DNA from: Ignavibacteriales bacterium
GTDB lineage: Bacteria > Bacteroidota > Ignavibacteria > Ignavibacteriales > Melioribacteraceae
Assembly (NCBI GenBank): GCA_026390775.1
Contig: JAPLFF010000003.1
Coordinates: forward strand, 248,001 to 312,000
Direction: 5' to 3'
DNA: 64,000 nt
The notes below the pieces were generated by a model. The model had not been told where the DNA came from. It saw only the letters and a list, made by a program, of their open reading frames with translations, and made no database searches. The translations under genes and the position numbers were made by a program. This document shows, one piece after another, positions 1 to 64,000 of the stretch. The stretch's first letter is position 1, and each line of letters opens with the position of its first letter.

Positions 1-999
1 AACGAGAGAATGGAAACCCGATATTGCACCGCAGGCAATTGTTATAAACATCATCGGCCAAATCATACCGAGATTTTTAGCTCCTTCAACAAAATTAAAA
101 TTTGGAAGCGAGACAACTGCGCCGCCAAATCCAACGAACAACAAAGAAACTGCCATTAAAATAATTCCGCCGTAAAGAATTTGTACGTTTATAAAATCTC
201 TGGGTTGAAGAATAACCCAAACCGGTGTTCCGGAAGCAATTAAAACGTAAATTGAAATTATGATCATCCAATGAAACGGCTGAAGTGAAACCGGGAATTG
301 AATTCCGAGAAGAACCGAAACTATGCAGATTGCGGAAGCAAGCAAGTAAGCATATAATGTTTTTATTTCTTTCTTATGAATTAGCCAGCCAATAAAAGGC
401 GCGCAAAGAGTTATAAATATTACTGATGTTGAAGCGATGCCGCCGATTCTTCCATAAGTAACTCCATCGGTCGTTACGGTTTTTAAGATTGTATCAGTTC
501 CTTCAACGCCAAGTTTTGTAAGCGGCCAAAGTGATGTTAAAGAAATTGCCGTTGCACTCAAAAAAGATGAGCAAACCAAAAGCAGCATTACAATTGTGAA
601 AGTGATCATCAAATTAAAACCGGTTTTGCCAAGAGTGGTTCTTGCAACTTCTGCAATTGATTTTCCTTTTTCACGCAGACTGATGAACATCGTTGTAAAA
701 TCATGAACTGCACCGAAGAAAATTCCTCCAACTACTATCCACATCCATGCGGGAATAAATCCGTAGAGCACTGCCATTGTTGGTCCTATAATTGGACCTG
801 CGCCGGCTATTGCCGAAAAATGATGAGCAAACACAACGTAACGTTTTGTCGGAACATAATCGCGTCCGTCGTTTATTGTTACAGCGGGAGTAGGATTGTT
901 TGGATCTTCACCCAGAGTTTTTGCAATAAACTTTGCATAAAATTTACTTGCTAAGTAAAATAAAACAATCGGAATTGCTAAGAAGAATAAAACGTTCAT
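1..999 (-). CDS. cstA: Carbon starvation protein CstA, N-terminal part (runs off the window)
   Basis: Reading the minus strand from an ATG at 999 gives 333 uninterrupted codons to the window edge. The product is a polytopic inner-membrane protein with the CstA family signatures HHFSAIAGAGPIIGP (near residue 60), a PVWVILQPRDFIN segment (near 255) and CGAISGFHSL at the edge. CstA proteins import peptides or pyruvate during carbon limitation; which substrate this one uses cannot be told. A GAGAGG ribosome site lies just upstream of the ATG. The gene is on the same strand as lolD, 59 bases downstream of it, so read-through is possible. The C-terminal portion lies outside the window. Confidence 0.93.
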   Translation of the reverse strand, partial: MNVLFFLAIPIVLFYLASKFYAKFIAKTLGEDPNNPTPAVTINDGRDYVPTKRYVVFAHHFSAIAGAGPIIGPTMAVLYGFIPAWMWIVVGGIFFGAVHDFTTMFISLREKGKSIAEVARTTLGKTGFNLMITFTIVMLLLVCSSFLSATAISLTSLWPLTKLGVEGTDTILKTVTTDGVTYGRIGGIASTSVIFITLCAPFIGWLIHKKEIKTLYAYLLASAICIVSVLLGIQFPVSLQPFHWMIIISIYVLIASGTPVWVILQPRDFINVQILYGGIILMAVSLLFVGFGGAVVSLPNFNFVEGAKNLGMIWPMMFITIACGAISGFHSLV

Positions 1000-1058
1000 C
1001 TCTGCCTCTCAAGATTCGTGAAAGATTTAAAGTAATATAAAAATATTTTTAGTGATTC

Positions 1059-1757
1059 TTAAAAGATTTTAACCGGAGCGGTTTGGATTATTCCATCCTT
1101 CATTTCAAAAATTTTATCGCCGAGTCTTACTAACTGCGGGTTGTGAGTTACAATTAAAAAAGTAACTTTCAACTCATCTCTAAGTTGTACAAAAAGTTTA
1201 TGCAGAGACTCACTGTTTATAGAATCCAAATTACCGGTTGGTTCATCGGCAAAAATTATATCGGGATTATTTGCAAGTGCGCGCGCAACGGCAACACGCT
1301 GCTGCTCGCCTCCGCTAAGTTCCGCCGGTTTGTGATGAATGCGGTCGCTCAATCCAACTAAAGCAAGCAGTTCTTCTGCACGTTTAGTAGAATTTAATTT
1401 TGTTTCACCGTAGATCATTAAAGGAATAGCAACATTTTCTGCGGCGTCAAACTCCGGCAGTAAATGATGAAATTGAAATACAAATCCGATATGTTTATTT
1501 CTAAACTTGGAAAGTTTATCATCGGAAAGAGAAAAAATATTTGTTCCTTTTATTTTTATCTCGCCTTCATCGGCATTATCCAATCCGCTTAGAATATGAA
1601 GAAGCGTACTTTTACCGGCACCGGAAGCTCCGACGATCACGCTGATCATTTTGCTTTCGACTTGCAGAGAAACACCTTTTAGGATTTCCAGCTTGTGTTC
1701 ATTCTGTTTGTAAAATGATTTGTGAATGTTCTTCGCTTCAATAATAATTTCGTTCAT
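1059..1757 (-). CDS. lolD: Lipoprotein-releasing ABC transporter ATPase LolD
   Basis: A 232-residue ABC ATPase of the LolD/MacB type, expected to power extraction of lipoproteins from the inner membrane by a LolC/LolE permease pair. Walker A is GASGAGKS (43-50), the signature LSGGEQQR is at 147-154 and Walker B runs into DEPTGNLDS (from 171), all typical of this subfamily. Two FtsX permease genes lie immediately upstream on the same strand, which supports Lol rather than another FtsX/MacB role. A spacer of about 113 bases carrying a palindromic repeat separates it from the second permease. Confidence 0.93.
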   Translation of the reverse strand: MNEIIIEAKNIHKSFYKQNEHKLEILKGVSLQVESKMISVIVGASGAGKSTLLHILSGLDNADEGEIKIKGTNIFSLSDDKLSKFRNKHIGFVFQFHHLLPEFDAAENVAIPLMIYGETKLNSTKRAEELLALVGLSDRIHHKPAELSGGEQQRVAVARALANNPDIIFADEPTGNLDSINSESLHKLFVQLRDELKVTFLIVTHNPQLVRLGDKIFEMKDGIIQTAPVKIF

Positions 1758-1784
1758 AATAATTCTTCTGTATTATATTTTAAA

Positions 1785-1867
1785 ATCTCTATGTACTTTG
1801 CGACTTCTTAGCGTCCTCTGTGGTTAAAAAGATTTAACGCAGAGTGCGCAGAGGAGACGCAGAGAAA
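1785..1867. repeat. Palindromic intergenic repeat (family A)
   Basis: This GC-richer imperfect inverted repeat lies between the second Lol permease and lolD. Its core pairs TCTGTGGTTAAA with TTTAACGCAGA around a short loop, flanked by further complementary CTCTG/CAGAG blocks. A related copy is seen at 22682-22737. It has no coding content. Confidence 0.6.
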
Positions 1868-1870
1868 ATT

Positions 1871-3097
1871 TTATTCATATTTTATTGAATCAATAATTTT
1901 TGTATTAGCGGCTCTTTTAGCCGGATAAATTGCGGCGATAAACGCCATCAACAAGGCCATCATGCCGATTGCAAATATATCGCTTGTCCTAATTTCAACC
2001 GGCATCGCATTAATAATGTATTTATTAGAATCGAGTGGATAAAAATTATATTTTATCTGCAAGTAACAAACGATAACTCCAAGTATTAAACCGATTACTG
2101 TGCCGATCACGCCTACAAGAAGTCCTTCGAACATAAATATTTTTCTGATTGATTTTTGGTTCACGCCCATCGAGCGCAAAACACCAATGTCTTTCTTTTT
2201 TTCAATTACAGTCATTGTAAGAGAAGCAAAAATATTGAAGACGGCAACTGCAATTATTAAACAAAGAAGAATGTACGCACCCCAACGCTCTATCATCATT
2301 ACGTTATAAAGTTCTTTGTGAAGGTCATACCATGTGTTGATCGAAAATAATTTAGTATCAATTCTTTTTTGAAGTTCGCTTTTGATTTTCTCGGCATTGT
2401 GGAAATCGTTAAGGCGTATCTCATAACCGGTAATTTGATCTTTCAATCCGAAAAGTTTTTGTGAGCTGGAAACTGATGTGAAAACAGAAGAACCATCGTA
2501 ATCTTTATTGTTCGATTCGAAAATGCCCGAGACAACAAATCTTCTTGTCTGTGGAATTGAAAGAGTGGTGATCGTTCTTTCAATATTATAAGCGGAAGTA
2601 ACAGTAATTGTATCGCCCACGCGCGAAGAGAGGCGGAGTGCGAGCGGTAAACCTAAAATTATTTTTTCAGACTGGTTATCATTCAGATTGAAGGAGCCGC
2701 TGATAATTTTTGATGCAACTCCCCATGATCTGTCTTTTACATCGAACTGAATTCCTTTTAGGTTAACTATCTCATAATTCTTTTTGTTTAGTAGAATTGC
2801 TTTGCCGTCAACAAATGGTGAATAGCTGGTTACTCCTTGTGTCTTATGCAAGACATTTTCAACTGTGCCGATCTTGGCGAATCCCTTTTCATCAATTACG
2901 GAAATTCTAATATGCGGATCGAAGCTTACCATAATCGAAGTAACAATCGAACCGAATCCGTTGAAGACTGACAATACAATCACAAGTGCTGCAACACCGA
3001 TCGTAATCCCGACCGTAGAGAGAAGCGAAATGATTGTGATAAAATTCATTTTACGTTTCGCTTTCAAATATCTTTTAGCAATAAAAAATTCAATCAT
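1871..3097 (-). CDS. FtsX-family lipoprotein-release permease (LolC/LolE type), second copy
   Basis: A 408-residue permease with the LolC/E plan: an N-terminal membrane helix (residues about 20-45), a large periplasmic domain, and three C-terminal helices beginning near residue 275. The periplasmic domain would accept lipoproteins and pass them to a carrier. The frame extends upstream to a TTG at 3106, but the ATG at 3097 begins one base after the TAG stop (3101-3099) of the preceding permease and looks translationally coupled, so I chose it. It is paralogous to the gene before it. Which copy corresponds to LolC and which to LolE cannot be assigned from the sequence alone. Confidence 0.88.
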   Translation of the reverse strand: MIEFFIAKRYLKAKRKMNFITIISLLSTVGITIGVAALVIVLSVFNGFGSIVTSIMVSFDPHIRISVIDEKGFAKIGTVENVLHKTQGVTSYSPFVDGKAILLNKKNYEIVNLKGIQFDVKDRSWGVASKIISGSFNLNDNQSEKIILGLPLALRLSSRVGDTITVTSAYNIERTITTLSIPQTRRFVVSGIFESNNKDYDGSSVFTSVSSSQKLFGLKDQITGYEIRLNDFHNAEKIKSELQKRIDTKLFSINTWYDLHKELYNVMMIERWGAYILLCLIIAVAVFNIFASLTMTVIEKKKDIGVLRSMGVNQKSIRKIFMFEGLLVGVIGTVIGLILGVIVCYLQIKYNFYPLDSNKYIINAMPVEIRTSDIFAIGMMALLMAFIAAIYPAKRAANTKIIDSIKYE

Positions 3098-3098
3098 G

Positions 3099-4322
3099 CT
3101 ATTCAAACCTAATTGCTGATATCGGTTTTATTCGTGATGCTATAAATGCCGGCAGAAAAGATGCAGCTAAAGAAATTACTACTGTAACTGCAGTAACTAG
3201 CAAATAATTATTCAATTCGATGGAGATTGGGACTTTGGTAATAAAATAGACCTTGCCGGGCAGAGAAATAATATCAAATTCTTGCTGCAGAATGCTTAGG
3301 ATAAATGCTAGTACAATTCCAACAACTACACCAATTGCTGTTAGAAATGCAGAATGATATAGAAATGTTTTGATAATCAATTTTCTATTGGCGCCAAGCG
3401 AACGTAATATTCCTATTGCATTTGTCCGCTCGAGAACGATCATTAACAAAGTACCAACTATGTTGAACACAGCAACGAAAATTATTAGTCCCAAAATTAT
3501 CGGTATCGGTTTTTTCTGAAGTTCGATCCATGTAAAAATATTTTGATGTAATTGAAAGACTGTACGTACATAATATGGATAGCCAAGTAAATCTTGAAGA
3601 CGATCTGCAACCACATTTACATTTGCTAGATTTTTCAACTTTATGTTGTAACCGGAGATTTGGTTACCCATCCCGAAAATATCTTGCGCAACTTTAAGAT
3701 TTATAAAAGCATTTAAGTCGTCGTATTCGCTCATTCCGCTTTCGTAAATACCGGAAACGATAAATTGTTCAATTCCCGGCGGATTATCTGCCGTTGGGAT
3801 TTGATCTTTTCGCAAACAGAAAATTGTAACGATGTCACCAACTTTAACAAAAAGTTTTTCAGCGAGAGTTTTACCAAGTATTATTTTTTGTAATTCATTT
3901 TCGGATTGTGATAGATCAAAATTACCGCTTTGTAAAAAATTATTTAATTCGGAATTATCACTTTGCACACCAAGGAGTGTAATCCCTTCCGTAATCTTTT
4001 TTGATTTTATGATTGCAAGTTTTGAAGCGAAAGGTTCGATCTTGGTAACATCTTTATTAAACTCTTTTTCGATCAGCGGTGCAGTTTCAGAAAATGGAGG
4101 AAGGTTTCTATTCCCGAAAGAAACAATTTTAATATGTGAATTGAATCCGATAATTTTTTCTGTAACAACCTTATCAAAACCATCTAAAATAGTTAACGCA
4201 ATAATTACAACTGCAACTCCAAGTGCAATACCAATTATTGTTATGTAGGAAATAACCGAAAGAAAGCGTGAATCTTTCTTTGATCGCAGATATTTATTGG
4301 TAAAAAAGAAAGGTAACGACAT
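3099..4322 (-). CDS. FtsX-family lipoprotein-release permease (LolC/LolE type), first copy
   Basis: A 407-residue four-helix permease: one helix near residues 20-45, a periplasmic domain to about 270, then three helices. It opens with a FFFTNKYLRSKK stretch typical of LolC/E. It heads a minus-strand operon of permease, permease and lolD ATPase. Together they form a probable complex for moving lipoproteins out of the inner membrane. The N-terminal arrangement with a DGF motif and the C-terminal GILRSLGA motif match the family. No promoter was recognised with confidence in the 200 bases between it and the tRNA cluster. Confidence 0.88.
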   Translation of the reverse strand: MSLPFFFTNKYLRSKKDSRFLSVISYITIIGIALGVAVVIIALTILDGFDKVVTEKIIGFNSHIKIVSFGNRNLPPFSETAPLIEKEFNKDVTKIEPFASKLAIIKSKKITEGITLLGVQSDNSELNNFLQSGNFDLSQSENELQKIILGKTLAEKLFVKVGDIVTIFCLRKDQIPTADNPPGIEQFIVSGIYESGMSEYDDLNAFINLKVAQDIFGMGNQISGYNIKLKNLANVNVVADRLQDLLGYPYYVRTVFQLHQNIFTWIELQKKPIPIILGLIIFVAVFNIVGTLLMIVLERTNAIGILRSLGANRKLIIKTFLYHSAFLTAIGVVVGIVLAFILSILQQEFDIISLPGKVYFITKVPISIELNNYLLVTAVTVVISLAASFLPAFIASRIKPISAIRFE

Positions 4323-4385
4323 TCTTCACTTTGTTTTTTGTAAAGATATAAATAATATGAGAGAAGGGAAATGAATCGTCGTAAA

Positions 4386-4414
4386 TTGACATTTCTAAAC
4401 TAATACTATATTTT
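4386..4414 (+). promoter_or_regulatory. Candidate sigma70-type promoter upstream of the tRNA cluster
   Basis: TTGACA (4386-4391) is separated by 17 bases from TATTTT (4409-4414). The spacing and -35 box match the primary-sigma consensus, and the same arrangement occurs before nuoA. The first tRNA starts about 125 bases downstream, so a leader would be removed by processing. The assignment is inference. Confidence 0.45.
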
Positions 4415-4538
4415 TGAAGCCCTAAAATGAAAAATTGATCCGGTAATTATTTAGCAAGGTTAGAGCTTCCCGATGTTAGAAGTGTTGTATTAGAAGCAAA
4501 TTTTACGTTTTTTGAATATTTGATATGCAGAATGAAAT

Positions 4539-4613
4539 CGGGGCGTAGCTCAGCCCGGCTAGAGCGCTTGGTTTGGGACCAAGAAGTCGCAGGTTCGAAT
4601 CCTGTCGCCCCGA
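4539..4613 (+). tRNA. tRNA-Pro (anticodon TGG)
   Basis: The acceptor arm CGGGGCG pairs perfectly with CGCCCCG at 4606-4612. The anticodon stem CTTGG/CCAAG encloses TTTGGGA with anticodon TGG, and the T arm carries TTCGAAT. The discriminator base is A4613 and the CCA end is not encoded. It is the first of four closely spaced tRNAs. Confidence 0.95.
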
Positions 4614-4670
4614 CAACAATAGAGTGAATGTGTGTTAATAGAATTATTAGCACGTTCTTTTTTTATTAAT

Positions 4671-4744
4671 GTGCCCATAGCTCAATTGGATAGAGCAACA
4701 GCCTTCTAAGCTGTAGGTTAGTGGTTCGAGTCCACTTGGGCATA
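4671..4744 (+). tRNA. tRNA-Arg (anticodon TCT)
   Basis: The acceptor GTGCCCA pairs with TGGGCAT (4737-4743), with a G-U at the first pair. The anticodon stem ACAGC/GCTGT encloses CTTCTAA, giving anticodon TCT, which reads AGA/AGG. The T loop contains TTCGAGT. No CCA is encoded. Confidence 0.93.
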
Positions 4745-4777
4745 CACAGTTTTGTTATTTGGAATTTTGAAATTTAT

Positions 4778-4852
4778 GGTGAGCATAGCTCAGTTGGTTA
4801 GAGCATCTGGTTGTGGCCCAGAAGGTCGTGGGTTCGATCCCCATTGCTCACC
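4778..4852 (+). tRNA. tRNA-His (anticodon GTG)
   Basis: The acceptor GTGAGCA pairs with TGCTCAC (4845-4851). An extra 5' G at 4778 faces C4852, the G-1:C73 pair characteristic of tRNA-His. The anticodon loop TTGTGGC carries GTG. CCA follows directly at 4853-4855, apparently encoded. Confidence 0.95.
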
Positions 4853-4877
4853 CCAAAAAATTTGTTGACTAAACTTT

Positions 4878-4949
4878 GGCCCTATCATCTAATGGTTAGG
4901 ATAGCGCCCTTTCACGGCGTCAATACGAGTTCGAATCTCGTTGGGGTCA
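4878..4949 (+). tRNA. tRNA-Glu (anticodon TTC)
   Basis: The acceptor GGCCCTA pairs with TGGGGTC (4942-4948) including G-U pairs. The anticodon stem GCGCC/GGCGT encloses CTTTCAC, giving anticodon TTC. The T loop contains TTCGAAT. It is the last tRNA of the cluster, and no CCA is encoded. Confidence 0.93.
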
Positions 4950-5059
4950 CAAATTTATTTTTCATTTCTATCACTCCATTTTTTATCATTTATAATTCAA
5001 AATAATCTTGGAATGACTTTTATCATTTTGTAATTTCATTCTAACAATTAGTATGAGTT

Positions 5060-5866
5060 ATGCAACAAGAATATATTTTCCGCAACAGAATATCTGATCA
5101 GGACGAATATAATACAGATCCAAAACTTCACAGAAAAAAAATCTTTCCTTCACTTTACTTTTTCCCAAATATGCTTCGTATTCTTTTATACTCGAACCGG
5201 CATGCCAAGCAAGGAATTTATAATAGTGAAAATTGGTATAATTCATCACTTGATACCTTTAAAAGTTTAGAGCGTACCGGAATTGAATTTCATTTATCCG
5301 GAATGAACAATATTAGAAAAGCTAACGGTCCGGTTGTTTTTGTTGGAAATCATATGACAACTCTTGAAACTATGGTTCTCCCTTCAATCATTCGTCCTAT
5401 CAAACAACTTGTTTATGTAATTAAAGAAGAGCTTAGCAGGTATCCGTTGTTTGGACCTATCGCACTTGCAAGAGATCCTATTTTAGTTGGAAGAGAAAAT
5501 CCGCGCGAGGATTTGAAGATTGTACTCGAGGAAGGAAGTAAAAGACTTAAGGCAGGTAAATCAATAATAATTTTTCCTCAACGGACAAGATCGGCAGTTC
5601 TGGATCCGGCATTATTTAATTCACTTGGGAATAAATTAGCAAAGAGAAATAATGTTCCGGTTATTCCAATCGCACTTATTACAGATGCTTGGGGAAATGG
5701 AAAACATATTAAAGAGGTTGGTAAAATAGATCCTAACAAACCTGTTCACATGGCATTTGGTGAACCCATCTATATTACCGGTAACGGTGCAGAGGAACAC
5801 CAACACATTATAGAATTTATTTCCGGAAAATTTAGAGAATGGGGAAGACCGGAACTTGTGAAATAA
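5060..5866 (+). CDS. Phospholipid-synthesis acyltransferase (PlsC-like LPLAT family)
   Basis: A 268-residue protein of the lysophospholipid/glycerol-3-phosphate acyltransferase superfamily, which transfers acyl chains to glycerolipid or related acceptors at the membrane. The catalytic block reads NHMTTLE, an HX4E version of the usual HX4D. The acceptor-binding block reads FPQRTRS where FPEGTRS is usual. A VPVIPIALITDAW segment near residue 210 matches block IV. These substitutions place it in a divergent branch, so the acceptor is uncertain. It stands alone between the tRNAs and a possible cassette-type gene. Confidence 0.82.
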   Translation: MQQEYIFRNRISDQDEYNTDPKLHRKKIFPSLYFFPNMLRILLYSNRHAKQGIYNSENWYNSSLDTFKSLERTGIEFHLSGMNNIRKANGPVVFVGNHMTTLETMVLPSIIRPIKQLVYVIKEELSRYPLFGPIALARDPILVGRENPREDLKIVLEEGSKRLKAGKSIIIFPQRTRSAVLDPALFNSLGNKLAKRNNVPVIPIALITDAWGNGKHIKEVGKIDPNKPVHMAFGEPIYITGNGAEEHQHIIEFISGKFREWGRPELVK

Positions 5867-5874
5867 TTTGGCGG

Positions 5875-5894
5875 GTTGATTAATAGTTATATGC
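5875..5894 (+). repeat. Cassette-boundary-like motif before the hydrolase gene
   Basis: A 20-base sequence beginning GTTGATTAATAG and ending TATGC, directly preceded by GGCG. It matches 17 of 20 positions of the stretch at 17895-17914, which also sits just upstream of a gene of unknown function. It resembles the 3' end of integron attC sites only loosely. The cassette interpretation is inference. Confidence 0.35.
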
Positions 5895-5936
5895 TTAGTA
5901 TTGTAAAATAATAAAAAACTGAAAGGAATATTATAG

Positions 5937-6710
5937 ATGAATAATTTTGATCATTGTTCTGGAGAATATTTAAATATAGATGGGGCAAAAATATATTATG
6001 AAATATCGGGGGCTAAAGATAAACCAGTATTATTAGTGTTGCATGGCGGGCATGGAAATATCGAAGATTTTAATTCTGTCCTTCCCGATATAGAAAAAGA
6101 ATATAAAATAATCGGAATAGATAGTCGTGGCCAAGGAAAGTCAACAATTGGAACTGAAGAGCTAACTTATGAGCGAATACAAAAGGATATAGAACATGTG
6201 CTAGAGCATCATAAAATAGATAATTTAGATATTATTGGTTTTAGTGATGGTGGTACTGTTGCTTATCGATTAGCTGCCTTAACTTCATTGAAGGTTAAAA
6301 AACTTATAACAATTGGTTCAAAATGGAATATAAAAAACACTTATCCATTGAAAGAAAGTTTTTTAAGGATAACTGGCGAAAGTTGGAAGATTAAATTCCC
6401 AAAGATGTTTGATGCTTACCAAAGACTAAGTCCGGAGCCGGATTTTGATCTATTAACTAATAATTTAGTAAAGTTATGGCTTGACTCTGGTTTGTCGGGT
6501 TATCCAAATGAACAAGTCAAAAATATAACTTGTCAGTTACTAATTGTAAGAGGGGATGACGATCACCTGTTTGCATTAAAAGATGTTGCTGAATTATCAG
6601 GACTTGTAAAGGGTTCAAAGGTATTAAATATTCCATATGCAGGTCATGTTGCATTTGAAGATCAAAAAGAAATATTTCTGATAAGTTTAAATGAGTTCTT
6701 GAAGAAATAA
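5937..6710 (+). CDS. Alpha/beta-hydrolase fold protein
   Basis: A 257-residue soluble hydrolase. The oxyanion segment HGGHG is at 36-40, the nucleophile elbow GFSDG puts the serine at 103, the acid is probably D207 or D209 in a GDDDH motif, and the general base is probably H237 in AGHVAFE. The substrate is unknown; esterases, haloperoxidase-like proteins and lactonases share this plan. The gene looks more AT-rich than its neighbours and is bracketed by cassette-boundary-like motifs (5875-5894 and 6751-6785), so acquisition by transfer is plausible. A ribosome site GAAAGGA lies upstream of the ATG. Confidence 0.85.
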   Translation: MNNFDHCSGEYLNIDGAKIYYEISGAKDKPVLLVLHGGHGNIEDFNSVLPDIEKEYKIIGIDSRGQGKSTIGTEELTYERIQKDIEHVLEHHKIDNLDIIGFSDGGTVAYRLAALTSLKVKKLITIGSKWNIKNTYPLKESFLRITGESWKIKFPKMFDAYQRLSPEPDFDLLTNNLVKLWLDSGLSGYPNEQVKNITCQLLIVRGDDDHLFALKDVAELSGLVKGSKVLNIPYAGHVAFEDQKEIFLISLNEFLKK

Positions 6711-6750
6711 AACTGAATGCAATTCAATAGAAAGAGAAAAGTTAATAAAC

Positions 6751-6785
6751 GCACATAACCAGTTCTTCAAGGCCGAACGTTTTGA
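6751..6785 (+). repeat. attC-5'-end-like motif after the hydrolase gene
   Basis: The stretch starts GCACATAACCAG and continues with CTTCAAGGC and GAACGTT. ATAACCAG also starts the 203-base inverted repeat at 18691-18893, where it follows another unknown gene. Only the left half of such an element is present here, so at best it is a remnant. Confidence 0.35.
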
Positions 6786-6809
6786 AACAAAAATAATCAA
6801 GGAGAAGAA

Positions 6810-7832
6810 ATGAGTTACAAAAAAGTAATCATTACAAAATACGGTCCTCCTGATGTGCTGAAGGTTATTGAAGAAGAACATTTACCTGAACCGGAAAAAG
6901 GCGAAGTACGAATAAAAGTTTTAGTAACAAGCGCATCATTTACAGACACACTTCTACGTAAAGGAATGTATCCTGAAGTAAGAAAAAAACTGCCGCTATC
7001 TCCCGGGTATGATATGGTTGGAATTGTAGATAAGTGCGGCGAAGATGCATCTATGTTTAATGCCAGTCAAAAAGTTGCGGCATTAACTGTTTACAGCGCT
7101 TACTCCGAATATATCTGTCTTCACCAGGATACTTTAATCTCTGTTCCCAAAGGATTGGATGATGCAGAGGTTGTCAGCTTAATACTTTCTTATATGACGG
7201 CATATCAAATGCTTCACCGTACGGCAAAAATTCAGAAGGGTCAAAGTATTTTAGTGCATGGCGCAGGAGGAGCGGTCGGAACTGCATTGCTTCAACTTGG
7301 GAAATTACTCAATCTAAAAATGTACGGAACAGCAAGAAAATCCAAACACAATTTGATTAAAAATTTAGGCGCGATCCCGATTGATTATCAATCAGAAGAT
7401 TTTGTAGAACGGATTAAAACTTATACCGGTTCCGGCGTTGATGCTGTATTCGACTGCATCGGTGGAGATTATTTTAAGAGATCGTTTGCTTCTCTTAAAC
7501 CCGGCGGTATCTTAGTTGCGTATGGTTTCCAGCAAGCCGTGATGAGTAATGGAAATATGATGGATATAGTTCTTGGTTTCATAAAAATAAAACTATGGAA
7601 CATTCTGCCGAATAAAAAAGCGGCAACATTTTATGCAATTAGTTCACTGCGAAAAAAACAACCCGACTGGTTTAAAGAAGATTTAACGGTGCTGTTTGGA
7701 TTATTACAACAAGGTAAAATTAAACCTGTGATCGCAAAGAAGATGCCTCTTACCAACGCGGTAGAAGCTCACAAGCTTCTTGATCAAGCGAGTGTTGAAG
7801 GTAAAATCATATTAATCGTTAATAAGGAATGA
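6810..7832 (+). CDS. Medium-chain dehydrogenase/reductase, quinone oxidoreductase-like
   Basis: A 340-residue member of the MDR superfamily. The N-terminal GroES-like domain contains the SPGYDMVGIV segment, and the Rossmann domain carries the dinucleotide motif HGAGGAVGTALLQLG near residues 150-164. The cysteines and histidines that bind zinc in alcohol dehydrogenases are absent, which fits the zinc-free NADPH-dependent quinone or enone reductase branch. The start at 6810 has an AAGGAGAAG ribosome site eight bases upstream. Substrate unassigned. Confidence 0.87.
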   Translation: MSYKKVIITKYGPPDVLKVIEEEHLPEPEKGEVRIKVLVTSASFTDTLLRKGMYPEVRKKLPLSPGYDMVGIVDKCGEDASMFNASQKVAALTVYSAYSEYICLHQDTLISVPKGLDDAEVVSLILSYMTAYQMLHRTAKIQKGQSILVHGAGGAVGTALLQLGKLLNLKMYGTARKSKHNLIKNLGAIPIDYQSEDFVERIKTYTGSGVDAVFDCIGGDYFKRSFASLKPGGILVAYGFQQAVMSNGNMMDIVLGFIKIKLWNILPNKKAATFYAISSLRKKQPDWFKEDLTVLFGLLQQGKIKPVIAKKMPLTNAVEAHKLLDQASVEGKIILIVNKE

Positions 7833-7850
7833 GCATTCTTTTGAAAAAGA

Positions 7851-7888
7851 TTAACAATTCCATAACACTACCATAATATTGAGTTAAT
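7851..7888 (+). promoter_or_regulatory. Pho-box-like array upstream of a small membrane protein
   Basis: Four pentamers begin exactly 11 bases apart: TTAAC (7851), ATAAC (7862), ATAAT (7873) and TTAAT (7884). Eleven-base direct repeats of a TTAAC-like unit are the established form of PhoP/PhoB operators (TTAACA-type in Bacillus). The array is a close copy of the one at 8181, which precedes the porin-pst operon. It lies 43 bases upstream of the ATG at 7931. Confidence 0.7.
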
Positions 7889-7930
7889 ACTAATTATTGA
7901 TCTTTAGCCGAACAAAAAAATGAGGTAATT

Positions 7931-8113
7931 ATGTTTGGTTTATGGTTTTCAATAGTTGGATTAATATTTGGGACACTCTGCTCATTTGCAGCAAAAGAAA
8001 AAAATAGAACTCAGAAGGATTGGTTCATATTAGGGTTCATCTTCTCGATTTTGGGTTTTACACTTCTCCATTTACTGCCAAATAAAAAAACAACATCAAC
8101 TGCATCAGCGTAA
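7931..8113 (+). CDS. Small membrane protein of unknown function, predicted Pho-regulon member
   Basis: A 60-residue protein with two predicted membrane helices (about residues 3-20 and 32-49) joined by a charged loop AAKEKNRTQKDW, ending in a polar tail NKKTTSTASA. I do not recognise a characterised family; the pattern resembles small bacterial phage-holin or YfhO-unrelated two-helix proteins only in a general way. It begins with ATG after a GAGGT ribosome site. A tandem TTAAC array with 11-base spacing lies just upstream, and the porin-pstSCAB-phoU operon follows 120 bases downstream with a second such array. It may therefore be induced by phosphate starvation. That is inferred from position and sequence only. 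Confidence 0.65.
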   Translation: MFGLWFSIVGLIFGTLCSFAAKEKNRTQKDWFILGFIFSILGFTLLHLLPNKKTTSTASA

Positions 8114-8180
8114 TTAATGAATTATAGTTTTACTGATGCAGGTTTGATTCATCTTCTATTTCCTCCCTTCTCAAAAATTC

Positions 8181-8236
8181 TTAACAATTCCTTAACACTG
8201 CCATAACATTGAGTTAACATTCGAAATATAAGTTTG
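8181..8236 (+). promoter_or_regulatory. Pho-box array and promoter of the porin-pst operon
   Basis: TTAAC (8181), TTAAC (8192), ATAAC (8203) and TTAAC (8214) repeat at exactly 11-base intervals, the spacing of known PhoB/PhoP operators. TAAGTTTG at 8229-8236 fits the TAnnTTTG promoter element of Bacteroidota and overlaps a TATAAG -10-like box. The genes downstream are all phosphate-uptake genes, which supports the reading. Confidence 0.8.
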
Positions 8237-8269
8237 GGTATCACAAAAAAATATAAGAGGAATCTTAGT

Positions 8270-9328
8270 ATGAAAAAAATATACACCATTTCGATAATAT
8301 TGGTTTTGTTTTCCACATTTAATTTTGCTCAGAACGTGACCGATAGAGTAAAACTTGGCGGGTTAATGTTTGGTGATTATTTCTATAATATTAATAACGT
8401 AGATGGAAACCAACAAAATATAAACGGTTTTCAGTTTAGAAGAATTTATTTTACCGCAGATATTACAGTAGCAGAAAGTTTTGATGCACGTTTCCGTTTA
8501 GAATCGGATCAGAGTGCAAACTCGAATACCGGTAGTGGAAAACTTGGAGTTATGGTTAAAGATGCATATTTAAAATGGAAAGGAATTTTCAGCGGTTCGG
8601 ATTTGATCTTCGGTATCTCTCCAACTCCGGCTTTTGATATTTCGGAAGCAGCCTGGGGTTACCGTTCTTTGGAAAAGACAATCATGGATTTAAATGGAAT
8701 TGTTTCTTCAAGAGATTTTGGTGTTGATCTAAAAGGAAAGATTACTGATGGCGGTTCGGTAAACTATTGGATTAAGATTGCAAACAATTCTAGTAATGGA
8801 CCTGAAACGGATAAATACAAACGGTATTATGCTTTAGTGCAAGTAAAACCGGTTGATGGATTCCAAGCTACAGTATATTATGATTATGCAGCAAAAGCAG
8901 ATGTTACTGATTCTTTCGACAAAACTACAAAATCAAATAACGCTTACGTAGCAGCGTTATTCTTAAACTATCAACAGAAAAGTGATTTTGCATTTGGGTT
9001 TGAAGGCTTCAAAAGAAGCATTCAGAATGGTTACAAAACAACTGGTGCACTGATGGATCAAAGTACTATGGGACTTTCTTTCTGGGCATGGGTAAGCTTA
9101 GCAGATAATTTTAGATTAGTTGCAAGATATGACAGCTACGACCCGAATACCGATCTTGACAATGATAAAACTACTTTATTATTAGCCGGTCTTGATTACA
9201 AAGTTGCAAAAAACATAAGCATCATTCCTAATGTGGAATTGTTTACTCCTCAAACAGCAACAAATACAAACGGATCGACAGCATCAAGTAATTTACAGGG
9301 TAGAGTAACATTTGCATTCACATTTTAA
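8270..9328 (+). CDS. Outer-membrane porin, probably phosphate-selective
   Basis: The likely start is ATG 8270, 10 bases after AAGAGG, though the frame is open from a TTG at 8234. The 352-residue product has a signal peptide ending near FNFAQ (residues 1-21), and the rest shows alternating beta strands with a terminal aromatic (VTFAFTF), as in beta-barrel porins. The opening of the mature chain (a GGLMFGDYFYN segment) is reminiscent of OprO/P-type porins. It leads the pst operon behind a Pho-box array and would admit phosphate across the outer membrane. Selectivity is inferred from context. Confidence 0.85.
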   Translation: MKKIYTISIILVLFSTFNFAQNVTDRVKLGGLMFGDYFYNINNVDGNQQNINGFQFRRIYFTADITVAESFDARFRLESDQSANSNTGSGKLGVMVKDAYLKWKGIFSGSDLIFGISPTPAFDISEAAWGYRSLEKTIMDLNGIVSSRDFGVDLKGKITDGGSVNYWIKIANNSSNGPETDKYKRYYALVQVKPVDGFQATVYYDYAAKADVTDSFDKTTKSNNAYVAALFLNYQQKSDFAFGFEGFKRSIQNGYKTTGALMDQSTMGLSFWAWVSLADNFRLVARYDSYDPNTDLDNDKTTLLLAGLDYKVAKNISIIPNVELFTPQTATNTNGSTASSNLQGRVTFAFTF

Positions 9329-9350
9329 TATATTTCAACAGGAGACAGAA

Positions 9351-10397
9351 ATGAAATTAAGATCAATTATTTCAATAATATTTTTAGCGCTTTCCATTTC
9401 TTCAGTTACTCATGCACAACTACAATTAAACGGTGCAGGTGCTACATTCCCGGCAGTAATTTATTCAAAATGGTTTGACGAGTATAAAAATATGACTGGT
9501 GTACAATTCAATTATCAAGCAATTGGAAGCGGCGGCGGAATCAGACAAGTAACTGAGGGAACAGTTGATTTTGGCGCCACAGACGGACCAATGTCCGATC
9601 AACAATTAGCAGAAGCTAAATCCAAACAAGGAAGCGATGTACTTCACATTCCAACAGTAATGGGTGCAGTTGTAGTTAGTTATAATTTACCGGGAGTAAG
9701 TAGTAAATTAAATCTTGATGGAGAAACACTTGCGAATATTTTCTTGGGAAATATTACAAAATGGAATGACGGCGCAATTGCAAAAATGAATCCTAAAATG
9801 AATCTTCCCAATAAAGCTATTGTTGTTACACATAGATCTGATGGCAGCGGAACAACTTTTATCTTTACAGATTACTTAGCTAAAGTTAGTAAAAATTGGG
9901 AAGGCAAAGTTGGAAAGGGAACATCAGTAAACTGGCCTGTTGGTTTAGGCGGAAAAGGAAATGACGGCGTTGCCGGTTTAGTTAAACAAACCGAAGGATC
10001 AATCGGTTATGTTGAATTAGCTTACGCTGTTAAAAACAATATTGCTTATGCTAACATGAAAAACAATTCAGGTAATTTTGTTGAAGCAACTTTTTCATCT
10101 GTAAGTGCTGCTGCAGAAGGTGCATCTAAGAATATGCCTTCTGATCTAAGAGTTTCAATTACAAATGCCGATGGAAAAAATTCATATCCTATTTCCGGAT
10201 TTACCTGGTTATTGGTTTATAAGAATATGAAAGATGAAGCGAAAGCAAATGCATTAGTTAAATTCTTGAAGTGGGCGATGGGTAAAGGTCAATCATTTGC
10301 AACTGATTTGTATTATGCACCGCTTCCAAAAGCTGTAGTTAAAATGTGTGAAAAGAACATTGCGACAATCACTGCAAACGGTAAAAAAATAAAATAA
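9351..10397 (+). CDS. pstS: Phosphate ABC transporter substrate-binding protein PstS
   Basis: The start is ATG 9351 with GGAGAC just upstream; the open frame reaches back into the porin gene but the signal peptide begins here. The 348-residue protein has a signal peptide (about 1-23, ending THAQ). Phosphate-binding loops are visible: GAGATFP near the mature N-terminus, GSGGGIRQ, DFGATDGP and HRSDGSGTTFIF. It would capture phosphate in the periplasm and deliver it to PstC-PstA. It lies 22 bases after the porin gene and 14 before pstC. Confidence 0.96.
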   Translation: MKLRSIISIIFLALSISSVTHAQLQLNGAGATFPAVIYSKWFDEYKNMTGVQFNYQAIGSGGGIRQVTEGTVDFGATDGPMSDQQLAEAKSKQGSDVLHIPTVMGAVVVSYNLPGVSSKLNLDGETLANIFLGNITKWNDGAIAKMNPKMNLPNKAIVVTHRSDGSGTTFIFTDYLAKVSKNWEGKVGKGTSVNWPVGLGGKGNDGVAGLVKQTEGSIGYVELAYAVKNNIAYANMKNNSGNFVEATFSSVSAAAEGASKNMPSDLRVSITNADGKNSYPISGFTWLLVYKNMKDEAKANALVKFLKWAMGKGQSFATDLYYAPLPKAVVKMCEKNIATITANGKKIK

Positions 10398-10411
10398 TTA
10401 ATGAGAAATAA

Positions 10412-11380
10412 TTGAGTTATTCTGTATCGAAGAAAGAAAAAAATAATATTCTAAAAAGATTTTTTCCTTCAAATAATTTCGGTGATTTCATTTTTGAAAG
10501 ACTGACTTGGTTTTTTGCCTTGTCGGTCTTTCTGCTTGTTATCCTTATGGGATACGAAATGTATGAAGGATCAAAAATCTCAATCCAAAAATTTGGTTTG
10601 GATTTTTTAGTTAATTCAACTTGGGATCCAGTTCGAGAAATCTACGGTGCACTTCCAATAATTTACGGAACGATTGTTTCTTCTTTGTTGGCGTTAATAA
10701 TAGCTCTCCCGTTTAGTGTTGGAGTGGCAGTTTATTTGGCAGAAGTTGCACCGCACTGGCTGGAAAAACCGCTTTCATTTTTAGTAGAATTGCTTGCCGG
10801 TATTCCCAGCGTAATTTATGGTCTTTGGGGAATTTTTGTTTTAGTGCCATGGATAAGAACAAATGTTGAACCTTATTTATCAGATAAATTAGGATTCCTT
10901 CCATTCTTTCGCGGTGCGCCTTATGGTTTTGGTATGTTGGCGGCAGTTCTAATTCTAACAATAATGGTTTTGCCAATTATTACTTCAATTACTCGTGATG
11001 TTTTAAAGTCTGTACCAAAATCTCAACGTGAAGCTGCATTGGCATTGGGTGCAACAAAATGGCAATCAACTCTGATTGTTCTTAAAGATGCAAAATCCGG
11101 AATACTTGGTGCAACTATGCTTGGATTTGGACGGGCAATAGGCGAAACAATGGCTGTAACAATGGTAATAGGAAATCGAGCATTAATTTCTCCTTCGCTG
11201 TTCGATCCTTCCTACACAATGGCGAGTGTTATAGCAAATGAATTTACCGAAGCTACATCGGAAATGTATTTAAGCGCATTGATTCAATTAGCTCTGGTAT
11301 TGTTTGTAATTACAATAATCATAAATGCTTTGGCAAGATTGTTAGTCTGGAGTATGGATAGAAAATGGAAAACAACATGA
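10412..11380 (+). CDS. pstC: Phosphate ABC transporter permease PstC
   Basis: A 322-residue inner-membrane permease. The start is probably TTG at 10412, since the only nearby ATG (10401) is out of frame and stops at once, and the next in-frame ATG lies inside the first helix. Hydrophobic segments begin near residue 30. The cytoplasmic EAA loop reads REAALALGATKWQS, the contact site for PstB. The last four bases overlap the probable start of pstA (ATGA). Confidence 0.95.
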   Translation: MSYSVSKKEKNNILKRFFPSNNFGDFIFERLTWFFALSVFLLVILMGYEMYEGSKISIQKFGLDFLVNSTWDPVREIYGALPIIYGTIVSSLLALIIALPFSVGVAVYLAEVAPHWLEKPLSFLVELLAGIPSVIYGLWGIFVLVPWIRTNVEPYLSDKLGFLPFFRGAPYGFGMLAAVLILTIMVLPIITSITRDVLKSVPKSQREAALALGATKWQSTLIVLKDAKSGILGATMLGFGRAIGETMAVTMVIGNRALISPSLFDPSYTMASVIANEFTEATSEMYLSALIQLALVLFVITIIINALARLLVWSMDRKWKTT

Positions 11381-12231
11381 TGAAACCAAATTTTTTCTTT
11401 TATAGAAAAAAGATTACCAGCTTCATTATGATGTCTTTGACATTTATAGCTGCTCTTGCTGCTATAATTCCTCTGGTATTAATTTTTTATTACACCATCT
11501 CAAAAGGAATTACTTATTTAAATTTAGATTTCTTTGTTGCTATGCCAAAACCGGTTGGAGAATCCGGTGGAGGAATGGCAAATGCAATCGTTGGTACTTT
11601 GATTCTAATTGGAATTGGCGGTGCTATTGGAATTCCGGTTGGAATAATGACCGGTACTTATTTATCGGAATTTGGAAATAATAAGTTCGGTTTTGTTGTA
11701 AGATTTCTAACAGATGTATTAAGCGGAATCCCATCTATTGTTGTTGGTGTTGTTGTTTATACTATGGTTGTAATGCCAATGAAACATTTTTCTGCTTTAG
11801 CCGGAGGAATTGCCTTAGGGATTCTTATGATTCCAACGATCACGCGAACGACTGAGGAAATGATAAAGCTTGTACCACATTCTTTGCGGGAAGCTGGATT
11901 AGCACTCGGAATACCAAAATGGAGAACAACTCTTTCTATTGTACTTAAATCGGCGTGGAAAGGAATTGCGACAGGTGTACTTCTCGGATTATCAAGAGCT
12001 GCGGGTGAGACTGCACCGTTATTATTTACTGCTCTCGGCAATAGATTTTGGTCAACAAATATCGGTCAGCCAATTGCATCTTTAACAGTTTACATTTATG
12101 ATTATGCGAAATCACCTTTCGAAGATTGGAATCAACAGGCTTGGACTGCAGCTTTAGTCTTAATTTTATTAATCTCACTTTTAAGCTTGCTGTTTAGAAT
12201 TATAACACGATCAAAATATAAAACGAATTAG
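11377..12231 (+). CDS. pstA: Phosphate ABC transporter permease PstA
   Basis: A 284-residue partner of PstC with about six membrane helices and an EAA loop REAGLALGIPKWRT. Possible starts are ATG 11365, 11377 or 11380. I chose 11377, which overlaps the pstC stop as ATGA and has a GGA-containing site eight bases upstream. A GAP-like RAAGETAPLLFTALGNRFW segment near residue 220 is typical of PstA. It forms the translocation channel with PstC. Confidence 0.94.
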   Translation: MMKPNFFFYRKKITSFIMMSLTFIAALAAIIPLVLIFYYTISKGITYLNLDFFVAMPKPVGESGGGMANAIVGTLILIGIGGAIGIPVGIMTGTYLSEFGNNKFGFVVRFLTDVLSGIPSIVVGVVVYTMVVMPMKHFSALAGGIALGILMIPTITRTTEEMIKLVPHSLREAGLALGIPKWRTTLSIVLKSAWKGIATGVLLGLSRAAGETAPLLFTALGNRFWSTNIGQPIASLTVYIYDYAKSPFEDWNQQAWTAALVLILLISLLSLLFRIITRSKYKTN

Positions 12232-12246
12232 GTTTGCAAAAAGAAT

Positions 12247-12996
12247 ATGGAAATTAAAATATCAGTTAAAAATCTTGATGCATTTTACGGTAAGAATAAA
12301 GTACTTCACAATATCTCGATTGATATTCCAAAGAACAAAGTACTTGCTATTATTGGTCCGTCCGGTTGTGGTAAATCAACATTTATAAGATGTTTAAACC
12401 GAATGCATGAAGTTGTCGGAGGTACTATAAAAGGGGAAATTTTACTTGATGGAGAAGATATAATAAAAACTGATCCGGTGCTTTTAAGAAAAAGAGTAGG
12501 TATGGTTTTTCAAAAACCGAATCCATTCCCTTCAATGTCAATATTCGATAATGTTGCTGCAGGGTTAAGATTAAACGGAGTGAGAAATAAAAAAAAGATT
12601 ACTCCAATAGTTGAAAAATGTTTAAAGCAATCGGCACTTTGGGATGAAGTAAAAGATCAGCTTGATAAATCCGGTGCGAATATATCAGGCGGACAGCAGC
12701 AGAGATTATGCATTGCAAGAACTTTGGCAGTTGATCCGGAAGTAATTTTAATGGATGAACCTGCCAGCGCACTCGACCCGATCTCCACTACTAAAATCGA
12801 AGATCTAATCTTTCAACTTAAAAAAGATTATACGATAGTTATTGTAACACATAATATGCAGCAAGCCGCACGTGTAAGCGACTATACTGCTTTTTTCTAT
12901 ATGGGAAAATTAATTGAGCTTGATGAGACTAATAAAATTTTCACATCACCGTCAAATAAACAAACCGAAGATTATATACGCGGTCGTTTCGGATAA
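12247..12996 (+). CDS. pstB: Phosphate ABC transporter ATPase PstB
   Basis: A 249-residue ATPase with Walker A GPSGCGKS (37-44), signature SGGQQQR (147-153), Walker B VILMDEP (166-172) and the switch histidine in IVTHNMQQ. The [19 protein letters not shown] stretch is diagnostic of PstB. It energises the PstCA channel. It starts 15 bases after pstA and ends 16 bases before phoU. Confidence 0.97.
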
Positions 12997-13012
12997 AATA
13001 AAAAGGATTAAT

Positions 13013-13687
13013 ATGTCAGAACACTTTAACCAAGAAATAGAAAATCTAAAATCAAATCTTATTAAAATGGCATCTTTAGTAGATGAGCAGGTTGATAAAG
13101 TTATCACTTCCTTAAATACTGGTGATGTTGAATTGTGCAAAGGAATTAAATCTCAAGATATCGAAATTGATAGATACGATAATTTAATCCAGACTCAATG
13201 TGAAAATATTTTAGCTTTATTCCAGCCTGTTGCTTCTGATTTAAGATTAGTAATGTCTGCTATAATGATTAACAACAACCTAGAACGATGTGGTGATATT
13301 GCTGTAAATATTTCTCAGAGAGTAAAGAAAACCGGTAATGAGCGTTCTCTTATTTCAGAATCCCAAATTATTGATATGGCACGTACTGCTCAAGAGATGT
13401 TAAAAAATTCAATTGATTCATTTATTAAAAATGACACAGAACTTGCAAGTAATGTTATTGCTAGCGATGAAAAGGTTGATAAATTGAATAAACAAATATT
13501 TAATTTCCTTGTTTCAAAAATGCAATCTAACAATGAATTAATTGAAGCTTGTACTCATCTTATAGTTATGTCTCGCAATATTGAACGATTGGCAGATCAT
13601 GCAACTAACATTGCAGAGAACTTAGTGTTTTATGTTGATGCTCAGATTATTGCTCATAGAAAAAAACTTGAACGCAGTGGAAATTAA
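13013..13687 (+). CDS. phoU: Phosphate signalling protein PhoU
   Basis: A 224-residue all-helical protein from ATG 13013, which has AAAAGGA upstream; the open frame begins earlier, inside pstB. Two PhoU repeats are visible, each with an E/DxxxD metal-binding pattern (NLERCGDIAVNISQ near residue 83 and NIERLADHATNIAE near 188). PhoU links the Pst transporter to the Pho two-component system and represses signalling when phosphate is plentiful. It closes the operon. No phoR or phoB gene is in the window. Confidence 0.95.
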   Translation: MSEHFNQEIENLKSNLIKMASLVDEQVDKVITSLNTGDVELCKGIKSQDIEIDRYDNLIQTQCENILALFQPVASDLRLVMSAIMINNNLERCGDIAVNISQRVKKTGNERSLISESQIIDMARTAQEMLKNSIDSFIKNDTELASNVIASDEKVDKLNKQIFNFLVSKMQSNNELIEACTHLIVMSRNIERLADHATNIAENLVFYVDAQIIAHRKKLERSGN

Positions 13688-13884
13688 AATAAATCTGATC
13701 ATTGCCAACAATTTCTTCAAGAAGATTATAAAAACTTCATATTATGCTCGAAATCGCTGCTTTTGAGCGGATCACAAATCTAACTTTACACATCTAAATT
13801 GTGAGTTAATTCAAAATTTGATTTTGCTTCGAATACTACCTTTTACTATATTGAAAATGAATTCGATCACGGAACTTATTGTTA

Positions 13885-14826
13885 ATGGGAATTATCAAAC
13901 CTAAAAGACTGAAACCAGGAGATGCAATTGGAATTATTTCTCCTGCTTCATCACCAGACGATCTAACAAAAATTAATAGCGGCGTTCATTATTTAGAAAA
14001 ACTTGGCTATCGAGTTGAAGTAGGCAAAAATGTTGGTTCTCAAGAAGGTTATCTCGCCGGATCTGATTCTCAAAGATTAGCTGATCTACATGAAATGTTT
14101 AAGAACAAAAATGTTAAAGCAATTTTTTCTATTCGCGGAGGTTATGGTTCCGGAAGATTGCTTGATAAAATTGATTATAAACTGATTCGTAATAATCCTA
14201 AGATATTTGTCGGTTACAGTGATATCAATGCTTTACAATTGGCTTTTTTTGCTAAAGCCGGATTAATAACATTTGCAGGACCGATGGTTGCTGTTGATTT
14301 TCATGATGAAGTTAGCGCTTTTACAGAAGAAGTTTTTTGGCGGACTATAACATCGAACAAAAAAATTGGAAAACTTCTCAATCCTCGCAAAGAAAAATTT
14401 TATGTTTTAAATAAAGGTAAGGCAACAGGAAGAATTCTTGGCGGAAATTTAAGTTTATTAAATTCTCTTATCGGTACCGAATATCTACCGAAACTTAAAG
14501 ATACAATTCTACTTTTAGAAGATATCCATGAAGCACCATATCGTATTGACCGAATGTTAAATCAACTTCGTTTAACAAAAATTTTGAAACAGATTCGCGG
14601 GGTGATCCTTGGTCATTTTGTTGATTGTGTTGAATCAGATCCTACTAAGCAGACTTATACCTTGAATGAAGTTATTGTTGAATATTTCCAAAATCAAAAA
14701 ATGCCTGTTATTTACAATGTTAAACACGGTCATATCAAAGATAACATCACAATTCCCTATGGAATTAAATGTGTGTTAAATGCTTCACGCGCATACATTG
14801 AAATCCCGGAAAACGCAGTATTATAA
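13885..14826 (+). CDS. S66 family LD-carboxypeptidase (LdcA/MccF type)
   Basis: A 313-residue serine peptidase. I start it at ATG 13885 rather than the TTG two codons earlier. The family pattern is complete: GDAIGIISPAS near the N-terminus, SIRGGYGSGRLLD (82-94), the nucleophile in VGYSDI (S112), a glutamate in LLEDIHEAPYR (near 212), and a C-terminal histidine in HGHIKDN (H281 or H283). LdcA trims the terminal D-alanine from murein tetrapeptides for recycling; MccF-type relatives cleave microcin derivatives. No signal peptide is present, which fits cytoplasmic recycling. Confidence 0.9.
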   Translation: MGIIKPKRLKPGDAIGIISPASSPDDLTKINSGVHYLEKLGYRVEVGKNVGSQEGYLAGSDSQRLADLHEMFKNKNVKAIFSIRGGYGSGRLLDKIDYKLIRNNPKIFVGYSDINALQLAFFAKAGLITFAGPMVAVDFHDEVSAFTEEVFWRTITSNKKIGKLLNPRKEKFYVLNKGKATGRILGGNLSLLNSLIGTEYLPKLKDTILLLEDIHEAPYRIDRMLNQLRLTKILKQIRGVILGHFVDCVESDPTKQTYTLNEVIVEYFQNQKMPVIYNVKHGHIKDNITIPYGIKCVLNASRAYIEIPENAVL

Positions 14827-15024
14827 CCTATTAAAAGTATAACTCATCCAAATTTACTTAGATCAAAGAATTAATTTTAAGTTGATTCTTTTTTTTAAGA
14901 AAAATACGTTTCGTTTCTAACAATTCATTCAAATTGATAAAGATTTCTTAAAGCTCTTTGCTGGTATATTTATTGTCCTTTATCCGCTTTGGAAAAACAC
15001 ATCTTAATAGCATCAAGGTTTATA

Positions 15025-15093
15025 ATGGAATTCATTAACGAATCGAAAATCAACTCTTTAATAAATAACGACAAGAGGTTGATAAAAATATGA
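15025..15093 (+). CDS. Tiny ORF coupled to hydE, possible HydG N-terminal remnant
   Basis: An ATG at 15025 opens 22 codons ending in a TGA (15091-15093) that overlaps the hydE ATG as ATGA. The product starts MEFINESKINSL, which loosely resembles the early EFIxDEEIIxSL region of the HydG maturase. The overlap suggests translational coupling. It could be a leader, a decayed relic, or chance. Confidence 0.3.
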   Translation: MEFINESKINSLINNDKRLIKI

Positions 15094-16136
15094 ACCTCTG
15101 CGAAATTTTGCATAAGGAAGAATTAACGAAAGAGGAAATTATATTTCTTCTTAATCTAAATGACAAAAATGATCAACAAAAACTTTTTGATCGTGCAGAT
15201 GAAGTACGTTCTATCTATTGCGGCGATGAAGTGCATCTTCGTGGAATAATTGAATTCTCAAATTACTGCGAACAAAATTGTCTTTACTGCGGTTTGCGGG
15301 AAGACAATAATCAACTTACGCGTTACCGCATGACCCCTGAAGAAATTATTGAAACAGCGCACGTGATTTCTAATCTTGGCATTTTTACAATTGTACTTCA
15401 ATCCGGTGAAGACAATTATTACGATACCGATCTGGTCTCTTACATAATTTACCAGATCAAGCAGAATACAAATGCAGTTATAACTTTAAGTCTTGGCGAA
15501 AGGCGATTTGATGAATACCGCGAATGGAAAATTGCCGGAGCGGATCGTTATTTATTAAGACATGAAACAGCTAGTACAAAATTATATTCTACATATCATA
15601 AAAAACAAAAATTGGAAGACCGCATTTCTCATCTAAGCTTTTTAAAAACTATTGGTTATCAAATTGGTTCAGGAAATATGATTGGCTTACCAATGCAAAC
15701 AATTGAAGATATCGCCGATGATATTTTATTGTGCAAAGAATTAGATCTGGATATGGCAGCATTCGGTCCGTTCATTCCGTCTCCGAATACTCCTTACCAA
15801 AATAAATCCGCCAGTAATGTTGATTTAACATTACGGACAATGGCAACGGCAAGAATAGTGTTAAAGAAAGTTCATATCCCAGCAATAACTGCTCTTGCTA
15901 CTCTTGATGATGATGGTAGAATTAAAGGTTTAAACGCCGGCGCTAATATTGTTATGCCTGATCTAACTCCAAGACCATACAGAGAGCAATATCAAATTTA
16001 TCCTGATAAAAAGTGTATTGATGATAATCCGCTTAATTACAAAGATTGTTTGCAATTACAGATTGAAGCTGTAGGAAGAAAAATTTCCAACTCTCGCAGT
16101 GATTCAATTAAATTAACTCACCAGGTTACGGAATAA
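15090..16136 (+). CDS. hydE: [FeFe]-hydrogenase maturation radical SAM protein HydE
   Basis: A 348-residue radical SAM enzyme, the usual HydE length. The CX3CX2C cluster motif is at C60, C64 and C67 (CEQNCLYCG). Family blocks include RYRMTPEEI, LQSGEDNYY, TLSLGER and ADRYLLRHETAS, all matching HydE rather than biotin synthase. HydE makes part of the dithiomethylamine-bridged diiron unit of the hydrogenase H-cluster. The auxiliary C-terminal cluster cysteines are only partly present. hydF, hydG and hydrogenase genes are not in the window. A related PylB/MqnE-like role is less likely. Confidence 0.87.
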   Translation: MNLCEILHKEELTKEEIIFLLNLNDKNDQQKLFDRADEVRSIYCGDEVHLRGIIEFSNYCEQNCLYCGLREDNNQLTRYRMTPEEIIETAHVISNLGIFTIVLQSGEDNYYDTDLVSYIIYQIKQNTNAVITLSLGERRFDEYREWKIAGADRYLLRHETASTKLYSTYHKKQKLEDRISHLSFLKTIGYQIGSGNMIGLPMQTIEDIADDILLCKELDLDMAAFGPFIPSPNTPYQNKSASNVDLTLRTMATARIVLKKVHIPAITALATLDDDGRIKGLNAGANIVMPDLTPRPYREQYQIYPDKKCIDDNPLNYKDCLQLQIEAVGRKISNSRSDSIKLTHQVTE

Positions 16137-16206
16137 TAAATCCCTTTTCTTACTTCTACATTTGATTGTATATTTCACATCAAGAAAAAATATTAAAGGT
16201 TATTCA

Positions 16207-16710
16207 ATGAAATTATGTACTTCAATTCTTTTATCCACCATTGTTCTTTTTACGGCTTGTAACTCGCATAAAGATCAAGCATTATTTAATAGCGCTGCGG
16301 AAAAATCTAAAGCAAAAAATTATTCCGAAGCATTAAAAGATTACCAAGAAATTATAAATGATTATTCAGGAAGCGATAAAGCTGCGGAAAGTATTTTTTC
16401 TGTTGCAGCAATGTATCATATGTTTCAGATACCAAATGTTTCTAAGGATGAATCTCTAAAGAAAGCAGTGGAATATTATCAAAAATTATATCAGCAATTT
16501 CCTCAGGATGAAAGAGCACCTAAAGCTTTATTTATGTCCGGATTTATACAGGCTAATGAACTGGGAAACATAGATGCAGCAAGGTTAGCGTATCAAGAAT
16601 TTTTAAATAAATTTCCTAAGCATGAACTTGCTGTACCTGCTAGAACGGAATTAGATAATCTCGGCAAGACTCCAGAAGAAATTCTTCAAGAGAAGACAGC
16701 GAAAAAATAG
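16207..16710 (+). CDS. TPR-containing lipoprotein
   Basis: The start is ATG 16207, after AAAGG; the open frame extends upstream but the lipoprotein signal begins here. The 167-residue product has a type II signal peptide with lipobox FTAC (cysteine at 19), followed by at least two tetratricopeptide-like units (AKAKNYSEALKDYQEIINDY and later helices). The pattern resembles YbgF/BamD-type envelope lipoproteins. Its precise partner is unknown. The stop TAG shares its last base with the GTG start of the next gene, so the two are probably co-translated. Confidence 0.75.
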   Translation: MKLCTSILLSTIVLFTACNSHKDQALFNSAAEKSKAKNYSEALKDYQEIINDYSGSDKAAESIFSVAAMYHMFQIPNVSKDESLKKAVEYYQKLYQQFPQDERAPKALFMSGFIQANELGNIDAARLAYQEFLNKFPKHELAVPARTELDNLGKTPEEILQEKTAKK

Positions 16711-17618
16711 TGGCTGTAAAAACTCAAGACTATAAAAAATTTCTAGACCCGGTTGTAATTTCCAAACTTAAGACTCTTGAACTTAAAGCAAGAATGGTAG
16801 TTGAAGGTTTTAAAGTTGGTTTACATCGAAGTCCGTATCATGGATTCAGCGTTGAGTTTAGCGAACACCGTCCTTATATGCAGGGTGATGCACTTAAAAA
16901 TGTTGATTGGAAAGTTTTTGCTAAAAGCGAAAAATATTATATCAAACAATTCGAAGAGGAAACAAATTTAATCTCCCATATTTTTGTTGATGCTAGTAAG
17001 TCAATGCAGTTCAAACATTCCGGTAAGGTTTCAAAAATAGATTATGCAACTATCCTAGCCGCTGCACTTGCTTATGTAATGATTGATCAGCAAGATTCTG
17101 TAGGGTTGGCAATTTACTCAGATAAAATTCATACGTATTTACCTCCAAAATCAAATCGTGTTTACCTCAAAACTTTGTTGTCAGCACTCAATCAAATTCA
17201 GCCGGGCGGGACAACAACAACTTCAAAATGTTTGGACTCTGTTGCAGAGAAAATAAAGAAGCGGGGACTAACAATTATTATCTCGGATTTTTTTGATGAT
17301 ATGAATTCAGTACTTACTGCGCTCAAGCATATTCACTACAAGAAAAATGAAGTAATAGTTTTTCAAATTCTGGATCCGATTGAAAAAAGTTTTGGTTTCG
17401 ACCGTGACTCAGTTTTTGTTGACCTTGAAACTAACGAACAGATGACAACACAGCCGCATCAAATCCAACGGGCATATCAGGAAGCTATGAACGAGTACTT
17501 GAATAAATTAAAGAAGGAATGTCTGAATTTTGGAATTGAGTACAACTTGATTGATACTAGCCAGCCATTCGATAAAGCATTGATGAGTTACTTTGCTAAA
17601 CGTGCAAAATTAAATTAG
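16710..17618 (+). CDS. DUF58 family protein with von Willebrand A-like domain
   Basis: A 302-residue protein starting with GTG at 16710. The DUF58 hallmark HRPYMQGDALKNVDWKVFAK lies near residues 53-72, followed by a vWA-like fold whose metal-site motif reads DASKS (94-98). DUF58 proteins commonly travel with MoxR ATPases and membrane vWA proteins and are thought to act in assembly of surface complexes. None of those partners is next to it here. It overlaps the upstream lipoprotein gene by one base. Confidence 0.85.
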   Translation: MAVKTQDYKKFLDPVVISKLKTLELKARMVVEGFKVGLHRSPYHGFSVEFSEHRPYMQGDALKNVDWKVFAKSEKYYIKQFEEETNLISHIFVDASKSMQFKHSGKVSKIDYATILAAALAYVMIDQQDSVGLAIYSDKIHTYLPPKSNRVYLKTLLSALNQIQPGGTTTTSKCLDSVAEKIKKRGLTIIISDFFDDMNSVLTALKHIHYKKNEVIVFQILDPIEKSFGFDRDSVFVDLETNEQMTTQPHQIQRAYQEAMNEYLNKLKKECLNFGIEYNLIDTSQPFDKALMSYFAKRAKLN

Positions 17619-17679
17619 ACCTCACCCGTCCCTTCGGGCCACCCTCTCCTTATTAAGGAGAGGGATTAAGGGTGAGGTC
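17618..17679. repeat. Nested palindromic repeat (family B)
   Basis: Ten-base perfect arms GACCTCACCC (17618-17627) and GGGTGAGGTC (17670-17679) enclose a small CCC/GGG hairpin and a perfect palindrome, CCCTCTCCTTA with TAAGGAGAGGG (17642-17664). The repeat begins on the last base of the DUF58 stop codon and could end its transcript. Related sequences occur at 42763-42862 and 48654-48676. Confidence 0.75.
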
Positions 17680-17946
17680 GGCAAAATTCATTTTTGAATA
17701 ATTGAAATATTGTTATAGATTGCATTCACAACAACGGGGTAAACCCTCTTGATAACAAATTTAAACTCTTACTCTTCCCAACTAAAAAACTACAGCAAGA
17801 CAAAATAAATTTCCTTTGCTGGTAACAAATTATATGTTCTCCGCTGGATTATATGTCCATCGGTTATTAGCGGTTTATCGAAAAGTTGTGGCAGGTTAAT
17901 TAATAGTAATACGCAAAGTGTATTAATTCTAAAAGTAATATTCATT
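17680..17946. other. Gene-free stretch before an unknown gene
   Basis: No convincing gene is seen. It contains a short hairpin CCGCT/AGCGG (around 17837-17869) and, at 17895-17914, the cassette-boundary-like motif GTTAATTAATAG...ACGC that is 17/20 identical to the one at 5875-5894. A copy of such a motif ahead of two unrelated genes suggests mobile-element ends rather than a promoter. Confidence 0.4.
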
Positions 17947-18684
17947 ATGAAAAAACTCGAAAAAACTAATATCATCTTACAAATAATTGTTGGAATAATA
18001 ATCATTGGTCAATTTATCTATGCGAGTAGAGAAATTATACTTTATGGATTAAAAGCAAGTATGCCAGTATGGGTATTAATCTTATCATCATTGATTTCTA
18101 TTCTATTCGGTTTTTTAATTCCTAGGAATAAAAGTATTCGTATTAGAAAAGTATTTGAGCACCCTCATATTTTTAATTTTGATTGGCAAGAAAGTAATCC
18201 TGAATTAAAAGGTTGGACTATCGAAGCAGATGATGGTAAAACTAGTAAACCAACATTTAAATTATTAGCTGATGGCAAATATGGAAAAGTTCTAGATATT
18301 AAATCTGTTTCAAGTTACCATATGGATATTAATATACCTGCACTTTATAAATATGCAAAGATATATGAAGTAATTTTAAAGCCCGGTGAAGCTTATCAGT
18401 TTTATGCTCTGGTAAAAATTATCAGCCAAAACAAAAAACAAAATAAAGTTGTATGGTTAGCTTTTAGTGAAGGTAAAGGAATTCCCAGACCTTTTGCAGA
18501 CGGTATGTATGAATGGAAAATAGATTTATCACCTGACAAACTGGAATATGGTTGGTTACAATTTAGAATAGATCTCGCTGATGCAGTTGGTAAAACATAT
18601 GGTCTAGAAGGATGGCAGCTAGATGAATTTAAATTAATACGTATACGAGGTGAACTAGTATTAGCTGAAATAAACATTTATTAA
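17947..18684 (+). CDS. Hypothetical membrane-anchored protein
   Basis: I do not recognise this 245-residue protein. Two N-terminal hydrophobic helices (about residues 11-30 and 42-57) precede a soluble part that looks like a beta-sandwich: tryptophan-rich strands such as FDWQESN, LKGWTI, YEWKIDLSP and GWQLDEFKLIRI. That layout resembles jelly-roll or carbohydrate-binding-like modules but no motif settles it. It ends just before an attC-like inverted repeat and follows a cassette-like motif, and it looks AT-rich. It may therefore be a captured gene. Confidence 0.7.
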   Translation: MKKLEKTNIILQIIVGIIIIGQFIYASREIILYGLKASMPVWVLILSSLISILFGFLIPRNKSIRIRKVFEHPHIFNFDWQESNPELKGWTIEADDGKTSKPTFKLLADGKYGKVLDIKSVSSYHMDINIPALYKYAKIYEVILKPGEAYQFYALVKIISQNKKQNKVVWLAFSEGKGIPRPFADGMYEWKIDLSPDKLEYGWLQFRIDLADAVGKTYGLEGWQLDEFKLIRIRGELVLAEINIY

Positions 18685-18690
18685 AAATGT

Positions 18691-18893
18691 GTATAACCAG
18701 CCGCCCAACACGGACAGCGTTTTTCAGTGCGGCATTGTTCTAAATTATAAGGTTGGCTTGCAAAACTATGTTGCTCTTTAAAGTAGGTTTTTCTAAGAAA
18801 TATTTTTGTAAATAAAAGTTGTTGTGGTTAATTGGCATTGCTGTTCTGGGCTGCCGTTTAGCAGCAACTTCGTTAGGGCGTTAATTGTTATGA
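18691..18893 (+). repeat. attC-like inverted repeat between two unknown genes
   Basis: The left end ATAACCAG...CGCCCAAC (18693-18708) is complementary to the right end GTTAGGGCG...GTTAT (18873-18891), giving matched outer arms about 165 bases apart. GCCCAAC fits the attC R'' consensus RYYYAAC, while the right GTTAGGG misses the last base of GTTRRRY. An internal GCGTTTTTCAGTGCGGC block is reminiscent of Vibrio integron repeats. The element starts six bases after a stop codon, as cassette sites do. No integrase gene is present. Confidence 0.5.
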
Positions 18894-18908
18894 CAAATAA
18901 GGACTAAT

Positions 18909-19493
18909 ATGGATAATGAAGAAAATTCATTAGTAGATGAAAAATCTGAATCACCACGAAATCGAAAAAATGAAGAATTCCTAAGCTTTTTCAATGAATT
19001 CACAGAGGAATCTGACAGAGCAGCAGTTATATTAGGAGCAGCTAAACTCGATCTTCTACTTTACCAAATTCTCCAAAAAGCTTTGAGACCTTGTCCAACT
19101 GGGCAAGATGAACTTATGGATGGCGATGCACCTTTAAGCACATTTAGTAGCAAGATAAACCTTATTCATCGTATGGGAATAATATCTTCTGATTTTGCAA
19201 GAGTCTTACACATTATTAGAAAAATTAGAAACACATTTGCACACGAGATGGCAAGTCGGTCACTTGATTTAGGATCGCATCGTGATCGTGTAGCAGAATT
19301 GATATCTCCATTTCGACATTTGCCTATTTTTGAAAGCACATATAAAACTTTTTTTCAAGAAAATAGTGGGCCATCTTATGATTTTAGATATGCCCTTACT
19401 TGTATAATCATGCGACTTGAAGTTATTCTTGAAAATATCAAAGAAGTTCAAGTTGATCCGAATGGGTATTTGTTACCTCAGAATATTGTTTAA
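18909..19493 (+). CDS. MltR-like protein (mannitol repressor family fold)
   Basis: A 194-residue helical protein. After a charged N-terminus it contains TEESDRAAVILGAAKLDLLLYQIL (split here at about residues 37-60), GDAPLSTFSSKINL and the diagnostic IRKIRNTFAH (near residue 110). This series matches the MltR family, named for the mannitol operon repressor of E. coli, although most members are not tied to mannitol. No mannitol genes are nearby. The attC-like repeat upstream and the AT-rich sequence suggest a cassette-borne gene. It ends 48 bases before the convergent phosphosugar mutase. Confidence 0.65.
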   Translation: MDNEENSLVDEKSESPRNRKNEEFLSFFNEFTEESDRAAVILGAAKLDLLLYQILQKALRPCPTGQDELMDGDAPLSTFSSKINLIHRMGIISSDFARVLHIIRKIRNTFAHEMASRSLDLGSHRDRVAELISPFRHLPIFESTYKTFFQENSGPSYDFRYALTCIIMRLEVILENIKEVQVDPNGYLLPQNIV

Positions 19494-19541
19494 ATTTATT
19501 CCTCGGCTGTCAAGAACCATTTCTTGACATTGAATTGAAAA

Positions 19542-20915
19542 TTATCCAAAAGAAGAAATCTCTCTCACATATTTCTCCGCCAAACTCTCTGCATCTTCTT
19601 TTGTTTTCGCTTCAACAATACAGCGTATAATCGGTTCTGTGTTTGATTTTCTGAAATGTACCCAGTGATCATCAAAATCAATCCGTAATCCATCCTCAAG
19701 ATTTATCTTTTCAAACTTGTACCGCTCAACAATTTTTTTAATTACATCATCCGGATTACGCGGTGCAGTTCCTTCAGGTACAGGGGCTAATTCAATTTTC
19801 TTCTTAACTATGAAGTATTGAGGTAAGGATTTTTTCAATCCGCTCATCTTTCCGCCGTACTCAATTAAGTGCTGAAGCATAATTATAGTTCCGGTAAGTG
19901 CATCTCTTCCAAACACAACTTGCGGTAAAATAACTCCGCCGCTTCCTTCGCCGCCGATAACCGCATCAACTTCTTTCATCTTCTTTACAACATTTGCCTC
20001 ACCAACCGGAGCTCTGAAGACCTGGCATTCAAATCCTTTTGCAACATCTTCCACTGAGCGCGTTGTAGAAAGATTTACAACAACATTTCCTCTTTTCTTT
20101 TTGAGATAAAATTTAACTGCTTGTGTGATTGTATTTTCTTCGCCGAATGGTTCGCCCTTTTCGGTTATCAAAACTAACCGGTCAACATCAGGATCAACAA
20201 CAATTCCTAAATCTGCTTTATGTTTTTTTACAGCATCCATTGTTGCAGTTAAATTTTCCGGTATCGGTTCAGGCAATCGCGGAAAGATTCCGGTTCTCTC
20301 GCAATTCATCTCGATCACTTTACAGCCAAGCTTACTCAACAACTTAGGCATCGAATAAGCCCCGGCGCCGTTTACGCAATCAAGTAAAACTCTAAATTTT
20401 CTTTTCCGGATCTTTGCAACATTTATATAATCCAACTTCAGAACTGCTTCAATATGATTATCCAAACCTTTTCTGTAACGAGTTACCTTACCTAATTTAT
20501 CCCAGGCAGAAAATTTTTTATCTGTTTCATAAAGAAATTTCATCATGCCGACATTTTCTTCAGCGCTCATAAATTCACCATTGCCGTTGAGCAGCTTTAA
20601 TGCATTCCATTCATTTGGATTATGACTAGCAGAAAGTTGAATTCCACCGACAGCATTAAGTTTTTTTACGTTGAACAAAACTGTCGGGGTTGGACAAATG
20701 CCGATATCTACAACATCGTTACCTTTTGCCATAAGTGTTCCGATAACAATGTTACGGACCATCTCACCGGAAATTCTTCCGTCACTTCCAACAATAATTT
20801 TTCCGCTGCCGCAGAAATCAGCATAAGCAGAAGTATAGTTCACCAAAACTTCCGGATCGAGTCCGTCGCCGATTATTCCTCTGATACCTGAAATGCTGAC
20901 CATTAATGTTGGCAT
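19542..20915 (-). CDS. glmM: Phosphoglucosamine/phosphomannomutase (alpha-D-phosphohexomutase)
   Basis: A 457-residue four-domain phosphohexomutase. The active-site serine is S97 in SASHNP, the metal loop is DPDVDRL (D241, D243, D245), the sugar loop GEGSGG lies near 330, and the phosphate-binding C-terminal loop reads RKSNTEPIIR. It interconverts hexose 6- and 1-phosphates for cell-wall or glycan precursors. The sequence is closest in style to GlmM/ManB of the archaeal-like branch, so the symbol is tentative. The start at 20915 has AGAGG upstream on the minus strand. It is convergent with the MltR-like gene. Confidence 0.85.
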   Translation of the reverse strand: MPTLMVSISGIRGIIGDGLDPEVLVNYTSAYADFCGSGKIIVGSDGRISGEMVRNIVIGTLMAKGNDVVDIGICPTPTVLFNVKKLNAVGGIQLSASHNPNEWNALKLLNGNGEFMSAEENVGMMKFLYETDKKFSAWDKLGKVTRYRKGLDNHIEAVLKLDYINVAKIRKRKFRVLLDCVNGAGAYSMPKLLSKLGCKVIEMNCERTGIFPRLPEPIPENLTATMDAVKKHKADLGIVVDPDVDRLVLITEKGEPFGEENTITQAVKFYLKKKRGNVVVNLSTTRSVEDVAKGFECQVFRAPVGEANVVKKMKEVDAVIGGEGSGGVILPQVVFGRDALTGTIIMLQHLIEYGGKMSGLKKSLPQYFIVKKKIELAPVPEGTAPRNPDDVIKKIVERYKFEKINLEDGLRIDFDDHWVHFRKSNTEPIIRCIVEAKTKEDAESLAEKYVREISSFG

Positions 20916-20933
20916 AACAACCTCTTAATTGCG

Positions 20934-20956
20934 AACCTGCCTGCTGGTAGGCAAGT
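20934..20956. repeat. Short inverted repeat between divergent genes
   Basis: AACCTGCC and GGCAAGTT form eight-base arms with one mismatch around TGCTGGTA. It lies between the divergent mutase and nth genes. It could be a small palindromic repeat or an operator; nothing distinguishes these. Confidence 0.4.
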
Positions 20957-21018
20957 TGAGAATTTAGAATTATATTCAAATGGAATTTAATAACTTTTCA
21001 GCGAAAATGATTTATTAA

Positions 21019-21741
21019 ATGAAGACTCAAAAAGAATTTATCATAAGAACTAATTCGTTGCTTATTAAACATTTCGGTATTCCCAAACGAAATAAAAAGT
21101 TGCCTGATCCTCTTGATATGTTGATTGCAACAATTCTTTCTCAAAACACAAACGATAATAATTCTTATAAAGCATACCGAAATCTAAAAAGTCGTTATAA
21201 ATCTTGGAATGAATTGTATGATGAAAAAAGAACAACAGTCGAAAAGATAATTAGAGTTGCCGGATTAGCCAGAGCAAAATCTACTGCAATAAAAAATGTT
21301 ATCAGCCAACTTAATCGGTCAACAGGAAAAATATCTCTTGATCATATCAAAAAGTTCTCAAGTGAAGATGCAATTAATGAATTAACCAAGTACAAAGGAA
21401 TCGGTGTGAAAACCGCTAGTTGTGTTTTGTTATTTGCACTGGATAGAAATGTCTGTCCTGTTGATACTCATGTTCACAGAACAACAAACCGAATTGGTAT
21501 CGTTTCGGAAAAAACACCTGACAAGACATTTTTTGCACTCAATAAAAATTTTCCAGAAAGAATTGCTCATTCATTTCATACAAATCTTATTCGTCTCGGA
21601 CGTGAAATTTGTAAACCAACAAATCCGAATTGCGGAATTTGTCCACTGCTCAAAATCTGTTGCTATCCCGACAAAAATTTTGATCTTAAGAAAGAAGGAT
21701 CCAAACGGGATTTTATGCTGCTAGATAACGTGAACAAATAA
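21019..21741 (+). CDS. nth: Endonuclease III
   Basis: A 240-residue base-excision repair glycosylase/AP lyase. The helix-hairpin-helix YKGIGVKTA carries the catalytic K131, and D149 in PVDTHVHR is the catalytic aspartate. The C-terminal Fe-S loop has C198, C205, C208 and C214 in the CX6CX2CX5C spacing. It removes oxidised pyrimidines. The last 20 residues form a short charged tail beyond the cluster. It stands between a divergent mutase and lipB. Confidence 0.94.
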   Translation: MKTQKEFIIRTNSLLIKHFGIPKRNKKLPDPLDMLIATILSQNTNDNNSYKAYRNLKSRYKSWNELYDEKRTTVEKIIRVAGLARAKSTAIKNVISQLNRSTGKISLDHIKKFSSEDAINELTKYKGIGVKTASCVLLFALDRNVCPVDTHVHRTTNRIGIVSEKTPDKTFFALNKNFPERIAHSFHTNLIRLGREICKPTNPNCGICPLLKICCYPDKNFDLKKEGSKRDFMLLDNVNK

Positions 21742-21970
21742 TTATGAATGATGAATTTTGAGTTATGAATTAAATAAACAGAAGTAAATTCTCCTCCCCA
21801 ATACTAAGATAACAGACCACTAATTACTAACGACCAAAAATGAACGAACATGTAATAAAACTTGTTATAATTAGTAAAAAGGAACATAAGTTTGTTCTCA
21901 GAGCTCATATATTTATATTTCGGTAAAATTTTCCAATCAGAATCAATAATGGAAGCGGCGGCTAACGCGT

Positions 21971-22684
21971 ATGGCGAATCAATCCACATATAGAACTTTT
22001 GATTACTGCGATCTCAGTATGATTGATTATAATCAAGCATGGGATTTGCAGAAAGAAATTTTTGATCTTCGTCATCGAAACGAAATTAACGATACACTTT
22101 TTCTGTTGGAACATCCGCATACTTACACTCTTGGAAAGGTAGCAGAGAAAGAAAATCTTATCAGTACGAGTGAGCAGTTACAAGAACTTGAAATCAGCGT
22201 TTATGAAATTGACCGAGGTGGAGATATTACTTATCATGGACCGGGACAGATAGTTGGGTATCCGATAATTAATTTAAGTGATTGGAAAGAAGATACACAC
22301 GAATATTTACGCGCACTCGAAGAAGTAATAATCCAAACTTGTGCTGAGTATGGATTGAGTACAAATCGAAATCCAAAATATACTGGAGTGTGGCTTGGAG
22401 AGAAAAAAATTGCTGCGATCGGAATTAAGGTGAACAGATGGATTACAATGCACGGATTTGCTTTCAATGTGAACACTGATCTAAATTATTTCAGCGGAAT
22501 AATCCCTTGCGGAATAAAAGATAAAGATGTTACTTCACTCCAACGTGAACTTGGAACAGAAATTAAATTGAGCGAAGTGAAAGAAAAACTTGTTAAGAAT
22601 TTTCAAAAAGTTTTTGGTTATACTAAATTCATCATAAAAGAAAAAAGTAGTTATATAAAAGAGTTTGAAAAGATATCCTCGTGA
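21971..22684 (+). CDS. lipB: Octanoyl-ACP:protein N-octanoyltransferase
   Basis: A 237-residue LipB. It transfers octanoyl chains from acyl carrier protein to lipoyl domains. The signature RGGDITYHGPGQIVGYP (82-98) is intact, with the conserved lysine in KKIAAIG (K146) and the thioester cysteine C180 in IIPCGI. It is followed by the fused E1, the E2 carrying two lipoyl domains, and lipA, so the enzyme, its substrate and the sulfur-inserting enzyme are encoded together. A palindromic repeat separates it from E1. Confidence 0.95.
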   Translation: MANQSTYRTFDYCDLSMIDYNQAWDLQKEIFDLRHRNEINDTLFLLEHPHTYTLGKVAEKENLISTSEQLQELEISVYEIDRGGDITYHGPGQIVGYPIINLSDWKEDTHEYLRALEEVIIQTCAEYGLSTNRNPKYTGVWLGEKKIAAIGIKVNRWITMHGFAFNVNTDLNYFSGIIPCGIKDKDVTSLQRELGTEIKLSEVKEKLVKNFQKVFGYTKFIIKEKSSYIKEFEKISS

Positions 22685-22737
22685 CGTGGTGTCTTGGTGG
22701 TTAAAACTTTACCGCAAAGACTCTAAGACACAAAGAA
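22682..22737. repeat. Palindromic intergenic repeat (family A), second copy
   Basis: TCTTGGTGGTTAAA and TTTACCGCAAAGA form an imperfect hairpin, with flanking GTGTC/GACAC complementarity. The loop-proximal TGGTTAAA is shared with the copy at 1785-1867. It fills most of the lipB-E1 spacer. Confidence 0.6.
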
Positions 22738-22749
22738 GGGAATAGATAA

Positions 22750-24837
22750 ATGGCAAAAGAAATAAAATCAGAAATTACTATAGATAAAGGTAACGGTTCA
22801 ATTCCAACCGGTAAGATTGATTCATTCGGCGGAATGACTAAAGATGAATTGATGAATGCTCTTCGTCTTATGAATCTTTCCCGCACGATGGATCATAAAG
22901 TAATGAACCTGCTTAAACAAGGTAAAGCATTTTTCCATATTGCCGGCGCAGGACATGAAGCAACACAAATCGCTTTTGGACTTGCAATGAAAAAAGGAAC
23001 TGACTGGGCTTTCCCTTATTATCGAGATATGGGTTTGATGTTGACTCTTGGTTCAAAACCGGAAGATATTTTTCTTGGATTCCTTGGTAAAGAAAACGAT
23101 CCGATGACAGGCGGAAGACAGATGCCGTGTCATTGGTCATCTAAAGAATTCAATGTCCCTACTCAATCCAGCCCAACTGGAACTCAGTTTTTACAAGCTG
23201 TCGGCGCTGCCCTTGCGATAAGGAAAAAAGGAATCAACGGCGTTGTTTATGTAAGCAGCGGAGAAGGAACAACATCTCAAGGTGAATTTCATGAAGCTGT
23301 TAATTGGGCCAGCCGTGAAAAACTGCCTGTTGTGTTTGTTATTCAAAATAATAAATGGGCTATTTCGGTTCCGGTTAAATATCAAACCGCAGGAAAAGAT
23401 TCTTTGATAAGCGAGATGATGAAAGGTTTCGAAAATCTTTTACGAATTGAAGTTGATGGAACTGATTTTCTACAAGTTAATGTTGTTGCCCAATCGGCAT
23501 TCAAATATGCACGTCAGGGTAAAGGTCCTGTTTTAGTTGAAGCACACGTAGTGAGATTACTCTCTCATTCATCTTCTGACGACCAGAGAAAATATCGTCC
23601 TGATGAATCGTTAAAAGAAGATTTGAAAAAAGATCCAATTGATCTTTTCTCAAACGTTTTATTAAAGAAAGAAATATTAACCGAGCTCGCTTATGATGAA
23701 TTCAAAAAAGAAATTACGCGGCATGTAAATGATGCAGCTGATTGGGCATTGAAACAAGAAGAACCAAAACCCGAATCAGCAATAAGATTTGTTCTTGATG
23801 AATCCGGTAAACGAGATCGTCTCGAATATGAAAAAGGAAAGATTGATGGTAAACAGGTTGTATTGGTTGATGCAATTAACCACGCGTTAAAAGAAGAGAT
23901 GGATCGCAACAATAAAATTTATGTTTTTGGTGAAGATGTCGCAGATGGTAAGGGCGGAGTTTTTACTTCTACAAAAGGTCTTTCAACAAAATTTGGAAAC
24001 GATAGAGTTTTTAATTCACCGCTTGCAGAAGCAAGTATTGTAGGTGTTGCAATTGGTATGGCATTAAGCGGATTGAAACCATGTGTTGAAATTCAATTTG
24101 GAGATTATATCTGGCCTGCATTTATGCAGTTCCGCGATGAAATGGTGATGTATCGTTACCGCTCAAATAATTTATTTGAAGCGCCGGTAGTTACACGTGT
24201 TGCAGTCGGTGGATATATTCACGGCGGATTATATCACAGTCAAAATATTGAAGGATTTTTTGCTCACATGCCCGGATTGCTGATAGCATATCCATCAAAT
24301 GCGGCTGATGCAAAAGGATTATTAAAAACTGCTCTGCGAATAAACGATCCGGTACTTTTCTTAGAACACAAAGGTTTGTACCGCCAAAGTTATGCTTCAT
24401 CAGTTGAACCTGATGCTGATTATTTATTACCATTTGGGAAAGCGAAAGTAGTAAGAGAAGGAAATGATCTTTCGATAATTACTTACGGCGCAATGGTGCA
24501 TGAATCTAATTTTGCTGTGAAGAAATTAGAAGATGACGGATACTCAGTAGAAATTATTGATATAAGAACAATAGCACCTCTTGATGTTGATACAATTTAT
24601 AAGTCAGTAAAGAAAACAGGTAAAGCGATTGTTATTCATGAAGATACTTTAACAGCAGGATTTGGTGCTGAGATTGCAGCACTTATAACCGAGAACTGTT
24701 TTGAATCTCTTGACGGACCTGTAAAAAGGATTGGTGCTTTAGATGCGCCGATTCCCTTTGCCCCAAATTTAGAACAAGCAATTCTTCCTACAAGAGAAAA
24801 AATTTATAAATCACTTAAACAATTATTGGAATATTAA
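22750..24837 (+). CDS. Fused E1 alpha-beta subunit of a 2-oxoacid dehydrogenase complex
   Basis: A 695-residue fusion of the two thiamine-diphosphate E1 chains. The alpha half (about 25-350) holds the ThDP motif beginning GEGTTSQGEFHEA at 171 and ending with NN at 200-201. The beta half (about 367-695) shows FGEDVADGKGGVF, NSPLAEASIVGVAIGMA and the late ERIGALDAPIPF-like end. E1 decarboxylates a 2-oxoacid and acylates the lipoyl group of E2. Branched-chain 2-oxoacids, pyruvate or acetoin are all possible. Fused E1 chains of this type are common in Bacteroidota relatives. The E3 gene is not adjacent. Confidence 0.92.
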   Translation: MAKEIKSEITIDKGNGSIPTGKIDSFGGMTKDELMNALRLMNLSRTMDHKVMNLLKQGKAFFHIAGAGHEATQIAFGLAMKKGTDWAFPYYRDMGLMLTLGSKPEDIFLGFLGKENDPMTGGRQMPCHWSSKEFNVPTQSSPTGTQFLQAVGAALAIRKKGINGVVYVSSGEGTTSQGEFHEAVNWASREKLPVVFVIQNNKWAISVPVKYQTAGKDSLISEMMKGFENLLRIEVDGTDFLQVNVVAQSAFKYARQGKGPVLVEAHVVRLLSHSSSDDQRKYRPDESLKEDLKKDPIDLFSNVLLKKEILTELAYDEFKKEITRHVNDAADWALKQEEPKPESAIRFVLDESGKRDRLEYEKGKIDGKQVVLVDAINHALKEEMDRNNKIYVFGEDVADGKGGVFTSTKGLSTKFGNDRVFNSPLAEASIVGVAIGMALSGLKPCVEIQFGDYIWPAFMQFRDEMVMYRYRSNNLFEAPVVTRVAVGGYIHGGLYHSQNIEGFFAHMPGLLIAYPSNAADAKGLLKTALRINDPVLFLEHKGLYRQSYASSVEPDADYLLPFGKAKVVREGNDLSIITYGAMVHESNFAVKKLEDDGYSVEIIDIRTIAPLDVDTIYKSVKKTGKAIVIHEDTLTAGFGAEIAALITENCFESLDGPVKRIGALDAPIPFAPNLEQAILPTREKIYKSLKQLLEY

Positions 24838-24839
24838 AC

Positions 24840-24899
24840 TGTAGCGCAGAATAGTATTCTGCGCGCAAAAATATGCACAGATTATGAATCTATGCTACA
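24840..24899. repeat. Three-way-junction palindromic element (REP-like)
   Basis: Outer arms TGTAGC (24840-24845) and GCTACA (24894-24899) enclose a perfect eight-base hairpin GCAGAATA/TATTCTGC (24846-24862) and a second hairpin AGATT/AATCT (24879-24891). The folded form is a small cloverleaf. It lies between the E1 stop and the E2 ribosome site, so it is transcribed within the operon. Confidence 0.7.
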
Positions 24900-24914
24900 T
24901 TACTCGGAGAAGAA

Positions 24915-26519
24915 ATGAAAGTTGATGTTGTAATGCCAAAAATGGGTGAGAGTATTAACGAAGGAACGTTGTTAAAATGGCATAAAAAGAAAGGTGATAG
25001 AGTTAAGAAAGATGAGATCATATATGAAATAAGTACGGATAAAGTTGATACGGAAATTCCAAGCTCTGAAGATGGTATCTTGATCGATATTAAAGTATTT
25101 GAGCAGGAAACCGTTGAAGTTGGAACTGTTGTAGCAGTAATTGAGACCAACGGGGAAGTTGCATCCGTTCAAGCAGAAGAAAAGAAAGTTGAAATTCCAT
25201 CAACGACACAAGTAGGTGATGAATTAATTGATGTACCGATGCCTAAGATGGGCGAGTCAGTAATGGAAGGAACGATTTTGAAGTGGCATAAAAAAGTTGG
25301 TGATAAAGTTCAACGAGATGAAATTATTTTTGAAATAAGTACTGATAAAGTTGATACTGAAGTTCCTTCTCCTGTAGATGGTACACTTGCAGAAATTCTT
25401 TTTGGTGAAAACTCAACAGTTGAAGTCGGAGTTGCAGTTGCAAAAATTTTATCAAGCAGTGGAATAGTTAAACCGAAACTCGAACAGAAAATAGAACATG
25501 AGCAAGATCCCGTCAAAGATACGCCGGGCAAGCAAGAGCATGAGCAAGAAAAAAAATATATAAATATTTCCAACCAAAGAAAACCGATTGTTACGTCAAA
25601 CAGATTTTATTCTCCACTCGTTCTTAGCATTGCTCGTACTGAAGGGATTTCTATGAGCGAGTTAGAAACTATACCGGGCAACGGTATTGGAGGAAGATTA
25701 TCTAAAAACGATCTTCTCAGTTATATCCAAAGTGGGAAGAGCGGTAGTGTTTTATTTTCTAAAACAGAATCTGATTCTATTCCCGCAACTTCATCGCCAA
25801 AAAAAACTACCGGGCAAAGAGAAGAAATTATTCCGATGGATAATAATCGGCAGAGAATCATGCATCACATGTTAAATAGCAAAAATACTTCAGTTCATGT
25901 TTCTGCTATAATTGAAGTTGATATGTCGCGCATATACAACTTCATCGAAAAAAACCGCGATACATTTACTAATGAAGGTATTAAACTTACTTATATGCCG
26001 TTCATTTCATTTGCTGTAATAAAAGGATTGAAAGAATTTCCGTTGATGAATTCTTCCATTGACGGTAATAATATTGTGATGAAGAAATATATCAATCTGG
26101 GTATAGCTGTTGCAGTTGAACCAAACGGATTGATTGTACCAAATATTAAAAATGCTGATGAAAAAAACATACGCGGACTTGCTAAATCAATTGCCGATAT
26201 TGGAAACAGAGCGCGGACAAAAAAACTTGTCCCCGATGATATAGTTGACGGAACATTTTCAATTACAAACTATGGAGTATTCGGTTCTTTGTTCGGAACA
26301 CCGATCATCAATCAGCCAGAAGTTGGAATTCTGGGCATCGGTGCTGTTACAAAGAAACCGGTAGTTATTGAAAGCAATGGAATTGAAAGCATTGCAATCA
26401 AACCAATGATGTATCTTTCGCTAAGTCATGATCATCGTCTTGTTGATGGAATGCTTGGTGGAAAATTTTTGAAATCAGTAAAAGAAACTTTAGAAAATTT
26501 TGATACAAATTTAGTTTAA
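24915..26519 (+). CDS. Dihydrolipoamide acyltransferase E2 with two lipoyl domains
   Basis: A 534-residue E2 core. Two lipoyl domains carry their lysines in STDKVDTE motifs (K43 and K145). A peripheral-subunit-binding domain follows at about 235-275 (SPLVLSIARTEG...GIGGRLSK). The acyltransferase domain ends with the catalytic HDHRLVDG (H507, D511). Linkers are charged or proline-poor rather than Ala-Pro rich. It receives the acyl group from the fused E1 encoded upstream and passes it to CoA. Substrate type follows E1 and is unresolved. Confidence 0.93.
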   Translation: MKVDVVMPKMGESINEGTLLKWHKKKGDRVKKDEIIYEISTDKVDTEIPSSEDGILIDIKVFEQETVEVGTVVAVIETNGEVASVQAEEKKVEIPSTTQVGDELIDVPMPKMGESVMEGTILKWHKKVGDKVQRDEIIFEISTDKVDTEVPSPVDGTLAEILFGENSTVEVGVAVAKILSSSGIVKPKLEQKIEHEQDPVKDTPGKQEHEQEKKYINISNQRKPIVTSNRFYSPLVLSIARTEGISMSELETIPGNGIGGRLSKNDLLSYIQSGKSGSVLFSKTESDSIPATSSPKKTTGQREEIIPMDNNRQRIMHHMLNSKNTSVHVSAIIEVDMSRIYNFIEKNRDTFTNEGIKLTYMPFISFAVIKGLKEFPLMNSSIDGNNIVMKKYINLGIAVAVEPNGLIVPNIKNADEKNIRGLAKSIADIGNRARTKKLVPDDIVDGTFSITNYGVFGSLFGTPIINQPEVGILGIGAVTKKPVVIESNGIESIAIKPMMYLSLSHDHRLVDGMLGGKFLKSVKETLENFDTNLV

Positions 26520-26581
26520 GATCAAGATCACGAGTTTACCCGCCGTTCTTTTGACGGGCAAGATCAAGAAGGAAAATTTTA

Positions 26582-27484
26582 ATGATTAATCAACACCAGA
26601 AAAAATTTGCAGAAACAATTGAAAAGGAAAGACCGGAACTCGGCAAACGTCCCGATTGGTTAAAAGTCCGTTTACCAACAGGACAAAATTACAGAGAAGT
26701 TCACGAGTTGATGCGTAAATCAAAATTGAATACGGTTTGCGAAGAAGCAAAATGTCCTAATCTGGCAGAATGTTGGAATAATAGAACAGCAACATTTATG
26801 ATTTTAGGTGATACATGTACACGAAGCTGCGGCTTCTGCAATATTAAAGTTGGAATACCAAACGAACTTGATCTCGATGAGCCCCGACGAGTAGCTGAAT
26901 CTGTGGAAGCACTTAATCTTAAACATGTTGTTATAACTTCGGTTGATCGGGATGAACTGAAAGACGGCGGCGCTTCGATTTTTTCTGAAACTGTTAGATT
27001 GATTCGCGAAAGAATGCCGGCAACAACAATTGAAATATTAATTCCCGATTTCAAGGGTGAAGAAGAATCATTCAAAATAATTTTACAAAACCCTCCGGAT
27101 ATTCTTAACCATAATCTTGAAACAGTTCATCGTCTTTATCACGGTGTTCGCCCGCAAGCAAAGTATGACCGCAGTTTGGAATTGATCCGATGGTTTAAGA
27201 ATCGTGGATTAAGAACAAAAAGTGGAATTATGGTTGGCATTGGCGAGACAAAAGAAGAAGTAGTTGAACTGATAAATGATCTCTACGATCATGGCTGCGA
27301 TATAATGACAATCGGTCAATATCTTCAACCGACAAAAAATCATTTACCGGTTCATCGTTATGTTACTCTTGATGAGTTTAAGTTTTACAAAGATTGCGGT
27401 CTGCAGCTTGGTTTGAAAGCTGTAGAATCATCACCGCTTGTTCGGAGTTCCTATCATGCAGATAAACATGCAGAATTAGTCTGA
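26582..27484 (+). CDS. lipA: Lipoyl synthase
   Basis: A 300-residue radical SAM enzyme that inserts two sulfurs into octanoyl groups on lipoyl domains. The auxiliary cluster cysteines are C53, C58 and C64 (CX4CX5C), and the SAM cluster cysteines are C79, C83 and C86. The C-terminal RSSYHAD carries the serine ligand of the auxiliary cluster. It completes the lipB-E1-E2-lipA run. The spacer before it contains a short CCCG/CGGG inverted repeat. Confidence 0.97.
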   Translation: MINQHQKKFAETIEKERPELGKRPDWLKVRLPTGQNYREVHELMRKSKLNTVCEEAKCPNLAECWNNRTATFMILGDTCTRSCGFCNIKVGIPNELDLDEPRRVAESVEALNLKHVVITSVDRDELKDGGASIFSETVRLIRERMPATTIEILIPDFKGEEESFKIILQNPPDILNHNLETVHRLYHGVRPQAKYDRSLELIRWFKNRGLRTKSGIMVGIGETKEEVVELINDLYDHGCDIMTIGQYLQPTKNHLPVHRYVTLDEFKFYKDCGLQLGLKAVESSPLVRSSYHADKHAELV

Positions 27485-27701
27485 ACTGCAATAGCAAGTA
27501 GATTGAATTAATAGCCAATCTTTTCTCATTTTTTTTCTCCTCATTCTCATTTCTGAAAAGTAACTTATAAGTCTTAATTCATATTTATAATAATTATTTA
27601 AAGGAATCGTTTTTCAGAAATAATTACTATTTTTTAGCAGTAAATTTTAGGGAAGTTGTTATATCTTTGGCACGTTAGTTTCTGATGGTTTGGTAATCAA
27701 T
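27485..27701. other. Gene-free stretch between lipA and the ferredoxin oxidoreductase operon
   Basis: No gene is seen. TATCTTTG at 27662-27669 fits the TAnnTTTG promoter element and may be the promoter of the operon beginning at 27804. No clear upstream box was found at the expected distance. The stretch continues into a possible leader ORF and a terminator. Confidence 0.35.
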
Positions 27702-27761
27702 ATGAGTAAAATCATAATCGAAATAAATAAACTCAATAAAACCAGAGAGAAAAGGTTATAG
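27702..27761 (+). CDS. Possible leader peptide ahead of a terminator
   Basis: ATG 27702 opens 19 codons, rich in Lys/Ile/Asn, that stop at TAG 27759-27761, inside the left arm of the terminator hairpin at 27751-27777. Such an overlap is the layout of translation-linked attenuators. There is no good ribosome site, so this may be chance. Confidence 0.2.
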   Translation: MSKIIIEINKLNKTREKRL

Positions 27762-27777
27762 CAATGCTGTAACCTTT
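27751..27777 (+). terminator. Intrinsic terminator or attenuator before the ferredoxin gene
   Basis: AAAGGTTATAGC pairs with GCTGTAACCTTT (one G-U) around AAT and is followed by a T run (27775-27780). It lies 270 bases after lipA and 24 bases before the next start codon. It therefore suits an attenuator or the end of a small RNA better than a terminator for lipA. Confidence 0.75.
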
Positions 27778-27803
27778 TTTGTTTAATAAGCTAAGGTAAA
27801 TTT

Positions 27804-28091
27804 ATGGCAAAAGTAAAAGGTGATATCATAATAGATATCGAGAAATGTAAAGGATGCGAACTTTGCGCTGCATCTTGCCCTCAAGAATCACTTGAGCTAT
27901 CACGCAAATTGAACTCGAAGGGCTATCATTACATAGTTAAGATTATAGATAACTGTACCGGTTGTATAAATTGTGCTTTAGTTTGTCCTGACGGTGTAAT
28001 TAAAGTATATCGTAAAACAGAAAAGAAAAAAGCAAACATTGCAACAATTACAAATGTAACCGGTGATATGACAGTAACGGTGAACGCATGA
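27804..28091 (+). CDS. 4Fe-4S ferredoxin subunit of 2-oxoacid:ferredoxin oxidoreductase
   Basis: A 95-residue dicluster ferredoxin with two CX2CX2CX3CP motifs (near residues 15-26 and 50-61). It is the delta-type subunit passing electrons from the ThDP centre to free ferredoxin. Its last four bases overlap the start of the alpha subunit gene (ATGA). The last 20 residues form a threonine-rich tail outside the clusters. Confidence 0.9.
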   Translation: MAKVKGDIIIDIEKCKGCELCAASCPQESLELSRKLNSKGYHYIVKIIDNCTGCINCALVCPDGVIKVYRKTEKKKANIATITNVTGDMTVTVNA

Positions 28092-29158
28092 AAGAATTAA
28101 AATTAATGAAAGGAAATGAAGCTCTTGCTGAAGCAGCAATCCTTGCAGGCTGCGACGGATATTTTGGGTATCCCATAACACCTCAATCAGAAATTTTAGA
28201 ATACTTAACACAAGATGCACGAAAGAGAACGGGGATGGTTGTTCTTCAAGCCGAAAGTGAAGTTGCAGCTATCAATATGATTTACGGTGCTGCAGGAACA
28301 GGCAAAAAAGTAATGACATCTTCATCATCACCCGGAATAAGTTTGATGCAGGAAGGAATTTCATATATCGCTTGTGCGGAACTTCCATGCTTGCTTGTTA
28401 ATGTTGTGCGAGGAGGTCCGGGACTCGGAACAATCCAACCTTCACAAGGTGATTATTTTCAAGCAGTAAAAGGAGGCGGGCATGGAGATTATAAAATGAT
28501 TGTTCTCGCACCATCAACTGTTCAGGAAATGGTTGACCATGTTAAATTAGGATTTGATCTTGCTTTCAAATGGAGAAATCCGGTTATGATTTTAACTGAT
28601 GGTGCTCTTGGGCAAATGATGGAAAAAGTTCAACTGCCTGCACAATTACCAAGATCAACAGAAGATCCTACGTGGGCAACAGTAGGTAAACCGAAAACTC
28701 GTGAAAGAAATATTTTAACATCGCTTCATATACAGCCGGATAAAATGCAGGAAATAAATCTGCATCTGCAAAAAAAATACAGAGATATTGAAAAAGAAGA
28801 AATTAGATTTGAAAAATTTCAATGCGATAATGCAGAAATGATTTTAGTAGCATTCGGATTGGTAGCGCGCATTTGTCAGAAAGCTGCACAGCTTGCAAGA
28901 GAAAAAGGAATTAAAGTTGGTGTGTTCAGACCAATAACTTTATTCCCTTATCCATATAATGAATTGAATAAACTAGCTGATCAAGTAAAAGGATTCTTAA
29001 CTGTTGAAATGAATGCAGGCCAAATGGTTGAAGATGTACGTCTTGCTGTTAACGGAAAAGTACCGGTAGAATTTCTTGGAAGAATGGGAGGAATTATTCC
29101 CACACCGGAAGAAATTTTACATAAGCTGGAAGAAAAATTTGTAGGAGAAATGGTATGA
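28088..29158 (+). CDS. vorB: 2-oxoacid:ferredoxin oxidoreductase alpha subunit (VorB/KorA type)
   Basis: A 356-residue subunit holding the pyrimidine-binding domain. The opening LMKGNEALAEAAILAGCDGYFGYPITPQ region and the EVAAINMIYGAAGTGKKVMTSSSSPG stretch match the VorB/KorA family (motifs quoted as landmarks, near residues 6 and 60). It acts with the following two subunits in the CoA-dependent oxidation of a 2-oxoacid with reduction of ferredoxin. The family covers 2-oxoisovalerate and 2-oxoglutarate enzymes, and the sequence alone does not decide. It overlaps its neighbours on both sides by four bases. Confidence 0.9.
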   Translation: MKELKLMKGNEALAEAAILAGCDGYFGYPITPQSEILEYLTQDARKRTGMVVLQAESEVAAINMIYGAAGTGKKVMTSSSSPGISLMQEGISYIACAELPCLLVNVVRGGPGLGTIQPSQGDYFQAVKGGGHGDYKMIVLAPSTVQEMVDHVKLGFDLAFKWRNPVMILTDGALGQMMEKVQLPAQLPRSTEDPTWATVGKPKTRERNILTSLHIQPDKMQEINLHLQKKYRDIEKEEIRFEKFQCDNAEMILVAFGLVARICQKAAQLAREKGIKVGVFRPITLFPYPYNELNKLADQVKGFLTVEMNAGQMVEDVRLAVNGKVPVEFLGRMGGIIPTPEEILHKLEEKFVGEMV

Positions 29159-29991
29159 ATGAAAAAACTATGACTGAAGAACAACATTATGCAGATGTAA
29201 TTGCAGAAGAGAGCATATGCACAAATGAAAATTTAGTTTTCGAAAAAACTAATGTTTTAACGGATACACCTATGCATTACTGCCCAGGTTGCGGACATGG
29301 TGTTGCTCATAGATTAATCGCTGAAGCAATTGATGAATTAGATATCCAGGATAAAACTATTGGCGTTGCACCGGTTGGCTGTTCAGTATTTATGTACAAC
29401 TATATGGATATTGATATGACAGAAGCTCCTCACGGACGAGCATCTGCAGTTGCAACAGGAATAAAAAGAGTATTGCCTGATAAATATGTTTTCTCTTATC
29501 AAGGTGATGGCGATTTAGCTGCTATAGGAACGGGAGAAACTATTCATACATGTAACCGTGGTGAAAATATTCTGATAGTATTTATCAACAATGGAATTTA
29601 TGGAATGACCGGCGGACAAATGGCGCCAACAACTCTGGTTGGAATGAAAACAACTACAACTCCATTCGGAAGAGAAGTTGAAGTGATGGGAAATCCATTA
29701 AAGATTACTGAATTGATCGCACAACTTCCCGGAGTATATTATTGTACTCGAGTTGCCGTAAATAATCCGGTTAATGTCCGCAGAGCAAAAAAAGCAATTC
29801 TTAATGGATTTAAATATCAAGAGTTGAAAAAAGGATTAAGTTTTATTGAAGTCGTCTCGAACTGTCCTTCGAACTGGAAAATGACTCCGGTAGATTCGAA
29901 TAAATGGATGGAAGAAAATATGTTTCCTTTCTATCCGCTTGGAGATTTAAAAGTACCAGCTAACCAACCTGCGGCAGGTAAAGGAGAATAA
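29155..29991 (+). CDS. vorA: 2-oxoacid:ferredoxin oxidoreductase beta subunit, ThDP-binding
   Basis: A 278-residue subunit. YCPGCGHGVAHR near residue 42 includes the cluster or substrate-side cysteines. The ThDP motif is GDGDLAAIG with INNGIYGMTGGQMAPTT near residues 120-160. It binds the thiamine cofactor that attacks the 2-oxoacid. The first 35 residues are an acidic extension not needed by the family core. The gene overlaps vorB by four bases and precedes vorC by two. Confidence 0.9.
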   Translation: MNEKTMTEEQHYADVIAEESICTNENLVFEKTNVLTDTPMHYCPGCGHGVAHRLIAEAIDELDIQDKTIGVAPVGCSVFMYNYMDIDMTEAPHGRASAVATGIKRVLPDKYVFSYQGDGDLAAIGTGETIHTCNRGENILIVFINNGIYGMTGGQMAPTTLVGMKTTTTPFGREVEVMGNPLKITELIAQLPGVYYCTRVAVNNPVNVRRAKKAILNGFKYQELKKGLSFIEVVSNCPSNWKMTPVDSNKWMEENMFPFYPLGDLKVPANQPAAGKGE

Positions 29992-29993
29992 TT

Positions 29994-30548
29994 ATGCAAG
30001 AAGAAATTATCATAGCAGGATTTGGCGGACAAGGTGTTTTATCAATGGGACAAATTCTTTGTTACAGCGGTGTAATGGAAAATAAAGAAGTAAGCTGGAT
30101 GCCTTCTTACGGGCCGGAAATGCGCGGCGGAACTGCAAATTGTATTGCAATTATAAGTGATCAAAAAATCAGTTCTCCTATTCTAACAAAGTTTGATACT
30201 GTAATCGCACTCAATCAACCATCGTTAGATAAATTTGAACAAGCTGTAAAACCGGGCGGACTTTTAATTTATGAAGCAAGCACGATTTTAAATCCACCAA
30301 AGAGAACAGATATAGATATCATTCCAATTGAAGCAGCGAACGAAGCAACAAAATTGAAAAATTCTAAAGTAATGAACATGATAGTACTTGGTGCATTCCT
30401 ACAGAAAAAACCAATCATCAAGATGGAAAATATTATTGAAGGGATTAAGAAAGTTCTTCCGGAAAGATATCACCATCTCATTCCACTCAACAAGCAAGCT
30501 CTTGAAAAGGGAAGACAGTTAGCTCAGAATATAGGTGTTACAGTATAA
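29994..30548 (+). CDS. vorC: 2-oxoacid:ferredoxin oxidoreductase gamma subunit
   Basis: A 184-residue subunit with the typical opening IIAGFGGQGVLSMGQIL and a PSYGPEMRGGTANC segment near residue 38. It helps form the CoA-binding region of the complex. As the last gene of the four-gene operon it is followed by a strong 13-base hairpin. The order ferredoxin-alpha-beta-gamma is the Vor/Kor arrangement. Confidence 0.9.
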   Translation: MQEEIIIAGFGGQGVLSMGQILCYSGVMENKEVSWMPSYGPEMRGGTANCIAIISDQKISSPILTKFDTVIALNQPSLDKFEQAVKPGGLLIYEASTILNPPKRTDIDIIPIEAANEATKLKNSKVMNMIVLGAFLQKKPIIKMENIIEGIKKVLPERYHHLIPLNKQALEKGRQLAQNIGVTV

Positions 30549-30557
30549 TTTGATCAG

Positions 30558-30590
30558 AACCTCGAAGGTTTTAAAATAACCTTCGAGGTT
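30558..30590 (+). terminator. Perfect 13-bp hairpin after vorC
   Basis: AACCTCGAAGGTT pairs perfectly with AACCTTCGAGGTT across a seven-base loop. No T run follows, so it is either a terminator of weak type or another copy of an intergenic palindrome. Confidence 0.55.
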
Positions 30591-30881
30591 ACTTACCTAC
30601 AGACCATAACATCCGAAAAAGGTTTACTTCTCACTTTATAATTCCATCTCGATTCTTTTTTAGTTATCTTTTATTCAACTTAGTTCCTGGTGATTGATGA
30701 AATCAACTTACATCCAACTCTCAGTTGCATTTTCATATTCTCTAGAAAAACTTTTCTACTCTTATATAATAGACAAATCAACTCAAAATCCATTAAGAAA
30801 AACAAAAGGCACTTTTGCAACAATTAATCACAATGCTGTTTCCCATACTTTAAACCAAAAAAATAAGGAAGGTTATTAAGC
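30591..30881. other. Gene-free stretch upstream of the sensor kinase
   Basis: A 61-codon frame (30694-30879) begins with TTG/ATG and ends two bases before the kinase ATG, but its composition is not protein-like and the kinase ribosome site AAGGAAGG lies within it. I see no defined promoter. Confidence 0.4.
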
Positions 30882-33800
30882 ATGATAAATTATGGGAGTA
30901 AAGAAACAGGTAAGCCCGTTCTATTCACTCTACTCTTTGGTTTATTAACATCTGGAGTTGGTATAATTGCTATACTTGGCTGGATCTTAGGTGTTCCTCT
31001 ATTAGCAAGCTTTAATTCCGATTTTATTCCAATGGCGCCTAGCACTGCGTTTTTGTTCATATCGTTTGGTATTGCAATTTTATTCAGCGCGCAATTTCCT
31101 AAAACCAGTTGGTTTTACAAAGCAGGAATTATTATTTGTTCAATAGGTACGTTGATTTCTCTAATCTTGCTTTTTCTTTCTTCTTTTGGAATACATCCCG
31201 CGGTTGAACACAGCGGGTTCAAAATAGAAGGATTAATCTCCGGAACACCATATGGGCATATTTCTCCGTTGACCGCTTTTTGTTTTGTTCTTGCCGGTTT
31301 ATCATTTCTTATTTCACAATCGTTGGAACGGCAGAAGCTAATGCTTGCCGCCCTCTCTTCTGCTTTTTTAGTTATCCTGATCTCAATCATACTTTTATTA
31401 GCTCATCTTTTTGGTACGCCGCTTTTTTATGGTACTCAATTTATTCCGCCAGCTCTTTCAACTTCACTTGCTTTATTCTTTCTTGGAATAGCACTGATAG
31501 CATTGATAAGTCCAAAAATATGGCAATATAAAAGTGAACATGATGCCGCTTCAACAAGATCATTCATAATCCTCATCTCGGTTTTTGTAGTTCTGGCAAC
31601 TGGAATTATATCAGCGGGGTACCTTTATTATAAATACAATGAAAAAGAATTTAGATTGGAAAAAGAGCAAGAACTTTCTTCTGTTGCAGATTTGAAAATA
31701 AGTGAACTCACTCACATACGAAAGGAGTGGGTTGAGGACGCTTCTCTATTTTACGAGAACATAGTTTTTTCTACTCTTGTTGACCGCTATTTTAATAATC
31801 AAAAAGATATTTTGGCGCATCGGCAGCTTCAAACATGGCTGAGCCGTTTCAAGATTGTAAATAAATATAATAAGTTGAGTCTGCTTGATGCTAATGGCAT
31901 TGAACGATTTACTGAACCCGATTCACCCAAACTACACTCATCCACTTATAAAGATAAATTTTCTGAAACTATAAAATCTGGTAAGATTACAATTGTTGAT
32001 TTTTACAGAAATGAATACGATCAACATATTTATCTTAACATATTAGTACCCATTGCCGATCCTAAAAATAGTAAGCGCATTAATGGTGTTCTATCATTAC
32101 GGATAGATCCGGAAGAATATCTTTATCCGTATATCAAAAGTTGGCCAACACCAAGTAAAACATCCGAGACTATACTCGTTCGAAGAGAAGGTGATGATGT
32201 TCTCTTTTTGAATGAGGTTAAGTTAAAACAGAACACAGCTCTTTCACTTCGTATTTCTCTTCAGAAAAAACATTTTCCTGCTGTTAAAGCGGTGCAGGGA
32301 GAAGAGGGAATTGTTGAAGGTTATGACTACAGAGATGTGCTCGTACTTGCAGATATACACCATGTACCAAACTCAACATGGTTCCTTGTTACTAAAATTG
32401 ACATTGCTGAAGTATATGAACCGCTAACAGAAAGACTTTGGATGATGATTTTTCTGATTACTGCTCTTCTCTTTGGTGCCGGTACAAGTGTAGCTGTAGT
32501 TTGGCGGCATCAGCGTGCGCGCTTTTATCAGGAAAGGTTTCAATCTGCCGAGACTTTGCGAGATAGTTACGAATTGTTGGAAAAAGTTTTCAACAATACT
32601 CATATTATGATGGCTTACCTTGATCCTAAATTTAATTTCATTAGAGTTAATCAAGCGTATGCAGAAGCCGACGAACATACGCCGGATTATTATCTAGGCA
32701 AAAACCATTTTGCACTTTTCCCTTATGCAGAAAATGAAACTCTTTTCCGTAATGTTGTGGATACCGGTCAGACCCTAACAGTTTTTGCTAAACCTTTTGA
32801 GTATGCCGAACATCCTGAACGCGGAATTTCTTATTGGGATTGGAGTCTCCAACCCGTAAAAGCGAGTGATGGTTCTGTAACTGCTCTTGTTTTTAGTCTT
32901 ATCAATGTTACTAAACATATGCAATCACAAGAATGGATACAAAAACTGAACCGTGTTTATGCTGTTCTTAGCAATATCAATCAAGCAATTGTTCGTATTC
33001 ATGATATTGATCGATTATTCAATGAGATTTGCCGCATTGCAATTGAAGAAGGTAAATTCCGAATGGTATGGATTGGAATGATCAATCCGCAAACCAACAT
33101 GGTTGATGTTGTTGCCTCTGCCGGATTGACGGAGGATTATCTGAATAAAATAAAAATTGATCTGAACGATAAAAAACAAATCGAGGGACCTACACTAAAA
33201 ACTCTTAGATATGGTCATTATACTATTTCGAACGATATTGCAACTGATGAGAATATGCTTCCGTGGCGTGAAGAAGCACTTAAGCTTGGGTATAGGTCGT
33301 CAGCTTCATTACCAATAAAAGTTTTAGGAACAGTGCGCGGCGTGATCAAATTATACTCGGACGAGGTAGAATTTTTTGCTGAAGATGAAATTAAACTCCT
33401 CGATGAAATGGCGATGGATGTTTCATTTGCACTTGAATTTATTGAACACGAAGCCAAACGCAAACAAGCAGAGGAATTTCTTTTGAAGTTTAGATTGGGA
33501 GTTGAGCGGTCCGGTGATGCAGTCTTGTTAACCGATCCGGATGGAACAATTGTTTATGTGAATCCTGCATTCGAAAACATTTTTGGCTACACTAAAGAAG
33601 AAGCTGTTGGTAAAACACCGCGCATCTTGAAGTCCGGTACTTTGAATCAAGAATATTATAAAAACTTTTGGAACGACTTACTTACTAAAAAAGCTGTAAC
33701 CCACGAAATAATAAATAAAACAAAAGATGGGCGACTGTTGAGTATTGAAGCTTCGGTCAATCCGATAATTAATGAGCGTGGAGAAATTATTGGACATCTC

Positions 33801-35321
33801 GCCATTGAGCGAGATATCACCGGACGCAAACGTGCTGAAAAGACGCTACAAGAAAGCGAAGCAAGCCTTGCAAAGGCTCAGCGAATCGCTCATATTGGAA
33901 GTTGGGAATTGGATATTTTTACTCATAAATTATTTTGGTCAGAGGAAGTATATAGAATATTTGGTTTTGAAATTGGTGCCTATAGTCTTACAATGGAAGC
34001 ATTTTTCGAAAGTGTACATCCCGATGACAGGGTACTTATGAATGAAGTAACACAGGCATCCTGGTATGAAAAAAAACCCTTCGATGTTGATCATCGGATT
34101 ATCTTACCAAATGGAAAGGTGCGCGTTGTACATGAAATGGCAGAAGTTATTTTTAATGATACTGGGCAGCCAATTAAGATGGTCGGCACTGTACAAGATA
34201 TTACTGATCGAAAGCTGGCGGAAGAAGAAATAGTTTCTCAAAAAAATAGATTTGAACAATTGTTCGAGAATTCACCGATTGCAATTGTTTTATTAGACGA
34301 TCAAGATAAAGTTGTTCAAATCAACGAATCGTTTTCAGTTATGTTCGGTTATTTCCTCGAAGAAGTTAGAGGACAGGCGCTAAATGACATAATAGTTCCT
34401 CCTGAATTGAAAGAGGAAGCTAAGAGCTATTCAGATCAAACAAGTAAAGGCAATCAGATAAATAAAGAAAGTTACCGGAAGAGAAAAGATGGTTCTAATG
34501 TTTTTGTCCAAATTATTGGGGTGCCTGTAGCAGTAAATGACAAGACAGTTGGTATATATGGCATGTACGTGGATCTGACTCAACGAAAAGAAGCCGAAGA
34601 AAAAATGAAATTAGCTAAAGAGTTAGCAGAGCAATCTGACAAATTAAAATCAGAATTTCTTGCACAAATGTCGCACGAAATTAGAACTCCTATAAATATA
34701 ATGGCTGGGAATGTAGATTATCTTAAAGATTTATTTAGTGAAAAAACGAATACAGAAGCTAGCGAATGTTTTGATGGAATTGATCTGGCTTCGAAAAGAA
34801 TTATTAGAACTGTAGATTTGATACTTAATGTGGCTGAACTACAAACCAGCGGTTATAAACCACACTTTATAAAAGTTGATAATTCCCAGATACTGAATAA
34901 ATTGTATAAGGAACATCAACTCTCAGCCAAACAGAAAGGATTAGAACTGATTTACAAATGCGAGTTAAAGGAAGCCAAAACTTTAGCAGATGAATACAGT
35001 GTAACTCAAATCTTTGCCAACTTGATTGATAATGCCCTCAAGTACACAAAAAAGGGTAAAGTAGAAATACTTTTAGGAAAGAATAAAACTGGTAATATTA
35101 TGGTTGAGGTAAAAGATACGGGCATCGGAATGAGTAAAGAATTTCTTTCGAAAATATTTGATCCGTTTGTTCAAGAAGAGCAAGGTTATAGCAGAAGTTA
35201 TGAAGGTAACGGACTTGGCTTAACGCTCACTAAAAAATATTGTGATATCAATAATGCAATCATAGAAGTAGAGAGTGAAAAAAATGTAGGTTCAACTTTT
35301 AGAGTAATATTTAAGAGTTAG
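30882..35321 (+). CDS. Large multi-PAS membrane sensor histidine kinase
   Basis: A 1479-residue kinase. Six hydrophobic helices fill residues about 12-210, resembling a MASE-type membrane sensor. A further helix (226-250), an extracytoplasmic CACHE-like region (about 251-518) and a helix at 519-541 follow. Then come a PAS domain (about 556-685), a GAF domain (690-855), three more PAS domains (860-985, 995-1110, 1115-1235), a HisKA domain with H1265 in SHEIRTP, and a HATPase domain with N box NLIDNALKYT, DTGIGM and GNGLGLTL. It therefore joins two membrane sensor modules with five cytoplasmic ones. The stimulus is unknown. A lone receiver gene follows and is the likely partner. Confidence 0.92.
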   Translation: MINYGSKETGKPVLFTLLFGLLTSGVGIIAILGWILGVPLLASFNSDFIPMAPSTAFLFISFGIAILFSAQFPKTSWFYKAGIIICSIGTLISLILLFLSSFGIHPAVEHSGFKIEGLISGTPYGHISPLTAFCFVLAGLSFLISQSLERQKLMLAALSSAFLVILISIILLLAHLFGTPLFYGTQFIPPALSTSLALFFLGIALIALISPKIWQYKSEHDAASTRSFIILISVFVVLATGIISAGYLYYKYNEKEFRLEKEQELSSVADLKISELTHIRKEWVEDASLFYENIVFSTLVDRYFNNQKDILAHRQLQTWLSRFKIVNKYNKLSLLDANGIERFTEPDSPKLHSSTYKDKFSETIKSGKITIVDFYRNEYDQHIYLNILVPIADPKNSKRINGVLSLRIDPEEYLYPYIKSWPTPSKTSETILVRREGDDVLFLNEVKLKQNTALSLRISLQKKHFPAVKAVQGEEGIVEGYDYRDVLVLADIHHVPNSTWFLVTKIDIAEVYEPLTERLWMMIFLITALLFGAGTSVAVVWRHQRARFYQERFQSAETLRDSYELLEKVFNNTHIMMAYLDPKFNFIRVNQAYAEADEHTPDYYLGKNHFALFPYAENETLFRNVVDTGQTLTVFAKPFEYAEHPERGISYWDWSLQPVKASDGSVTALVFSLINVTKHMQSQEWIQKLNRVYAVLSNINQAIVRIHDIDRLFNEICRIAIEEGKFRMVWIGMINPQTNMVDVVASAGLTEDYLNKIKIDLNDKKQIEGPTLKTLRYGHYTISNDIATDENMLPWREEALKLGYRSSASLPIKVLGTVRGVIKLYSDEVEFFAEDEIKLLDEMAMDVSFALEFIEHEAKRKQAEEFLLKFRLGVERSGDAVLLTDPDGTIVYVNPAFENIFGYTKEEAVGKTPRILKSGTLNQEYYKNFWNDLLTKKAVTHEIINKTKDGRLLSIEASVNPIINERGEIIGHLAIERDITGRKRAEKTLQESEASLAKAQRIAHIGSWELDIFTHKLFWSEEVYRIFGFEIGAYSLTMEAFFESVHPDDRVLMNEVTQASWYEKKPFDVDHRIILPNGKVRVVHEMAEVIFNDTGQPIKMVGTVQDITDRKLAEEEIVSQKNRFEQLFENSPIAIVLLDDQDKVVQINESFSVMFGYFLEEVRGQALNDIIVPPELKEEAKSYSDQTSKGNQINKESYRKRKDGSNVFVQIIGVPVAVNDKTVGIYGMYVDLTQRKEAEEKMKLAKELAEQSDKLKSEFLAQMSHEIRTPINIMAGNVDYLKDLFSEKTNTEASECFDGIDLASKRIIRTVDLILNVAELQTSGYKPHFIKVDNSQILNKLYKEHQLSAKQKGLELIYKCELKEAKTLADEYSVTQIFANLIDNALKYTKKGKVEILLGKNKTGNIMVEVKDTGIGMSKEFLSKIFDPFVQEEQGYSRSYEGNGLGLTLTKKYCDINNAIIEVESEKNVGSTFRVIFKS

Positions 35322-35376
35322 ATCATGATCTTGTTCATGATCATGATCAAGAGCAATGACAATTGAGGAGACTCAA

Positions 35377-35739
35377 ATGAAGAAAATGTTAATAATAGAA
35401 GATGATATTCTATCTCAAGATGTTATGAGAAGGATTTTTAAGAGTGATTTTGAAATGGATATGTGCGAATCCGCAGAAGAATATTATGAAAAATACTCGA
35501 ATAAGAATTACGATATTATAATAATGGATATATCCTTAAAAGGAAAAAAGCATGGATTTGACCTGACTAAAGAGATTAAAGCATCACCCTCGTTTACTGG
35601 TACACCTATTCTATGTTTAACCGCACATGCCGAGATGAAGGCAAGAAAGATAGCAATGGAATCCGGTACTGATCTTTTTATTACTAAACCGGTTGCTACA
35701 AAAGTTCTCAGAGAAGCTGTAGCTTCCTTAATCAAGTAA
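35377..35739 (+). CDS. Single-domain response regulator (receiver only)
   Basis: A 120-residue CheY-like protein from ATG 35377, preceded by GAGGAG; an in-frame ATG at 35356 has no such site. The acidic pocket is E8-D9-D10, the phosphoacceptor is D51 in IMDIS, and a threonine (near LTAHA) and lysine (TKPV) complete the site. With no output domain it probably acts through protein contacts or passes phosphate on. It lies 55 bases after the large kinase gene, separated by overlapping GATCATGATC repeats. Confidence 0.9.
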   Translation: MKKMLIIEDDILSQDVMRRIFKSDFEMDMCESAEEYYEKYSNKNYDIIIMDISLKGKKHGFDLTKEIKASPSFTGTPILCLTAHAEMKARKIAMESGTDLFITKPVATKVLREAVASLIK

Positions 35740-35740
35740 A

Positions 35741-35764
35741 ACTCATGAACAGTTTGTCATGAGT
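35741..35764 (+). terminator. Hairpin after the receiver gene
   Basis: ACTCATGA and TCATGAGT form eight-base perfect arms around an eight-base loop directly after the stop codon. There is no T run, so termination is uncertain. Confidence 0.4.
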
Positions 35765-35895
35765 AAAAGTTTGATTAGTCTCCGTAAAGTTCTTACGAAA
35801 TTTTTCATTTATTAAGTAAATTTATAAATCTCATTCGAGCTTCTGCTTTTTGGAAATCACCTCATTCTTTCATAATTTTCCGCACAAAATTTTGA

Positions 35896-37320
<1,425 letters not shown>

Positions 37321-37322
37321 AG

Positions 37323-37739
37323 ATGAAAGAAATTTTTGTTGAAATAATTACTCCTTCAAAGAGCGTTTACAAAGGTTTGATAAAATCAATAACTATTCCC
37401 GGGACACTCGGAAATTTTCAAGTGTTATTCAATCATGCACCGATGTTAAGTACATTTGAAATCGGGAAAATAAAATTGAATGACACTAATGATAAAGAGA
37501 TTGAGTATGCTACAAGTGGTGGGACAGTAGAAGTAAATGATAATAAAATTTTAATTCTTGCAGACAGCGCTGAAACTTCAGATGAGATTGATATTGAACG
37601 TGCGAAAAAATCATTAGAGCGCGCAAAGGAAAGATTGGCAAGCAGAAACAAAGGTGATATTGATATACTGAGGGCTGAACTTTCACTTCAAAGAGCAATT
37701 AATAGAATGAAGTTTGTGAATGCAAGTTTTAGCAACTAG
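37323..37739 (+). CDS. atpC: F-type ATP synthase epsilon subunit
   Basis: A 138-residue subunit with an N-terminal beta-sandwich (about 1-85, containing SIPGTLGNFQVLFNHAP) and a C-terminal helical hairpin (RAKKSLERAKERLASR), so both domains are present. It couples rotation to catalysis and can inhibit hydrolysis. It shares an operon with atpD and is followed by a strong terminator. Confidence 0.94.
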   Translation: MKEIFVEIITPSKSVYKGLIKSITIPGTLGNFQVLFNHAPMLSTFEIGKIKLNDTNDKEIEYATSGGTVEVNDNKILILADSAETSDEIDIERAKKSLERAKERLASRNKGDIDILRAELSLQRAINRMKFVNASFSN

Positions 37740-37778
37740 CTATTGGCAGTTAGCTTTTAGCATTTAGTTTTAAAAGAA

Positions 37779-37804
37779 AAAACCCCAACTACGGTTGGGG
37801 TTTT
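37779..37804 (+). terminator. Bidirectional intrinsic terminator between atpC and sod
   Basis: AAAACCCCAAC and GTTGGGGTTTT form an 11-base perfect stem with a TACG loop. The A and T tracts at its two sides let it serve both the atpDC transcript and the convergent sod transcript. Confidence 0.9.
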
Positions 37805-37827
37805 TATTTTTGTCGGATTCATTAATT

Positions 37828-38553
37828 TTATTTAGCAGAAGCAAATCTCTTAGCTACTTCATCCCAGTTCACAACATTCCACCAGGAAGCAATATAATCC
37901 GGTCTTCGGTTTTGGTAATGCAAGTAATAAGCATGTTCCCAAACATCAAGAGTTAATAATGGTGTCCCTTTCACTTCAGTTACATCCATTAAAGGATTAT
38001 CTTGATTTGGTGTTGATGTTACAACAAGTTTTCCACCGGAAAGAACCAACCATGCCCAGCCGGAACCAAAACGTGTTGCGCCTGCAGTTGAAAATAATTC
38101 TTTAAATTTATCAAACAAACCAAATGTACTGTTGATTGCATCAGCAAGTGCACCGGATGGTTGACCGCCTTTAGCCGGACCCATTACCTGCCAGAACATG
38201 TTGTGATTAAAAACTCCACCGCCGTTATTTCTAATTGCTGGAGGTGCTTTAGAAATGTTCTTGAAAATTTCTTCCAAAGATTTACCTGCTAATTCAGTAT
38301 TGCTTTCAAGAGCTTTGTTTAAGTTATTAACATAAGCTGCATGATGTTTATCGTGATGTATTTCCATTGTGCGCGCATCAATGTGCGGTTCCAATGCATC
38401 GAATGCATATGGAAGCGGCGCCAATTCAAATTTACTCATTGTTATACTCCTAACTATTTTATGATTTAATTTATTTGTTATTGCATCAACTTTTTTTATT
38501 CCGCTTGCAACGGTTAGCAATCCAAGCGATGTTAAAAATTTTTTTCTATCCAT
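37828..38553 (-). CDS. Fe/Mn superoxide dismutase with an N-terminal export-like extension
   Basis: The dismutase core begins [13 protein letters not shown] and shows [38 protein letters not shown] and [15 protein letters not shown], which carry the usual His, His, Asp, His metal ligands. The NQDNPL style favours Mn or a cambialistic enzyme. The ATG at 38553 has TTGGAG upstream and adds 38 residues starting [13 protein letters not shown], an export-type leader. A second in-frame ATG at 38439, with its own TAGGAG site, would give a cytoplasmic 203-residue form. The first start lies one base after the stop of the Fe-S carrier gene, so it is probably coupled to it. Confidence 0.92.
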
Positions 38554-38554
38554 A

Positions 38555-38908
38555 TTAAACTCCAAACGATTCGCCGCAACCGCAAGTCTTGGTTGCATTA
38601 GGATTATTAAATACAAAACCTTTACCATTCAGACCATCGCTGAAATCCAGAATTGTTCCGCTTAGATAAAAGAAACTTTTTCCATCAACAACAAGTTTAA
38701 TTCCTTCTTTTTCGATGATGGTATCGCCGTCTTTTACATCACCGTCAAACCCAAGCTGATAGGTCATACCGGAACATCCACCGCCTTTTACACCGATGCG
38801 GAGTGCGTAATCTGAAGGGATACTATTTTCTTCTTTTATTTGTTTTACTTGCTTAATTGCTTTTTCTGTAATGTCAATTTCAGTTTGGACATTAACTTGA
38901 TCGTTCAC
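38555..38908 (-). CDS. A-type iron-sulfur carrier (HesB/IscA/ErpA family)
   Basis: A 117-residue protein with the three invariant cysteines in [13 protein letters not shown] and the C-terminal CGCGESF. It holds an Fe-S cluster for transfer to apo-proteins. It sits between an unknown 100-residue gene (17 bases upstream) and the superoxide dismutase gene (one base downstream), so the three form one minus-strand operon. Whether it is IscA, ErpA or SufA cannot be told from sequence. Confidence 0.9.
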
Positions 38909-38925
38909 TATGAAACTCCTTTCAA

Positions 38926-39228
38926 TTAGGATTTACTTTTTTGTTCGTCTATTTGTATAACATTATTCCCCAAAGAAAAATTCACTTTCCAGGCATTGTT
39001 AGACATTTTTTTTAATTCACCGGTATCTTCAAGCTTTTGAATAAAATCATAAGCTACTTTTTCTGCTTGTGAGTATTTAATCCGAATGTCTTTCTTATCG
39101 AAATAACTTTTGATGGCATATTGAATATCGCGAAAGAAAATGTTGGAGTTTAGGTATAATCGGTATTTTTCCTTCATAAATTTGAAGAAAATTGATTTAT
39201 TCGAAGTAAGATCGTTTAATAGATCCAT
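38926..39228 (-). CDS. Hypothetical protein heading the Fe-S carrier/SOD operon
   Basis: I do not recognise this 100-residue protein. It is rich in Lys, Asn and aromatic residues, has no membrane helix or signal, and looks like a small helical protein with a final beta segment (NAWKVNFSLGNN). The middle part (KYSQAEKVAYDFIQKLEDTG) resembles a winged-helix fold in spacing but lacks a diagnostic motif. Its position, first in an operon with an A-type carrier and SOD, suggests a role in metal or redox homeostasis. That is inference only. A TAnnTTTG-like element (minus strand, 39305-39298) lies 70 bases upstream. Confidence 0.65.
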   Translation of the reverse strand: MDLLNDLTSNKSIFFKFMKEKYRLYLNSNIFFRDIQYAIKSYFDKKDIRIKYSQAEKVAYDFIQKLEDTGELKKMSNNAWKVNFSLGNNVIQIDEQKSKS

Positions 39229-39684
39229 AATTAATCCTAATATTATTTCCGATTGATGTTATCTGAATGTGGAATAAGTGAGTCTAAAATAACTACGCAA
39301 AGTTATGAAATACTAACCACTTTTTTGTTTTTTGTTGAAGAAATCATAGATTTGTATCCAAGATTAACAATCGTTAATCTTTCAATTTGGTCAACGACCG
39401 CTATTATGTCTATCTGAACTCAGAGATATTCTTTCTTTGATTCAAAACAAATTTGGATTATTTTCTGTTGTTAATGGAATTTTATTAACAAGTTTTTACA
39501 ACGAAATTCCAGCGGAAATGTAAGCTTTAGATTTCGAAATAATGAGAATTGAATGCCATTATTTGAAAAAAATAAATCATTTTATCATAACAAGACTTAC
39601 AATTCTACCAATCCTTATCTATGAAAATCTATTAATTAACTTATTCATTAATGATAAATCAATACTAAAACATATGGGAGGTCT
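39229..39684. other. Divergent regulatory region between the SOD operon and H+-PPase
   Basis: No gene is seen in these 456 bases. Two palindromes share a GTTAA core: AAGATTAAC/GTTAATCTT with a four-base loop (39360-39381), and TTGTTAAT/ATTAACAA with an eight-base loop (39468-39491). They could be binding sites of one regulator. A TAACTTTG element on the minus strand (39305-39298) is a possible promoter for the SOD operon. A strong GGGAGGT ribosome site precedes the PPase ATG. Confidence 0.5.
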
Positions 39685-42210
39685 ATGAAAAGAATCAAAG
39701 AACTTCTCCGTTCTAGAACCACCAAACGGTATTATCTCCTCTTTATGATGATTGCATTTGCAGTTGGATTTGTTTGGCTGCCCGGCTCATCAGATGCATC
39801 ATCGCAAGTTGTAGAAGAAGCTAAGAAGTTTGTTCCATTTTCTCTTTTTACCGATCCAAAGTATTCACCGATTGAAGTGATTGCTCTTTTTGTAGTATTA
39901 GGAATTGCAATTTCGGGATTACTTTATGCTTTGTTGCTTGTAAAACAAGTTATGAAAGCTGATAGCGGTACAAAGAAGATGCAAGAAATTGCTGCTGCTG
40001 TACGTGAAGGAGCTAATGCTTATTTAGCGGCTCAATTTAAAAAAATCGGTCCGCTCATTGTTATCATAACCATACTCCTTTTTGTAACATACACAGGTAG
40101 CCAAGGCGCTTTCCGTTGGGGACGTTCCGGTGCATTCTTAGTTGGTTCATTGTTCAGCTGGCTTGTAGGATTTGTTGGAATGCGTCTGGCAACACAAGGA
40201 AATTTACGAGTAGCTGCCGCGGCAAAAAGAAGTTACGGCGAAGCTATGCAGCTTGGTTATAGAACAGGAACTATTACCGGTATGTTAACTGATGGTCTTG
40301 GTCTTCTTGGCGGAACAATAATCTTTTTACTTTTTGGTGATCTTGCTTACGAAGCATTACTCGGTTTTGGATTCGGAGGAACTTTACTAGCATTATTCAT
40401 GAGAGTTGGCGGCGGTATCTATACAAAAGCAGCAGATGTTGGTGCTGATCTTGTCGGTAAAGTTGAAAAAGATATTCCTGAAGATGATCCGCGTAATGCC
40501 GCAACAATTGCTGATAACGTTGGTGATAATGTAGGCGATTGCGCAGGTATGGCTGCAGATATTTTTGAGAGTTATGAAGTAACAATAGTTGCAGCAATGA
40601 TTCTTGGTATGTCAACATTCGGTCATAAAGGAGTAATCTTTCCATTGTTAGTTCGCGGTATCGGTGTTCTTGGTTCAATCATTAGTACTTACACTGTGAA
40701 AGCCGGACCAAACGATACATCAGATACAGCACTTAAAAGTGTCCATCGCGGGTTCTGGATCGGATCTATGATCAGTGTTCTTGGATTCTTTTTACTCGGA
40801 TTCGGTTACTTGCATTTTGATGCAAATTATTTTTTGAATAATCCAATGGCTCTTGCAGGATTTCCAAACGGAGATCCGGCTAACTTAGGATGGTTCGCAA
40901 ATTTTGGAATGATGGGTTTGGATTTACGTCCAGCTTATACTTGTTTGATCGGAGTTTTTCTGGCAATCGCATTAAATAAATTAACAAGCTACTACACACA
41001 CACAAGCCATGCACCGGTAAAAAGTTTGGCAAAATCTTGTCAGACCGGACATGCAACAAACATCATTCAAGGATTTGCAGTTGGTTATGAAAGTACTGTT
41101 GCAGCAATCGTTGTTATTGCAATTGCTATTCTACTTTCAGTTTTAGTTTATGCCGGAACGCCGCCTCTCTTTATTGCATACGGTGTAGCTATGACCGGTA
41201 TCGGTATGCTTACACTAACCGGTAATACAATTTCGATGGATGTTTTTGGACCAGTAGCAGATAATGCAAATGGTATTGGTGAGATGGGCTACGATAAAGA
41301 AGAAATGGAAAAAGCACAACCCGGAAGTTATAAGAGAGCAAGGCAAATTCTTTCTGATCTTGATGCTGTTGGCAATACAACAAAAGCTGAAACAAAGGGA
41401 ATTGCAATTGGCTCCGCTGTAATTGCTGCTGTATCGTTGTTCTCCAGTTTCATAGCTATTATTGCTGTGGGAAGTGAAGAGAAAATTAATATGATGACGG
41501 TTAGTCAATATCTTACTGAAGCTGGAAAGATTACAGTTGCTAATCCAACAGTGTTCATCGGATTCTTAATTGGCGGCGCTGTTCCATTCTTGTTCAGTTC
41601 AATGTTGATTCGCGCGGTTGGGCGTGCTGCTTTTTATATTGTTAACGAATGCCGGATTCAATTCCGCGATAAAGAAATTTGGGCCGGAACAAAGAAACCT
41701 GATTACGGCAGAGTTGTAAATATTTGTACAGTTACTGCTCAGAAAGAATTAATTGGTCCTGGGATCCTTGCAATAATGACTCCAATTTTTGTAGGATTTA
41801 TTTTAGGTCCTTATGCACTTGGCGGATTTTTAGCTGGAATGATTCTGGTTGGTCAGTTACTTGCAGTATTCATGGCTAATGCCGGCGGTGCATGGGATAA
41901 TGCTAAGAAGATGATAGAAGATGGTCTTTATGGCGGTAAAGGTTCTGAAGCTCATAAAGCTGCAGTAACCGGCGATACAGTTGGCGATCCTTTAAAAGAT
42001 ACTGCCGGACCTGCGATCAATCCATTGATAAAAGTTATGAACATGGTTAGTTTATTAGCGCTTGGACTTGTTCTAAACTATAATTTAATTGCACCGAAAT
42101 CAGATGGAAGAGTAATCGGAGTAATTGTTGTTCTTGTCTGTGCTGCTGCAATTGGATGGGCTATATGGCAAAGTAAACGAGATACAGGTGATTTTGAAAT
42201 TGAATCGTAG
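39685..42210 (+). CDS. hppA: Membrane proton-translocating pyrophosphatase
   Basis: An 841-residue, about 16-helix pyrophosphatase that pumps cations using PPi. The substrate motif DVGADLVGKVE is at 251-261 and a DNVGDNVGDCAGMAADIFE stretch follows. GNTTKAETKG (563-572) has lysine where K+-dependent enzymes have alanine, so a K+-independent and therefore H+-pumping enzyme is predicted. The protein is longer than most (usually 660-770), with an additional N-terminal helix plus a spacer of about 40 residues. The ATG has a perfect GGGAGGT site. Confidence 0.95.
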   Translation: MKRIKELLRSRTTKRYYLLFMMIAFAVGFVWLPGSSDASSQVVEEAKKFVPFSLFTDPKYSPIEVIALFVVLGIAISGLLYALLLVKQVMKADSGTKKMQEIAAAVREGANAYLAAQFKKIGPLIVIITILLFVTYTGSQGAFRWGRSGAFLVGSLFSWLVGFVGMRLATQGNLRVAAAAKRSYGEAMQLGYRTGTITGMLTDGLGLLGGTIIFLLFGDLAYEALLGFGFGGTLLALFMRVGGGIYTKAADVGADLVGKVEKDIPEDDPRNAATIADNVGDNVGDCAGMAADIFESYEVTIVAAMILGMSTFGHKGVIFPLLVRGIGVLGSIISTYTVKAGPNDTSDTALKSVHRGFWIGSMISVLGFFLLGFGYLHFDANYFLNNPMALAGFPNGDPANLGWFANFGMMGLDLRPAYTCLIGVFLAIALNKLTSYYTHTSHAPVKSLAKSCQTGHATNIIQGFAVGYESTVAAIVVIAIAILLSVLVYAGTPPLFIAYGVAMTGIGMLTLTGNTISMDVFGPVADNANGIGEMGYDKEEMEKAQPGSYKRARQILSDLDAVGNTTKAETKGIAIGSAVIAAVSLFSSFIAIIAVGSEEKINMMTVSQYLTEAGKITVANPTVFIGFLIGGAVPFLFSSMLIRAVGRAAFYIVNECRIQFRDKEIWAGTKKPDYGRVVNICTVTAQKELIGPGILAIMTPIFVGFILGPYALGGFLAGMILVGQLLAVFMANAGGAWDNAKKMIEDGLYGGKGSEAHKAAVTGDTVGDPLKDTAGPAINPLIKVMNMVSLLALGLVLNYNLIAPKSDGRVIGVIVVLVCAAAIGWAIWQSKRDTGDFEIES

Positions 42211-42234
42211 TAATGAATAAATCACTGATTTGAG

Positions 42235-42263
42235 AAAAGCCCGTTATGATATAACGGGCTTTT
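42235..42263 (+). terminator. Bidirectional terminator between hppA and the DoxX gene
   Basis: AAAAGCCCGTTAT pairs with ATAACGGGCTTTT around GAT, with flanking A and T tracts. It lies between the convergent stop codons and serves both. Confidence 0.92.
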
Positions 42264-42271
42264 TGTTTTAA

Positions 42272-42655
42272 CTAAAGTGCAAAACCAAATGCATAACGGA
42301 TGGATAAGAAAAGTAGAAGTGCTCCAATTAAAGCTAAATTTTTTGTAAAGTTTACCGTATCGCCCATCTTCTGCTGTATATCTTGAACAGCCCAGAAGTT
42401 GTGCATCATGAAAGATGTTGGTATTAAGAAAAGAAGTAAGATGATTGTACCTGCTGTTACATGAAAATTTAAAATGTAACTTAATCCTCCGGCCAAAAGC
42501 ATAAGTCCGGCGCCCATTACTGCAATGTTAGCCATTGGAACTTTTTTACTTGCAGCATAACCGGTCAACATTTTCAAGTTTATGAAATGATTAATACCGT
42601 TATAGACAAAATAACCTCCGAACAATATTCTGCCTAAAATGTTTACATATTCCAT
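42272..42655 (-). CDS. DoxX family membrane protein
   Basis: A 127-residue protein with four predicted membrane helices and the DoxX-type opening LGRILFGGYFVYNGINHF. DoxX proteins include subunits of quinone oxidoreductases and proteins of unknown role; some protect against oxidative stress. A specific function is not deducible. It is followed downstream by the shared terminator at 42235-42263. Confidence 0.8.
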   Translation of the reverse strand: MEYVNILGRILFGGYFVYNGINHFINLKMLTGYAASKKVPMANIAVMGAGLMLLAGGLSYILNFHVTAGTIILLLFLIPTSFMMHNFWAVQDIQQKMGDTVNFTKNLALIGALLLFLSIRYAFGFAL

Positions 42656-42762
42656 TTCATTGCCTCCTTTTAATGATTGTTATTTATTTTTTCTATTCCT
42701 TATGAAGCAGATTCTGTTTATTAATTAACGAAAAAATACTATTACTGCAATAAAAATTTTTT

Positions 42763-42862
42763 GGCCTCACCCCAGTAAAAAACACCGGGCAGACCCCAAC
42801 CCCTCGATACTCTGAGCTTGTCGAAGAGAAGGAGAGGGTGGCCTGAAAGGTCGGGTGAGGTC
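42763..42862. repeat. Nested palindromic repeat (family B), second copy
   Basis: GGCCTCACCC (42763-42772) and GGGTGAGGTC (42853-42862) match the outer arms of the 17618-17679 element with one mismatch. The inside is different and carries CGATACTCTGAGCTTGTCG, a sequence style frequent in dispersed bacterial repeats, plus GGAGAGGGTGG. No gene is present. Confidence 0.6.
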
Positions 42863-42926
42863 GGAGTGAGGTTGAGTTTAATGATAGGGAAGGAGATTAA
42901 ATCTCTTTCCCTTTTTTGCTAGTATA

Positions 42927-43490
42927 TCAATGGTTTGCTGCTGCAGGTTTCGGTGCGTTCTTTTTTAAGTAAGCAATTATTGTTGAATAATTTTCATTAC
43001 CTAAATGTTTAGCAGATAATTTTATAATTTTTGCGAAAGCGGTAATTTCTTCATCACTTCCCGGGTAACCAATATTTTGATTCTCCGGCATTACATTAGA
43101 GTCAGCAAGCTTTTTCCCGGCAGCATCAAGGAAAACGTAGAAAGGCAGTCCGGATTTTTCTCCACCAAAACTTTTCATTACTTCATTACCACCCGGATTT
43201 TCCAATTCTTTTATCTTGTCTCCACGTTCTTGTACATCTAAGTGAGTTATAATAAAATTATCCTCAAATATTTTTTTGAGTTCATCGCTTTGCATTGCAT
43301 TTTCCAATCGTTTGCACCAACTGCACCAAGAAGCATGGAAAATAAGAAAAACATTTTTATCAGATGCTTTTGCTTCTTTATATGATGCTTTTAGAATGTT
43401 ATCTGCGGTCTGAGGTTTTGTATCTTGTCCAAGTAAAAAAGTAATAGTAAATAAAGATACGAGCAGAGTTAATGTTAATTTTCTGAACAT
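42927..43490 (-). CDS. Exported thioredoxin-like protein
   Basis: A 187-residue protein with a signal peptide (about 1-21, ending FLLGQ) and a thioredoxin fold. The active site is CSWC (C56 and C59) in FHASWCSWCKRLE, as in the Thioredoxin_7/DUF255-like branch. An acidic loop follows with a cis-proline region GLPFYVFLDAAG. It probably acts on thiols in the periplasm. No partner gene is evident; repeat-filled spacers lie on both sides. Confidence 0.85.
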   Translation of the reverse strand: MFRKLTLTLLVSLFTITFLLGQDTKPQTADNILKASYKEAKASDKNVFLIFHASWCSWCKRLENAMQSDELKKIFEDNFIITHLDVQERGDKIKELENPGGNEVMKSFGGEKSGLPFYVFLDAAGKKLADSNVMPENQNIGYPGSDEEITAFAKIIKLSAKHLGNENYSTIIAYLKKNAPKPAAANH

Positions 43491-43685
43491 GGAATAATCT
43501 CCTAATTATATTGACTAAGATTTGCGAATCAAATATACAAATACATTTTAGCGGCAAAAAGAAAAAATAATAATGTTGTCATTACGAAGATCCCTACAAT
43601 GCCAAGGAATATTTATTGTGAATTTAATTCGGTAATTTTAAAATAGAGCGGACAATTATTACGTATTAAAAATAGGATATGTTCT

Positions 43686-44903
43686 ATGTATGAGTATCAG
43701 AAGGATAATGTTTTTTTTGCTCAAGTCCCGGGAATGATGGAATCACTTTGTGAAGAGGAACTAATTGAGCTTGGTGCAAAGAATACTAGAGTCGCATATA
43801 GAGGTGTTTATTTTGAAGTTGACTCCGCTTCATTATACAGAATAAATTATTTATCACGATTGATCTCACGTGTGCTTGCGCCATTAATTACTTTTCATTG
43901 TCAGAATACAAATGTACTTATCAAGACCGCAGAAAAAATTCGTTGGGAAGAAATATTTAATATAAAACAAACTTTTGCTATTTCTGCTTCAGTAGCAAAA
44001 AGCAACATCACCAATTCGTTGTATGCTTCTCAATGTTTGAAGGATGGAATTGCAGATTATTTCCGGAAAGTTAGCGATGGTCTTCGCCCTGATGTTAGTA
44101 CTGTAAATCCGGATGTGCGGATTAATCTTCATATCGAAAAAGATGAAGCTGTTATTAGTTTAGATACATCGGGTGAATCGCTTCATAAAAGAGGATACAG
44201 ATTATTGGCGGGAGAAGCACCAATGCAGGAAACACTTGCCGCAGCAATTATCCGCATCAGTAAATGGGATGGACAAAATCCTTTATGGGATTGTATGTGC
44301 GGATCGGGGACAATTCTTTGCGAAGCGTTAATGCATTATTGCAGAATACCCGCTCAGAAATTGAGAACAAACTTCGGATTCTTTTATATGCCAGATTTCG
44401 ATAAACAGATTTGGGAAAAGATAAAAGATGAATCTGATCAGAAAATTCGTCCGTTACAAAAAGGATTGATCAGCGGCAGCGATAAATCTCAAAGAGTAAT
44501 TGATGTTGCAAAAGAAAATCTATCCCGGCTTCCATTTACCGATGCTGTAGATTTATCATGTCATCCATTTCAACATGTTAAACAATTTGAAAACGGAACA
44601 CTAATAACAAATCCTCCTTACGGAATCCGCATGGGTGAGTTCGAGGATGTGAAAATACTTTATACCGAGCTTGGTGATTTTATCAAGCAAAAATGTAAAG
44701 GCACAACCGCGTTTATTTATACAGGCGATCCGGTACTTCGAAAATCAATAGGATTGAAGACATCGAAAAGAGTTCCGTTAGTTAATGGAAAACTTGAAGG
44801 AGTGCTGGTTCAAATTGACAGCTATGAAGGAAGTAAAAAAAAATATTATGCTGAATATAAAGCCGAGGAAGAATTATTAAAGAAGAAATCTGAAGATGAA
44901 TAA
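43686..44903 (+). CDS. THUMP-domain RNA (guanine-N2) methyltransferase
   Basis: A 405-residue protein of the RlmL/TrmN-like class. The N-terminal region (about 10-170) fits a ferredoxin-like plus THUMP RNA-binding module (AQVPGMMESLCEEELIELGA at the start). A Rossmann methyltransferase domain follows, with a DCMCGSGTILCEAL region near residue 203 and the catalytic NPPYG at 309-313. It probably makes m2G in 23S rRNA (RlmL N-terminal type), though a tRNA substrate is possible. It has its own spacer on both sides. Confidence 0.85.
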   Translation: MYEYQKDNVFFAQVPGMMESLCEEELIELGAKNTRVAYRGVYFEVDSASLYRINYLSRLISRVLAPLITFHCQNTNVLIKTAEKIRWEEIFNIKQTFAISASVAKSNITNSLYASQCLKDGIADYFRKVSDGLRPDVSTVNPDVRINLHIEKDEAVISLDTSGESLHKRGYRLLAGEAPMQETLAAAIIRISKWDGQNPLWDCMCGSGTILCEALMHYCRIPAQKLRTNFGFFYMPDFDKQIWEKIKDESDQKIRPLQKGLISGSDKSQRVIDVAKENLSRLPFTDAVDLSCHPFQHVKQFENGTLITNPPYGIRMGEFEDVKILYTELGDFIKQKCKGTTAFIYTGDPVLRKSIGLKTSKRVPLVNGKLEGVLVQIDSYEGSKKKYYAEYKAEEELLKKKSEDE

Positions 44904-45172
44904 AAAATATTTTATTAAAAAGTTATTAATAGCAATAAACAACGAATCATTCTTGATTACTCATCAAATCTAACTCTTAGCAGTATAGTTCTCTTTTCAT
45001 CCCTTGGGAGTATTGATTGTCGTCCAATCTCTTGGTACATTATTCTGAAAATAATTCAAGCAACCTCTCTATCTGTTTTGGAACTAATAGAATATGAAAA
45101 TGGTTAGAGATGAAAACTAAGAAAGGACTTCAATGAATAATTAATACAATTGTCTTAAAGAGGAACCTGATT

Positions 45173-45964
45173 ATGAAAAAGCCGGTCATAAGTAAAAGCA
45201 ATCTATTTGATTTTTTCCAGAAGAGCGATGGTTATGCAAAATATTTTCTTGCCATCATATTTCTATCCTTATTTAGTTTTCCCATTCTAAAAGCACAAGA
45301 ATTGACATTTAATTCTAGTAAATTACTAACACCTTCCACATTCAAATTCTCAGATTCATTAAGTAGAGGTGAATCACTTGCATTCGCAAATACAGTCCTA
45401 TCTGATACGACAATTCAGACATTCAAACCAAAATTATTACCTGATAAAATGAGTTTTTTCGAAAGAGGATTGTGGGGAGAGAATGGATTGATGAGAGGAA
45501 TTGGTCTTGCCTCACCGCTTACACCTGAAGTTAGGAAATACGAACTTGAAGTTCGCAGAACTATGTTAACAGCACATCAAATAGGTGGTTTTGCTACTCT
45601 GGGATTGATGTTGGCAACCTGTTATTATGGTCAGCGCATTATTGATGGAGGAGTTGATGGAAGAAGAAATTTTCAATCAACAAAAAATACTTTAGTTGCG
45701 GCTACAATAACATCATATTCAATTACAGCTTTACTATCAATTCTTTCGCCACCACCACTTATACGCCGTGATGAATTTAGTACAACTACGTTACATAAAT
45801 TTCTCGCATGGTTTCATGTTGCCGGAATGATTGTTACTCCTATTCTTGGTTCTTTGATTAACTCTAACCGCACGATTAATTCTGACAAGGAACATTTTCA
45901 TCAAATCGCCGGTTATATCACAACAGCAATATTTGCCACAGCCATGATTGTAATAACATTCTAA
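45173..45964 (+). CDS. Hypothetical histidine-containing membrane protein, possibly b-type heme binding
   Basis: A 263-residue protein with a signal-like helix (about 25-42, ending KAQE), an exported linker, and four C-terminal helices. The helices carry histidines at their ends: AHQIGG in the first, LHKFLAWFHVAGM in the third and HFHQIAGY in the last. That placement resembles cytochrome b561-like four-helix bundles. No named family is certain. YceI and Rieske genes follow at 13 and 49 bases on the same strand, which suggests a small electron-transfer operon. An AGAGGA ribosome site precedes the ATG. Confidence 0.6.
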   Translation: MKKPVISKSNLFDFFQKSDGYAKYFLAIIFLSLFSFPILKAQELTFNSSKLLTPSTFKFSDSLSRGESLAFANTVLSDTTIQTFKPKLLPDKMSFFERGLWGENGLMRGIGLASPLTPEVRKYELEVRRTMLTAHQIGGFATLGLMLATCYYGQRIIDGGVDGRRNFQSTKNTLVAATITSYSITALLSILSPPPLIRRDEFSTTTLHKFLAWFHVAGMIVTPILGSLINSNRTINSDKEHFHQIAGYITTAIFATAMIVITF

Positions 45965-45977
45965 CAGGAGAGAAATA

Positions 45978-46526
45978 ATGAAATTAAAAATAAATGTTGT
46001 TCTCATATTACTCTTAATTCAATTTTCTATAGTGCTATCTCAATCCAAACAAATTGAAGCAGTAAAACAAGAATCTTCTATAACATATCAACTTACCCAT
46101 CCGCTACATGAAATTGAATCAACAAGTAAAGAAGCATACTGTAAAATTGATTTTGATCTTAGCAAAAAGGAGATCAAAAATGTTTTTGTTCAGGTAGATG
46201 TAACAACCTTCAACAGTGGAAATTCAAGTCGCGATTCTCATGCTATGGAAGTAATTGACGCTCTTTCTTTTCCTGATTCAAGATTTACAAGTTCATCTAT
46301 TACACAAAAGGGTGATAGCTTGAAAGTTTACGGCAAGCTTACTTTTCATGGGATTACAAAAGATATTATGATCTCCGCTGCTACCAAATGGTCGGATAAT
46401 AAATTAGTGGTTAATGGAAATTTTGATATTAGTTTAACTGCATTCAAAGTTGAGAGACCATCATTATTGTTAATTCCATGTAAAGACATTTTAAAATTTA
46501 CTCTCACTCAAGCATTTAATCTGTAG
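45978..46526 (+). CDS. Exported YceI-family lipid-binding protein
   Basis: A 182-residue protein with a signal peptide (about 1-22). The mature part is the YceI lipocalin-like barrel: ITYQLTHPLHEIES, SRDSHAMEVIDALSFPDSRFTS and LTFHGITKDI are characteristic strands. YceI proteins bind long isoprenoids such as polyprenols or quinones. It sits between a four-helix histidine-bearing membrane protein and a Rieske protein. A quinone-related role is plausible but inferred. Confidence 0.88.
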   Translation: MKLKINVVLILLLIQFSIVLSQSKQIEAVKQESSITYQLTHPLHEIESTSKEAYCKIDFDLSKKEIKNVFVQVDVTTFNSGNSSRDSHAMEVIDALSFPDSRFTSSSITQKGDSLKVYGKLTFHGITKDIMISAATKWSDNKLVVNGNFDISLTAFKVERPSLLLIPCKDILKFTLTQAFNL

Positions 46527-46575
46527 TAAGAAGTAATCGGTTTTAAAAAATAATTAATGAAAAAGGGAAATATAT

Positions 46576-46992
46576 ATGGATAGAAAAGAATTTTTAGTAA
46601 CACTTGGTAAAGGAGCAGCAGTTGCCGGATTAGCTTACTGTGTTGGTTGTGCTGCCAACGGTAATGATGTTCCAACAGCACCATCCAACGTAGATATGAC
46701 ACTTGATCTCAGTCAATCGGCTAATAGTGCCCTAAACAATGTAGGCGGTTCAATTGTGAATAATGGCATTATTATAGGTCGTATCGGTGCATCATCATTC
46801 GTAGCTGTTTCTTCCGCGTGTACACATCAGGGAACAACAATACAATTCCAGTTGAACAATAACAGATTCTATTGCAATAACCATGGATCAACTTTTGCAT
46901 TAGATGGAAGTGTTACTTTAGGACCGGCCACCCAGTCTCTTGCAAAATATAATACAACTTTTAGCGGGAATAGTTTGAGGATTTACAGCTAA
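46576..46992 (+). CDS. Exported Rieske [2Fe-2S] protein
   Basis: A 138-residue small Rieske protein. The cluster ligands are C82 and H84 (CTHQG) and C100 and H103 (CNNHG). The N-terminus MDRKEFLVTLGKGAAVAG is an RK-type export leader, similar to the leader of the SOD here, followed by a Cys-rich YCVGC stretch that may be lipidated. It would carry single electrons at the outer face of the membrane. It is the third gene of a run with a four-helix membrane protein and YceI. No cytochrome bc1 gene is nearby. Confidence 0.9.
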   Translation: MDRKEFLVTLGKGAAVAGLAYCVGCAANGNDVPTAPSNVDMTLDLSQSANSALNNVGGSIVNNGIIIGRIGASSFVAVSSACTHQGTTIQFQLNNNRFYCNNHGSTFALDGSVTLGPATQSLAKYNTTFSGNSLRIYS

Positions 46993-47015
46993 GATCTCCC
47001 TGTTATAAAACAAAA

Positions 47016-47037
47016 AAAGCCAACTCACGTTGGCTTT
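47016..47037 (-). terminator. Terminator shared by the nuo operon and the Rieske run
   Basis: AAAGCCAAC and GTTGGCTTT form a nine-base perfect stem with a four-base loop. On the minus strand it is followed by a long T run, so it is chiefly the nuo terminator. Confidence 0.88.
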
Positions 47038-47065
47038 AGTAAATTTATTTTATTGAATCGTGATT

Positions 47066-48571
47066 TTACATACCTAGGATTACCAAACAACTCTTTGCCG
47101 CATCTACCAAAGGCGAAAAGTAAATTCCAAAAACAAGAATTGCTGCAACTAATACTGAAACAAGAATTGTATTTGGAAGTGATGTGATAATAGTTAGAGT
47201 TTCTTTTTCAGGTTTGGTTAAGAACATATGTTTAAGAACGCGTATATAGTAATAAAGAGAAACAACCGAATTTAATAAAGCTATTACTGCAACGGCAATC
47301 ATTTTTGCATCTACAAGCGCAATGAACAAATATAATTTACCGATAAATCCCGCAGTTGGCGGAAGCCCGGTTAACGAAACTAAAAATATTGCAAGCGATA
47401 CGCCAAGAAAAGGTGATGTAATTCCAAGACCATTATAATCATGAATATCTTCCGATCCGATCTTGTTGGCAATCAACATCACAACCAAAAACGCACCGAG
47501 GTTCATTATCAAATAAACAGAGAAGTAAATTAAGATTGCGAGCAATCCTTGATTTGATAGAACAACTAAACCGAGAAGTAGGTATCCTGCATGAGCGATA
47601 GAAGAGTACGCAAGCATTCTCTTCATATTGTTTTGCCAGAGAGCAGAGAAGTTACCAAGAGTCATAGAAAGGATTGAAATTGCGATAAGCAAAGTTTTCC
47701 AATCAAAGACATTGATCAATTGCCACATACCGTTTGCATCGGCATAAGAAACAAAAGTTGTTCTTATAAATCTTATAAGAAGAGCAAATCCTGCGGCTTT
47801 ACTTGCAACAGATAAAAACGCGGTAATTGTTATCGGAGCTCCTTCATAAACATCGGGTGTCCAAAAGTGAAATGGTGCAGAAGAAATTTTGTATCCAATG
47901 CCGGCAAAAATTAAAAGACATGCAAATGCGAGTGTAAAAAGATTGATATGCGGATTTTGAATCAGCGAATTAATTATATAAAGATTTGTACTACCGGTTA
48001 ATCCATAAATTAAAGAAATACCGAAAAGCATTAACCCGGATGATATTGCACCGTATAATAAATACTTCAATGCTGCTTCGCTGTTTCTCTCTCTTAATTT
48101 TGTAAATCCGGAAAGCACATAAGATGAGAGCGACATTAATTCCATTGAAAGATAGATCAGGATAAGATCTGAAGCAGAAATCATGAAGAACATTCCTAAA
48201 ACCATACCGAAGATCAAAGCATAATATTCACCGATTCTATCTTTGATCTTAATAATTTCTTCCGAGCCAAATGAGAAGAAAATAATAAAGATAGTTGCGA
48301 CGACTACAATCACCTTGAAGAAAACGCCGAAAGAATCTACCGCAACCATGCCATACGTATATAATGCTGGCTGGAATGCAAATCCTTTTTCTCCGAATTG
48401 ATTTAATACAAAGTAACCGGTAATTAAAATACCGGCGAGAGCAACGTAAGGGATAATTTTTTTGTCTTTATGAAAAATCAAATCGGTAAGAACCAGTACA
48501 AGCAAAACAACAGAGAGAACAATTTCCGGTATTATTAAACTAAGTGAATGATATAGATTTGTATTTGCCAT
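47066..48571 (-). CDS. nuoN: Complex I subunit N
   Basis: A 501-residue antiporter-like subunit with about 14 helices, the most distal-type proton channel in the NuoL/M/N series nearest NuoK. It carries the family segment EPRTIALAYS-like block here read as KRMLAYSSIAHAGYLL and a mid-chain lysine region SSAPFHFWTPDVYEGAP. It is the last gene of the operon and is separated from nuoM by a repeat-filled 164-base spacer. Confidence 0.95.
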   Translation of the reverse strand: MANTNLYHSLSLIIPEIVLSVVLLVLVLTDLIFHKDKKIIPYVALAGILITGYFVLNQFGEKGFAFQPALYTYGMVAVDSFGVFFKVIVVVATIFIIFFSFGSEEIIKIKDRIGEYYALIFGMVLGMFFMISASDLILIYLSMELMSLSSYVLSGFTKLRERNSEAALKYLLYGAISSGLMLFGISLIYGLTGSTNLYIINSLIQNPHINLFTLAFACLLIFAGIGYKISSAPFHFWTPDVYEGAPITITAFLSVASKAAGFALLIRFIRTTFVSYADANGMWQLINVFDWKTLLIAISILSMTLGNFSALWQNNMKRMLAYSSIAHAGYLLLGLVVLSNQGLLAILIYFSVYLIMNLGAFLVVMLIANKIGSEDIHDYNGLGITSPFLGVSLAIFLVSLTGLPPTAGFIGKLYLFIALVDAKMIAVAVIALLNSVVSLYYYIRVLKHMFLTKPEKETLTIITSLPNTILVSVLVAAILVFGIYFSPLVDAAKSCLVILGM

Positions 48572-48600
48572 CAGTAAATTAAAATTCCGCTATTGGTGAA

Positions 48601-48729
48601 TTAATAGCTCCGTCTTTTAAGACGGAGATTAAATTTGACCACCCCCTTTAATTCCCCCTCCTTATTAAGGAGGGGGATATAGGGGAGGTTAAATAATTTT
48701 TCCCACGACATAAATGTCGGGGCTATTAA
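48601..48729. repeat. Composite palindromic element between nuoM and nuoN
   Basis: Outer arms TTAATAGC (48601-48608) and GCTATTAA (48722-48729) enclose a hairpin CTCCGTCTT/AAGACGGAG (48608-48627), a family-B-type palindrome CCCCCTCCTTA/TAAGGAGGGGG (48654-48676) and a CGACAT/ATGTCG hairpin (48706-48719). It occupies most of a spacer within an operon. Confidence 0.75.
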
Positions 48730-48735
48730 AAAATA

Positions 48736-50313
48736 TTAAAGAGCATTCGTTACAAAATTTACTAGAGAATTTACAGATGAATTCATAATGTCCAGCATTC
48801 CCGAAGGATAAACTCCTAAGAAAATAATAATTATAGTAAGAGGAATGAACATAGCATATTCTCGTTTGTCTAAATCTTTAAGTGTTGCCCATTTTTCATT
48901 TAGCGGACCGAAGAAAATTCTTTGAAGAGTCCACAACATATAGCCTGCACCAAGAAGAATTCCAAGAGTGGAAATTAATGTGAGAACTCTAATTGCACTA
49001 ACACCAAATGCACCGATGAATACAAGCGCTTCAGAAACAAATCCGCTCAAGCTTGGTAAACCGATTGCAGCAAAGAAAGCAACAGTAACAAATCCAGTGT
49101 AGATCGGCATTTGAGTAGCAAGTCCGCCAAAATCATTTAATCCTCTTGTATGAGCTCGATCGTAAACAACTCCGACAATCAAGAAGAGCATTGCAGTAAT
49201 TGTTCCGTGATTGAACATTTGGAATATTGCACCGTTAATTCCGATAGTTGTAAGCGATGCCATTCCAAGTAGAACGTAACCCATGTGAGAAATAGATGAG
49301 TAAGCAATTAATTTTTTGAAATCTTTTTGTGCAAGTGCAACAAGTGCACCGTAAACTATATTTATCATTCCAAAGAGAGCAATGTACCACATCAACTGTC
49401 GCGTAATATCAGGAAAGATTGGATAGCTGACTCTCAAAATTCCATAAGTACCCATCTTTAAAAGAACGCCGGCAAGAATAACAGAGATTGGTGTTGGTGC
49501 TTCAACGTGTGCATCAGGTAACCATGTATGGAACGGGAACATTGGAATTTTAATTGCAAAGCCGGCAAACAATGCGATGTATGCAATTAATCTTAAGTTG
49601 TTTGGATTCAATGCAGATAAAATTCCATCTGCCGAGTAATTAGCCGGGTTCATTAAAGCAAGTAAACTGAATGTATGAACTTTACTTCCGTCTAACATTA
49701 ATTCTGTTGCGCTGAAGTATAATCCAATCATAACTAAAAGAATGAACACACTTCCAAACAATGTATAAATGAAAAACTTTATAGCGGCATATTCTTTTCT
49801 TGGTCCGCCCCAAATACCGATTAAGAAATACATCGGCAGCAACATCAATTCCCAGAAAATGTAGAATAGGAAAAAATCGAGAGAGACAAAAACGCCCATC
49901 ATTCCGGCATCAAGAAGAAGGAAAAGTGCAAAATATCCTTTAACAGATTTTTCAATTGTCCATGATGAAATAGCAGCGATAAATGAAATGAGCGCAGTCA
50001 AGAGAACCATCGGCATACTCAATCCATCAATTCCCAAGAAGTAATCTACCTTAACATTACCGATCCATGAAATTCCGCTGATATTTATCCATCTAAATTT
50101 TTCTATGAATTGAAATGACTTTTCTTCATAAATACCTGCGGCTGAGTAATTATAATGTGCAAGAAGAATTACTGCTAATACAACTTGTAGTGCAGTAATA
50201 CCAAGCGTCAAGTATTTTATTGATTTGGGCTGTTCTTTTTTCATGAATAAGATTAAGAACATTCCCAGCACAGGAAGAAAAGTAATTAACGAAAGTATCG
50301 GAAATCCAATCAT
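48736..50313 (-). CDS. nuoM: Complex I subunit M
   Basis: A 525-residue antiporter-type subunit. The proton-path block PMFPFHTWLPDAHVEAPTPISVILAG (near residue 250) with its conserved lysine and histidine, and LIAYSSISHMGYVLLG, are typical of NuoM. It lies between NuoL and NuoN in the membrane arm. A ribosome site AGGTTAG lies before the ATG. The spacer to nuoL (116 bases) is mostly an inverted repeat. Confidence 0.96.
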   Translation of the reverse strand: MIGFPILSLITFLPVLGMFLILFMKKEQPKSIKYLTLGITALQVVLAVILLAHYNYSAAGIYEEKSFQFIEKFRWINISGISWIGNVKVDYFLGIDGLSMPMVLLTALISFIAAISSWTIEKSVKGYFALFLLLDAGMMGVFVSLDFFLFYIFWELMLLPMYFLIGIWGGPRKEYAAIKFFIYTLFGSVFILLVMIGLYFSATELMLDGSKVHTFSLLALMNPANYSADGILSALNPNNLRLIAYIALFAGFAIKIPMFPFHTWLPDAHVEAPTPISVILAGVLLKMGTYGILRVSYPIFPDITRQLMWYIALFGMINIVYGALVALAQKDFKKLIAYSSISHMGYVLLGMASLTTIGINGAIFQMFNHGTITAMLFLIVGVVYDRAHTRGLNDFGGLATQMPIYTGFVTVAFFAAIGLPSLSGFVSEALVFIGAFGVSAIRVLTLISTLGILLGAGYMLWTLQRIFFGPLNEKWATLKDLDKREYAMFIPLTIIIIFLGVYPSGMLDIMNSSVNSLVNFVTNAL

Positions 50314-50345
50314 ACAACTAACCTATATTTTTTAATTTTGTAATT

Positions 50346-50421
50346 GTCATTCTGAGAAGTGAAACGACGAAGAATCTCTAAATCAATTAATTAGGAGATC
50401 CTTCGCTCCGCTCAGGATGAC
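50346..50421. repeat. Inverted repeat between nuoL and nuoM (family C)
   Basis: GTCATTCTGAG (50346-50356) and CTCAGGATGAC (50411-50421) are complementary except for one position, and inner GAAGAATCTC/GAGATCCTTC blocks extend the pairing. The right half resembles the half-element at 52905-52931 (20 of 27 positions by eye). Confidence 0.75.
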
Positions 50422-50429
50422 GTAAAACG

Positions 50430-52523
50430 TCAAAACGGTTTAAAGAACATCAATAAAATAATTATTGCAAAAATTACAAAGACAATGTATGTCTGAACTT
50501 TTCCGGTTTGCAATCTTCGGAAAGATAATCCTACAAAACCGCTGAAGAAAGCTGTAAAGTTTACAAAACCATCTACAACAAATGTGTCGAACAAACCGCT
50601 CATCTTAGAAACGAATCTTGTTACAGTTGCAGATCCGTTCACAATTCCATCAACAACTTTGTTATCGAACCATGCAAGGATTGAACTGAAACTTAATGTA
50701 CCTGCAATTGCCGTCATATCGTAAAGTTCATCAAGGAACCATTTGTTCAAAGAGAAATTGTAGAGAGGTTTAAGCTTCTCTGCAAGTTTATCGGCATTAA
50801 GTTTTTTCCATTGGTAGAACATGAATGCAAGTAATATTCCTAATCCAGCTACTGCAAGAGATAAAAACATAGCAGGGTAATGCGCCCAGTGCATTGTTTC
50901 TGTATATTCAATGGAATGAGTTACTTCTCCGTGTATTTCAGCTTTTGCTTCTTCAGTGCTTGGTTTCATAAAGTCGAAACGAGTTGTAATCGGTACAACC
51001 TGCGCAGGAGTTTTAATCCAATTCTTTATTACCCAACCGTCTGCAGCACCAATTGGATTTGGTGTGTACCAAATAAAAATTGAAAGTGCCGCGAGAACAA
51101 CAAGCGGAGCCGTCATAACAAAAGGTGATTCATGTGCATGATCGAACTTGTGCTGATCCCTTGGTTCTCCATGGAATGTTAATATTACCAAACGGAACAT
51201 ATAGAACGCAGTTAATCCCGCAACTGCAAATCCTATGAATGGTATGAGCCAGTGTCCGGTAAGTTTACCGAATGCTAAAGTGCCGGCGAGAATTCCGTCT
51301 TTACTTAAGAAACCTGAGAAGAGTGGAATTCCGGAGATTGCCAAAGTAGAAATTAAAAATGTGTAATAAGTAACCGGCATTTTCTTTCTCAATCCGCCCA
51401 AGTTGCGTATATCTTGTTCATGATGCATTGAATGAATAACAGATCCGGAACCTAAAAATAGACATGCTTTGAAAAATGCGTGAGTAATAAGATGAAAGAA
51501 TGCAAATGCATAAGCACCGACTCCAAGAGACATAACCATATAACCTAATTGCGAAACCGTTGAGTAAGCTAAAACTTTTTTAATATCATTCTGCGTGAGA
51601 GCAATTGTAGCAGCGACTAGAGATGTAAATGCACCTACTACTGCAATGACTAACATTGCATCAGCAGTAAGCATAACAAAAATTCTAACAACTAGATAAA
51701 CACCAGCAGCAACCATTGTAGCGGCGTGGATTAATGCACTAACCGGAGTTGGACCTTCCATAGCATCAGGTAACCAAACATGAAGAGGGAACTGAGCAGA
51801 TTTACCAACGGCTCCCATAAAAATCAAAATACCGGCGGCTGTTAACCATGCATTACTTCCAAAAGGAATATTTCCTGCTGCAATCTGTTGATATATAACA
51901 TCGAATGTAAATGTTTTGTATTGAGTAAAAAGAATAAGTATACCGGCAAACATTCCGATATCGCCGATACGGTTTACAATAAATGCTTTCTTAGCAGCAT
52001 CGGAAGCGGATTTTTTCTCAAACCAAAAACCAATTAATAAGTATGAAGAGAGACCAACTAATTCCCAGAAGATGTACATCATTAACAAATTGTGTGTAAG
52101 AACTATCCCAAGCATAGAGAAAGTAAAAATTCCGAGATAAGCAAAGTAACGTGTGTAAAGTTTATCACCACGCATGTATTCAATAGAGAAAACATGAACA
52201 AGAAAACTGATAAGATTTACTACTAAGAGCATCAGTACTGTTATGTTGTCAATCTTGAACCCGAGTTCTATATTAATTGCACCAGGTGATGGAGCGTTGC
52301 CCATTGTTATCCAAGTGAATGCAGCAACTATATCTTTTGTATTGTAAAACGAAAGTTTTGCATAAGCAGCAATTATTGATAGAAGTAATGCAATCCCAAG
52401 AATCGCAACTTCGAACAGATATAATTTTGGAATTCTTTTACCAAAGAAAACAACAATAGTAAATCCAAGTAAAGGAAGAAAAAGAATAACAATGGAAATA
52501 TTGATTAGTAAACTTTCGCTCAT
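50430..52523 (-). CDS. nuoL: Complex I subunit L
   Basis: A 697-residue antiporter-type subunit, the largest of the membrane arm. Landmarks are WELVGLSSYLLIGFWF near 150, GKSAQFPLHVWLPDAMEGPTPVSALIHAATMVAAGVYL near 240, and a long C-terminal lateral segment with a final helix, as in NuoL. Its start lies three bases after the nuoK stop. Its histidine-rich mid-C linker is usual for the family. Confidence 0.97.
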   Translation of the reverse strand: MSESLLINISIVILFLPLLGFTIVVFFGKRIPKLYLFEVAILGIALLLSIIAAYAKLSFYNTKDIVAAFTWITMGNAPSPGAINIELGFKIDNITVLMLLVVNLISFLVHVFSIEYMRGDKLYTRYFAYLGIFTFSMLGIVLTHNLLMMYIFWELVGLSSYLLIGFWFEKKSASDAAKKAFIVNRIGDIGMFAGILILFTQYKTFTFDVIYQQIAAGNIPFGSNAWLTAAGILIFMGAVGKSAQFPLHVWLPDAMEGPTPVSALIHAATMVAAGVYLVVRIFVMLTADAMLVIAVVGAFTSLVAATIALTQNDIKKVLAYSTVSQLGYMVMSLGVGAYAFAFFHLITHAFFKACLFLGSGSVIHSMHHEQDIRNLGGLRKKMPVTYYTFLISTLAISGIPLFSGFLSKDGILAGTLAFGKLTGHWLIPFIGFAVAGLTAFYMFRLVILTFHGEPRDQHKFDHAHESPFVMTAPLVVLAALSIFIWYTPNPIGAADGWVIKNWIKTPAQVVPITTRFDFMKPSTEEAKAEIHGEVTHSIEYTETMHWAHYPAMFLSLAVAGLGILLAFMFYQWKKLNADKLAEKLKPLYNFSLNKWFLDELYDMTAIAGTLSFSSILAWFDNKVVDGIVNGSATVTRFVSKMSGLFDTFVVDGFVNFTAFFSGFVGLSFRRLQTGKVQTYIVFVIFAIIILLMFFKPF

Positions 52524-52526
52524 AGC

Positions 52527-52838
52527 CTATTCTTTTAAGTGATCTATTTCGTCAACATTAACGTTTGAAAAAGTTTTATATATATTTAAAACTATAGCAA
52601 GTGCTATTGCTGCCTCTGCTGCTGCAAGGACAATTACGAACAGAGCAATAACTTGTCCGCCTAAACCGAAATTACCATACTTAGAAAAAGCTATGAAATT
52701 GATATTAGCGGAATTAAGTACAAGTTCTATTCCCATTAAAACCATCACAGCATTTTTTCGGGTTACTATTCCATAAATGCCGAGAGAGAACAAAATTGCA
52801 CTGACAATCAAAAAATGTGTTAATCCTACTTGTAACAA
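52527..52838 (-). CDS. nuoK: Complex I subunit K
   Basis: A 103-residue three-helix subunit that probably starts with TTG at 52838 (AGGAG seven bases before). The conserved glutamates lie in GIELVLNSANINFIAF and AAAEAAIALAIV. It forms part of the proton path between NuoJ and NuoN. A 100-base spacer with a repeat fragment precedes it. Confidence 0.95.
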   Translation of the reverse strand: MLQVGLTHFLIVSAILFSLGIYGIVTRKNAVMVLMGIELVLNSANINFIAFSKYGNFGLGGQVIALFVIVLAAAEAAIALAIVLNIYKTFSNVNVDEIDHLKE

Positions 52839-52904
52839 CTTATTTCTCCTATTTTATTCTGATCCCGATTATAAGGGAAGAGAATCTCGACTATGTGAAG
52901 GATA

Positions 52905-52931
52905 GAGACTCTTCACTTCGTTCAGAGTGAC
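52905..52931. repeat. Half-copy of the family C repeat between nuoJ and nuoK
   Basis: GAGACTCTTCACTTCG (from 52905) followed by TTCAGAGTGAC aligns with GAGATCCTTCGCTCCG...GGATGAC in the 50346-50421 repeat at 20 of 27 positions. No complete left arm is clear, so it may be a decayed copy. Confidence 0.5.
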
Positions 52932-52938
52932 AAAAAAT

Positions 52939-53436
52939 TTATTCTTTATCTCTTCGTGCTATAGATGCCGCACCAATCAATGCTATAAGCAATAAAATTC
53001 CAAGTAATTCAAAAATCAAAACATAATCTGTTAATAATAAATGACCGATATCTTTAGTTGTAGTTAATGGTATTACTGACGGTTCGGATTTCCATTCAGT
53101 CCAAACCATAACTGCAACAACAGCACCCATAAAAATTCCTGTAGCGATTGCTGCTGGTAACATATGAATGGTACCTGTACGGATCTCAACATTAGTAATT
53201 TTATTAGTAAGCATCACACCGAACAATAACAAAATTAATATACCACCGACGTAAATCAGTATTTGTGAGATTGCAATAAAATCAGCACCAAGTAAAACAT
53301 AAATTCCGGCAACACCAAAAAAAGTAAACAGCAAATAAAAAGCAGAGTGTACGATATTTCTTGTTGTAACTACAAATAAAGCAGATAATAAAGTAATGGC
53401 TGCGAATATGTAAAAGATGATATCGTAAAAATTCAT
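52939..53436 (-). CDS. nuoJ: Complex I subunit J
   Basis: A 165-residue membrane subunit with about five helices. SAFYLLFTFFGVAGIYVLLGADF and the GGILILLLFGVMLTNK segment (helix 3, with the pi-bulge glycines) are typical. It links the quinone end to the antiporter-like subunits. It starts 21 bases after nuoI ends. Confidence 0.94.
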   Translation of the reverse strand: MNFYDIIFYIFAAITLLSALFVVTTRNIVHSAFYLLFTFFGVAGIYVLLGADFIAISQILIYVGGILILLLFGVMLTNKITNVEIRTGTIHMLPAAIATGIFMGAVVAVMVWTEWKSEPSVIPLTTTKDIGHLLLTDYVLIFELLGILLLIALIGAASIARRDKE

Positions 53437-53457
53437 TGAATCAATTCTCTAAAATAT

Positions 53458-54015
53458 TTACTCAGATTTATTTTCAGTTTGTGCTGGTGTTTCCGGTTTT
53501 GGTTTTGCAGCTGCAGCAGCTTTTTCAGTTTGGAATTTTTCATAATTTATTTTTTTCTGTACGGCTTCTTCATCAGTTAATGTTGCAAACTTGTAAAGAA
53601 AATTACTTCTTTCGTATTCAGCAAATTCATAAACGTCCGTCATGTAAATGCATTCGGTTGGACAAGGGAAAACGCATAATTGGCAATAGCAGCATTTTGC
53701 AATATCTATATTAAATTTTGTAACCCAGAGAGCTTTCTTTTTCCCGTTGGAAGTAACACCCAAATCTTCTCCAGGAATACTTTTTACAGTTTCAATTTCG
53801 ATACAACTTACCGGGCAAGCACGTGAACATTGATCACATCCAATACAATCATCCATATTAACGTATAATCTGTTTCGGACTCGTTCCGGCAATTTAACTT
53901 TTACATCGGGATACTGAATAGTAACAGCCGGCGTAAATAAATGTTTGAAGGTAACCTTCATTCCAACGAGAACAGTAAAGATGCCATCATATGTATTTTT
54001 GAAATATTGTTTCAT
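53458..54015 (-). CDS. nuoI: Complex I subunit I, dicluster ferredoxin-like
   Basis: A 185-residue peripheral subunit with two CX2CX2CX3CP motifs (CIGCDQCSRACP near 57 and CCYCQLCVFPCP near 108) binding clusters N6a and N6b. It carries electrons toward NuoB. A C-terminal tail of about 30 residues rich in Ala, Lys and Pro is an addition to the usual length. It begins four bases after nuoH. Confidence 0.95.
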   Translation of the reverse strand: MKQYFKNTYDGIFTVLVGMKVTFKHLFTPAVTIQYPDVKVKLPERVRNRLYVNMDDCIGCDQCSRACPVSCIEIETVKSIPGEDLGVTSNGKKKALWVTKFNIDIAKCCYCQLCVFPCPTECIYMTDVYEFAEYERSNFLYKFATLTDEEAVQKKINYEKFQTEKAAAAAKPKPETPAQTENKSE

Positions 54016-54019
54016 CTAT

Positions 54020-55087
54020 TTATAGTATAGAAATTATTCCAATGATAATTAAGTTTATGAATGCGTAAGGAATTAAATATTTCCAGCAAACGGTCATAAG
54101 TTGATCAACTCGTAATCGGGGAAGTGTCCAACGTAACCACATCTGGATAAATACCAATGTTACTCCTTTTACTATGAACCAGAATCCTTGTTCAAATGGA
54201 ACGAGCCATTGAGCGCCAATCGTATTTCCTAAATAACCAAACGGAGATTGATAACCACCGAAAAATAAAATTGAAATAATTGCACTGACGGCAAACATAT
54301 TACCGTATTCAGCAAGCATGAACATTCCCCATTTCATCCCGCAATATTCGGTAAAATAGCCGGCCACTAATTCTGATTCAGCTTCGGGAATGTCGAATGG
54401 TACTCGATTAACTTCTGCAAGTGTGCTAGTAAAGATGATCAATGCACCTACAATCATAAATGGGATCAATAAAAATTTTGATAAACCGAAAACCGCTCCG
54501 CCGAAAATATTCCAATTCCAAAAAGAAGCTGTTTGCATTTGGCTTATTTTATCTAAGCTTAATGTTCCGGTAAGCATAACCATTGAAAGTACAATCAAAG
54601 CAGTCGGAATTTCATAACTAATAATTTGAGCAGCTGCACGCATTGCACCAAGTAAAGAATATTTATTATTTGCCGACCATCCGGCCATTAATATTCCAGC
54701 TACAACTAAACTGGAAATTGCAAGAACATAAAAAAGTCCTATTTCAACTTCACTACCGAGTAGTTTACTAGAGAAGGGAATAACTGCATATACAGCAAAA
54801 CTTCCGGTGAAGACAAGAACAGGAGCGATATTATAAAGAGTTTTGTCTGCATCCGTTGCAATAATATCTTCTTTCTGCAGCATCTTCATTAAATCTGCAA
54901 CAGTCTGAAGCCAGCCATGCCAACCCGTGCGCATTGGACCTAACCTATCTTGCATATGTGCTGAAACTTTTCTTTCCAACCAAATACCAAAGAGTGCAAA
55001 GACAAGAATTATGGTAAGCGGAACCACTGCAACAAGTAATCCTGCAATTATTTCGTTACCAATCAAGTTGTAAAAGAATTGATACAT
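54020..55087 (-). CDS. nuoH: Complex I subunit H
   Basis: A 355-residue membrane subunit with eight helices that forms the quinone chamber with NuoB and NuoD. RKVSAHMQDRLGPMRTGWHGWLQ near residue 40 and EVNRVPFDIPEAESELVAGYFTEYCGMKW near 225 are the hallmark loops. Its start shares its first base with the nuoD stop. Confidence 0.97.
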   Translation of the reverse strand: MYQFFYNLIGNEIIAGLLVAVVPLTIILVFALFGIWLERKVSAHMQDRLGPMRTGWHGWLQTVADLMKMLQKEDIIATDADKTLYNIAPVLVFTGSFAVYAVIPFSSKLLGSEVEIGLFYVLAISSLVVAGILMAGWSANNKYSLLGAMRAAAQIISYEIPTALIVLSMVMLTGTLSLDKISQMQTASFWNWNIFGGAVFGLSKFLLIPFMIVGALIIFTSTLAEVNRVPFDIPEAESELVAGYFTEYCGMKWGMFMLAEYGNMFAVSAIISILFFGGYQSPFGYLGNTIGAQWLVPFEQGFWFIVKGVTLVFIQMWLRWTLPRLRVDQLMTVCWKYLIPYAFINLIIIGIISIL

Positions 55088-56202
55088 TATCTGTCTATCT
55101 CTCCTAAAACAATATCTAAACTTCCAAGAATTGCAATTACGTCTGCCACTAAATGACCTTTACACAATTCTCCCATGAGTTCAAGATTTACAAATGATGG
55201 TGCGCGAACCTTCACTCTGAATGGATTTAGGTTACCATCGCTAATTATAAAATATCCTAATTCGCCGCGCGGATTTTCTACGCGGGAATAAACTGTGCCC
55301 TTAGGTGGTTTAATTCTTTTAGGAATTGCAGAATGAACATCTCCTTCAGGGATATTATCAATAGCTTGTTCGATAATTCGTAAACTTTGTTCCATCTCTA
55401 GAACTCGAACATAATAACGATCCCAGCAATCACCAACAGTTCCAACTAAACCTTTACCTGTTGGAATCTCAAAATCAAAACGATTATAAATTGAATAAGG
55501 ATCCTCTCTACGAACATCAAATGATAAACCGCTGCCTCGCAATACGGGACCGCTTGCACCAAAATTTATTGCTGTGTCAAGAGGAAGAATACCAACATTT
55601 GCAGTTCGTTCAATAAAAATTTTATTGAATGTTAGAAGATTATTCAACTCAACTATTGTAGGACGGAAATGATTAATGAATTCTTTTGTTTTTCTTATAA
55701 AGTCTGGGTGTATATCATGTGAAAGCCCACCAATCCACATATAATTATATAGCATTCTCGCACCGCAAGTCATTTCAAAGAGACTTAAAATATATTCGCG
55801 ATCACGGAAGAGATAAAGAAAGGGTGTCAGAGCGCCTATGTCTGCACCATTTGTAGCAATTGCAACCAAATGCGATGCAATTCTCTGTAGTTCAGCCATA
55901 ATAACACGAATATACTCTACACGTTCAGGAATTTGAGTACCTAACAATTTTTCTACAGCTATAACGTAGCCAAAATTATTACCCATAGCTGCCAAATAGT
56001 CTAATCTATCTGTATATGGAATTACTTGAGGATAAGTCATCGCTTCAGCGTGTTTTTCAAAACATCTATGTAAATAACCAATATGAGGTTTGACACTTAA
56101 TATTAGTTCGCCTTCAATCTCAAGCTCAAGTCTCAATACACCATGTGTAGATGGGTGTTGTGGACCCATATTAAGAACCATTGTTTCTGTTTTGAATGCC
56201 AT
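55087..56202 (-). CDS. nuoD: Complex I subunit D (49 kDa)
   Basis: A 371-residue subunit separate from NuoC, not fused. MGPQHPSTHGVLR near residue 12 and GYLHRCFEKHAE near 42 contribute quinone-site histidine and tyrosine. The C-terminal end GSLDIVLGEIDR is intact. It starts one base after the nuoC stop. Confidence 0.97.
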   Translation of the reverse strand: MAFKTETMVLNMGPQHPSTHGVLRLELEIEGELILSVKPHIGYLHRCFEKHAEAMTYPQVIPYTDRLDYLAAMGNNFGYVIAVEKLLGTQIPERVEYIRVIMAELQRIASHLVAIATNGADIGALTPFLYLFRDREYILSLFEMTCGARMLYNYMWIGGLSHDIHPDFIRKTKEFINHFRPTIVELNNLLTFNKIFIERTANVGILPLDTAINFGASGPVLRGSGLSFDVRREDPYSIYNRFDFEIPTGKGLVGTVGDCWDRYYVRVLEMEQSLRIIEQAIDNIPEGDVHSAIPKRIKPPKGTVYSRVENPRGELGYFIISDGNLNPFRVKVRAPSFVNLELMGELCKGHLVADVIAILGSLDIVLGEIDR

Positions 56203-56203
56203 A

Positions 56204-56734
56204 TCAGTAGGGGACCTTCATACCTTTATAAAATTCGGGGTTCTTATAATCCTTTCTAAGCGGGTAACCTGCTTCCCAATCGTAAGGCATTAATATTCTT
56301 CTTAAGTCTGGATGATTTAGAAATATGATCCCGAGCATATCGAAAGCTTCACATTCGTGCCAATCAGAAGTTCTCCAAACATTATAAACAGATTCAACTT
56401 TAGGATTTTCTCTTGGTGTAGAAACTTTTAAGGTAATTTTTTGTTTCAAACTTGTTGAATGTAAATGATAGTAAACACTTAGAATACCACCACTTATCAT
56501 ATCTGTTCCATCTTCATCTTTAGCCTTAGTTCCATTAGCATCATCGACTCCGGAGAGAACCATTAGACTATCAAATTTTAGCTCATCACGATCACGTAAG
56601 AATGCTCCGATTTTATGTATTTGCATAGAATCAATGGAAATAATAGGTTCTGTGGGAGTTTCTTTATCTAAACCCAAAATCGCTTCGGCAAACTCATTCT
56701 TTAATAATTCAAAGATTTCTTCAGGATTCTTCAT
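56204..56734 (-). CDS. nuoC: Complex I subunit C (30 kDa)
   Basis: A 176-residue peripheral subunit. The signature [39 protein letters not shown] region lies near residues 125-163 (quoted as a landmark in two pieces, [12 protein letters not shown] and [13 protein letters not shown]). It packs against NuoD. It overlaps nuoB by four bases. Confidence 0.95.
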
Positions 56735-57222
56735 GCAATTTTCTTTCTTAAAGATTCATTACGAATTTTTTCTTGTAATTTGAGTAAACCTTCTAATAAT
56801 GCTTCGGGTCTTGGTGGACAACCTGGAACGTAAACATCAACCGGGATCACGCGATCAATTCCTTTTAGTACATGATAACCGTGTTCCCAATAAGGACCAC
56901 CACAGTTAGCGCAGCTACCCATAGAAATTATATATTTTGGATCGGGCATTTGTTCGTAAAGCCTTTTTATGCGGGTAGCCATCTTTAATGTAACAGTGCC
57001 TGAAATAATTATTGCGTCAGCTTGTCGAGGAGTATTTCTGGGGATAACACCGAAGCGATCAAAATCGTAGTGTGAAGCGGAAGTAGCCATCATTTCAATT
57101 GCACAGCATGCAAGACCGAAACCTAGCTGCCAAATTGATGAAAGTCTAGCCCAGTTCATTAAGTCATCAACTTTTGCGAGGACTATATTACCGTCAGAAA
57201 ACTCTTTATCTAATAAACCCAT
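56731..57222 (-). CDS. nuoB: Complex I subunit B (N2 cluster)
   Basis: A 163-residue subunit holding the terminal cluster N2. Ligands are the tandem C39-C40 in ACCAIEM, C105 in [10 protein letters not shown] and C136 in [11 protein letters not shown]. It reduces the quinone. It follows nuoA by 21 bases and overlaps nuoC. Confidence 0.97.
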
Positions 57223-57243
57223 TAATATTCTCTTTTCGAAAAA

Positions 57244-57654
57244 TTAAGACTTCGGTTTTAATATTTCATCTAACTGTGGTGGTTTCGGATGCGGACGAGC
57301 CCATTCCAAATCGCCTTTTCGCCACTCATAAGCCATACCTAGACCTAAAACTAAAAGAAATATTAGCCCGACAAGAAAGCCATAAACACCATATTCTTTA
57401 TAAATAAGTGCCCAAGGGAAAAGTAGAACGACTTCTACATCAAAAATGAGGAAAATTAGAGCAACAACATAAAATCGGATGTTAAATTTTACCCAGGGTG
57501 AGCCTTGAGGATTTTCACCACATTCATAAGTTAAATATTTTTCGCGGGTAGGTCTATTTGGGCTTAAAAGTTTTGAAATAATGAATACTGCAACCACAAA
57601 AACGATTGCAAGCATAATAAAAATCAGAATTTTCCCGAATTCAGTAAGCATCAA
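57244..57654 (-). CDS. nuoA: Complex I subunit A
   Basis: A 136-residue three-helix subunit with the loop YECGENPQGSPWVKFNIRFYV and FDVEVVLLFPWAL, both diagnostic. It is the first gene of the operon; a consensus promoter lies just upstream. The last 25 residues form a polar tail. Confidence 0.95.
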   Translation of the reverse strand: MMLTEFGKILIFIMLAIVFVVAVFIISKLLSPNRPTREKYLTYECGENPQGSPWVKFNIRFYVVALIFLIFDVEVVLLFPWALIYKEYGVYGFLVGLIFLLVLGLGMAYEWRKGDLEWARPHPKPPQLDEILKPKS

Positions 57655-57675
57655 GTTTCAAAAAATGTTGCGTGC

Positions 57676-57704
57676 AAAATAGCACATCCAAGTATTTTTG
57701 TCAA
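57676..57704 (-). promoter_or_regulatory. Consensus promoter of the nuo operon
   Basis: On the minus strand TTGACA (57704-57699) is followed after 17 bases by TATTTT (57681-57676), near-perfect for a primary sigma factor. The nuoA ATG lies 22 bases further on, so the leader is short. The opposite strand gene starts 140 bases away. Confidence 0.75.
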
Positions 57705-57794
57705 GAAATTGTATAAGATTTCATCCATTGAATAAAAATTTTTATGAATTTTTTTTTAATTAAATTTGTATCAGTTACTAAGAAAAGTTTTAGA

Positions 57795-58754
57795 ATGAGA
57801 AAACAAAACCTAATTATTTTTATTCTTGTTTTGTGTGGAATAGAACTTTACGCACAATCACCCGGACAAAAGTGGGAAAGTGTTTTCGAATCTAAAGATC
57901 AAATAGTATATGTTGATACTTCCAGCATAAAGCAGTTCGAAAATCAGATTTCGGTCTTAAGCATAACTTCATATAAACAACCGCAATTAATTGAATCCTT
58001 AAATAAGGAAGCAAAAAGTGTAAAATCGCAAATACTTTTTAATGCGGCTTCTAAAAAGTACACTGTTATAGGAACACTTTATTATGATAAAGATCTAAAA
58101 ATACTTGGTGAAACGTCATTACCAGGATTTACATCCGGCAGCGAAAATTTTTCGATTCCCTTGGAAGGAAATGAAACTATGACAATTGTATTCAACAAAT
58201 CAGTCGAATTCTTAAAAAGCGGTGTTGCAGTAATTGAACAGAAAGATTTTTCTAAAAGCAGTGATAAGAACAAAGAACTTTCAAATGCTGATTCTCGGAG
58301 AAGTAAATTGTCAGGTAATCAGTTAAATAAAACAACAAAAGATTCTGTAAATGCAAAAGATCGAGTAGCTCTTTTCCTTAGTAAAAAAGATTCTATTCAA
58401 AAATCTTCACAGATAAACAATAATATCAAAACCTTCGATGACAAGACGAAATCAGGCACTAATTTGAAAGTCTCTATAACTGAGAAGAAAAAGGATAAAC
58501 TCTTACAGAAGGGAAATGAAAGTGAAACAAATCCCAAGAGCACAATATTTACAGATGGAACAAAATATTCCTTTCAAGTTTCATCATGGAAAAATAAATC
58601 AAAAGCCGAAAGTGAAGTTGCAAGATTAAAATCCGAAGGTCACAATTCCTTTATCACTGAAGGGTATGTTAAAGGTACTACATGGTACCGTGTTCGAATC
58701 GGATATTTTAATTCCCTCGAAGAAACTGAAAAGTACATGAAAAAAGTAAAATAA
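57795..58754 (+). CDS. Exported SPOR-domain protein
   Basis: A 319-residue protein from ATG 57795 (an earlier in-frame ATG at 57744 would only add residues before the signal peptide). A signal peptide (about 1-22, ending ELYAQ) precedes a soluble domain, a long Lys/Ser/Asn-rich linker (about 150-250), and a C-terminal SPOR domain (YSFQVSSWKNKSKAES to the end). SPOR domains bind denuded glycan strands at division septa. The N-terminal domain is unassigned. It is divergent from nuoA. Confidence 0.85.
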   Translation: MRKQNLIIFILVLCGIELYAQSPGQKWESVFESKDQIVYVDTSSIKQFENQISVLSITSYKQPQLIESLNKEAKSVKSQILFNAASKKYTVIGTLYYDKDLKILGETSLPGFTSGSENFSIPLEGNETMTIVFNKSVEFLKSGVAVIEQKDFSKSSDKNKELSNADSRRSKLSGNQLNKTTKDSVNAKDRVALFLSKKDSIQKSSQINNNIKTFDDKTKSGTNLKVSITEKKKDKLLQKGNESETNPKSTIFTDGTKYSFQVSSWKNKSKAESEVARLKSEGHNSFITEGYVKGTTWYRVRIGYFNSLEETEKYMKKVK

Positions 58755-58823
58755 TTTTTTGTAAGGTATTACTTACTCTACATTCCGTCTCTACTAATGA
58801 TTCAAAAAAAAAAAAGGTTTACA

Positions 58824-59336
58824 ATGAAGAAGAATATATTTCTTTTCATGTTGTTGATTCTTGCAACAAGCATAATCATCTGTGCACAGCAAAATATAAA
58901 ATTAGATAATTCGAAAGGGAAAGAAATGAATGTGAAAGTTCAAAAGACAGATAAGGAATGGAAAGAATCCTTAACTCCCGAACAGTATCAAGTATTGAGA
59001 GAGAAAGGAACTGAAAAACCATTTACAGGTAAATACTGGAACTCTGATGAAAAAGGGATATACAATTGTGCAGCATGCGGACAAGTTCTATTTGATTCCG
59101 ACACGAAATTTGATGCCGGCTGCGGATGGCCGAGCTTTTCAGATGTTGTAAATAATAAAAATGTGATTTTAAAAGATGATAATAGTTCAGGTATACACAG
59201 AATTGAAGTTATGTGCAGCAATTGCGGCGGACATTTAGGGCATGTGTTTGATGATGGACCGAAACCTACAGGGCAACGGTTTTGTATCAATTCTGCTTCA
59301 ATAGTGTTTGAGAAAAAGAAAAATGATGTGCACTAA
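58824..59336 (+). CDS. msrB: Exported peptide-methionine (R)-S-oxide reductase
   Basis: A 170-residue MsrB preceded by a signal peptide (about 1-22). I use ATG 58824, which follows AAAAGG; an earlier ATG lies in an A tract. The zinc cysteines are C82, C85, C131 and C134; the catalytic cysteine is C153 in RFCINSAS. It repairs oxidised methionines in envelope proteins. No resolving-cysteine partner or MsrA gene is adjacent. Confidence 0.93.
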   Translation: MKKNIFLFMLLILATSIIICAQQNIKLDNSKGKEMNVKVQKTDKEWKESLTPEQYQVLREKGTEKPFTGKYWNSDEKGIYNCAACGQVLFDSDTKFDAGCGWPSFSDVVNNKNVILKDDNSSGIHRIEVMCSNCGGHLGHVFDDGPKPTGQRFCINSASIVFEKKKNDVH

Positions 59337-59396
59337 TAAATGTATTGCCGCAATAATTTTTCTCTTCTAAATTGGAATACAAAAAGACGAGGGACT

Positions 59397-60272
59397 ATGA
59401 AAAGATATTTGTTTGCTCTGATATGTCTTGTGCTTGTTTACACAAATAATGCTCAGATAAAAAATCCTAATCTTAATGCTTTGATTGCAACAGAATATGC
59501 ATTTATATCTTCTGCTGCCGAAATCGGAACTAGAGATGCATTCCTAAAATTTATAGCAGATGACGGAATTATCTTTAGACCTAATGCAGTTAATGGAAAG
59601 ACATATCTAAGTAACGCACCCAAAAGACCAGGCTTACTTAGCTGGTATCCAACATATGTAGGGATTTCACGTGATGGAGATATGGGTTTTACAACCGGTC
59701 CGGCAGATTTTAAAAAAGATAAAGACAGTTCGGCTATTTGGTTTGGTAATTTTTCTACAGTTTGGCAAAGACAATTAGATGGTAAATTTAGATTCGTTAT
59801 TGATATGGGTAGTAGCAATAATAAACCGACGGAACAATATATTCCCCTTAAATATGAAATGATTAGTTCGAATTCATCTTATCTAAGAAAGGGAATGAAA
59901 AGAATAAAATCTGATGAACTTTTTAATAACGATAAAAAATTTACAATGATAATTTCTAAAATTGGTGTTGCATCAACATATAAGAAATTTATTAATGAAG
60001 AATCACGATTACTTCGAGATGAACTTTATCCAATAATTGGAACTACCGCGATTACGGATTATTTTACAAAAAATATCGGAACCTATATATTTAATCCTAT
60101 TGGAGGAAAAATTTCTTCATCAAAAGATCTTGGTTTTACTTATGGCGAGTTAAAGATTACTAACTCCGATGAAAATAAAAACGGAACTTACAATTATATG
60201 CACATCTGGAAGAAAGAAGGGAGGCGATGGATAATCATTATTGATGTTGCGAATAAACTGGAAACAAAATAA
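59397..60272 (+). CDS. Exported NTF2-like (DUF4440/SnoaL-type) protein
   Basis: A 291-residue protein from ATG 59397, which follows GACGAGGG. A signal peptide (about 1-21, ending NNAQ) is followed by a region similar to DUF4440/NTF2-like domains (a DAFLKFIADDGIIFRP segment near residue 47, and a YNYMHIWKKEGRRWIIIIDV end). Two such halves may be present, the second ending in the typical HIWKKEG strand. No catalytic residues are evident and the ligand is unknown. It lies 60 bases after msrB, probably in one transcript. Confidence 0.7.
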   Translation: MKRYLFALICLVLVYTNNAQIKNPNLNALIATEYAFISSAAEIGTRDAFLKFIADDGIIFRPNAVNGKTYLSNAPKRPGLLSWYPTYVGISRDGDMGFTTGPADFKKDKDSSAIWFGNFSTVWQRQLDGKFRFVIDMGSSNNKPTEQYIPLKYEMISSNSSYLRKGMKRIKSDELFNNDKKFTMIISKIGVASTYKKFINEESRLLRDELYPIIGTTAITDYFTKNIGTYIFNPIGGKISSSKDLGFTYGELKITNSDENKNGTYNYMHIWKKEGRRWIIIIDVANKLETK

Positions 60273-60275
60273 AAA

Positions 60276-61184
60276 CTAACTCTTCACGTTGTTAAGATTG
60301 ATTCGCGAAACTTTTATTATACTGAAGATCAACACTGCCACACCAATCCATTGAACCGGATTCAAAATATTACGATGAATAAAATATTCAAGTACTACTG
60401 CTGTTAGAGGAAATGCCAATTCGCAAATTGTTGCAACAGAAGCTGTGATTTTTTTTAGCCCGTAGTAATATAAAAAAATTGCAGCTCCGCCCGTCGTAAA
60501 TGCAATTATTAAAAAGATCATCCATTGATAAGAAGATACACTTGAAATTGTTTTAATATCTCCCATCAAAGTTGCAATTACTATCATTATAATAGTAGAT
60601 AATAAAAATCTTAAATAAGTACCCATTTCAAAACCAACATCTCTTAATGCTCTTTTACTAAAAACTGTTGATGAACTAAAACTTACTGCGGCAATCAATG
60701 AAAAACCTGCCGCAACTAATGTCTTATCTCCGGTTAAAAAATTCGGGAGTGAAAAACCGAATGTCATAAAATATGCACCTGTTACAGCAAGAAATGCCCA
60801 GAAGAAAAATATTTTTGGAAGTTTTTCCTTCAATAAAATTCCGGCAAGCGACAATGCAAATACAGGTTGAAGTTTTTGGATCAGTATAACGATTGAAAGA
60901 TTTACAAAATTGACATAGAAAAGAGCTTTTGTTATTGCCATCGTTCCAATGGCTCCGCCAAATAGTGCAACTCCAAAAAAAGCAAGCCAATCTAGTCTGG
61001 AAAGAACTTTCATCTTGGAATATTGTCTTATAAATATTGGCGATAATAATATAGCAACGATTGTACTTTCAATAAATACTACCAGCGGGACTGGTAAACT
61101 ATAAAGAGCTGGACGTAAAACAATTCCATCGAATCCCCAAAGAGCTGCGGCGACAATAACAAATAGTGGGGCTAATCTTCCCAT
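60276..61184 (-). CDS. EamA-family (DMT) transporter
   Basis: A 302-residue, ten-helix transporter made of two EamA repeats (about 5-135 and 155-290). The motif FVVIAAALWGFDGIVLRPAL is at the N-terminus and EYFIHRNILNPVQWIGVAVL near the end. Substrates of this superfamily include amino acids and metabolites; the specific one is unknown. It lies 81 bases downstream of the MATE gene on the same strand. Confidence 0.87.
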   Translation of the reverse strand: MGRLAPLFVIVAAALWGFDGIVLRPALYSLPVPLVVFIESTIVAILLSPIFIRQYSKMKVLSRLDWLAFFGVALFGGAIGTMAITKALFYVNFVNLSIVILIQKLQPVFALSLAGILLKEKLPKIFFFWAFLAVTGAYFMTFGFSLPNFLTGDKTLVAAGFSLIAAVSFSSSTVFSKRALRDVGFEMGTYLRFLLSTIIMIVIATLMGDIKTISSVSSYQWMIFLIIAFTTGGAAIFLYYYGLKKITASVATICELAFPLTAVVLEYFIHRNILNPVQWIGVAVLIFSIIKVSRINLNNVKS

Positions 61185-61265
61185 TCATCCTTCTTTCTAT
61201 TAATTAGATTATAAAGTGTGGACAAAAATAAATATTATTTCACTATTAAATAGGATTTAGACGGT

Positions 61266-62600
61266 CTAATCCAAAAATATTTTTTTACTTTTAATATTAA
61301 ATCTGAAAAGCATTGTTATACCTAATGAAGCTAATCCTAAAAGTAAACCGACCCAAATTCCAGCCGCACCGAATTTGAAAACAAAACCAAGAAGATAAGA
61401 TATGGGTATTGCAACGACCCAATAAGATAATATTGATATCAATAATGGAATTTTTACATCAGTCAATCCTCTTAGAATTCCAATTCCAGTAGCTTGTAAT
61501 CCGTCAAAGAGCTGAAATAATCCTGCTATAATTAAAAGTACACTTGCAACTTCGATTACTTCCGGGTTACTATTATAAAATGTTGGAAGAATATTCCTAA
61601 ATAGAAAAAAGATAGTAGCAAATGTTAACATCACGGCTGAAGCCAAACCCAACGCACTGAATCCAGCCAAACGAATTTGGCTTATGTTCTTTTTCCCAAC
61701 TGCATCACCGACACGAATGGTACCCGCAGATGCGATTCCCAAAATAATCATATAAGTTGCCGAAGCTAAACTAATCGCAATCTGATGCGCAGCAAGTTGT
61801 TTTGCACCAATCCACCCGATCATTATTGCACCGAATGAAAAAGCTCCGACTTCCAACAAATATTGAAAACCACTTGGTAATCCAATGCTGATTAATTTTC
61901 GTATTAGATTATTATCTACAGGTTTAATTTTGAATTTTGGTTCATAAATTTTTACTCGTACATATTTTAAAGTGAAGATCATAAGAGCAGCAGCCATAAC
62001 CCAACGCGTTGTTGTTGTTGCAATACCGGCGCCAGATAGACCCATTGCCGGGAAACCAAAATTACCGTAGATAAAAATCCAGTTTAGAAATGCGTTCAAT
62101 AGATTTGCAGCGATTGCAATTACCATCGGCGGATTTGGAATTGATAACCCTTCCAGAAATTGTCGATAACACTGAAAAACCATAAACGGAATTACTGATA
62201 GAGTTAAAATCTGTAAATATGGTATTGCTTCTCTAACAACTTCTTTTGGTTGATTCATGTGTGGGATAAGAAATGATAATGAGAAAGTGCCTAACATTAA
62301 TACTATTGAGAATATCACATTGACCAGTAATGAATGATTCAGAATTTTTCCGCAATCATTTTGATTATTTGAACCTTTAGCAATTGCAATTAAAGGAGTT
62401 GAAGCATATGTCATTCCAATGCCAACAACTATAACAAGAAAAAATAATCCATTCACTAGTGAAGCAGCGGCAAGAGAAGTATAACTGACTTTACCAACCA
62501 TCAAACTGTCAACTACACCCATCATTACATGTCCCAATTGTCCTAAGGAAATTGGTAATGCAAGTTTGATAGTCTCTTTTATATGCGTTCTAAAATTCAT
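61266..62600 (-). CDS. MATE-family multidrug efflux pump
   Basis: A 444-residue, 12-helix transporter with two MATE repeats. The opening KLALPISLGQLGHVMMGVVDSLMVGKVS and the second-half start KLISIGLPSGFQYLLEVGAFSFG are typical of the NorM branch. It would expel cationic compounds in exchange for Na+ or H+. It is divergent from the glycosyltransferase at 62677. Confidence 0.9.
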   Translation of the reverse strand: MNFRTHIKETIKLALPISLGQLGHVMMGVVDSLMVGKVSYTSLAAASLVNGLFFLVIVVGIGMTYASTPLIAIAKGSNNQNDCGKILNHSLLVNVIFSIVLMLGTFSLSFLIPHMNQPKEVVREAIPYLQILTLSVIPFMVFQCYRQFLEGLSIPNPPMVIAIAANLLNAFLNWIFIYGNFGFPAMGLSGAGIATTTTRWVMAAALMIFTLKYVRVKIYEPKFKIKPVDNNLIRKLISIGLPSGFQYLLEVGAFSFGAIMIGWIGAKQLAAHQIAISLASATYMIILGIASAGTIRVGDAVGKKNISQIRLAGFSALGLASAVMLTFATIFFLFRNILPTFYNSNPEVIEVASVLLIIAGLFQLFDGLQATGIGILRGLTDVKIPLLISILSYWVVAIPISYLLGFVFKFGAAGIWVGLLLGLASLGITMLFRFNIKSKKIFLD

Positions 62601-62676
62601 CTTCTATGTTTTGTTAGATAAATAACTCTAAACGAAAATTAGTAAATTGTAGCCACAACTCATTATTAATATAGAA

Positions 62677-64000
62677 ATGAAATACTCAAAAATATTTGCA
62701 TACGGTTTGCTTGCAATAATTATTGCTCTCTTTATTTCTAACATGCTTGATGTAAGATTTATTCAGGATGATGCTTATACTTCTTTGCGTTACGTAAAAA
62801 TTTTTTTGGAAGGGAAGGGTTTGGTATTCAATGAAGGAGAGCGGGTAGAAGGATATACAAATTTTTTATGGATTATGATTTTAAGCGGAATAGAATTTCT
62901 AAAACGAAATTTCCATCTTGCTTTTGATCTTGAAAATACCGCACAGTTATTGTCAATTATTTTTAGCATTTGTGTCTTAATCTTAACATATATCCTTTCT
63001 AAAATGATAAATCAAGAAAGAGAAAATGAGTCTTCATTAGAAAGAATTATTTATGAATTAAAAAATCTTTTACCGGTTTTCCTCTTAGCATTTTCAACTC
63101 CAATGGTTTATTGGGGAGTGAGTGCGATGGAAACAACTTTATTTGTTTCCTTAATCTTACTATCTATTATATATTACTTAAAAGGAGAGAACAGCAAGCC
63201 AAACATTGCTTTTGTTATTGTCTCGGTTTTGAATTCACTTCTACGTCCCGAAGGATTAATATTTTTTGTCCTGATAATATTTCATAAAATATTATTCAAT
63301 TTTTTCGAAAGGAAAGTACAGGAAGAGAAAAAATCCATATCAGTGATATTTGATAAGATTACCCGTAAAGAAATTTTATTTTTCCTTGTTCCTTTGGCTA
63401 CCTACATTATTTTCCGATGGGTTTATTACGGTTATCCTTTGCCCAATACATTTTACGCAAAAACAGAATTTACTCTTCAATTCTTACAGCGCGGAATAAA
63501 TTACTTCTATGATTTTGCACGCTCATATTTGTTATACGGATTTGTTTTAATTCTGCCGATAGTTTTATTCAGAAATAAAATCACTATTAAAAATTTCACA
63601 CTATTGTTTGGGTTGAACATTTCATGGACAGTTATTGTAATTTTAATAGGCGGAGATGTTCTTCCAATCCATCGTTTCTTTCTTCCTATTATGCCGATAA
63701 TTATGATTCTATTTGTTAAAGCTGTTGTTGAAATTATCGAAAAAATCTTTTCACGAAAAAAAATAATTCTTCAACCGGTTCTCATATTTGCTTTTGTTCT
63801 AATATCTCTGTTTGGTTATCTGAACTATGGCAATCAAAAAAATGAAATTATGAATAAGCGATCTTATGAAGCGGGGTTAGTGAAGAAAATGAAAATTTAT
63901 GCGGAATGGGTAAAAGAAAAGAGTGACCATAAAGAAAGAAAAATTTCCGTTGCTTTATCAACTATTGGCTCATTCTCATATTTCTCTGATGCAAAAGTAA
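62677..64000 (+). CDS. GT-C-type membrane glycosyltransferase, N-terminal part (runs off the window)
   Basis: From ATG 62677 the frame stays open for 441 codons to the window edge. The product is a polytopic protein with an acidic DD motif after the first helix (IQDDAYTSLRYVK), then EGYTNFLW, STPMVYWGVSAMETTLF and LLRPEGL, with many helices. This pattern is seen in GT-C glycosyltransferases of the arabinofuranosyl/mannosyltransferase type, which use polyprenyl-phosphate sugars at the outer membrane face. The acceptor is unknown. About 100 further residues may be missing. Confidence 0.8.
   Translation, partial: MKYSKIFAYGLLAIIIALFISNMLDVRFIQDDAYTSLRYVKIFLEGKGLVFNEGERVEGYTNFLWIMILSGIEFLKRNFHLAFDLENTAQLLSIIFSICVLILTYILSKMINQERENESSLERIIYELKNLLPVFLLAFSTPMVYWGVSAMETTLFVSLILLSIIYYLKGENSKPNIAFVIVSVLNSLLRPEGLIFFVLIIFHKILFNFFERKVQEEKKSISVIFDKITRKEILFFLVPLATYIIFRWVYYGYPLPNTFYAKTEFTLQFLQRGINYFYDFARSYLLYGFVLILPIVLFRNKITIKNFTLLFGLNISWTVIVILIGGDVLPIHRFFLPIMPIIMILFVKAVVEIIEKIFSRKKIILQPVLIFAFVLISLFGYLNYGNQKNEIMNKRSYEAGLVKKMKIYAEWVKEKSDHKERKISVALSTIGSFSYFSDAKV

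Follow-up and report, generated by a model that had tools for sequence, protein, structure and literature searches.

A conserved array of 11-bp direct repeats precedes the gene of a predicted small membrane hairpin protein in Ignavibacteriales and suggests its membership in the Pho regulon

The closest described counterpart of the locus reported here is the Pho regulon governed by PhoB in Escherichia coli and Bacteroides fragilis and by PhoP in Bacillus, in which Pho boxes of 11-bp direct repeats take the place of the -35/-33 promoter element; PhoB of B. fragilis binds its own pst promoter (PMC3547664). Small proteins of the DUF1127 type bind the kinase PhoR (PMC12501420), which in its textbook form contains a PAS domain (PMC12501420). 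Two further kinds of system are relevant for comparison, namely the lipid-remodelling loci, which include OlsF loci and those of PlcP and a glycosyltransferase (PMC4796936), the latter pair of enzymes being phosphate-induced in Flavobacterium (PMC8115612), and the TsaT toxin family (NF047370) of short hydrophobic proteins. No Pho-box consensus for Ignavibacteria or Bacteroidota was found in the literature searched, and as far as these searches reach the ignavibacterial operator is undescribed.

The window, the whole 64-kb stretch of DNA that was analysed, from a Melioribacter-like ignavibacterium, resembles the known Pho systems in having 11-bp direct repeats before a porin-pst operon, in the replacement of the -35/-33 element and in a PhoB-PhoR pair encoded in the same genome; it differs in the repeat core, WTAAY (TTAACA-like), and in a -7 element of the Bacteroidota type. 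The features are collected in Table 1. The preliminary description had read four repeats at an 11-base step ahead of a small gene, and they stand at exactly the positions it gave (TTAAC at 7851, ATAAC at 7862, ATAAT at 7873 and TTAAT at 7884, spacing exactly 11 bp); its distance of 43 bases holds when counted to the first base of the ATG at 7931, which lies 42 nt past the last repeat. The same pattern had been noticed ahead of the neighbouring operon, and an array with repeats at 8181, 8192, 8203 and 8214 does precede the Porin_O_P porin and pstSCAB. These two are the only perfect fourfold WTAAY-N6 arrays in the window, and none arose in 200 dinucleotide shuffles. Neither an RNA element (Rfam, 7500-8500) nor a terminator-like site (7800 to 8300) was found around the small gene.

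Table 1. Coordinates of the small gene, the two operator arrays and the adjoining porin-pst operon (bit scores against cut-offs).
Feature	Position in window	Strand	Remarks
Pho-box array of small gene, 4 direct repeats WTAAY, 11-bp period	7851..7888	+	kept before 18/18 orthologues
Probable -7 element GATCTTTA (consensus TAnnTTTG)	7899..7906	+	fixed 14 nt from array to TTTG
60-aa two-helix inner-membrane protein (predicted), basic loop	7931..8113	+	unmatched in family libraries searched
Second array, 4 x WTAAC, porin-pst promoter	8181..8218	+	stronger than 7851 array
-7 element TAAGTTTG of porin-pst promoter	8229..8236	+	
Phosphate-selective porin O/P family protein	8270..9328	+	PF07396, 28.1 bits vs cut-off 20.9
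pstS	9351..10397	+	TIGR00975, 407 bits vs cut-off 205
pstC	10412..11380	+	TIGR02138, 316 vs 196
pstA	11365..12231	+	TIGR00974, 288 vs 193
pstB	12247..12996	+	TIGR00972, 389 vs 343
phoU-like gene, operon's last	13013..13687	+	position and reading of sequence; no NCBIfam match at E<=1e-60

The small gene is a 60-codon ORF whose product had been taken for an undescribed two-helix protein. Both parts of that reading stand: AlphaFold2 predicts a helical hairpin (helices 2-23 and 28-48; moderate confidence, pLDDT 76, pTM 0.45), and searches of Pfam, NCBIfam and PDB returned sub-threshold matches only. Foldseek gave no match to the hairpin model, so structure offers no help with function. The ORF is under purifying selection (mean pS 0.74, pN 0.22; pN<pS in 36 of 36 pairs), with invariant residues G10, F13, G14, S18, A21, W31, F32 and G35 and the loop motif SxxAKxKNRxxxxWFxLGFxF. 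The interhelix loop is net positive in all 18 orthologues; by the positive-inside rule it would be cytoplasmic, with both protein ends outside. The protein resembles the DUF1127 PhoR binders in its small size, its net basic element and a possible modulation of the phosphate system, but it is a predicted membrane hairpin, and DUF1127 is absent among its Pfam matches. The family is newly described, within a well-known regulon whose regulatory logic is already known.

The search for homologues covered 57 related genomes and, with a profile, 294 genomes of the class, an orthologue being defined by alignment over the whole hairpin with the pattern (F)GLxxxIxGLxxGxxCS...W(F/Y)xxG. Including the window copy this gave 18 orthologues from six genera, a damaged copy in G002 and a partial match in G017 being left out. 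The array, on whose presence before homologues the preliminary description had made its proposal depend, lies upstream of all 18 among differing neighbours, its best score falling 74-90 nt ahead of the start codon in every case. Seven remoter hits, whose comparable hairpin forms part of other proteins, all lack it and serve as a built-in negative control. Four orthologues (G030, G032, G075 and G243) have the array and no recognised Pho neighbour. The G002 copy, beside phoBR (L038, about 2172-2357), is apparently frameshifted and its array decayed, as if both were being lost together, or as the result of an assembly error; the G268 copy after pstS (L121, start 6992) has only 46 aa, is without the last part of the second helix and may be truncated.

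The consensus drawn from 32 arrays, in the genus and among its near relatives, reads TTAACAATTYC TTAACA..... WTAAYATTGAG TTAAYA, followed by TAnnTTTG. The latter corresponds to the -7 element that Bacteroidota promoters carry, for which the source is Bayley et al. (2000), as cited in PMC3547664. The gap between array and TTTG or TTTA is fixed at 14 nt in the 32 arrays, TTT is kept in 31-32 of them, and the A (A50) of the TA ahead of TTTG is invariant in all 32, though it lies outside the search pattern. The operator thus keeps a fixed promoter distance and substitutes for the -33 element, which is how a promoter activated by PhoB should be laid out. A search of the 12 genomes of the genus for the array together with TTTG, allowing one mismatch at most, gave 22 sites, which lie ahead of 12 phosphate-porin genes, six small genes and one each of a PlcP-like phosphoesterase gene, a NeuB-like gene (divergent from PlcP), a TonB-dependent-receptor-like gene and a glycan operon of the window genome; all 22 precede phosphate-related or surface genes as assigned by sequence resemblance, with representatives assigned by Pfam or NCBIfam. 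A third array in the source genome (G000:C7:662697; L024, about 9698-9753) has the same 14-nt spacing to TAATTTTG and heads an operon for a 341-aa Glyphos_transf-like protein, a cytidylyltransferase, a split transketolase and more sugar genes; this array and its gene are also present in G003, G008 and G011, and a similar array is found in G005.

Six OmpR-type (Trans_reg_C) regulators are encoded in the source genome. One, at about 117 kb on G000:C3 with a kinase gene adjacent, is 65% identical to the PhoB encoded divergently from the small gene in G007, and none of the remaining five exceeds 36%; among NCBIfam models this candidate scores best with Bacteroides PhoB, its 247.6 bits falling short of the equivalog cut-off of 270. 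The PhoR-like kinase has HisKA and HATPase domains, and neither PAS nor HAMP was found in it by Pfam, unlike the textbook kinase with its PAS domain. Judged by eye, this kinase (L111:1709-2758) has two transmembrane helices with almost no extracytoplasmic loop.

The small gene occurs in three settings: beside porin or pst genes (G000, G003, G005, G007, G300 and G268), beside phoB-phoR (G002 and G007), and ahead of a gene for a 111-aa protein (G004, G006, G008, G009, G010, G026, G230, G095 and G300). Frequent company in the third setting are OlsF, a PlcP-like phosphoesterase (a label given by context and a Metallophos domain only), an MGDG-synthase-like glycosyltransferase, and PstS or PafA phosphatase. 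Within the genus, the 111-aa, PlcP-like and MGDG-type genes have an identical distribution, all being present in five genomes (G004, G006, G008, G009 and G010) and in no others, which suggests that the 111-aa protein, for which no family or fold match was found, is probably a lipid-remodelling accessory; OlsF is confined there to G004, G009 and G010. The small gene is present in these five genomes and also in genomes without the island. The 111-aa family (MSxINYEIALYNSPFFEELVSELYRISRYKRNIY...) directly follows the small gene in L026, L027, L029, L030, L031, L033, L117, L118 and L120. A 69-79-aa family (MExxxGDKxxYxFP...LKVSFKNF) lies beside it in L026 (about 0.4 kb upstream), L117, L118 and L035; it has its own upstream array in G010, and the one member scanned has no Pfam match. 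In G023 and G041 (L123 and L124) a gene resembling a transporter of the small multidrug-resistance (SMR) type directly precedes olsF.

Several explanations of the array compete with control by PhoB. In pattern searches of the source genome the relaxed form (TTAAC x4, at most three mismatches) occurs three times against eight for its reversed control and is not enriched, so that the 7851 site needed comparative support; a single degenerate array would not by itself be significant, and the case rests on comparative evidence. That lack of enrichment speaks for a chance match, or for an array shared only through recent ancestry preserving the whole region, yet either origin is hardly credible and both are rejected by shuffle and flank tests: the neighbours differ, 17 of the 18 upstream regions, each of 130 nt, outscore their own mononucleotide shuffles at p<=0.001 (G300, p=0.044), and pairwise identity among 12 orthologues is 87% in the repeat pentamers and 56% in the spacers but 32% in the 60 nt upstream. 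Control by a different regulator of the OmpR family, with phosphate genes among its targets by coincidence, is improbable, too, though less so. Direct repeats spaced by about 11 bp would fit several regulators of this family, which has six members in the genome, but throughout the genus the array marks porin/pst promoters, it recurs at other genes of the Pho type, and one of the six regulators is a clear PhoB orthologue. From this comparison we conclude that the small gene very probably belongs to the Pho regulon, which supports the phosphate-starvation-induced small membrane protein proposed in the preliminary description, PhoB binding and phosphate induction being predicted.

For the protein itself, a generic two-helix membrane or toxin-like peptide devoid of a specific Pho role is an unlikely identity. 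Such hairpins do occur within unrelated larger proteins, and the product has a weak profile similarity to the toxin TsaT, like which it is short and hydrophobic; this similarity (19.4 bits, E 0.001) falls far below the family cut-off of 80, no antitoxin-like partner is common to all loci, and the invariant residues, the purifying selection and the link of every orthologue to a Pho array all speak against it. A much weightier possibility, although one that we consider doubtful, is that the same regulation serves another job, the protein acting in lipid remodelling during phosphate starvation as an accessory of OlsF, of a PlcP-type lipase or of a glycolipid synthase, or else serving as a packing factor once phospholipid declines. 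Several orthologues do lie in lipid-remodelling loci with Pho arrays, in keeping with the documented PlcP/glycosyltransferase remodelling and its induction in Flavobacterium: the small gene, the 111-aa gene and olsF are joined by short or overlapping junctions and followed by a PlcP-like gene in G230 and G095, with a close counterpart in G300; the OlsF of G010 exceeds its curated cut-off (690 bits vs 620); and MGDG-synthase-like and metallophosphoesterase genes are neighbours in G006 and G008. Against a lipid role, none of the OlsF, PlcP-like, MGDG-type and 111-aa genes was found in G000 (the window genome itself), G003, G005 and G007, all of which keep an intact small gene, and many OlsF genomes are without it. 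No comparable small hairpin protein was met in the literature consulted on such loci. OlsF as a general partner of the small protein was rejected, several carriers of the small gene being without OlsF.

The reading that we prefer is membership in the Pho regulon with an action on the phosphate system itself. It is proposed that the 7851 array is the operator for the OmpR-family regulator PhoB, its four 11-bp repeats offering room for two PhoB dimers; when phosphate runs short, PhoB~P would bring RNA polymerase to the array/-7 promoter, and the 60-aa protein would be expressed, crossing the inner membrane as a hairpin of two helices with its basic loop in the cytoplasm and serving as an adaptor that touches a Pho component shared by all carriers. 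The retention of the small gene in genomes without lipid enzymes speaks for a partner that every carrier has, which would be PhoR or Pst, and so probably for a core Pho component; an adaptor for such a component, most likely the kinase PhoR or the Pst permease, is our tentative assignment, only slightly favoured over the lipid role. A partner in Pst or PhoR is made less likely by the location of half of the orthologues, which adjoin not pst but lipid-remodelling genes or the 111-aa companion, and the frequent lead position of the gene in lipid operons favours a membrane role; in G001 the array stands ahead of porin-pst and the small gene is absent, indicating that it is dispensable for Pst. 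More speculatively still, the protein might represent a new class of PhoB-induced small membrane regulator with feedback on the Pst permease or on the PAS-less kinase PhoR.

An uncharacterised family thereby gains a clear prediction of when its protein is made, within a very well-studied nutrient response. The operator consensus lets the Pho regulon be read off genome sequence, and it already points to further unknown members, including the 111-aa companion, a 72-aa protein and the glycan operon. The small hairpin protein, kept as it is without lipid-remodelling genes, is a tractable candidate regulator of phosphate sensing; a feedback regulator of this kind, if true, would mean that phosphate status is reported by a different route in Ignavibacteria.
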